22,102 nucleotides of DNA from a virus. Location: IMG/VR virus record IMGVR_UViG_3300032296_003914, positions 1-22,102 of that record; one strand, written 5' to 3'. A program made the position numbers and the translations under genes. Shown in pieces: positions 1 to 22,102 of the stretch (positions within the stretch are counted from its first letter, which is position 1; each line of letters opens with the position of its first letter). The notes under the pieces were generated by a model. That model was not told where the DNA came from. It made no database searches and saw only the letters and a program-made list of their open reading frames with translations.

Positions 1-1136
1 CTAAGCATGTGGGTAGGACCATAATCTAAAAAATCTTCTCCTTCTGCAAGTATCCATTGAATAATATCCCCGTTATAAGGCATATTCTCATACGTAGACA
101 AAAATTGTCTATATGATAAAGACGGTCCTTCTACATTATAAGCATGAGATCTTGTAGCATCATAATAAGAACCATCATTTTGCAGACCTCCCATAGCAAG
201 TCCTGCTGATCTTACAGGATATATTGCTTCAAGTGCTTCAAGCTGATCTTGAGTCATTAAATATCCATACTTATCTATAATATCTGCAACTGTTAATATA
301 TCAATTTTACCAACCCAATTACCTTGAGAAATATATCTAGCGCTCGGAGATTTATGATAGAATGTAAGAAGAGGATTCCAAAGTTCCACTTCATAATCAT
401 CCTCATTCATTTTAAAATGCCAAAATTCCCTATCTGTAATAAGCATATCTCTAAAAGCCATATTCTCAAGTTCATACATATGGAATCTTTCATTATCAAC
501 TTTAAGTTGATGAGACGCCCATTCTTCTATTAAAGATCTGTAATCCTTTTTAAAAAATTGTTCTATTTCAGGAAGAGATTTTAAATTCTCAGGGTTAAGT
601 GCTTGCTGCGCTTCCTCAGATTCAGGGTCCATTCCCATCTGAATTAACTTTAAAACAATCTTTTGTTCAGCATCTGCTAAAAGAGCTTGTTCAATCATTC
701 CCCTTTTTTCTTCTAACATTTCATTATAGGACATATCATCAACCGCCCTAAACATTATTTTAGAAGCACGTTTTGAAAATTCTCCAGTTAAAACATTAAT
801 TACATTAGGAATAATAGGATAGTATTTAAGCTCAAGAGCAGATTGGTCTTCTTTTGTTAAAGTCTCAATAAGATCTGCATATTCATTATCTTCCTCAATT
901 ATATAGTCGGTTCTATCAATGATACCTTTAGCAAGTTTGTAGTTTTTTAAAAGTCTTCTAGAGTTTCTTCTAATTTGCTTTATACCCTGCCATTCTAACC
1001 AATCTAAATTCCAAGCTCCCCACTCCCCATCTTTCTCTTTGTTAGGAAGAAATTGTATAGGTTGGGTAAGCGTACCCATTTTATTATACGCCGTCTTCTT
1101 ACCTGCTTTTAAATCTAGTGCATTGTATACTTGCAT
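1..1136 (-). CDS. Portal protein, crAss-like (N-terminal part; runs off the window)
   Basis: An open frame starts with ATG at 1136 (MQVYNALDLKAGKKTAY...) and stays open to the left edge, giving about 378 residues without a stop. It lies directly after the terminase, the usual place of the portal in tailed phages. The N-terminal region is rich in helix-forming acidic and basic residues and includes stretches such as MFRAVDDMSYNEMLEEKRGM and WNPLLTFYHKSPSARYI, which I recognise as the style of crAss-like portal proteins; these are usually about 750-800 residues, so roughly half is present. The portal forms the dodecameric ring at the capsid vertex through which the terminase pumps DNA. Start choice: the preceding 37-residue ORF stops two bases upstream, suggesting translational coupling. 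The identification rests on context and memory of the family, not on a search. Confidence 0.82.
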   Translation of the reverse strand, partial: MQVYNALDLKAGKKTAYNKMGTLTQPIQFLPNKEKDGEWGAWNLDWLEWQGIKQIRRNSRRLLKNYKLAKGIIDRTDYIIEEDNEYADLIETLTKEDQSALELKYYPIIPNVINVLTGEFSKRASKIMFRAVDDMSYNEMLEEKRGMIEQALLADAEQKIVLKLIQMGMDPESEEAQQALNPENLKSLPEIEQFFKKDYRSLIEEWASHQLKVDNERFHMYELENMAFRDMLITDREFWHFKMNEDDYEVELWNPLLTFYHKSPSARYISQGNWVGKIDILTVADIIDKYGYLMTQDQLEALEAIYPVRSAGLAMGGLQNDGSYYDATRSHAYNVEGPSLSYRQFLSTYENMPYNGDIIQWILAEGEDFLDYGPTHML

Positions 1137-1138
1137 GA

Positions 1139-1252
1139 TTATTCGTTTATTAACTCATATACCACTTCTATTATAGGGAATGAGTATGTTGTATTTGTAA
1201 ATAAAAAAATACCAGCATCATCATCTGATATAGTTATTTCATATTCCATCAT
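1139..1252 (-). CDS. 37-residue linker ORF between terminase and portal
   Basis: A small ORF begins with ATGATGG, its first ATG overlapping the terminase stop codon by four bases (ATGA), and ends with TAA at 1139-1141, two bases before the portal ATG. The product begins MMEYEITISDDDAGIFLF and ends EVVYELINE: acidic, with no signal peptide and no recognised motif. The exact fit between two essential genes, with stop/start overlap on one side and a two-base gap on the other, is what supports it as a translated gene. It may be a minor structural or assembly protein, or merely a translation relay that carries ribosomes from terminase to portal. Function unknown. Confidence 0.6.
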   Translation of the reverse strand: MMEYEITISDDDAGIFLFTNTTYSFPIIEVVYELINE

Positions 1253-3447
1253 CTTATGTTTTTAAAAGGAACATTAGGCTTTGAAAAAGCACTCTGTTTA
1301 ACACGGGACCTTCCCAAATGCCTAAAAGGGTTCAATTTTAATTTATAACTTTTTTCTGGATTTACCAAGTTTTTGTTGTTAGTTTCGACTCTTTTTTGTA
1401 AACCCCTGTTTGATTGTTGCACTTTGGCAAAAGCTACAAGTGCGCAAAATGATACAAGTCTATCGACATTTAACCCATCCCTATAGTCTTTCATTTCTTT
1501 TAAAAGCATGGGATCTGGGATACGTTCTACACCATAAACAGTTTTAACAATTGTACCATCCGGAAGAGTCTCGTGATCAAGTTCTTCTTGTAAAAACTCT
1601 ACACCATAAGATAGAAGATTACCTTTAAAAAGTGTACCAACGTTTTTCCAACCATACTGTTGGAATACATTTCTATTAGCACCTAAGTCTTTAAGAAACA
1701 ATATCATATCTTTTGGTACAAGATAACGCTGTTTCTTTTTACTAATCATGTATTGTATAAATAGAGCTACGTTATTTTCAACAACAGTCCAGGCGTTATA
1801 CCACTCAATCATGATCTCAAGACGTTCATGAGTTTTATTAATATCATCAAATCTACCGCACCAACTTGCTACTATTTTATCACGTTCTATTTCATTTTTA
1901 ACTTTTCCATCTCCATCATCTGTAATGACCTCAACAGAATTTTTTAAAATATAAATAGAACATAGTGATTCAGATGTTGTTGTTTTGCCTTCCCCCACTG
2001 GATCTATAGATGCATAATACATTCCAAATGTAGGATCTTTTACAGGACGTTCATAAATACATATCACTCCTTCTTTATCTTCTGTATTTTTCTTAATTGG
2101 AAACTCGGATATAGGAAGTTTTCTTGATGCTGTAGCTATAATTTTTCCTTCTGAGTTTTTAGAAAGATCAATATATTCAACTGAATATTCCTTATCACTA
2201 ATTCTTTGAAGTTGTTTACTTACAAGATGAGATGGAAATACACTCACCTTTCTTGTAGCAAATGCTTCTTCTATGTTTCGCGGATGCTGAGATATTGTAA
2301 GCTGGTAAGCTTCAGGGTTAAGTTTTTTCTTTGCTTGTTCAAACTCTCTATCCAAAGCTTCCAAAGCTTCTTCCACTTTAGAATTACCATACTCATCTAT
2401 GTATGGTGGCATACTCCATTGTTCAGGAATAAAAAGACCTGTTAAACCTATAGTACCATCACCATCTAAAAGATTACTTTCAACACCAAAGAATCCATTC
2501 TCATCTGGATTAAGAATATATTCTTTCATAGGTTCACACTGATCAAGATCACCCACTGAACCTGCTGCTATAAACTGACCAGTGATGATATGACCTGATT
2601 TAAGTGCAGGTTTCATAAACCCATATGTATCATCCATCTTAGGAGCAATACCAGCTTCTTCATGAAAAAAGTAAGTTACAGGTCCCCCCACACCATGGGT
2701 AGGATCTTTCTCAAAAGAATAAAGATTAATAGTAGATTTATTACCCTTGTAAGTATCTCTACCATTAATCCTCACTTTAATTTGTTGTTGCCATGCCCCC
2801 ACCTTATCAGGTTCAGCCGGTCTATACCATGCTGTATGTTCATTTAAGAAGTTCTTATACTCATTTAAAAACTTCCAAGAACCTTTTTCATTAATATAGT
2901 CTTTAAGACTAGCTCCTATTTTTAATACAGCACCGTCCTCAAACCAATACTGGTTAATAAGTTTTGCCATATGAAAATAGGAAGATGCTATCTGACGTTT
3001 CTTTAAAATAATAGCATGCTTATAGTTAAGTTCTGCTAAGTGTTCATAAAGAGCCATGTGGTATTGCGCGTCACGTACCTTTGCAAAATCGAAGCGCTTT
3101 TCCTCCTTATCATAGATAGGAAGAAAATTAAGCCACATATAATAATCACGACTGATATACCAAGTATTATTTTTAGAATGTACAATAATACCTTTACGAC
3201 ATTTATTTTTTTGGTCATCCCAGTAGGTTATAAAGTCTTTAGTTTTATTAGGGGCGTCGCAGTAATATCCTTGCTTTTGAAACTTACGTGCTTCTGTATT
3301 AAATATACGTGTAGTTTCATCAAAGTTGTACGTACCAGGTTCTTTAAAAATAGATTTTAAAAAGTCTCTAAACTCTTCTCTTGTTTTAAAAAAAGTAGTT
3401 GACCATTCCCCATCTTTATATGTAGGTATTTCTGTAAAATTATCCAT
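1249..3447 (-). CDS. Terminase large subunit (DNA-packaging ATPase/nuclease)
   Basis: 732 residues, the size typical of crAss-like TerL. The N-terminal half looks like the packaging ATPase: a divergent Walker A region around residues 148-160 (LKKRQIASSYFHM), a Walker B with catalytic acidic residues at about 258-264 (TYFFHEEAG) and a coupling-motif candidate at about 288-298 (ITGQFIAAGS). The C-terminal half looks like the RNase H-fold nuclease: first acidic residue in YYASIDPVGEG (D482), second in VVENNVALF (E557) and third in GLNVDRLVS (D662), the spacing expected for three metal-binding acids. The enzyme powers DNA translocation into the prohead through the portal and cuts the concatemer. 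Its start overlaps the 81-residue gene upstream by eight bases and its stop overlaps the 37-residue ORF, so it is part of one leftward operon. The deviant Walker A lacks a classical GxxGxGK[ST]. Confidence 0.93.
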   Translation of the reverse strand: MDNFTEIPTYKDGEWSTTFFKTREEFRDFLKSIFKEPGTYNFDETTRIFNTEARKFQKQGYYCDAPNKTKDFITYWDDQKNKCRKGIIVHSKNNTWYISRDYYMWLNFLPIYDKEEKRFDFAKVRDAQYHMALYEHLAELNYKHAIILKKRQIASSYFHMAKLINQYWFEDGAVLKIGASLKDYINEKGSWKFLNEYKNFLNEHTAWYRPAEPDKVGAWQQQIKVRINGRDTYKGNKSTINLYSFEKDPTHGVGGPVTYFFHEEAGIAPKMDDTYGFMKPALKSGHIITGQFIAAGSVGDLDQCEPMKEYILNPDENGFFGVESNLLDGDGTIGLTGLFIPEQWSMPPYIDEYGNSKVEEALEALDREFEQAKKKLNPEAYQLTISQHPRNIEEAFATRKVSVFPSHLVSKQLQRISDKEYSVEYIDLSKNSEGKIIATASRKLPISEFPIKKNTEDKEGVICIYERPVKDPTFGMYYASIDPVGEGKTTTSESLCSIYILKNSVEVITDDGDGKVKNEIERDKIVASWCGRFDDINKTHERLEIMIEWYNAWTVVENNVALFIQYMISKKKQRYLVPKDMILFLKDLGANRNVFQQYGWKNVGTLFKGNLLSYGVEFLQEELDHETLPDGTIVKTVYGVERIPDPMLLKEMKDYRDGLNVDRLVSFCALVAFAKVQQSNRGLQKRVETNNKNLVNPEKSYKLKLNPFRHLGRSRVKQSAFSKPNVPFKNIR

Positions 3448-3685
3448 TTATTATTTTTTCTACTTCTTCAGCGTCCCCCTTAAGTCTGTATAAAAGTTCT
3501 TTTAAATCAGAAATATTTTTACTTTTTAAACATCTTTTGCAATCTTGCTTACTCCAGTATTGATTATAATCATCTCTGTGAATAGCTACCCATAACTCTG
3601 TAAAAGGATTATAATGAAACACCCAATTAAACATAAACCCATTTCCAATAGATGTTGTTTCTAAATTTTGATAAGTTTCTTGCAT
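3440..3685 (-). CDS. Conserved-type 81-residue phage protein upstream of terminase
   Basis: Begins MQETYQNLETTSIGNGFMF and contains the aromatic stretch FNWVFHYNPFTELWVAIHRDDYNQYW followed by CKRCLKSKNISDLKELLYRL. The pattern 'FHYNP-TELW-A-HRDDYNxYW' followed by a 'S-xx-I-L-L' helix resembles small hypothetical proteins that I associate with many Bacteroidota phages, but no function is known to me. There is no signal peptide or membrane segment. It overlaps the terminase start by eight bases and lies five bases after the stop-start junction with the secreted-protein gene, so it belongs to the same transcript. It has two cysteines (CKRC) that could bind a metal, but a single CxxC is weak evidence. 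Confidence 0.75.
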   Translation of the reverse strand: MQETYQNLETTSIGNGFMFNWVFHYNPFTELWVAIHRDDYNQYWSKQDCKRCLKSKNISDLKELLYRLKGDAEEVEKIING

Positions 3686-3690
3686 AATAT

Positions 3691-4320
3691 TTATTTTACA
3701 ATTTTAAATAAATAAGTGTTATATATTTTATTTTCTGTCACCACTTTAATAAAGTTAATTCCTTTTTTTAAATATGGAAATAAATTTATTTCATTTTGTT
3801 TATAAACATAACTTTTTTGATAAAATAGTTTATTTCCAATAATATCATAAACATATATAAATTGAAGATGAGGAACTGTAAATTTACTTATTAAAACGTT
3901 ATTAATTAACACCACTTGATCTGTTACATTATAATTTGTAATTATTACACGTGGTGTTTCTAACAATGATAAAACGGTTAGAGTTATTTTTATTTCAAGC
4001 CACCCCATATCAGGATTAGAAATACAAAACGTCTCTGCTTTTGCTCTAAATAATATTTCTACTCCCTGAGATCTTGGTACAAATATCCATACAGAATCTT
4101 TTGACTGTACTACTACATCAACAGCAGGATCTTGATCCGCTTTAGTTCTTATTCTAGCTTCACAATTTTGTTTATTTATTACAGAAAATATATATTGTCC
4201 ATTAGAATAACCAATCACTTTAACAATAATAACATTGTTTTCAAAGTATTGACCACCATTTTGAGAATATCCTAGTATTGAAAACAGGAGTAATATTAAT
4301 ATTGTTAATATTTTTTTCAT
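3691..4320 (-). CDS. Secreted protein with a type IX secretion (T9SS)-like C-terminal sorting domain
   Basis: 209 residues from MKKILTILILLLFSILGYSQ, a clear Sec signal peptide with cleavage expected after the SQ region; a longer frame upstream reads through the tRNA-Cys gene and is rejected. The middle (about residues 25-130) is probably beta-rich with no family I recognise. The last ~55 residues have the form of the Bacteroidota T9SS type A sorting tail: IYVYDIIGNKLFYQK, then a NEINLF strand, then LKKGINFIKVVTENKIYNTYLFKIVK, matching the 'vyDilGk...l...i.ls.lkkGiYilkv....ki.k.Kivk' pattern. This suggests export to the host cell surface through the host secretion system, i.e. a lysogeny-independent 'moron' acting on the host envelope (superinfection exclusion or adhesion are possible roles). 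It lies between the tRNA pair and the terminase operon. Confidence 0.68.
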   Translation of the reverse strand: MKKILTILILLLFSILGYSQNGGQYFENNVIIVKVIGYSNGQYIFSVINKQNCEARIRTKADQDPAVDVVVQSKDSVWIFVPRSQGVEILFRAKAETFCISNPDMGWLEIKITLTVLSLLETPRVIITNYNVTDQVVLINNVLISKFTVPHLQFIYVYDIIGNKLFYQKSYVYKQNEINLFPYLKKGINFIKVVTENKIYNTYLFKIVK

Positions 4321-4330
4321 ACATTTTTTG

Positions 4331-4403
4331 AGGTGGATACAAGATTCGAACTTGTGCATAAAGCTTTTGCAGAGCCTTGCCTTACCACCTTGGCTAATCC
4401 ACC
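4331..4403 (-). tRNA. tRNA-Cys (GCA)
   Basis: A complete cloverleaf of 73 nt on the minus strand: acceptor GGTGGAT/ATCCACC, a three-pair D stem GCC/GGC with GG in the loop, anticodon stem AGGCT/AGCTT (one G-U), loop CTGCAAA giving anticodon GCA, and T arm ACAAG-TTCGAAT-CTTGT. The discriminator base is U, the known identity base of bacterial tRNA-Cys, which supports the call. No CCA is encoded. It is three bases downstream of the long-arm tRNA, so both are probably cut from one leftward transcript, and it ends 10 bases before the secreted-protein start. Confidence 0.93.
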
Positions 4404-4406
4404 ATG

Positions 4407-4512
4407 CTGTAGGGGTAGGAGTCGAACCTACACTCATGTCACAATGATTTATAAATTAGTGACATGAACCATCGAGACAAGATGGCGTGTCTGCCTTTTT
4501 CACCACCCTACA
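4407..4512 (-). tRNA. Atypical long-variable-arm tRNA, Leu-like body with GUC anticodon
   Basis: A 106-nt cloverleaf: acceptor TGTAGGG/CCCTACA (7 perfect pairs), U8-G9, D arm GTG...CAC with GG in the loop (sequence very like bacterial tRNA-Leu: TGGTG...GGCAGACACG), anticodon stem CCATC/GATGG, loop TTGTCTC, T arm GTAGG-TTCGACT-CCTAC, discriminator G. The variable region is about 37 nt, including a 9-bp perfect stem TCATGTCAC/GTGACATGA; class II tRNAs normally have a shorter arm. The anticodon reads GUC, an Asp anticodon, yet tRNA-Asp has no long arm, and positions 37 and 38 are pyrimidines, which is very rare. G73 is a serine-type, not leucine-type, discriminator. It may be a degenerate gene, a mischarging tRNA, or have a non-translational role. 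Confidence 0.75.
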
Positions 4513-4656
4513 ATTTGCAACTTATTTCTCATGTCAGTGGGGAAGTTGCCAAACCCATCCAGCTTACGGTCTGGCTCTCCTGGGGCAGCTGTGCAAGACA
4601 TGAAGTCTATTCTGAGAGCTGTGAGAGGAACTACGATCTAGTGGCCTACTAGCACA
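4513..4656. other. Gene-free, hairpin-rich gap between glycosyltransferase and tRNAs
   Basis: About 144 bases between the glycosyltransferase stop and the tRNA pair. No credible CDS. On either strand it can form several stems: GCAACTT/AAGTTGC (4516-4550), AGAC/GTCT, GCTCTC/GAGAGC and CTAGT/ACTAG near 4638-4652. It is noticeably richer in G+C than the coding DNA around it. It might be the leader or a precursor of the tRNA transcript, or an independent structured RNA. The nonamer TGACATGAG (minus strand) occurs both here and in the long variable arm of the neighbouring tRNA. Confidence 0.4.
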
Positions 4657-5715
4657 TTATCTTACTAAAAAATTACTCCATATTTTTTCAGACTTTTTGG
4701 AATAAATTTTTAAATTACTTTTATTAAATAATACATTTGTTGAGTATTGATTATAAGCTCTACTTAAAATTTTACTAATGTCATCGCTATTAGTGGGATT
4801 TGCGGTAAAAAACCTACTCATCCATGGAATTTCTTTTGAGCTAATTACAGGTACACCTTGACTGATAAAATCAGCTGCTACAATATTAAATGTTTCTGAA
4901 AAAGAAACCTGCATACCAAGATCCATTTGTCCACATAATTCTAAAAATTCTTCTCTTGGCATCCACTCATGTTCAACAAGGTGATGACCTTTATCTGATA
5001 TAGTGTTAAAAAATGCTTTTAAATTATTGTAAACCGACTGTCCATTTTGTTCAATTCTACCGGTATTAATATGAAAACGCAATTTTTTATTTATTGAATT
5101 TGCAAATTTAAGAGCAGCAATAGCTTGAGTCATATGATTTTTAAGAGGTCTGATAGCACCAAAACAACCAACATTAATATACTCGTCTTTGGAATTAGGT
5201 CTTTTTGTAGATTTAAATACTTTAGGGTAGTAGTTGGGAAGATCAATAATTTTATTTTGTTCTCTTTCAGGTGTTAATGAATACCTACCTTTTACATAAA
5301 ATTTTAATTCTTTATTCATTTGTTTAGCATTAGTTGCTACATACACTTTTGATTTGGTAGTGTATTGAGCTATCCAATCAAATGCAACACCTTCATTAGC
5401 TAAGAATGGTGTATTACTATGAATACGCACAATCCACTTAACATTTGGATGTAATTGATTTAATACATTAAATTTTTCAGGGACCACCCATAATCCCTCA
5501 ATAATTACATGTGTAGGATTAAATAAAGCTACTTCTCTATCAATATCATTATTATCTACAACAACGACAAGTTTAGAAGGAACACCTTTTTTTGCTAGCA
5601 TATCTTTTACAAAAGTTGCAGAATTGTAAAGACCTGTTGCAAGTCCTTCATTAGAATAATGTTCTTGATTGTAATCGTGTCTCCTTTTTAAAATAAATAA
5701 TACTCTTTTTTTCAT
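4657..5715 (-). CDS. GT-B fold glycosyltransferase (GT4-like)
   Basis: 352 residues from MKKRVLFILKRRHDYNQ; an in-frame ATG 12 codons upstream would overlap the lipoprotein gene and is less likely. The N-terminal part begins with a Rossmann strand VLFILKRR and has the 'NSATFVKDMLAKKGVPSKLVVV' helix-strand pattern of GT-B acceptor domains. The C-terminal part carries NVGCFGAIRPLKNHMTQAIAA (a typical post-linker strand and loop) and the nucleotide-sugar signature SETFNIVAADFISQGVPVI, where an acidic residue, hydrophobic helix and GVPVI strand are diagnostic of GT4-type enzymes. It would transfer a sugar from an activated donor, acceptor unknown; phage enzymes of this type modify DNA, virion proteins or host surface glycans. 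It lies inside the structural operon, 14 bases after the small lipoprotein gene. Confidence 0.82.
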   Translation of the reverse strand: MKKRVLFILKRRHDYNQEHYSNEGLATGLYNSATFVKDMLAKKGVPSKLVVVVDNNDIDREVALFNPTHVIIEGLWVVPEKFNVLNQLHPNVKWIVRIHSNTPFLANEGVAFDWIAQYTTKSKVYVATNAKQMNKELKFYVKGRYSLTPEREQNKIIDLPNYYPKVFKSTKRPNSKDEYINVGCFGAIRPLKNHMTQAIAALKFANSINKKLRFHINTGRIEQNGQSVYNNLKAFFNTISDKGHHLVEHEWMPREEFLELCGQMDLGMQVSFSETFNIVAADFISQGVPVISSKEIPWMSRFFTANPTNSDDISKILSRAYNQYSTNVLFNKSNLKIYSKKSEKIWSNFLVR

Positions 5716-5728
5716 TTTATGTTTGTTT

Positions 5729-5854
5729 TTATTTAAGCGAGTTTTTACCACATCTTTGCGATTTTGATGCAGCTTGATAAGGTGTAAGTGTTCTATTGCA
5801 TGAATAAAACAACATTGTGATTATCACAAATAATATTAATTTTTTATTGATCAT
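5729..5854 (-). CDS. 41-residue lipoprotein
   Basis: Reads MINKKLILFVIITMLFYSC and then a short tail NRTLTPYQAASKSQRCGKNSLK. The first 15 residues are a positively charged and hydrophobic signal, ending in a lipobox-like FYSC whose Cys would be lipidated by the host. The tail with LTPYQAA...RCG resembles very small lipoproteins that I remember from Bacteroidota genomes, whose role is unknown. The start overlaps the end of the preceding gene by 11 bases, typical of the tight spacing in this operon, and the stop is 14 bases before the glycosyltransferase start. Possible moron acting at the host envelope, alongside the secreted T9SS-like protein. Confidence 0.65.
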   Translation of the reverse strand: MINKKLILFVIITMLFYSCNRTLTPYQAASKSQRCGKNSLK

Positions 5855-6356
5855 ATGCTAAGTTTTGTCCTCCTCTTACTGTTGATTGTTGCTCTTCCTC
5901 CAAATCTCTGAGCGTACCTTTAAAACTTTGACGTATAGCTTCAAATTTCGATGCTGCATTGACCAACGCAGTAATATTCCCATCTCTACCATGCTCAATT
6001 TCTGTTGTCTCCATGTATTTCGCAAGACGATCTAACATACTCTTAATGCCCGCGTAAGCTCTATACGTTGGTGTTTCGTACATTTTCCTACACATTTTGA
6101 GACCTTGTACAATAAGATCCTCATCAGTAGAAAAGTCAACATCAATTTCTTTAAGAATAAGTTCTTCTTTTTCATGTTCTGGTACATCAAAAAACGGGTT
6201 TACATCTGGACTAGGACAAGTCATATAAAACAGATAGGCATATATTTTTAAATGGTCTTCAGGAAATTCATCCATAATATCTTTTAAAAACTTAAGCGTA
6301 TAGCAATGTTCTGTAGGAATTATCTTTGCATTCTGTATATCAAATAGTCTTACCAT
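5844..6356 (-). CDS. Uncharacterised crAss-like operon protein, 170 residues
   Basis: Begins MVRLFDIQNAKIIPTEHCYTL. Largely helical and acidic with no signal peptide or membrane segment; features visible are a helix rich in M/Y/F (LKIYAYLFYMTCPSPDVNPF), a central region DVDFSTDEDLIVQGLKMCRKMYE, and a C-terminal helix with AASKFEAIRQSFKGTLRDLEEEQQ. I recall proteins of this pattern in the conserved morphogenesis block of crAss-like phages but know no function. It overlaps the preceding gene by 17 bases and the lipoprotein by 11, so it is translated from the same mRNA. A virion or assembly role is inferred from position only. Confidence 0.75.
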   Translation of the reverse strand: MVRLFDIQNAKIIPTEHCYTLKFLKDIMDEFPEDHLKIYAYLFYMTCPSPDVNPFFDVPEHEKEELILKEIDVDFSTDEDLIVQGLKMCRKMYETPTYRAYAGIKSMLDRLAKYMETTEIEHGRDGNITALVNAASKFEAIRQSFKGTLRDLEEEQQSTVRGGQNLAYDQ

Positions 6357-6657
6357 CTTCTTTTCCTTTTAAAAAGTCCATATTATATGTAGCTCCCTTA
6401 CCCCATCTACTACCTTTTCTGGGTTTCCAATCTTCAGGTATTACAGGAACTAAAGGTTCTCCTTCTGTAGGATTACCATAAATTATTAAATCATTTTGAT
6501 CAACGGTACGTACCATTCCTGTCTCATATATACGTACAACAAACTGAGGGTTTGATGTTACACTACCGCCAAACATAAACATAACAAGGCATTCTCCAAG
6601 CTGTTTTGCATACCCATCAAAAGGATTATGTATTTCATGTATTGTTTGTGTTATCAT
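6340..6657 (-). CDS. Uncharacterised 105-residue operon protein
   Basis: Begins MITQTIHEIHNPFDGYAKQL. It has a beta-rich central stretch (CLVMFMFGGSVTSNPQFVVRIYETGMVRTV) and a C-terminal part rich in G, K and P (PEDWKPRKGSRWGKGATYNMDFLKG). No membrane segment or signal. The gene overlaps its upstream neighbour by four bases (ATGA-type) and its downstream neighbour by 17 bases. Position inside the packaging/virion operon is the only clue to function; an assembly factor is possible. Confidence 0.72.
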   Translation of the reverse strand: MITQTIHEIHNPFDGYAKQLGECLVMFMFGGSVTSNPQFVVRIYETGMVRTVDQNDLIIYGNPTEGEPLVPVIPEDWKPRKGSRWGKGATYNMDFLKGKEDGKTI

Positions 6658-7025
6658 ACAGAATATAAAATTGATAAAGATTGAAATCTACCAGCTGCAT
6701 CAAACATCTCAGTAATTGTTCCTGGTTCTTTACGTCTAGCATATTCTTTTTCAAGTTGAGAACAACTATGTAAAAGCTCTGATATGAGTTTGAGCTCTTC
6801 ATCATTCACTTTATCTTTAAGATGTTTTAATACATCTTCTGATAAAGCCCACATTGTAGCACATCTACCTTGCGGATAAATATCTTGCGATAAGTCTTTT
6901 GCAGCTTCGACTAAAAGTTCTGACATTTGAAAATATAGTTTTGATATATTTTCTCTCTTTTTTATATCAGTTTCTTTTTTGTGCTGAACTATTTTTACCA
7001 GCATTTTAATTAAATCAAACCACAT
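6654..7025 (-). CDS. Uncharacterised all-helical 123-residue protein
   Basis: Begins MWFDLIKMLVKIVQHKKETD, with an alternative start at Met8. Predicted all-helical: an amphipathic N-terminal helix, then ENISKLYFQMSELLVEAAKDL, a GRCATMWALSEDVLKHLKDK helix and SELLHSCSQLEKEYARRKEP. The hydrophobic/charged pattern resembles helical effector or regulatory proteins more than structural ones, but I recognise no family. The start lies inside the last codons of the nuclease gene (11-base overlap), so it is probably translationally coupled to it; the nuclease pairing could mean a functional partner. Confidence 0.65.
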   Translation of the reverse strand: MWFDLIKMLVKIVQHKKETDIKKRENISKLYFQMSELLVEAAKDLSQDIYPQGRCATMWALSEDVLKHLKDKVNDEELKLISELLHSCSQLEKEYARRKEPGTITEMFDAAGRFQSLSILYSV

Positions 7026-7851
7026 CTTTTTGTTTTATTTTATGTAGATTATCTTTTAACCAATTAATTAAAGATATCACTTCATCTTTTAAATAAGGAA
7101 GATCGTATTGAATAATATCTTTTACTACAGGATTACCGTGTGTATCAAGAGCTGTAATCGGGTTATCAAATTTATCTCTACCCACTTCCTCAAATAATAT
7201 GTGATGAATAGTTAATTTTCCAGGTTTTAATCTAGGATTGTGCTTTAAGATTATGTAAAGATATATACTTAATTGTAAAGCATAATGATTAAAATGACAA
7301 TCATCTAAATGTGAGATGGGGGATTGCATTTTTTGTCTCATCCCTTCCCAATTTGTATATCCCTCTAGTTTAATTTCTTTATTTGTTTTATAATCTGTAA
7401 TATTCACTCTACCATTTATAACTTCTACAAGATCGGATTGTCCACAAATACCTGCAGACTTTAAATAAACAAGATGTTCTGGGTACATGCCATTAACTAA
7501 TTTTTGATCTGGAGCATGTTTAATTCCCCCGATTTCGGTAGGTTTAAAAATAGGAATTTCTACACCATCTCTTTGTATTGTAGTGAGTCCACAAATATCC
7601 GCCTCTCTACAATTATGATACCATGTTCCAAGTGATGTAGCCCTGTTAGATTCAGATTTCCAAGCAGCTTTTATTTCTTCAGGAGTCATACCATACCACT
7701 TGCTCTTTTTACTTCTAGAAGATTTTGCAGCTATAACATCTGCATCAAATGGCTGTTTAAAATTAGATATAAGACTAGTAACACTTAACCATGATATATC
7801 CTCATTAATTGATTCGTAGGTGTGATTCTCAGATTTAAATATTAATGCCAT
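7015..7851 (-). CDS. PD-(D/E)XK nuclease (RecB/Cas4-like)
   Basis: 278 residues. The signature of the PD-(D/E)XK superfamily is visible: GTWYHN around residue 75-80 (the conserved upstream His, H79), GICGQSDLVEV (D140), NITDYKTNK (D153 and K155) and the Q-x3-Y motif ALQLSIYLY (Q193/Y197) of RecB-like nucleases. The fold cuts DNA with a metal ion held by the Asp/Glu pair and lysine. Such a nuclease sits among the conserved morphogenesis and replication genes in crAss-like phages, where recombination or DNA end processing is a likely role. No cysteines placed for a Cas4 iron-sulfur cluster are seen in this protein. It is followed (11-base overlap) by a helical protein and preceded with a one-base overlap by a cysteine-rich protein. 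Confidence 0.85.
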   Translation of the reverse strand: MALIFKSENHTYESINEDISWLSVTSLISNFKQPFDADVIAAKSSRSKKSKWYGMTPEEIKAAWKSESNRATSLGTWYHNCREADICGLTTIQRDGVEIPIFKPTEIGGIKHAPDQKLVNGMYPEHLVYLKSAGICGQSDLVEVINGRVNITDYKTNKEIKLEGYTNWEGMRQKMQSPISHLDDCHFNHYALQLSIYLYIILKHNPRLKPGKLTIHHILFEEVGRDKFDNPITALDTHGNPVVKDIIQYDLPYLKDEVISLINWLKDNLHKIKQKDVV

Positions 7852-8177
7852 TATAGTCCTAGTTTTTGATTTAATAAATCTTCTTCTTCTTCTGTTAATT
7901 CAGCTTCCCACTTACTTAAAGGACAATCGGAAGATAAAGATCTAGTTTTTAAATTAAGACTACACCCGCATCCCCCTTTCTTTTCATTACAACAGGGTTG
8001 TGTTCCTGGAACCATACATCCATCACCTTGCTCATCTAGAAGATCACACTCCTTGCAGATTTGCATTCTATGTCGTGCAATTTCCTCTACATCTTCTTTT
8101 TTAAATATAGAATTAGTGATACCTTCAAGAATCGCCCCTTTATTTTTCCATATTTTAATAATGTTATTAAAATTCAT
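7851..8177 (-). CDS. Cysteine-rich probable metal-binding protein
   Basis: 108 residues beginning MNFNNIIKIWKNKGAILEGI. The central part holds ten cysteines in a short span: MQICKECDLLDEQGDGCM, then TQPCCNEKKGGCGCSLNLK and SSDCPL. This spacing (CxxC ... C ... CC ... CxC ... C) suggests two metal sites, zinc most likely and iron-sulfur possible. The C-terminus is a Glu-rich helix (AELTEEEEDLLNQKLGL). The gene shares one base with the nuclease start, so the two are made together; a role as a nuclease partner or as a DNA-binding factor is inference. No domain name is certain. Confidence 0.75.
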   Translation of the reverse strand: MNFNNIIKIWKNKGAILEGITNSIFKKEDVEEIARHRMQICKECDLLDEQGDGCMVPGTQPCCNEKKGGCGCSLNLKTRSLSSDCPLSKWEAELTEEEEDLLNQKLGL

Positions 8178-8182
8178 AAGAT

Positions 8183-8545
8183 TTATTTAAAGCGTTTATT
8201 AATAACTTCTTTTCTTCTTTCTTTTTCAATATTTAGTTTTTCTTTTACAGTTTTCATCATCTCCAACTTTTCTTTATTAGAAACTTTAGCAGCATACTCT
8301 GTTATAGTATTGTTAGATGATTGCTTTATTAGATTTTCATATTTATTAATGTTGTTATCTAATGCTCTTTCCTTTATATAAAAGGAACCAAGATTTTCAA
8401 TCTGAATTGATGATGACTTTAAATTACCTAAATGAAGTCTCACTTTTTTATAATAAAACCCGATTACACTTGTAACAACATCTACAGATTCTCCAATTTC
8501 CATAGCAAAACTAGGAATAAGATCCCTCACTTTACTTGGTTTCAA
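8183..8545 (-). CDS. HU/IHF-fold DNA-binding protein
   Basis: 120 residues, begins MKPSKVRDLIPSFAMEIGES. Two N-terminal helices (VRDLIPSFAMEIGESVDVVTSVIGFYYKKVRLHLG) are followed by SIQIENLGSFYIKERALDN, which matches the HU/IHF 'V-x-I-xx-[FL]-G-[ST]-F-x-[VI]-xx-R' turn at the base of the DNA-embracing arms. The last third (about residues 75-120) is a charged helix rich in K and E (MMKTVKEKLNIEKERRKEV) not found in ordinary HU. IHF-like genes at this position, just upstream of the nuclease and terminase genes, are a known trait of crAss-like phages. It would bend phage DNA, for replication, transcription or packaging. Its start overlaps the wHTH-like gene by 14 bases. Confidence 0.8.
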   Translation of the reverse strand: MKPSKVRDLIPSFAMEIGESVDVVTSVIGFYYKKVRLHLGNLKSSSIQIENLGSFYIKERALDNNINKYENLIKQSSNNTITEYAAKVSNKEKLEMMKTVKEKLNIEKERRKEVINKRFK

Positions 8546-8897
8546 GTGCTAAAAATTTATAGTTTAATAAAACATTACCAGAAGTTTGTACCTTCAAAGA
8601 TGGATTAACCCAAATTTTTTTCTTGCTTTTTCCTTGTTTAATTACAAGATTATTTTTTGCAGCTTTAGCAATTGCGTTTCTTGCTGATTGTGCAGACTTA
8701 AATATTTTTTTATTATGTATATTAATACAGAAATTATTAAGATCTGATTCTCCACTTTCTGCTAAAAGTGTTAAACACTCAAGCTCAGAAGAGCTGAGTA
8801 CAATCCCAGATAAAAAACAATGAGTTAATATCTGAAATTGCACTGCAGCTTTCTTGCTTAACTTAGCAATTTTATCAACTTGATTAACAACAGCCAT
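8532..8897 (-). CDS. Winged helix-turn-helix-like protein
   Basis: 121 residues, begins MAVVNQVDKIAKLSKKAAVQ. The core FQILTHCFLSGIVLSSSELECLTLLAESG looks like the first two helices of a winged helix domain, SAQSARNAIAKAAKNNLVIKQ is a plausible recognition helix ending at the wing, and GKSKKKIWVNPSLKVQ is a plausible basic wing. Proteins of this type accompany IHF-like genes in crAss-like phages. Possible role: DNA-binding regulator or nucleoid factor of the late block. The gene is two bases after the 103-residue acidic gene and overlaps the IHF-like gene. Confidence 0.65.
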   Translation of the reverse strand: MAVVNQVDKIAKLSKKAAVQFQILTHCFLSGIVLSSSELECLTLLAESGESDLNNFCINIHNKKIFKSAQSARNAIAKAAKNNLVIKQGKSKKKIWVNPSLKVQTSGNVLLNYKFLALETK

Positions 8898-8899
8898 GT

Positions 8900-9211
8900 T
8901 TAAACTGTTTCCTTTTTTAATTTCCTTTTAACCTGTTCTGGAATAGTTACTTCATCTCCAACTTTAAATCCAGCTTCTGCAATTTCAGGATTGTTTTTAA
9001 AATCTTCTTCTGTAATTACATGCTTAGACATTTCCTCTGTATTAGGATTTGTCAACTGAGAAATAAAGATTAGAGCTTTTAATTCTTCAGCTCTGTCTTT
9101 TGCAATAGAAGCGTTAAGAGATTGGAGCTTAGCTCTTAGTTCACTGATTTCAATAGATTCAACAAGAAACGCTATTACCTCTTCTCTCGTTGGTTGTTTT
9201 TCTTCTGACAT
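8900..9211 (-). CDS. Uncharacterised acidic helical protein, first gene of the leftward operon
   Basis: 103 residues, begins MSEEKQPTREEVIAFLVESI. The first ~65 residues form a long predicted coiled-coil-like helix (EISELRAKLQSLNASIAKDRAEELKALIF), and the tail contains a short beta-type stretch GFKVGDEVTIPEQVKRKL. No membrane segment. It is the promoter-proximal gene of the block: a Bacteroidota promoter ends about 25 bases before its ATG. Function unknown; small helical proteins here are often abundant virion or scaffold components, but that is inference. Confidence 0.75.
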   Translation of the reverse strand: MSEEKQPTREEVIAFLVESIEISELRAKLQSLNASIAKDRAEELKALIFISQLTNPNTEEMSKHVITEEDFKNNPEIAEAGFKVGDEVTIPEQVKRKLKKETV

Positions 9212-9235
9212 AATTTTATAGTTTTATTTACAATA

Positions 9236-9266
9236 CAAATATACATAAAATGTTTAAATATTCAAA
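9236..9266 (-). promoter_or_regulatory. Bacteroidota-type promoter for the leftward operon
   Basis: Reading leftward there is TTTG (9266-9263), 19 bases, then TATATTTG (9243-9236), an exact match to the Bacteroidota consensus (TTTG or TTG, 17-23 bases, TAnnTTTG). The expected start site would fall about 20 bases upstream of the ATG at 9211. The surrounding DNA is very AT-rich. It should drive the operon from the acidic helical protein to the portal. Confidence 0.75.
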
Positions 9267-9303
9267 ATTTATTTTTATATAATAAATATTATTAATTTAT
9301 TTA

Positions 9304-9329
9304 AATAAAAAAACCGCTTTTCAGCGGTC
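9304..9329 (-). terminator. Intrinsic terminator of the PhoH-like gene
   Basis: On the minus strand, ACCGCT-GAAA-AGCGGT (6 pairs, GNRA loop) is followed by a run of T residues. It begins one base after the PhoH-like stop codon and lies just upstream of the next promoter, separating two leftward transcripts. Confidence 0.85.
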
Positions 9330-9980
9330 TTATTTTCCATATTCATAATCTAGTATTTTACCCACTAGATCACTTCGGTGATTCTCTTTTAGCTTCACCC
9401 ATTTAATATCTGGTATCTTCTTGGATAGTTCAATAGCATATGATAGACCAGTGACCTGGTGTTTAGTATCTTGCTGATCGTTATCTCCGTTTATAATTAT
9501 TTTACCCGTCTTACCCAGCCTAGTCATGATGGCTAGCATTTCAGCCTTAGATAAATTCTGAGCTTCCTCAACTATAAGAACATCGTCAATAGTCTTCCCG
9601 CGTATAAACTGAACAGGATAACCCTGCACTTTACCATCCAATACAAGTTGATTAATTTTTGTTTTATCATAGCATTTTGTTATGTTTTCCATAAAAGCCT
9701 CAAGATAGGGGTTTAGCTTTTCATCTTTTGAACCTGGTAAATAACCAAGACTACTACCCACTTCTATTGTTGCTCTCGTTACATATATTTTCTCACATTC
9801 CTTTTTAAACAGAAAATCTAGAGCTGACTGTGCTGACACAAGACTTTTTCCTGAACCAGCTCTGCCTGTTATAACCACTATTTGGTTTTCTCTTATTAAC
9901 TTCTTGGCCTCCTTCTGCTCCTCATTTAATTGTATTAAATACTTAATTTCATTTTTACGCTCTCTGTTTGTTTCCTTCAT
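9330..9980 (-). CDS. PhoH-like ATPase
   Basis: 216 residues. P-loop GRAGSGKS at residues 39-46, Walker B VLIVEEAQN at about 134-142, and the PhoH-family stretches VTRATIEVG-SSLGYLPGSKDEKLNPY and ITRLGKTGKIIINGDNDQQD in the order and spacing of the family. PhoH proteins are cytoplasmic nucleotide-binding proteins, related to superfamily 1 helicases, and are very common auxiliary genes in tailed phages; proposed roles in RNA or phosphate metabolism are not settled. This is a short single-domain form without an N-terminal PIN domain. It is transcribed on its own: a terminator follows and the divergent region precedes it. No clear consensus promoter was found upstream. Confidence 0.9.
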   Translation of the reverse strand: MKETNRERKNEIKYLIQLNEEQKEAKKLIRENQIVVITGRAGSGKSLVSAQSALDFLFKKECEKIYVTRATIEVGSSLGYLPGSKDEKLNPYLEAFMENITKCYDKTKINQLVLDGKVQGYPVQFIRGKTIDDVLIVEEAQNLSKAEMLAIMTRLGKTGKIIINGDNDQQDTKHQVTGLSYAIELSKKIPDIKWVKLKENHRSDLVGKILDYEYGK

Positions 9981-10450
9981 AGATGGTATTTAGTATATAA
10001 TAGATACAACTATCCCCTGCAAATTTTCCTTATTAGTTGTAAATTTCGTGTGGGCTGTACGTCAGACTATGTCTTACACCTATGTGGAACCTAATACCCC
10101 TGTTATTTCAGGACACTATCCCTATGTGTCATGGTCCACTCCCTCACTTATATTATCAACCTTTTTCGCATCTGTCGGAGAAACCTCAGATCTATTTGAT
10201 CTTACTATCCAACGTCTGACCCACTATTTATCTTTCGACCCTCGTGGGTGATCTCCCTGGTAGGGAGGATGCTATACTACAATTTACAAAAATAAAAACC
10301 CCCCACCAAAAATAAAATTTATTTTATACCCCCGGGTATTATACTACTTGGTATACTACCCCCCACCATGTTAGAGTGTCTGATGGGTCCTAGCTAACAA
10401 CTCCCCCGCCTTTATTTGTCGGTGGTCAAACCCCCACCGCAATTAAGATT
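9981..10450. other. Divergent, GC-richer, hairpin-dense regulatory region without a convincing gene
   Basis: 470 bases separate the leftward and rightward halves of the genome. It can fold into a chain of stems: AGAC/GTCT, GACAC/GTGTC (10109-10130), AGATC/GATCT, ACCCAC/GTGGGT (10219-10250), CTCCCT/AGGGAG (10253-10267), ATACCC/GGGTAT and CGGTGG/CCACCG just before the next gene. Four runs of five or six C occur between 10297 and 10437, three of them as CCCCCACC, and TATACTAC occurs three times (about 10271, 10336 and 10352). A 67-codon rightward frame (GTG at 10048 to TGA at 10251) is open but overlaps the stems and resembles no protein. Candidate roles: divergent control region, replication origin, or a structured RNA. 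Confidence 0.45.
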
Positions 10451-10846
10451 ATGATTATCAAAAAAATCAACAAAGGTGGTAGCCTATTGGTAACTACAAA
10501 CAAGACAGAAGGCAGGGGCCTTCTAAAAGGTATCTTCAGATTCAGTGGACCTGTGTACCACGTCCCTTCACTGAAGTATCTACTTGAGTCTTCTGAAGCA
10601 TCAGAAGATCAAATAGATGCTGTCACCGCATACTTCGAGTCCCTCTCAGTAGGCGATGTCATCAACTGGGATGTAGCCACAGAGGAACCTGTGTACTACA
10701 CCCAGGATAGACACGGGAATGATCTTCCTGAACCCAGGAAGAGCACCCGTCTCTATGCAGACATCGATCTCTCCGCTCTCGAGTCTGCAGTCGCAGAGCA
10801 TTCTGCACCTGCTCCTAAGACTTCTCGCAAGGCTGCGAAGTCTTAA
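10451..10846 (+). CDS. Uncharacterised, probably highly expressed 131-residue protein
   Basis: Begins MIIKKINKGGSLLVTTNKTE. Mixed alpha/beta (residues 10-90) with a C-terminal tail rich in A, P, K and S (HSAPAPKTSRKAAKS) like a flexible, basic DNA- or RNA-contacting tail. No signal or membrane segment. Codon use is clearly unlike the surrounding AT-rich genes, with many C- and G-ending codons (GTC, CTC, TCC, ACC, CAC, GAG), which can mean high expression or recent transfer. The mRNA ends in three consecutive hairpins, the last a very strong terminator, again pointing to an abundant stable transcript. It is the first gene of the rightward half, next to the divergent region. Candidates include an abundant early or virion nucleic-acid-binding protein; the function is not recognised. 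Confidence 0.75.
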   Translation: MIIKKINKGGSLLVTTNKTEGRGLLKGIFRFSGPVYHVPSLKYLLESSEASEDQIDAVTAYFESLSVGDVINWDVATEEPVYYTQDRHGNDLPEPRKSTRLYADIDLSALESAVAEHSAPAPKTSRKAAKS

Positions 10847-10882
10847 GACCTGCGGTCTTTAACCCCCTTCGGGGGGTTTTTT
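10817..10882 (+). terminator. Triple hairpin ending in a strong intrinsic terminator
   Basis: Three stems in series: AAGACTTC/GAAGTCTT (10817-10844) overlapping the last codons, AAGACC-TGC-GGTCTT (10845-10859), and ACCCCC-TTCG-GGGGGT followed by TTTTTT (10862-10882). The last has an ultra-stable C(UUCG)G tetraloop and a clean U tract. Confidence 0.93.
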
Positions 10883-10883
10883 A

Positions 10884-11175
10884 TAGAGAACCACAATAAG
10901 ACTGACTAATCAAAAGGTAATGCAAGTTATTCTTGAGGTTAGTTGGTCTTTTATGTTGGTTATGCAGGACTTAAAGAGTGGCAGAAAACCAGTCAACTAT
11001 ATTATTAACCGGGTTTGAGTAGCACAATACAGCACACAAGGTGCAGTATATAGCTATACATGTAAACAAACTCAAAGGGCATTCCTAGTACAGCGTGATG
11101 TTAGTCCCGTGCACTTGTCTATTCGCTATAGACTACAATGATAGGGAGGAGTATCGTCTTCTCCCTATTTCTTTT
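10884..11175 (+). ncRNA. Gene-free structured island with its own terminator, possible ncRNA
   Basis: About 290 bases with no credible ORF between a strong terminator and another intrinsic terminator (ATAGGGAG/CTCCCTAT, 11141-11168, then TTCTTTT). Stems visible: AAGACTGACTAA with TTAGTTGGTCTT (12 pairs, two G-U) around 10905-10955; TTTGAGT/ACTCAAA enclosing GCAC/GTGC (about 11015-11080); CTAGTA/TGTTAG around GCGTGA (about 11088-11107); GTCTAT/ATAGAC (about 11118-11133). G+C is above that of the neighbouring genes. Being bounded by two terminators, it is either a separate transcript or the leader of the MazG-like operon, whose ATG lies 24 bases after the second terminator. No known family is recognised and no consensus promoter was seen. 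Confidence 0.5.
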
Positions 11176-11198
11176 GATTATTCACATAATAAATATAT

Positions 11199-11417
11199 AT
11201 GGGAAAGTTTAGAGATGAAGGTGATCCAGCTATCACCTTAATGGAAGAATTAGCTGAGGCAATACAGGTTATTGCTAAAAAAAATAGATTTAATGGGGAT
11301 TGGAATGAGATTCCTCCTGGTAAAGACAAAACCAGGTGGGAAGAGCTTAAGTTTGAATTAGAGGACGTTCTCTATCAATGGGAGAGATTACAAAACCAAA
11401 TAAATACAAACCAATGA
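11199..11417 (+). CDS. MazG-like nucleotide pyrophosphohydrolase (short)
   Basis: 72 residues. The MazG/all-alpha NTP pyrophosphohydrolase metal site is visible as LMEELAEAIQV (EExxE-type) near residues 14-24 and, after ~25 residues, ELEDVLYQWE (ExxD) near 53-60. The family dephosphorylates NTP or dNTP to the monophosphate, or in phages alters (p)ppGpp or nucleotide pools. It is compact, lacking the second repeat of full-length MazG, as is common in phages. Its stop codon overlaps the start of the MYG1-like gene by four bases (ATGA), suggesting both are made together and act in nucleotide or nucleic-acid metabolism. Confidence 0.75.
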   Translation: MGKFRDEGDPAITLMEELAEAIQVIAKKNRFNGDWNEIPPGKDKTRWEELKFELEDVLYQWERLQNQINTNQ

Positions 11418-12205
11418 TTACAAAAATTATCACCCACGATGGCATCTTTCACGCTGATGATGTCATGTCTATTGCTCTTATGTTAGAGTTTATTAGACCA
11501 ACCCTTAAAGTAGAGAGAACAAGGAACATCTCTGCTGATGAGTTCACCAACCCAGACATCTGGATTGTGGATGTAGGAGGACAATATGATCAAGTTAATA
11601 ATAACTATGATCACCACCAAGATAATTCATTACCAGCAGCATGTATGCTTGTATTGATAGAGCTGGTTAATCTTGGTAAAATTGATACAGTTATGCATGA
11701 GGAATTGTTTGATGCTGTCTATGAGATATCTGACATTGACTGCAACGGACCAGCAGATAAGAATGGGTTTCAAGTTAACACTCTCATCAAGAGTTTCAAC
11801 TCTATTGAGGATGGTTTTGAACTTGCTGTTGATGTATGTAGGAAATATATACAGTCTTGTAAGGCTAATGCAGCAAAGAGTGAGGAGAGTAAAAAGATAT
11901 GGGATGCAGGTGAGAAGATGAGTAACATCAGAGTGTGTGATGCTTTTCCCATTCATTGGAAACGCTATAAAGAAGAAAACTTTCTGGTCTATCCGCAAGC
12001 AGGTAAATGGAATGTGATTTCAGCAGACTCAGAGAAATTTCCCCTATTAGATTATAATAACGCTGCTGTGTTTATACATGTTAATAGATTTATTGCTGTG
12101 TTTAATAGTAAACAGGAAGCACTTGAGTGTGCTTTTGATAGCGGGTTAGCAATACTCGGGAAACAGAAAATAGAAAAGATTAATAAAATAAAATCAAAAT
12201 TTTAA
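11414..12205 (+). CDS. MYG1/UPF0160 family metal-dependent hydrolase
   Basis: 263 residues from MITKIITHDGIFHADDVMS; an upstream in-frame ATG at 11378 would overlap the MazG-like gene by 40 bases, so the ATGA overlap start is preferred. Family motifs visible: THDGIFHADDVMSIALML (the 'THdGtFHaDE' metal site), WIVDVGGQYD (Asp-containing strand) and NYDHHQ (DHH-like motif), followed by a C-terminal domain with KWNVISADSEKFPLL. These are the hallmarks of MYG1, described in eukaryotes as a 3'-5' RNA exonuclease, and of UPF0160 proteins, related to the DHH phosphoesterases. Phage copies may degrade RNA or small nucleic acids. It is paired with a MazG-like protein and followed by two small membrane protein genes. 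Confidence 0.87.
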   Translation: MITKIITHDGIFHADDVMSIALMLEFIRPTLKVERTRNISADEFTNPDIWIVDVGGQYDQVNNNYDHHQDNSLPAACMLVLIELVNLGKIDTVMHEELFDAVYEISDIDCNGPADKNGFQVNTLIKSFNSIEDGFELAVDVCRKYIQSCKANAAKSEESKKIWDAGEKMSNIRVCDAFPIHWKRYKEENFLVYPQAGKWNVISADSEKFPLLDYNNAAVFIHVNRFIAVFNSKQEALECAFDSGLAILGKQKIEKINKIKSKF

Positions 12206-12207
12206 TT

Positions 12208-12450
12208 ATGAAGAATCAAAAAATAGATGAATGTACTAATATCGGCTTATTCATAATGTTATTGTTGTTCTTGTTCCTCCTATTTTTAGGAGGGGCAGAA
12301 CCAACAGAGTTCAATGAAGATGGATACGACGAGTACAACTACACCATGGATACATATGTCATACCTATTTCAAGATGGGTGTTGTATACCATAGGAACAA
12401 TTGGGGTATTATTAATAATTATAAACGTTTACAAAAAAATCAGAAAATGA
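12208..12450 (+). CDS. Small membrane protein with two transmembrane segments
   Basis: 80 residues, begins MKNQKIDECTNIGLFIMLLL. Two hydrophobic segments, at about 12-29 and 58-73, are separated by an acidic loop EFNEDGYDEYNYTMDTY, so N- and C-termini are probably on the same side of the inner membrane with the acidic loop on the other. No known family. It starts two bases after the MYG1-like stop and its stop overlaps the next gene (ATGA). Possible role in superinfection exclusion or other envelope functions is inference. Confidence 0.7.
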   Translation: MKNQKIDECTNIGLFIMLLLFLFLLFLGGAEPTEFNEDGYDEYNYTMDTYVIPISRWVLYTIGTIGVLLIIINVYKKIRK

Positions 12451-12617
12451 AAAAGAAAATCATTTGTCACAAAATTCATCTTGCTGATATAATCAGCATG
12501 AAAACAGTTGCTATCAGCGCCGGTTTAATTGGTATTGCTATAGTGGCTACTTTGCTGTATGTAATCATCAGTCAGAGAAAACAGATCAATTCCATTAAAG
12601 GAGCAATGACATCATAG
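12447..12617 (+). CDS. Single-span membrane protein, 56 residues
   Basis: Begins MKKKIICHKIHLADIISMKT, starting in the ATGA overlap with the previous gene; a longer upstream frame is a shadow of that gene. One transmembrane helix VAISAGLIGIAIVATLLYVIIS followed by a basic and polar tail QRKQINSIKGAMTS. The pair of overlapping small membrane genes looks like a two-component envelope module. An intrinsic terminator follows 25 bases later. Function not recognised; holin/spanin-like roles are possible but no lysozyme is next to them. Confidence 0.65.
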   Translation: MKKKIICHKIHLADIISMKTVAISAGLIGIAIVATLLYVIISQRKQINSIKGAMTS

Positions 12618-12641
12618 AGGATCAGCGGTGTGTTTACAATC

Positions 12642-12667
12642 GGGCTCACATTGTGGGCCCTTTTTTT
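12642..12667 (+). terminator. Intrinsic terminator
   Basis: GGGCTCAC-ATT-GTGGGCCC (8 pairs, one G-U) followed by TTTTTTT, closing the MazG-like to membrane-protein transcript. Confidence 0.92.
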
Positions 12668-12687
12668 AATCTTTAAAATTTGCAAGT

Positions 12688-13758
12688 ATGCAAAACTTTA
12701 TAATTGAGGAACTTCCTCAAAACGTAAAAGACTTCCTGGATTTGCCACAATCAGCATATAAAAACCTAGTTTATTTCAATGATGTACAATCAGCCTATTG
12801 TTGCAGAGCAAATCTGTTAATAAAAGATGATGGTGTCATCCATTATTCCTATGAAGCGTTAAGAGTTAAAAGAAATAAAAACTCTTTCTACCTAAGAAGC
12901 ACTGAAAAATACGGTTTTACTTTTGACAAAAAACTGAATGTTTGGTTTAAAAAAAGTATTAATGATGTTCCAGGGTTAGCCAAGGTAATGACAATTCTTA
13001 AAATGGATTGGTATGACAGCAGACTATCTAATATTTTAACCAAAGGCGGTTTTGAGAAAATGCTGAAGGGTACTATTACCAACCCAATTGACTTTTGTAA
13101 GAATTATTTAAAATCCTGTAGACTAACCGATGTCAGCCCTAAATTGTTTTATAATTTGTTAGTAAAGAATAGATATCAAAGGTATTCTTTCATGTCTGCT
13201 ATGGAAGTTGCTAAAGATAGAAATCTTTATTTAATGAATTTATTAAAGGACGATGAAAACAAAGAAAGTTATATTGTTAGCCGTGATTATCAAAGAAATT
13301 CAATATTGGAAGATTTGGTTAAACAAGCCCAAATCCTTGATCGTAAAGTTGATTTTGAATGGAGTCTTAAAAGACTCAAATCTGAACACGATACTTGGAC
13401 AAAAGAAATTATGGATATGGAAGGTGAAAATATTGATGATACACCTTTAGATCACATAAAAAAGCTTGATCTTCTTCCAGAAATGACTCTTTTAGATAGT
13501 CAAAAGAAAGTTTGGTCTGAAGGTAAACTTATGAAGCATTGTGTGTATACCAATTACTGGTCACAAATTAAATCTGGTAATTATATTGCTTATCATATTG
13601 AAACTGAAGATGAAAAAGCAACATTAGGTGTTTATGTACACGATGATGTAATAGAATTTAACCAAATTTACGGACCATTTAACAATACTGTTTCTCACGA
13701 TTTAAAAATAAAAATAGAAAACTGGATTAATAACATAAACAAAAAATTAAAAGTATGA
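12688..13758 (+). CDS. PcfJ-domain protein
   Basis: 356 residues, begins MQNFIIEELPQNVKDFLDLP. The N-terminal two thirds are mainly helical (e.g. DWYDSRLSNILTKGGFEKM, VSPKLFYNLLVKNRYQRY). The C-terminal ~100 residues match the PcfJ pattern: SEGKLMKHCVYTNYW (the 'mxhCVxsY'), IKSGNYIAYHIE, ATLGVYV and FNQIYGPFNN. PcfJ proteins occur on plasmids, conjugative elements and many Bacteroidota phages; their biochemical role is unknown. Here the gene follows a terminator and leads a small operon with a lipoprotein and a membrane protein. The ATG lies 21 bases after the terminator; AAAATTTG just before it is close to, but not exactly, a Bacteroidota -7 box. Confidence 0.8.
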   Translation: MQNFIIEELPQNVKDFLDLPQSAYKNLVYFNDVQSAYCCRANLLIKDDGVIHYSYEALRVKRNKNSFYLRSTEKYGFTFDKKLNVWFKKSINDVPGLAKVMTILKMDWYDSRLSNILTKGGFEKMLKGTITNPIDFCKNYLKSCRLTDVSPKLFYNLLVKNRYQRYSFMSAMEVAKDRNLYLMNLLKDDENKESYIVSRDYQRNSILEDLVKQAQILDRKVDFEWSLKRLKSEHDTWTKEIMDMEGENIDDTPLDHIKKLDLLPEMTLLDSQKKVWSEGKLMKHCVYTNYWSQIKSGNYIAYHIETEDEKATLGVYVHDDVIEFNQIYGPFNNTVSHDLKIKIENWINNINKKLKV

Positions 13759-13934
13759 AAAAGATTCTGACAGCCATTATGGTAATAATTTTTCTTAGCA
13801 GTTGTAACCCTTATGTAATTCTTGGTGATGGTGGATGTGGTTCATGGGGTCCGAAACATTTTGAAAAAGACAAAAGACAACAAAACCGAGTGAAAGCAAT
13901 ACATATGAGAAATAGAAGCTTTAGACATTATTAA
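13755..13934 (+). CDS. 59-residue lipoprotein
   Basis: Starts in the ATGA overlap with the PcfJ gene stop. Reads MKKILTAIMVIIFLSSC, a textbook lipoprotein signal with lipobox LSSC (Cys17), then NPYVILGDGGCGSWGP and a basic tail FEKDKRQQNRVKAIHMRNRS. The mature chain of ~43 residues has one extra Cys and ends very positively charged. It should be anchored in the host membrane. Together with the 41-residue lipoprotein and the T9SS-like protein, it makes a third candidate envelope-directed product in this window. Family not recognised. Confidence 0.75.
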   Translation: MKKILTAIMVIIFLSSCNPYVILGDGGCGSWGPKHFEKDKRQQNRVKAIHMRNRSFRHY

Positions 13935-13951
13935 TCTTTAAAATTATTATA

Positions 13952-14230
13952 ATGAAAAACTTAATTTATAAAATATTTTATGGATTTACTGTTATTGGCG
14001 GTGTTTGTTTTGTTTATGAGTTCGTAATGATGAATAACCCAGGTAGAGTTGTCTACTTGGGTTTTCTCACTATGATATCTGGTGTGATGACAATACTGTT
14101 TGAAAATCGTCCTGTAAAAACTGAAGCCCAAATAAGACATAATAAAAAAGTGGAAAACCAAGCATTTACATGTCTAATTTTTATAGCAATATCTGCTATT
14201 ATTGTTTTGTTCGTCACCCTAAAAGACTAA
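13952..14230 (+). CDS. Membrane protein with three predicted spans
   Basis: 92 residues, begins MKNLIYKIFYGFTVIGGVCF. Hydrophobic segments at about 7-26, 33-49 and 69-87 (FTCLIFIAISAIIVLFVTL), with a polar, basic stretch NRPVKTEAQIRHNKKVENQ between spans two and three. It follows the lipoprotein by 17 bases and lacks a recognised family. Because the lipoprotein and the membrane protein are adjacent, they may act together in the host envelope. Confidence 0.65.
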   Translation: MKNLIYKIFYGFTVIGGVCFVYEFVMMNNPGRVVYLGFLTMISGVMTILFENRPVKTEAQIRHNKKVENQAFTCLIFIAISAIIVLFVTLKD

Positions 14231-14268
14231 AGGTAAGGATTTTGACCGTTTTGACTTCATTAAAATGG

Positions 14269-14309
14269 CAGTTCTGGTAGGTAAGCTTAAACCTACCCCA
14301 GCACAACTG
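14269..14309 (+). other. Extended hairpin in the gap 14231-14359
   Basis: The 129-base gap holds a nested stem: CAGTT/AACTG outside and CTGGTAGGT with ACCTACCCCAG inside, closing an 8-base loop AAGCTTAA. No U-tract follows, so it is not a standard terminator. A 20-codon frame starting at 14265 overlaps it but is not convincing. It could be an mRNA processing or stability element, or a leader structure of the next gene. Confidence 0.5.
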
Positions 14310-14359
14310 GTAAACTGTAATAAGTAAACTTAATTTATTTAAACTTTAATTGTTTTTAA

Positions 14360-14764
14360 ATGAAACAAAAAATTATGAGTGTATTGCTTCAAACAGGCAA
14401 CAATCTCACCTCTGATGAAATTATGTGGGCCGCTTCACATCTTCCTGACAATGAACAAAAAGGTAGTTATGACCCGCAAAATGATCAGTATGATCATTCT
14501 GAAGAAAATGTTTTTAAAGCGTTATGCATTACTAAAAAACAAGCACAAGAAGTTGCTGAAGTTTTAGGAATTGCAACAACAAAACTAATTATTAAATCCA
14601 AATCTGAAAAGTACAAGATGTCAAATGCTGTTCAGGAAGTAATTGAAAAAGGTAATAAAATACCTGCTTTTCAAAAACTTCTCGTTGCTAAAATGATCCA
14701 AGAAGCATTGCATCAAATGGCTGAAATAAAAGGTTTTATAAACGATGATGATGATGATGAATAA
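14360..14764 (+). CDS. Uncharacterised 134-residue protein with acidic tail
   Basis: Begins MKQKIMSVLLQTGNNLTSDE. Helical throughout; a stretch ITKKQAQEVAEVLGIATTKLIIKSKSEKYKM may be a helix-turn-helix-like or four-helix segment. It ends in a run of Asp residues (NDDDDDE). No signal or membrane segment, no recognised family. Its stop codon overlaps the first base of a tRNA-like minihelix, so the 3' end of this mRNA may be formed by tRNA-processing enzymes. Confidence 0.7.
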   Translation: MKQKIMSVLLQTGNNLTSDEIMWAASHLPDNEQKGSYDPQNDQYDHSEENVFKALCITKKQAQEVAEVLGIATTKLIIKSKSEKYKMSNAVQEVIEKGNKIPAFQKLLVAKMIQEALHQMAEIKGFINDDDDDE

Positions 14765-14809
14765 CCGGAATGGTGGAATTCAGAGAGGGTTCGAATCCCT
14801 CTCCTGGTT
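14764..14809 (+). ncRNA. tRNA-like minihelix (acceptor and T arm without anticodon arm)
   Basis: A 46-nt element: ACCGGAA (first strand of an acceptor, one A-C mismatch), then U8-G9, a 12-base linker GTGGAATTCAGA like the start of a tRNA-Leu D arm, then the T arm GAGGG-TTCGAAT-CCCTC (a seven-pair T stem is possible), TCCTGGT as acceptor 3' strand, then T and CA. The T loop is a perfect bacterial TTCGAAT. The anticodon arm, most of the D arm and the variable arm are missing. The first base is the last base of the preceding stop codon. It looks like a tRNA-Leu remnant or a deliberate tRNA mimic that recruits RNase P or RNase Z and sets the 5' end of the RNA that follows. Confidence 0.65.
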
Positions 14810-15008
14810 CAAGGAGTGAAATGCTAGAGTGACTAGCACCTCCCCACAGTCATATCTGACGGGGCATATGCGCGTAAAGACTTCCCAAGATACTGTGACG
14901 AATAATAACTCTATGTATTTAGAGACAGGTCGTTCTTATATCTTGCAACAGTGGTAATATCGTATGCAGTGTGGGCAGCTCTATTTCTGTATTTAACTAA
15001 CAATGATA
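14810..15008 (+). ncRNA. Structured untranslated RNA candidate downstream of the tRNA-like element
   Basis: About 200 bases with no credible ORF, from the tRNA-like element to a strong terminator. Stems visible: GGAG/CTCC enclosing GCTAG-AGTGA-CTAGC (14814-14844), CACAGT/ACTGTG spanning about 50 bases (14846-14902), GTCA/TGAC inside that, and CTCTA/TAGAG. G+C is higher than in the genes. The tRNA-like head, the body and the terminator together look like one RNA gene of about 270 nt. A likeness of part of this to the P7 region of group I introns was tested and rejected. Family unknown. Confidence 0.5.
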
Positions 15009-15034
15009 AAGACCCTGAATGACAGGGTCTTTTT
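15009..15034 (+). terminator. Intrinsic terminator of the structured RNA island
   Basis: AAGACCCTG-AATGA-CAGGGTCTT (9 pairs) followed by a T run. There is no CDS between this hairpin and the tRNA-like element 200 bases upstream, so it ends an RNA gene or an untranslated mRNA tail. Confidence 0.9.
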
Positions 15035-15084
15035 CAAAATTAAATTGTGAATCATTAATTATCTATAACAAAAAAAAATGTATC

Positions 15085-16098
15085 ATGAGTACAAATCAAA
15101 CCGCTGGATTCCAAGTTTTAATCCCTGAACAAGCCATTCAAGAAAGAGTGGACAAACTCGTGGCGTATAAACTGCGTCATGAAAAATTGCATAACATACT
15201 AGGTGATGTTATTGGCAAACAAAGACTTGAAATTGTCGAAGACCTGAAAAAACATTGTGTTGAAACTGTAACAGATGATTTTCTTTCTGTTAAAGAGAGA
15301 ATCATTAATTCCTATTTGGAAAGCAAGAGAACACAAATTATTTTGAAAGGTGAACTTAGGGCGGATGTTCAAGATCCTACAGCCCATAAAGAATTACCAA
15401 AGTTAATTACTTTCTTAAATCTGTTTAATCAAGCAATGATTGTAGGTCCTACAGGATCAGGTAAATCAACACTTGCTAAACAGGCTGCAAAAGCAATGAA
15501 CTTGCGGTATTCTTCATTTTCCTGTAATATGGAAGCAAGCAAGTCAGAACTTGTAGGTTTTGCTAATCTTAATGGTTATGTAAACTCACAGTTTCTTGAT
15601 TTCTATGAGAATGGCGGTGTATTTCTTATAGATGAGTATGACGCAATGAGTCCTTCTATTGCTGTTGTGCTTAATGCTGTATTTGACCGCACTGGACAAA
15701 TTTCTGTACCTAACAGAACACAAAATCCTATTGCTAAAAAGAATAAGAATTTTTATTGTATTCTTGCCGGCAATACTTGGGGTTCTGGTTCTGTAGAGTA
15801 TCAGGGTAGAGAAATGCAAGATATGGCATTCCTTGACAGGTTCAAATTGTGCAGAATTATGGTAGATTATGATGAGAACATCGAGAGATCTATTGCTGGT
15901 GAACATTATGACTGGTTTGTTAAAATCAGAAATTTTGTCAACAATAATCTTGAGAATGAGAAGTTTTCAACAAGGTCTATTCATGATGCTGCTACTCTTT
16001 TAGCTAATGATATTAGCAAAGAAGATGTGCTGAACATGATATCTGTTCACTGGGATGAAGCCTTACAGGACAAATTTCGGACAAGAGTTGGTTATTGA
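15085..16098 (+). CDS. AAA+ ATPase, MoxR/CobS-like
   Basis: 337 residues from MSTNQTAGFQVLIPEQAIQE; an in-frame ATG at 15019 lies inside the preceding terminator and is rejected. Walker A GPTGSGKST (121-129), Walker B GGVFLIDEYD (177-186), sensor 1 Asn in CILAGNTWG (N230), and an arginine-finger region LDRFK (R252). The N-terminal ~110 residues are helical and charged. The ATPase resembles CobS/MoxR proteins, which act as remodelling machines usually paired with a VWA-type protein. The next gene fits that partner role. In phages this pair is found in several groups and its target is unknown. Terminators before and after make this pair a two-step unit. Confidence 0.85.
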   Translation: MSTNQTAGFQVLIPEQAIQERVDKLVAYKLRHEKLHNILGDVIGKQRLEIVEDLKKHCVETVTDDFLSVKERIINSYLESKRTQIILKGELRADVQDPTAHKELPKLITFLNLFNQAMIVGPTGSGKSTLAKQAAKAMNLRYSSFSCNMEASKSELVGFANLNGYVNSQFLDFYENGGVFLIDEYDAMSPSIAVVLNAVFDRTGQISVPNRTQNPIAKKNKNFYCILAGNTWGSGSVEYQGREMQDMAFLDRFKLCRIMVDYDENIERSIAGEHYDWFVKIRNFVNNNLENEKFSTRSIHDAATLLANDISKEDVLNMISVHWDEALQDKFRTRVGY

Positions 16099-16107
16099 TT
16101 CACATAC

Positions 16108-16133
16108 GGGGAGAGAGCAATCTTTCCCCTTTT
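16108..16133 (+). terminator. Hairpin terminator between the ATPase and its partner gene
   Basis: GGGGAGAG-AGCAAT-CTTTCCCC (8 pairs, one G-T) followed by TTTT. Because the partner gene starts 13 bases later, the stem may attenuate rather than end transcription, setting the ratio of ATPase to partner. Confidence 0.75.
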
Positions 16134-16145
16134 AAAAAATGTAAA

Positions 16146-16994
16146 ATGAAAAGATTTATCAACAACGATACCTATAACATCATTTACGAAAATTTAAAAG
16201 AGTTTTTTGATAACACCGATCCTAAAAATCCTTCTCCTGAAATGAATCGTGACAATCAAAATAATCATAGAGAAATGGAAGGTGATAGAAGTTGGCGTTA
16301 TGGTGATGAGGAAACAAAAGCTAAGTTTTATGATGTAAGATTTGATGCTGCTAAAGGTAAAAAACTTTGTGAACAAGATGTTAAATCTACAATGGCGGAT
16401 AAAAAGTATAAAAAACTTCTGCAGCAAGCCCTCACTTATCGTAAAAGAATAAAGTTTGAAGATTCTGGTTTTAGACTAAATGTTCCTAAAGCTATTTCTG
16501 GAGAAGATAAATATTTTGGTGTTTTCAAAAACTCAAAAAGACCAATAGTTAAGATTGCAATTAACATATGTGGTTCAGCCTGTGTTGATCAAAATGAGTT
16601 TAGAAAAGTTGCAAGAACAGCAATACCCACTATTTACGCTCTTGAAACTGCTGGTATTTCTACAGAGGTTTATTATATTGCAGCAGCAAAAGATACACAT
16701 CCTGATGCAGCTCGTTATACTGTTACTCATGTAAAAATTAAATCAGCAAAGGAAAGATTTAACTGGACTACATTTGCACCGGTGTTTTGTTTGGGTTCAT
16801 ATCGCGAGAGTATATTCATGTCATGGATTAATTCAGAACATGAAGTTTCTAGCGGTTTAGGACGTCCTATGGAAAATAGAGAGATTGCAGATAAAAATAA
16901 CTTTGGTTATACTTCTGTAATTGGTCTTAATGGAGCCGGTCCAATAAATGTAGTAAACGAGATATTTTCTAAAATTCAAAAAAAGGAGTGTTAA
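16146..16994 (+). CDS. Probable VWA-like partner of the MoxR/CobS-like ATPase
   Basis: 282 residues from MKRFINNDTYNIIYENLKEF. An N-terminal charged region (about 1-100) has the helix MADKKYKKLLQQALTYRKRI. The C-terminal half has alternating strands: PIVKIAINICGSACVDQNEF, TAGISTEVYYIAA, YTVTHVKIKSAKERFNWTTFAPVF, SIFMSWINS and NFGYTSVIGL, which look like a von Willebrand A-type alpha/beta domain, as in CobT. The classical MIDAS motif DxSxS is replaced by NICGSAC, with only serine and cysteine visible, so metal binding is uncertain. Role inferred: adaptor that tells the AAA+ ATPase what to remodel. The stop codon lies inside the terminator hairpin. Confidence 0.68.
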   Translation: MKRFINNDTYNIIYENLKEFFDNTDPKNPSPEMNRDNQNNHREMEGDRSWRYGDEETKAKFYDVRFDAAKGKKLCEQDVKSTMADKKYKKLLQQALTYRKRIKFEDSGFRLNVPKAISGEDKYFGVFKNSKRPIVKIAINICGSACVDQNEFRKVARTAIPTIYALETAGISTEVYYIAAAKDTHPDAARYTVTHVKIKSAKERFNWTTFAPVFCLGSYRESIFMSWINSEHEVSSGLGRPMENREIADKNNFGYTSVIGLNGAGPINVVNEIFSKIQKKEC

Positions 16995-17012
16995 TAGCAC
17001 TCCTATTTTTTT
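16985..17012 (+). terminator. Intrinsic terminator overlapping the stop codon
   Basis: GGAGTG-TTAATAG-CACTCC followed by TATTTTTTT. The stop codon TAA is in the loop, so the ribosome would have to clear it before the hairpin forms; this couples termination to translation. Confidence 0.88.
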
Positions 17013-17016
17013 AGTT

Positions 17017-17385
17017 ATGTATTATCTACTTAATGAAAACAAAGAACCTTATAAAGTTTCTATAGAAGAAGGGTTAAAAATTTATGACGACCCTGAAATG
17101 AAAATTGTTCAACAAGATAGAATTGATGATGTTTTTGTTTCCACTGTATTTTTAGGAATGGATCATGGATGGAATATTGATAAAGATGTAAATTATAAAC
17201 CAGTTTTGTGGGAAACTATGATTTTTGGTGGTGAGCATGACCAATATCAAGAAAGATACACTAGTTATAAAGATGCTCTAAGAGGTCATTTTGCAGCACT
17301 TTCTCTTGTACAACGTCCTAAAACTACTGAAGATGATGATCCTATGCCATCTGATTGGAAGTATGAAGACAAATTACCTTTTTAA
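17017..17385 (+). CDS. Conserved-type phage hypothetical protein, 122 residues
   Basis: Begins MYYLLNENKEPYKVSIEEGL. The strings VSTVFLGMDHGWN, PVLWETMIFGGEHDQYQERY and ALRGHFAALSLV have the form of a very widespread phage protein of unknown function, in which a 'TVFLGxDH', 'FETMIFGG' and 'RY.T..eA..GH' pattern is kept. No signal or membrane segments. It starts four bases after a terminator and is followed by a 260-base gene-free island. I know of no demonstrated activity. Confidence 0.8.
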   Translation: MYYLLNENKEPYKVSIEEGLKIYDDPEMKIVQQDRIDDVFVSTVFLGMDHGWNIDKDVNYKPVLWETMIFGGEHDQYQERYTSYKDALRGHFAALSLVQRPKTTEDDDPMPSDWKYEDKLPF

Positions 17386-17645
17386 AGATACGTTGCAGGT
17401 CAGCTCTGCATAGTACAGATCTGTATGATGAGAAATAGGGTTGCACCTATATGATCTTGCTGATAGGACAAAGTTCTATTCAGGTTAATTCACCTGGGTA
17501 TTGCACTAAACGATTTATTCCTAACCCTTCTAGCGTGACTAGAACAGCAGTAAGCTAAGTTGGACAAATTGTCCAGAATTGATATTGCTATGGGGACAGC
17601 CAGATCACCTGTAGTTGGATAAAATAGGGTGATATTTTTAACTTT
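17386..17645 (+). ncRNA. Gene-free hairpin-rich island, possible ncRNA
   Basis: About 260 bases with no credible ORF. Perfect or near-perfect small stems: TCTG/CAGA (about 17405-17420), ATAGG-GTTGCA-CCTAT (17437-17453), AGGAC-AAA-GTTCT (17466-17478), CAGGT-TAATTC-ACCTG (17483-17498), TTCTAG-CGTGA-CTAGAA (17528-17545) and TGGACA-AAT-TGTCCA (17562-17575). The end has ATCACC/GGTGAT (17604-17633) followed by ATTTTTA, a weak terminator. G+C is above that of the genes. The TTCTAG-CGTGA-CTAGAA hairpin resembles GCTAG-AGTGA-CTAGC in the island at 14810. No known family was recognised. Confidence 0.45.
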
Positions 17646-17657
17646 TTAAATCTTTTT

Positions 17658-17993
17658 ATGAAGAAATTTCAAATAATCTGTAAATATCCAGAAGATAGTG
17701 CTTTATCACAAGGAGAACAACATGAATATGATATTTATGTTGATGATGAAGGTGATGATACAATTTATTACTTGCATTATTCTAATAGCGAATCCTGGAC
17801 TGATGAATATAGAGGTATGAATATCATGTCTATAATAGATCATGGTAACGGATTTACTTTAAACAAGAAAATTGAAAAAGATCTTGAATATATACAAGGT
17901 CTTCAAATTATGATATTATTTAATTTTGTAAATAAATATGATAATTTTTTTACAGGAGAAGTAAGACTGTCTACATTTTTATACAACATTTAA
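17658..17993 (+). CDS. Uncharacterised 111-residue protein
   Basis: Begins MKKFQIICKYPEDSALSQGE. Acidic, beta-rich pattern (QIICKYP, YDIYVDDEGDDTIYYLHY, WTDEYRGMNIMSII) with a C-terminal helix LEYIQGLQIMILFNFVNKYD. No signal or membrane segment and no recognised family. It sits nine bases before the next gene and probably shares its transcript. Confidence 0.65.
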   Translation: MKKFQIICKYPEDSALSQGEQHEYDIYVDDEGDDTIYYLHYSNSESWTDEYRGMNIMSIIDHGNGFTLNKKIEKDLEYIQGLQIMILFNFVNKYDNFFTGEVRLSTFLYNI

Positions 17994-18002
17994 ATCATTC
18001 TT

Positions 18003-18566
18003 ATGGATAAGTTAAAACAACTTAAAGAAGATCATATTAATACAATTAAAAAAATGATTTTTAAAGATAATATTGAAGCATTTTTGCAGATATATGCTAA
18101 AAGGAATAATAAAGAAGATGATGAAGAAGATATTATTATTCAAGTGCCTTTAAATGCAAAAGATGATGCAGACAAAGATTTTTTTGTAAAAAGTGTAATT
18201 CCAAAATTAAATATAAAATTAAAAGAACTTGGTGTTAAGATAATCTTAGTAACTTTTAATAGTGAGGCTTGGGTAAAGAAAATAAACATAAAAGATACAC
18301 TTTCAAAAAAAGCAATGGACAATGCTGATGTTAGCGAAATTGTGTTTATTTCTTTTTCATCTGAAAATGAAGAAGAAATATTAGCATATGATATTATACA
18401 AAATCTTGAAATTGACGATGAAGGTAATTTAATAGAAAAACCTCTTGAGGTTGATGAAGATGGAGATTTTATTAGAAATATAAAACTTGAACTAAATTCA
18501 GATTTTGTAAGTAGTAAAGCTGGCGGAGGTAGATTTCATAACTTATATAAAAAATTAACAGAATGA
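18003..18566 (+). CDS. Uncharacterised 187-residue protein
   Basis: Begins MDKLKQLKEDHINTIKKMIF. Helical N-terminus, then IIIQVPLNAKDDADKDFFVKS, a Rossmann-like strand region LKELGVKIILVTFNSEAWVKK and acidic strands VSEIVFISFSSENEEEI. The C-terminus ends KAGGGRFHNLYKKLTE. No known family; the pattern of alternating strands and helices suggests an alpha/beta fold. The stop overlaps the start of the following coiled-coil ORF (ATGA). Confidence 0.68.
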   Translation: MDKLKQLKEDHINTIKKMIFKDNIEAFLQIYAKRNNKEDDEEDIIIQVPLNAKDDADKDFFVKSVIPKLNIKLKELGVKIILVTFNSEAWVKKINIKDTLSKKAMDNADVSEIVFISFSSENEEEILAYDIIQNLEIDDEGNLIEKPLEVDEDGDFIRNIKLELNSDFVSSKAGGGRFHNLYKKLTE

Positions 18567-18733
18567 GTATATTTGATATTATAAACCCGTGTAAGAAAAA
18601 GGATGAAACAATCCAAAATCTTAAAAAAGAAATAGAAGTTTTAGAAGGTAAAATAGTAGAAAAACAACACCAAATAAATAAAACTAATGCGTATTATAAG
18701 AAAATACTGCATAGCTTAAAAAAGAAAAAGTAG
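18563..18733 (+). CDS. 56-residue coiled-coil protein
   Basis: Starts in the ATGA overlap with the previous stop and ends in TAG at 18731-18733. Sequence begins MSIFDIINPCKKKDE; from about residue 16 a heptad-like helix TIQNLKKEIEVLEGKIVEKQ continues to a lysine-rich end. The overlap plus clean coiled-coil pattern make it likely to be translated. Function unknown; possibly an oligomerisation partner of the upstream protein. Confidence 0.6.
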   Translation: MSIFDIINPCKKKDETIQNLKKEIEVLEGKIVEKQHQINKTNAYYKKILHSLKKKK

Positions 18734-18771
18734 TTTATAGCTGTATACTATTGGTTTTGTTTTAATTATAG

Positions 18772-18801
18772 TTGTTTTATATAAGATTATACTTAGGTTT
18801 G
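18772..18801 (+). promoter_or_regulatory. Bacteroidota-type promoter
   Basis: TTG (18772-18774), 19 bases, then TAGGTTTG (18794-18801), an exact fit to TTG-N19-TAnnTTTG. The ATG of the following gene is 17 bases downstream, giving a very short leader. Confidence 0.72.
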
Positions 18802-18817
18802 TATAAATGACAAATCT

Positions 18818-19060
18818 ATGTTATACAGTTTACCGACAGGTAAAGTGATAGAGCTATCAATTGAGCAATATCTAGAGTTAACAGATGAGGAGTTAGAATA
18901 CTTAATTTCAATAAACTATGGAGAATCTATTGAAAATCCTTTTTTTGGATCTATATTAGATAAACCAGAACCACTTGATATTGATTATTCTAGTATAATC
19001 CCCCCACCTATTACTGAAATTGATGAATCTATTGACTTTAATCCTGAAGAAGAAGAATAG
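18818..19060 (+). CDS. Uncharacterised acidic 80-residue protein
   Basis: Begins MLYSLPTGKVIELSIEQYLE. The first third (LSIEQYLELTDEELEYLISI) is a helix-turn-helix-like acidic motif of the type I remember from many small phage proteins; the second half is low-complexity and acidic, DEPxxIDYSS-type, ending IDESIDFNPEEEE. Net charge is strongly negative; a DNA-mimic or protein-binding role is speculative. It has its own promoter and is followed directly by a 10-bp tandem repeat and a terminator, so it appears monocistronic. Confidence 0.7.
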   Translation: MLYSLPTGKVIELSIEQYLELTDEELEYLISINYGESIENPFFGSILDKPEPLDIDYSSIIPPPITEIDESIDFNPEEEE

Positions 19061-19100
19061 TTATTAAGACTTATTAGCAGTTATTAGCACTTATTAATCC
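19061..19100 (+). repeat. Four-copy 10-bp tandem repeat (TTATTA every 10 bases)
   Basis: Immediately after the TAG stop, TTATTA recurs at 19061, 19071, 19081 and 19091, each followed by four variable bases (AAGAC-, AGCAG-, AGCAC-, AATCC-type), with a fifth degenerate copy TTATAT at 19101. The 10-base period matches one turn of B-DNA, so the AT steps are in helical phase. This could bend the DNA or form an operator array. It sits just upstream of a terminator. Confidence 0.88.
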
Positions 19101-19110
19101 TTATATATAA

Positions 19111-19144
19111 AATGGGACAGAGCATTTCTGTCCCATTATTTTTT
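19111..19144 (+). terminator. Intrinsic terminator
   Basis: AATGGGACAGA-GCATT-TCTGTCCCATT (11 perfect pairs) followed by ATTTTTT. Ends the transcript of the acidic 80-residue gene. Confidence 0.93.
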
Positions 19145-19171
19145 AATCATTTTTTAAATCATCATCATATC

Positions 19172-19696
19172 ATGAAAAATGAAAACAAAACAATAACAGT
19201 TTCAAAAAACCACATGACTGTTAATTATTTAGACACTCAAAAGCATTACACTTACACGCTACCTGAGAACGATCCTAACCGGGAGATTAAACTTTTTGGT
19301 AAAAAGTACAAAGATTTTAAAATTAAAACAGAAAAAAAAGACTTTTTGACCCCACTTCAAAGAGAAATTTTTGATGATTTAGTTTATGCTAAACATAAAA
19401 TGACCAAAAGTGAAATAAATACTTTACCTTTGATAAAGAAATACCGAATAAAAGTACTTTCTGTTGAAGTTGAAAAAACTCTAAATCATTGGAAACAAGA
19501 AATAGTCTTTAGTAAAATTGATTCTTTGTTATTAAAGTTATTTCCAAAGTCTCCAATAGTAAAACAACTTGTTGAAATAGGATATGAAGAAGTCAAAGAT
19601 TTATATCCTGATAAAATAAGTATTCATGATGTAGTTTCAGAAATGGATATAGCAGAGTATTTAGTCGGGAAAGGTTTATTTCCTAAATTTAAATAA
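19172..19696 (+). CDS. Uncharacterised 174-residue protein
   Basis: Start chosen at MKNENKTITVSKNHMTVNYL because the longer upstream frame runs through the terminator hairpin. N-terminal beta region (KTITVSKNHMTVNYLDTQKHYTYTL) followed by helices DFLTPLQREIFDDLVYAKHK and the C-terminal VVSEMDIAEYLVGKGLFPKF. No signal or membrane segments and no recognised domain. The stop overlaps the next gene's ATG by one base (TAATG), pointing to coupled translation. Confidence 0.7.
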   Translation: MKNENKTITVSKNHMTVNYLDTQKHYTYTLPENDPNREIKLFGKKYKDFKIKTEKKDFLTPLQREIFDDLVYAKHKMTKSEINTLPLIKKYRIKVLSVEVEKTLNHWKQEIVFSKIDSLLLKLFPKSPIVKQLVEIGYEEVKDLYPDKISIHDVVSEMDIAEYLVGKGLFPKFK

Positions 19697-20007
19697 TGAG
19701 CTATCACAATTTATCAAATGAAGAAATTGTATTTCTTTACTATGTAGGTAATTCTGTTGTATCACAATATGAAGAAGTGTATAACGACAGTACTTTAACA
19801 CAGTCTATATCTACAGATATGGGTTTAATGGAACTTAAAACAGAACTTCCAAAAGAACTGTTAGATGAAATGTTAAAAAGTAAACATTACCTTATAATGA
19901 AACAAATTGTTAAAAAGCTCCAACCTATCTACATTCTCATCAAAGATGTTGAGCCTGAACTTGTAGAAGAAATGGATAAACTATTTAATTACAAATTAAA
20001 AGAATAA
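19696..20007 (+). CDS. Uncharacterised 103-residue protein
   Basis: Begins MSYHNLSNEEIVFLYYVGNS. Helical and acidic: ELKTELPKELLDEMLKSKHY, MKQIVKKLQPIYILIKDVEP, ending MDKLFNYKLKE. No membrane segment or known family. The gene is coupled to the 174-residue gene upstream and followed three bases later by another small gene. Confidence 0.68.
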   Translation: MSYHNLSNEEIVFLYYVGNSVVSQYEEVYNDSTLTQSISTDMGLMELKTELPKELLDEMLKSKHYLIMKQIVKKLQPIYILIKDVEPELVEEMDKLFNYKLKE

Positions 20008-20010
20008 AAA

Positions 20011-20226
20011 ATGGAAAATATTATTATTATTAATGGATCTATAAAAATGGTAATTGTACCAGAAAATGGATCTGACACAGATTTATTTAAAAAATTAAGT
20101 GACCAAGGCGAATTAGAAGTAGTATTTAAAAGTCATCCTGTAGGACTTTTAGAAAAATCTGTTAAAGATTGTTTTATTATAAGAAAAAAAGAAACAGCTA
20201 AAATTGATGATCAAAGCGAAGCTTAA
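20011..20226 (+). CDS. Uncharacterised 71-residue protein
   Basis: Begins MENIIIINGSIKMVIVPENG. Short alpha/beta: an N-terminal beta hairpin IIIINGSIKMVIVPENGSD, the helix LFKKLSDQGELEVVF and KSHPVGLLEKSVKDCFII. No family recognised. It overlaps the following zinc-finger/HNH-like gene by 20 bases, so they are co-translated. Confidence 0.65.
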   Translation: MENIIIINGSIKMVIVPENGSDTDLFKKLSDQGELEVVFKSHPVGLLEKSVKDCFIIRKKETAKIDDQSEA

Positions 20227-20599
20227 AAAATGTGCAGGTTGTGATCAAATGAAGTACATTTGGAAATCACATGGTAAAGAAAAGTATTGCAAAGAATGCT
20301 GGTACACTATAGATAAACCTAAATCTATCTCACCTGTCTCCAAAAAGAGGCAGGTTGAGATGGATCATTATTCTAAATTAAGAATGGTTTTTCTTATTGC
20401 AAAACCTCTTTGTGAAGCTTACTTGGTCGGTACTTGTACGCGTACTAGTACGGATGTGCATCATAAATCAGGAAGAACAGGTGATAATTACCTAAATATG
20501 TCTACCTGGTTATCTGTATGTAGAAATTGTCATCAATGGATAGAAGAGCATCCAGAAGATGCTAAAAAATTAGGATTTTCAGAATCAAGACTTATTTAA
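20207..20599 (+). CDS. Zinc-finger/HNH-like nuclease candidate
   Basis: 130 residues from MIKAKLKKCAGCDQMKYIWK. The N-terminal part has CAGCDQ and YCKECW, two CxxC knuckles forming a probable zinc ribbon. The C-terminal part has TDVHHKSGRTGDNYL, STWLSVCRNCHQWIEEHPED, the layout of an HNH-like motif: HH near a first strand, then CRNCH carrying the second metal pair and a final His. Such proteins in phages nick or cut DNA, or act in recombination like NinG, but the catalytic residues are only inferred here. The start is the ATG after an in-frame TTG, inside the preceding gene. It ends the operon before the tRNA/tmRNA island. Confidence 0.72.
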   Translation: MIKAKLKKCAGCDQMKYIWKSHGKEKYCKECWYTIDKPKSISPVSKKRQVEMDHYSKLRMVFLIAKPLCEAYLVGTCTRTSTDVHHKSGRTGDNYLNMSTWLSVCRNCHQWIEEHPEDAKKLGFSESRLI

Positions 20600-20702
20600 A
20601 TTATTGTTAGCACTAATTATTTTTCTATCAATTCAAAACATTAAAAAAATAGTTTTGGTTAGTAAGTTGGTCGAAAAATGAAGGGGTTAGTGTTAACAAT
20701 GT
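20600..20702 (+). promoter_or_regulatory. AT-rich leader with possible promoter for the tRNA-like/tmRNA unit
   Basis: About 100 bases between the HNH-like stop and the tRNA-like element. TAGTTTTG (20650-20657) matches the -7 consensus TAnnTTTG, but the sequence 19 bases further upstream (TATCA) does not fit TTTG or TTG. No ORF is supported here. A start near 20665 would place the first RNA gene about 40 bases downstream. Confidence 0.35.
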
Positions 20703-20771
20703 AGTTAGGTGGCGTATTGGAGACGCAACTGATCAAAAGGGAGATAGTAGGTTCGATTCCTATCCTAGCTA
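20703..20771 (+). tRNA. Aberrant tRNA-like element, Leu(CAA)-like but without a foldable anticodon arm
   Basis: 69 nt: acceptor AGTTAGG/CCTAGCT (extendable to nine pairs with GT/AC outside), U8-G9, D arm GCGT-ATTGGAG-ACGC, T arm GTAGG-TTCGATT-CCTAT, discriminator A. The D-arm to anticodon region (TGGCGTATTGGAGACGC then AACTGATCAAAA) resembles bacterial tRNA-Leu(CAA), but the 3' half of the anticodon stem and the long variable arm are missing: the next bases GGGAGATA cannot pair with ACTGA. It is therefore a truncated or mimic tRNA rather than a normal one. It ends five bases before the tmRNA, so it may act as a processing signal for the tmRNA precursor. Confidence 0.65.
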
Positions 20772-20776
20772 CTAAT

Positions 20777-21203
20777 GGGGGTGCCAAGGATTTGACAGCA
20801 AATCAAAGGTGTATACACATGCAGAGGTAAGGGTCTATTCCTCTATAATCAATGATTCAATCTTTAAGCGACAACACAAACGTTGAGCTTTCCAATTACA
20901 CTGTTGAGTCTCTGCTTGCAGAGCTTGAGTGTTCTGAGCTTGAATTAGCTTAATTGGTGGAGCAGCTATGCTTAGCAACAGAAAATAGCAAGTTCGTTGT
21001 AGTCTCAGTATTACAACTCTAGTTTTCCTGGTTTCATTAAAATCAGGTGGTGGAGCAACTGGGCTTTAGTACCCATACGGTGCAGACATTATCGTACCAG
21101 TTTATGTATCATGCATAAAGCGAACATTGTCAGTACTAAGCATGTGAGACGTTGTATGCATTGTTTGTTTGTTTGGACAGGGGTTCGATTCCCCTCACCT
21201 CCA
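20777..21203 (+). ncRNA. ssrA: tmRNA (transfer-messenger RNA), phage-encoded
   Basis: 427 nt. The 5' end GGGGGTG pairs with CACCTCC at the 3' end (7 pairs, one G-U); the 5' strand continues CCAAGGATTTGACAGC, matching the tmRNA consensus GGATTCGAC; the 3' end carries TTTGGACAGGGGTTCGATT, i.e. the T arm AGGGG-TTCGATT-CCCCT and discriminator A. Upstream of it is AAGCATGT, also typical of Bacteroidota tmRNA. The tag frame is visible at about 20867-20953: SDNTNVELSNYTVESLLAEL, ending CSELELA then TAA; about 27-29 residues against roughly 8-15 in most bacteria. A Ribosome stuck on a broken mRNA would be released and its product tagged. No CCA is encoded. Strong terminator follows. Tag length and resume codon are inferred. 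Confidence 0.88.
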
Positions 21204-21230
21204 CTTAGGTGTTTTTCATAGGTTAGCAAC

Positions 21231-21260
21231 ATCCTAATGTTTCTACATTGGGATTTTTTA
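21231..21260 (+). terminator. Intrinsic terminator of the tmRNA unit
   Basis: ATCCTAATGT-TTCT-ACATTGGGAT (10 pairs, one T-G) followed by TTTTT. It lies 28 bases after the tmRNA 3' end. A weaker CACCT/AGGTG stem that overlaps the tmRNA end precedes it. Confidence 0.9.
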
Positions 21261-21270
21261 CTTAAATTTG
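21240..21270 (+). promoter_or_regulatory. Possible promoter for the small conserved phage gene
   Basis: TAAATTTG (21263-21270) fits the Bacteroidota -7 box; 19 bases upstream is TTTC, one mismatch from TTTG, inside the terminator hairpin. The ATG is 14 bases further on. A medium-confidence call only. Confidence 0.4.
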
Positions 21271-21283
21271 TAAATTAATTATT

Positions 21284-21460
21284 ATGGATAATAATAAAAC
21301 ATTGGAAGAGAATCTTTCAAAAGTAAATAGATTTGAAGTTATTGATCACACTGTAGAAAAACTAGGTAGAATATTAGTTAAGCATGGTGTAGAAATAGAA
21401 CTGTCATTTCAAGATGATGGTAAGACATTAAAAGTATTTTTAACAGATAAAATTTCTTAA
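21284..21460 (+). CDS. Conserved-type small phage protein, 58 residues
   Basis: Begins MDNNKTLEENLSKVNRFEVI; the middle VNRFEVIDHTVEKLGRILVK and the end IELSFQDDGKTLKVFLTD have the form of a small protein that I recognise from many tailed phages, with 'RFEVIDHT', 'GR', and 'QDDGxTLKVFL' kept. Function unknown. The ATG is 14 bases after a candidate promoter, and the stop is two bases before the next start, so both are co-transcribed. Confidence 0.75.
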   Translation: MDNNKTLEENLSKVNRFEVIDHTVEKLGRILVKHGVEIELSFQDDGKTLKVFLTDKIS

Positions 21461-21462
21461 TT

Positions 21463-21834
21463 ATGGATCCAGTAATGTTTATTTTTTTAGGAACAGTTGT
21501 AATACTTGCTGTTCTTATACTATTGTATATGCTATATATTATAGGAAATACATTAGTAATTAAATGGAAAGAAGAACCTCATGGTATAGCTCCTGTACAA
21601 GCTGAAGGCTACTTTATGGGTAAATACTTCTATTTTAGAAGTAGATATGAAAGAGCTGTAATACAATTTGCTGATTCTGAAGAAGATTGGAAGGGTGTAA
21701 ACATTTTAAAAAAGTATGTAGTTTATAAAACTTACAATTTATATAAAGCAAGTAGTATACCATATTGGAAAGCCAAATTATTTATCTACAAAGGCTGTTT
21801 AATGTACTTATTAAACTTTAAATCAAATGTCTAA
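21463..21834 (+). CDS. Single-span membrane protein, 123 residues
   Basis: Begins MDPVMFIFLGTVVILAVLIL; one transmembrane helix at about 5-31 anchors a soluble basic domain (GYFMGKYFYFRSRYERAVIQ, then EEDWKGVNILKKYVVYKTYN and AKLFIYKGCLMYLLNF), probably cytoplasmic. No family is recognised. It is coupled to the 58-residue protein upstream. Possible host-membrane takeover function is inference. Confidence 0.7.
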   Translation: MDPVMFIFLGTVVILAVLILLYMLYIIGNTLVIKWKEEPHGIAPVQAEGYFMGKYFYFRSRYERAVIQFADSEEDWKGVNILKKYVVYKTYNLYKASSIPYWKAKLFIYKGCLMYLLNFKSNV

Positions 21835-21857
21835 ATGTGGTATATTTTCCACATTTT
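21833..21857 (+). terminator. Probable intrinsic terminator
   Basis: AAATGTGG-TATATTTT-CCACATTT (8 pairs) followed by only one extra T after the TTT of the stem. The U tract is weak, so termination may be partial. Confidence 0.5.
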
Positions 21858-21894
21858 GGCACTTTTTGTTGAAAATAAACAACATTTTTCCACT

Positions 21895-22102
21895 ATGGCA
21901 ATGAAAAAAAGTAAATTCTACACCCCTAAACCATTTAAAGAACAAATAACAGATTTTTTTAAAGGTTTATTATTTTGGAAAGGTAGAAAAAAAGGAATAA
22001 TCCATACTATGGATATTAAATGGCATCACATTAAAGCTGTATTTTTTCCTAAAGACTTCTATGAAAAATATCATTATCTTGGATCTATTCCTTGGAAAGA
22101 AG
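21895..22102 (+). CDS. Unidentified protein, partial (runs off the right edge)
   Basis: Open frame from MAMKKSKFYTPKPFKEQITD to the right edge with 69 complete codons. It is rich in Lys, Phe, Trp and His (FFKGLLFWKGRKKGIIHTMD, IKWHHIKAVFFPKDFYEKYH). No recognised domain in this part, and no signal peptide. The preceding 60 bases hold a terminator and no other ORF. Confidence 0.6.
   Translation, partial: MAMKKSKFYTPKPFKEQITDFFKGLLFWKGRKKGIIHTMDIKWHHIKAVFFPKDFYEKYHYLGSIPWKE

Follow-up and report, generated by a model that had tools for sequence, protein, structure and literature searches.

The ssrA tag is generally assumed to be a short degron. Why, then, does a virus carry a tmRNA gene of its own, and what would be the fate of proteins bearing the 27-residue tag, ending in ELELA, that its reading frame encodes? 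The gene lies in a 22,102-base IMG/VR virus fragment (the whole of which is here called the window) that also encodes TerL, a portal protein, a PhoH-like protein, an exonuclease and an HNH protein. A preliminary description of this DNA had called tmRNA normally a host gene; the gene is indeed phage-borne here, but that statement understates the known phage tmRNAs, which were present in 402 of 18,146 phage genomes in 2021 (PMC9004378) and are known in mycobacteriophages and phage G (PMC4131195). We assign a probability of roughly three in four to the reading that the locus encodes a working phage tmRNA, which would support trans-translation with host factors and add a phage-specific tag of two parts, exchanged between phages as a cassette.

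A complete tmRNA gene in a phage genome

ARAGORN placed a one-piece tmRNA (ssrA) on the plus strand at 20777-21204 of the window, correcting by one base the 3′ end previously put at 21203. The Infernal search with Rfam RF00023 that had been proposed as a check matched 20777-21206 over the full model (1-374), with 87.9 bits (E 3.3e-33) against a gathering score of 47. The acceptor 5′ strand GGGGGUG, read directly from the sequence at 20777-20783(+), pairs with 21196-21202 in the 3′ strand (CACCUCC plus the discriminator A, 21196-21204(+), with CCA not encoded). Within it, G at 20779 faces U at 21200, forming G3:U70, the alanine identity pair, and the third G and its facing T are also visible in aligned relatives. 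The T arm of the tRNA-like domain (21179-21195(+)) is supported by the Rfam match and by the aligned relatives, and the GGATTTGAC signature was found as well, and the acceptor pairing, signature and T arm on which the earlier identification had been based are all borne out. In 27 relatives, compensatory changes were seen in 15 of the 24 P1, P2 and T-arm pairs, and 633 of 645 cells were paired; these alignments and matches establish a conserved tmRNA gene with its fold and frame. The window's Rfam score of 88 bits is below those of Bacteroidota tmRNAs (109-155 bits), and the pseudoknot region 3′ of the tag fits the Rfam model poorly, with a 71-nt stretch unaligned, so that the internal fold of this region is not established. 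A predicted fold of the whole RNA was set aside because it showed the P2 helix inconsistently. An intrinsic terminator-like hairpin with a T tract follows the tmRNA at 21231-21254(+) (consensus match only), and a single-strand promoter scan with sigma-70 patterns, which are unsuited to Bacteroidota, gave nothing convincing.

Three bases 5′ of the tmRNA, at 20701-20773, is a tRNA-like element with acceptor, D and T arms and no normal anticodon arm, which matched RF00005 with 34.2 bits on a short stretch and was missed by ARAGORN. Its counterpart has the same form in the viral contig L385, is longer with an odd insert in L084, and is an ordinary-looking tRNA in L388.

In TerL-linked records, coordinates show the tmRNA and TerL oriented divergently and some 11-17 kb apart, an arrangement which indicates that it is an old resident of these genomes. 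Its distribution is patchy, several records of more than 100 kb having no match. TerL matched 132 records; among named phages the matches were to crAss-like, Flavobacterium, Cellulophaga and Bacteroides phages at low identity, the best among the matches listed being about 25% identical to crAss-like phages. In GenBank phages, only 49-base matches to the tmRNA region were found, in cyanophage S-CAM1, and tblastn with the tags of types B and C found nothing there. Elsewhere in the window, 15019-16994 encodes a MoxR/CobS-like AAA ATPase (phrog_249) followed by a phrog_1909 protein, for whose gene (16095-16994) a pattern search returned just one relative.

The tag frame and its resume codon

The tag frame occupies 20870-20953(+), opening at the resume codon GAC (20870), which is preceded by the frame-setting pentanucleotide UAAGC (20865-20869(+)), and closing with TAA at 20953. 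The E. coli frame depends on A86, which lies four bases 5′ of the resume codon in UAGUC/GCA (PMC2481249); the window's UAAGC/GAC fits this rule, having U at position -5 and A at -4. When relatives were aligned on the resume codon, their contexts (UAAAC/GGC, UAAAG/GAC, UAAAC/GCT and others) kept the A at -4. These contexts imply that the tag starts with D and comprises the 27 encoded residues DNTNVELSNYTVESLLAELECSELELA, or 28 counting the alanine from charging. The earlier estimate of 27-29 residues thus holds, and the placement of the resume codon refutes a short, ordinary tag. In L088, ARAGORN started the tag five codons late; the aligned start yields DNNTVELSEYTIDSLLAELSGAELELA, also of 27 residues. 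A short alternative tag read from an upstream UA pair (NDSIFKRQHKR) was rejected because, by reading, it is not kept in L084 (NDSIFKRHI). The phage also encodes a tRNA-Cys (gca) at 4330-4403(-) of the window, which could read the Cys codon TGT in the tag.

Codon comparisons indicate constraint on the peptide that the tag frame encodes. Among type A (VELS) tags, synonymous and non-synonymous differences numbered 107/90 in the tag frame and 41/152 and 10/171 in the other two, and for the part of the type B tail outside the search pattern they numbered 279/314 against 95/512 and 15/579; the sequence pairs are non-independent, and these counts are descriptions rather than tests. Variable columns of type A fell at codon positions 1, 2 and 3 in numbers of 9, 2 and 13.

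Families of long tags in related phages

A TerL search yielded 518 related stretches, of which 80 were taken, and Rfam was run on 49 TerL-linked records, 7 of which held tmRNAs. All seven carry one of two long tags, VELS (G004, G008, G017 and G018) or RVAEGEAILASIF...AxAA, called RVAEG (G007, G016 and G029); the G008 tmRNA scores below the gathering threshold, and an eighth tmRNA, in G042, came from a tmRNA pattern and not from TerL. Pattern scans of viral contigs added more tags, bringing the VELS peptides to 12 distinct ones of 26-28 residues, the window's and 11 others in viral contigs. Because most VELS and RVAEG members were retrieved with patterns built from tags, the amino-acid conservation of these sets is partly selected for; only the seven cases that Rfam found and the synonymous signal in codons not covered by the patterns escape this bias.

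The ten VELS tags of 27 residues share D1, N2, V5, E6, L7, S8, T11, S14, L15, A17, E23 and A27, giving a conserved body DNxxVELSxYTxESLxAEL, and the final residue is always A. Nine of the 12 VELS tags end in ELELA or ELEVA and one, that of L386, in ELALA, so the preliminary description was right to call the ELELA end non-canonical, and relatives conserve it. The remaining two, DNTTVELSDMTFDSLMAFIGADEAIAA (L090 and L389) and that of L387, have the same head and end in EAIAA. RVAEG tags have 26-27 residues and end in AVAA, AIAA or ALAA. A third tag type, VELSTMTFEDAMAFVGADYAVAA, occurs in other viral contigs, and the resemblance of the two EAIAA-ending VELS tags to it suggests AxAA as the ancestral end and ELELA as the derived one, a polarity read from sequence likeness. 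The tag body was also considered as an amphipathic helix and this was rejected, its hydrophobic moment being no higher than that of shuffled tags. A regular-expression scan covering about 240 kb of two large relatives turned up no further tag-like peptide.

Long tags may be widespread among phages, since in the viral contigs L095-L213, a sample picked by the tmRNA 3′ end that is neither random nor curated, about one third of one-piece tags have at least 20 residues, in several unrelated families (e.g. ANAQIEANMNKVFSLLGEEVAVAA and AVELSTMTFEDAMAFVGADYAVAA), with almost none in Bacteroidota. The tmRNA of another viral contig (L083, 5709-6081) has a 30-residue tag, GNTKENTQVQANMSKVYSLISSVEEVAVAA.

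Bacterial tags and host genomes

Tags of the likely hosts are about one third as long as the window's. In a bacterial sample of 104 tmRNAs, nearly all from Bacteroidota, 85 tags have 9 residues, which supports the earlier claim that the phage tag is far longer, and the single call above 16 residues is an implausible ARAGORN call. Bacteroidota tags mostly end in AA, with G-x-x-x-[YF]-A-[LM]-A-A as the typical form. The type A (VELS) pattern had no match in a genome collection of 84,980 species, those of types B and C had none in 395 genomes of the Bacteroidota phylum, and a tblastn-like tag search of 398 genomes of one order gave chance-level matches only; the same tag was found in none of the bacterial genomes searched. 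Neither an SmpB gene (19 phage records) nor a ClpP gene (18 phage records) was found, which implies that rescue relies on host SmpB, AlaRS and EF-Tu, and any degradation on host proteases.

Exchange of the tag on a conserved scaffold

Comparison of the window and L084 tmRNAs gives identities of 98% for nt 1-93, 37% for the tag body (nt 106-177) and 99% for nt 361-428; these two records are alike in their flanks too, but their tags are unrelated. Against L217, the same three segments of the window give 45-65%, 97% and 75%, the likeness starting near the resume codon and dropping just past the stop. In a tree of the scaffold (5′ and 3′ parts), the window, L084 and L388 form one starred clade inside RVAEG scaffolds, and the other starred clade holds the remaining ten VELS tags and two RVAEG tags; the starred branches force at least three changes of tag type. 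The region from the tag to the tRNA-like domain (TLD) is also mosaic. As judged from these comparisons, related phages have exchanged the tag as a whole, on an otherwise unchanged RNA. The exchange probably reflects fit to different hosts' proteolysis or escape from recognition, and it suggests that the phages decide what becomes of unfinished proteins in infected cells.

Discussion

We infer from the sequence comparisons that the phage tmRNA is expressed, charged and used for tagging, and that its ELELA end may alter protease choice. The tRNA-like domain, with its G3:U70 pair, would be charged with alanine by host AlaRS, and host EF-Tu and SmpB would deliver the RNA to ribosomes stalled on broken mRNAs, where translation would resume at GAC (20870), add 27 residues after the alanine and stop at TAA. 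The tag would have two parts, a conserved body and a C-terminal end read by proteases. The body most probably contacts a particular protein, in the way that extended Mycoplasma tags engage Lon, and the end would tune or switch the protease. For multipartite contacts of an extended tag, the review PMC9382460 cites Ge and Karzai (2009). With ELELA in place of AxAA in the window's subtype, tagged chains would probably be handled unlike host-tagged ones, by another protease or at a slower rate. In the mycobacteriophage Wildcat, tmRNA is the most highly expressed lytic gene (PMC7474061).

The window tag, ending in ELELA, lacks both the canonical ssrA degron end (LAA or a similar AxAA) and the Lon-type NYAFA motif of Mollicutes. 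The preliminary description had proposed that tagged proteins might meet a fate other than ClpXP degradation. ClpX usually recognizes a C-terminal AA (PMC9382460), and the EAIAA ends on the same body, together with the AxAA ends of the other tag type, keep ClpXP degradation likely for the clade; the window's ELELA variant may be a degron that is either weakened or switched. An ordinary degradation tag that has drifted long, with the tmRNA topping up host rescue, chains passing to host ClpXP, and length and ELELA being tolerated noise, would fit the AIAA, AVAA and ALAA ends of same-locus relatives, the constant terminal alanine and the wide occurrence of phage tmRNAs (PMC9004378). Drift, however, predicts neither a protein-constrained body of nearly fixed length (26-28 residues) nor the retention of ELE[LV]A in nine distinct tags, with ELALA in a tenth, and we consider it rather unlikely. 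By analogy with Mollicutes, a longer tag with a new end could instead make chains substrates of Lon or a different host protease, or leave them stable, which we rate slightly above drift and still well short of even odds. Bacteroidota hosts keep ClpXP and have no obvious need of such a switch, and the phage tags show no NYAFA-like end, but the AA end has probably been lost within VELS (from EAIAA to ELALA, ELEVA or ELELA) in parallel to Mollicutes, whose long tags end in NYAFA and are read by Lon (PMC9382460), and the 25-residue mycobacteriophage tag ends in AALV.

An RNA that merely titrates SmpB and blocks host trans-translation, as is thought for the TLD-only RNA of DS6A, has a precedent in the inhibition of tmRNA by such RNAs (PMC4131195) and a possible companion in the anticodon-less element directly upstream, but a decoy needs no reading frame, and the conservation of tag frame, stop and resume context makes it improbable. 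Least credible is recent capture or misbinning of a host tmRNA: tmRNA genes are common integration sites (PMC11915505), yet TerL and portal genes share the contig, the spacing and divergent orientation relative to TerL recur in TerL-linked records, and no bacterial genome searched holds the tag. A bolder extension of the working-tmRNA reading, which we offer only tentatively and regard as doubtful, is that a small repertoire of cassettes (VELS, RVAEG) recombines into conserved scaffolds, the tag being a host-interaction module under its own selection, and that rescued chains bearing the ELELA subtype are no longer handled by ClpXP and are either passed to another protease or spared.

What emerges is a lineage of abundant freshwater viruses in which tags 26-28 residues long are retained, their conserved body occurring in no bacterial genome searched, and are exchanged as cassettes. 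This makes testable why phages bring their own tmRNA and whether the tag decides the fate of broken phage and host proteins, and it provides natural tags with which to probe protease specificity in Bacteroidota. Phage tmRNAs and a 25-residue mycobacteriophage tag are already known; in the open-access literature we found no report of long conserved tag families in this clade, of tag exchange as a cassette or of graded loss of the AA end.

Among known systems, the one-piece Bacteroidota tmRNA (RF00023) shares with the phage RNA the G3:U70 tRNA-like domain, the P2 helix, the resume-codon context and a stop-closed frame, but its tags mostly have 9 residues and the window's has 27 and ends in ELELA. 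Melnitz-like marine phages likewise carry a complete tmRNA and show no sign of integration, although theirs is two-piece, riboswitch-associated and acquired from Alphaproteobacteria (PMC9004378). The DS6A RNA is also a phage-borne tRNA-like domain of tmRNA but is without a reading frame (PMC4131195). The Lon-read Mollicutes tag resembles the window's in being longer than the E. coli tag and altered at its C-terminus (PMC9382460), but it is bacterial, ends in NYAFA and belongs to organisms without ClpXP. The Bxz1-type mycobacteriophage tmRNA, represented here by Momo (KR080196), whose tag we read as ATDTDATVTDAEIEAFFAEEAAALV (25 residues, ending in AALV), is phage-borne too and has a long acidic tag that does not end in AA; its phage, host and tag sequence are unrelated to those of the window, and it lies inside a large tRNA cluster.
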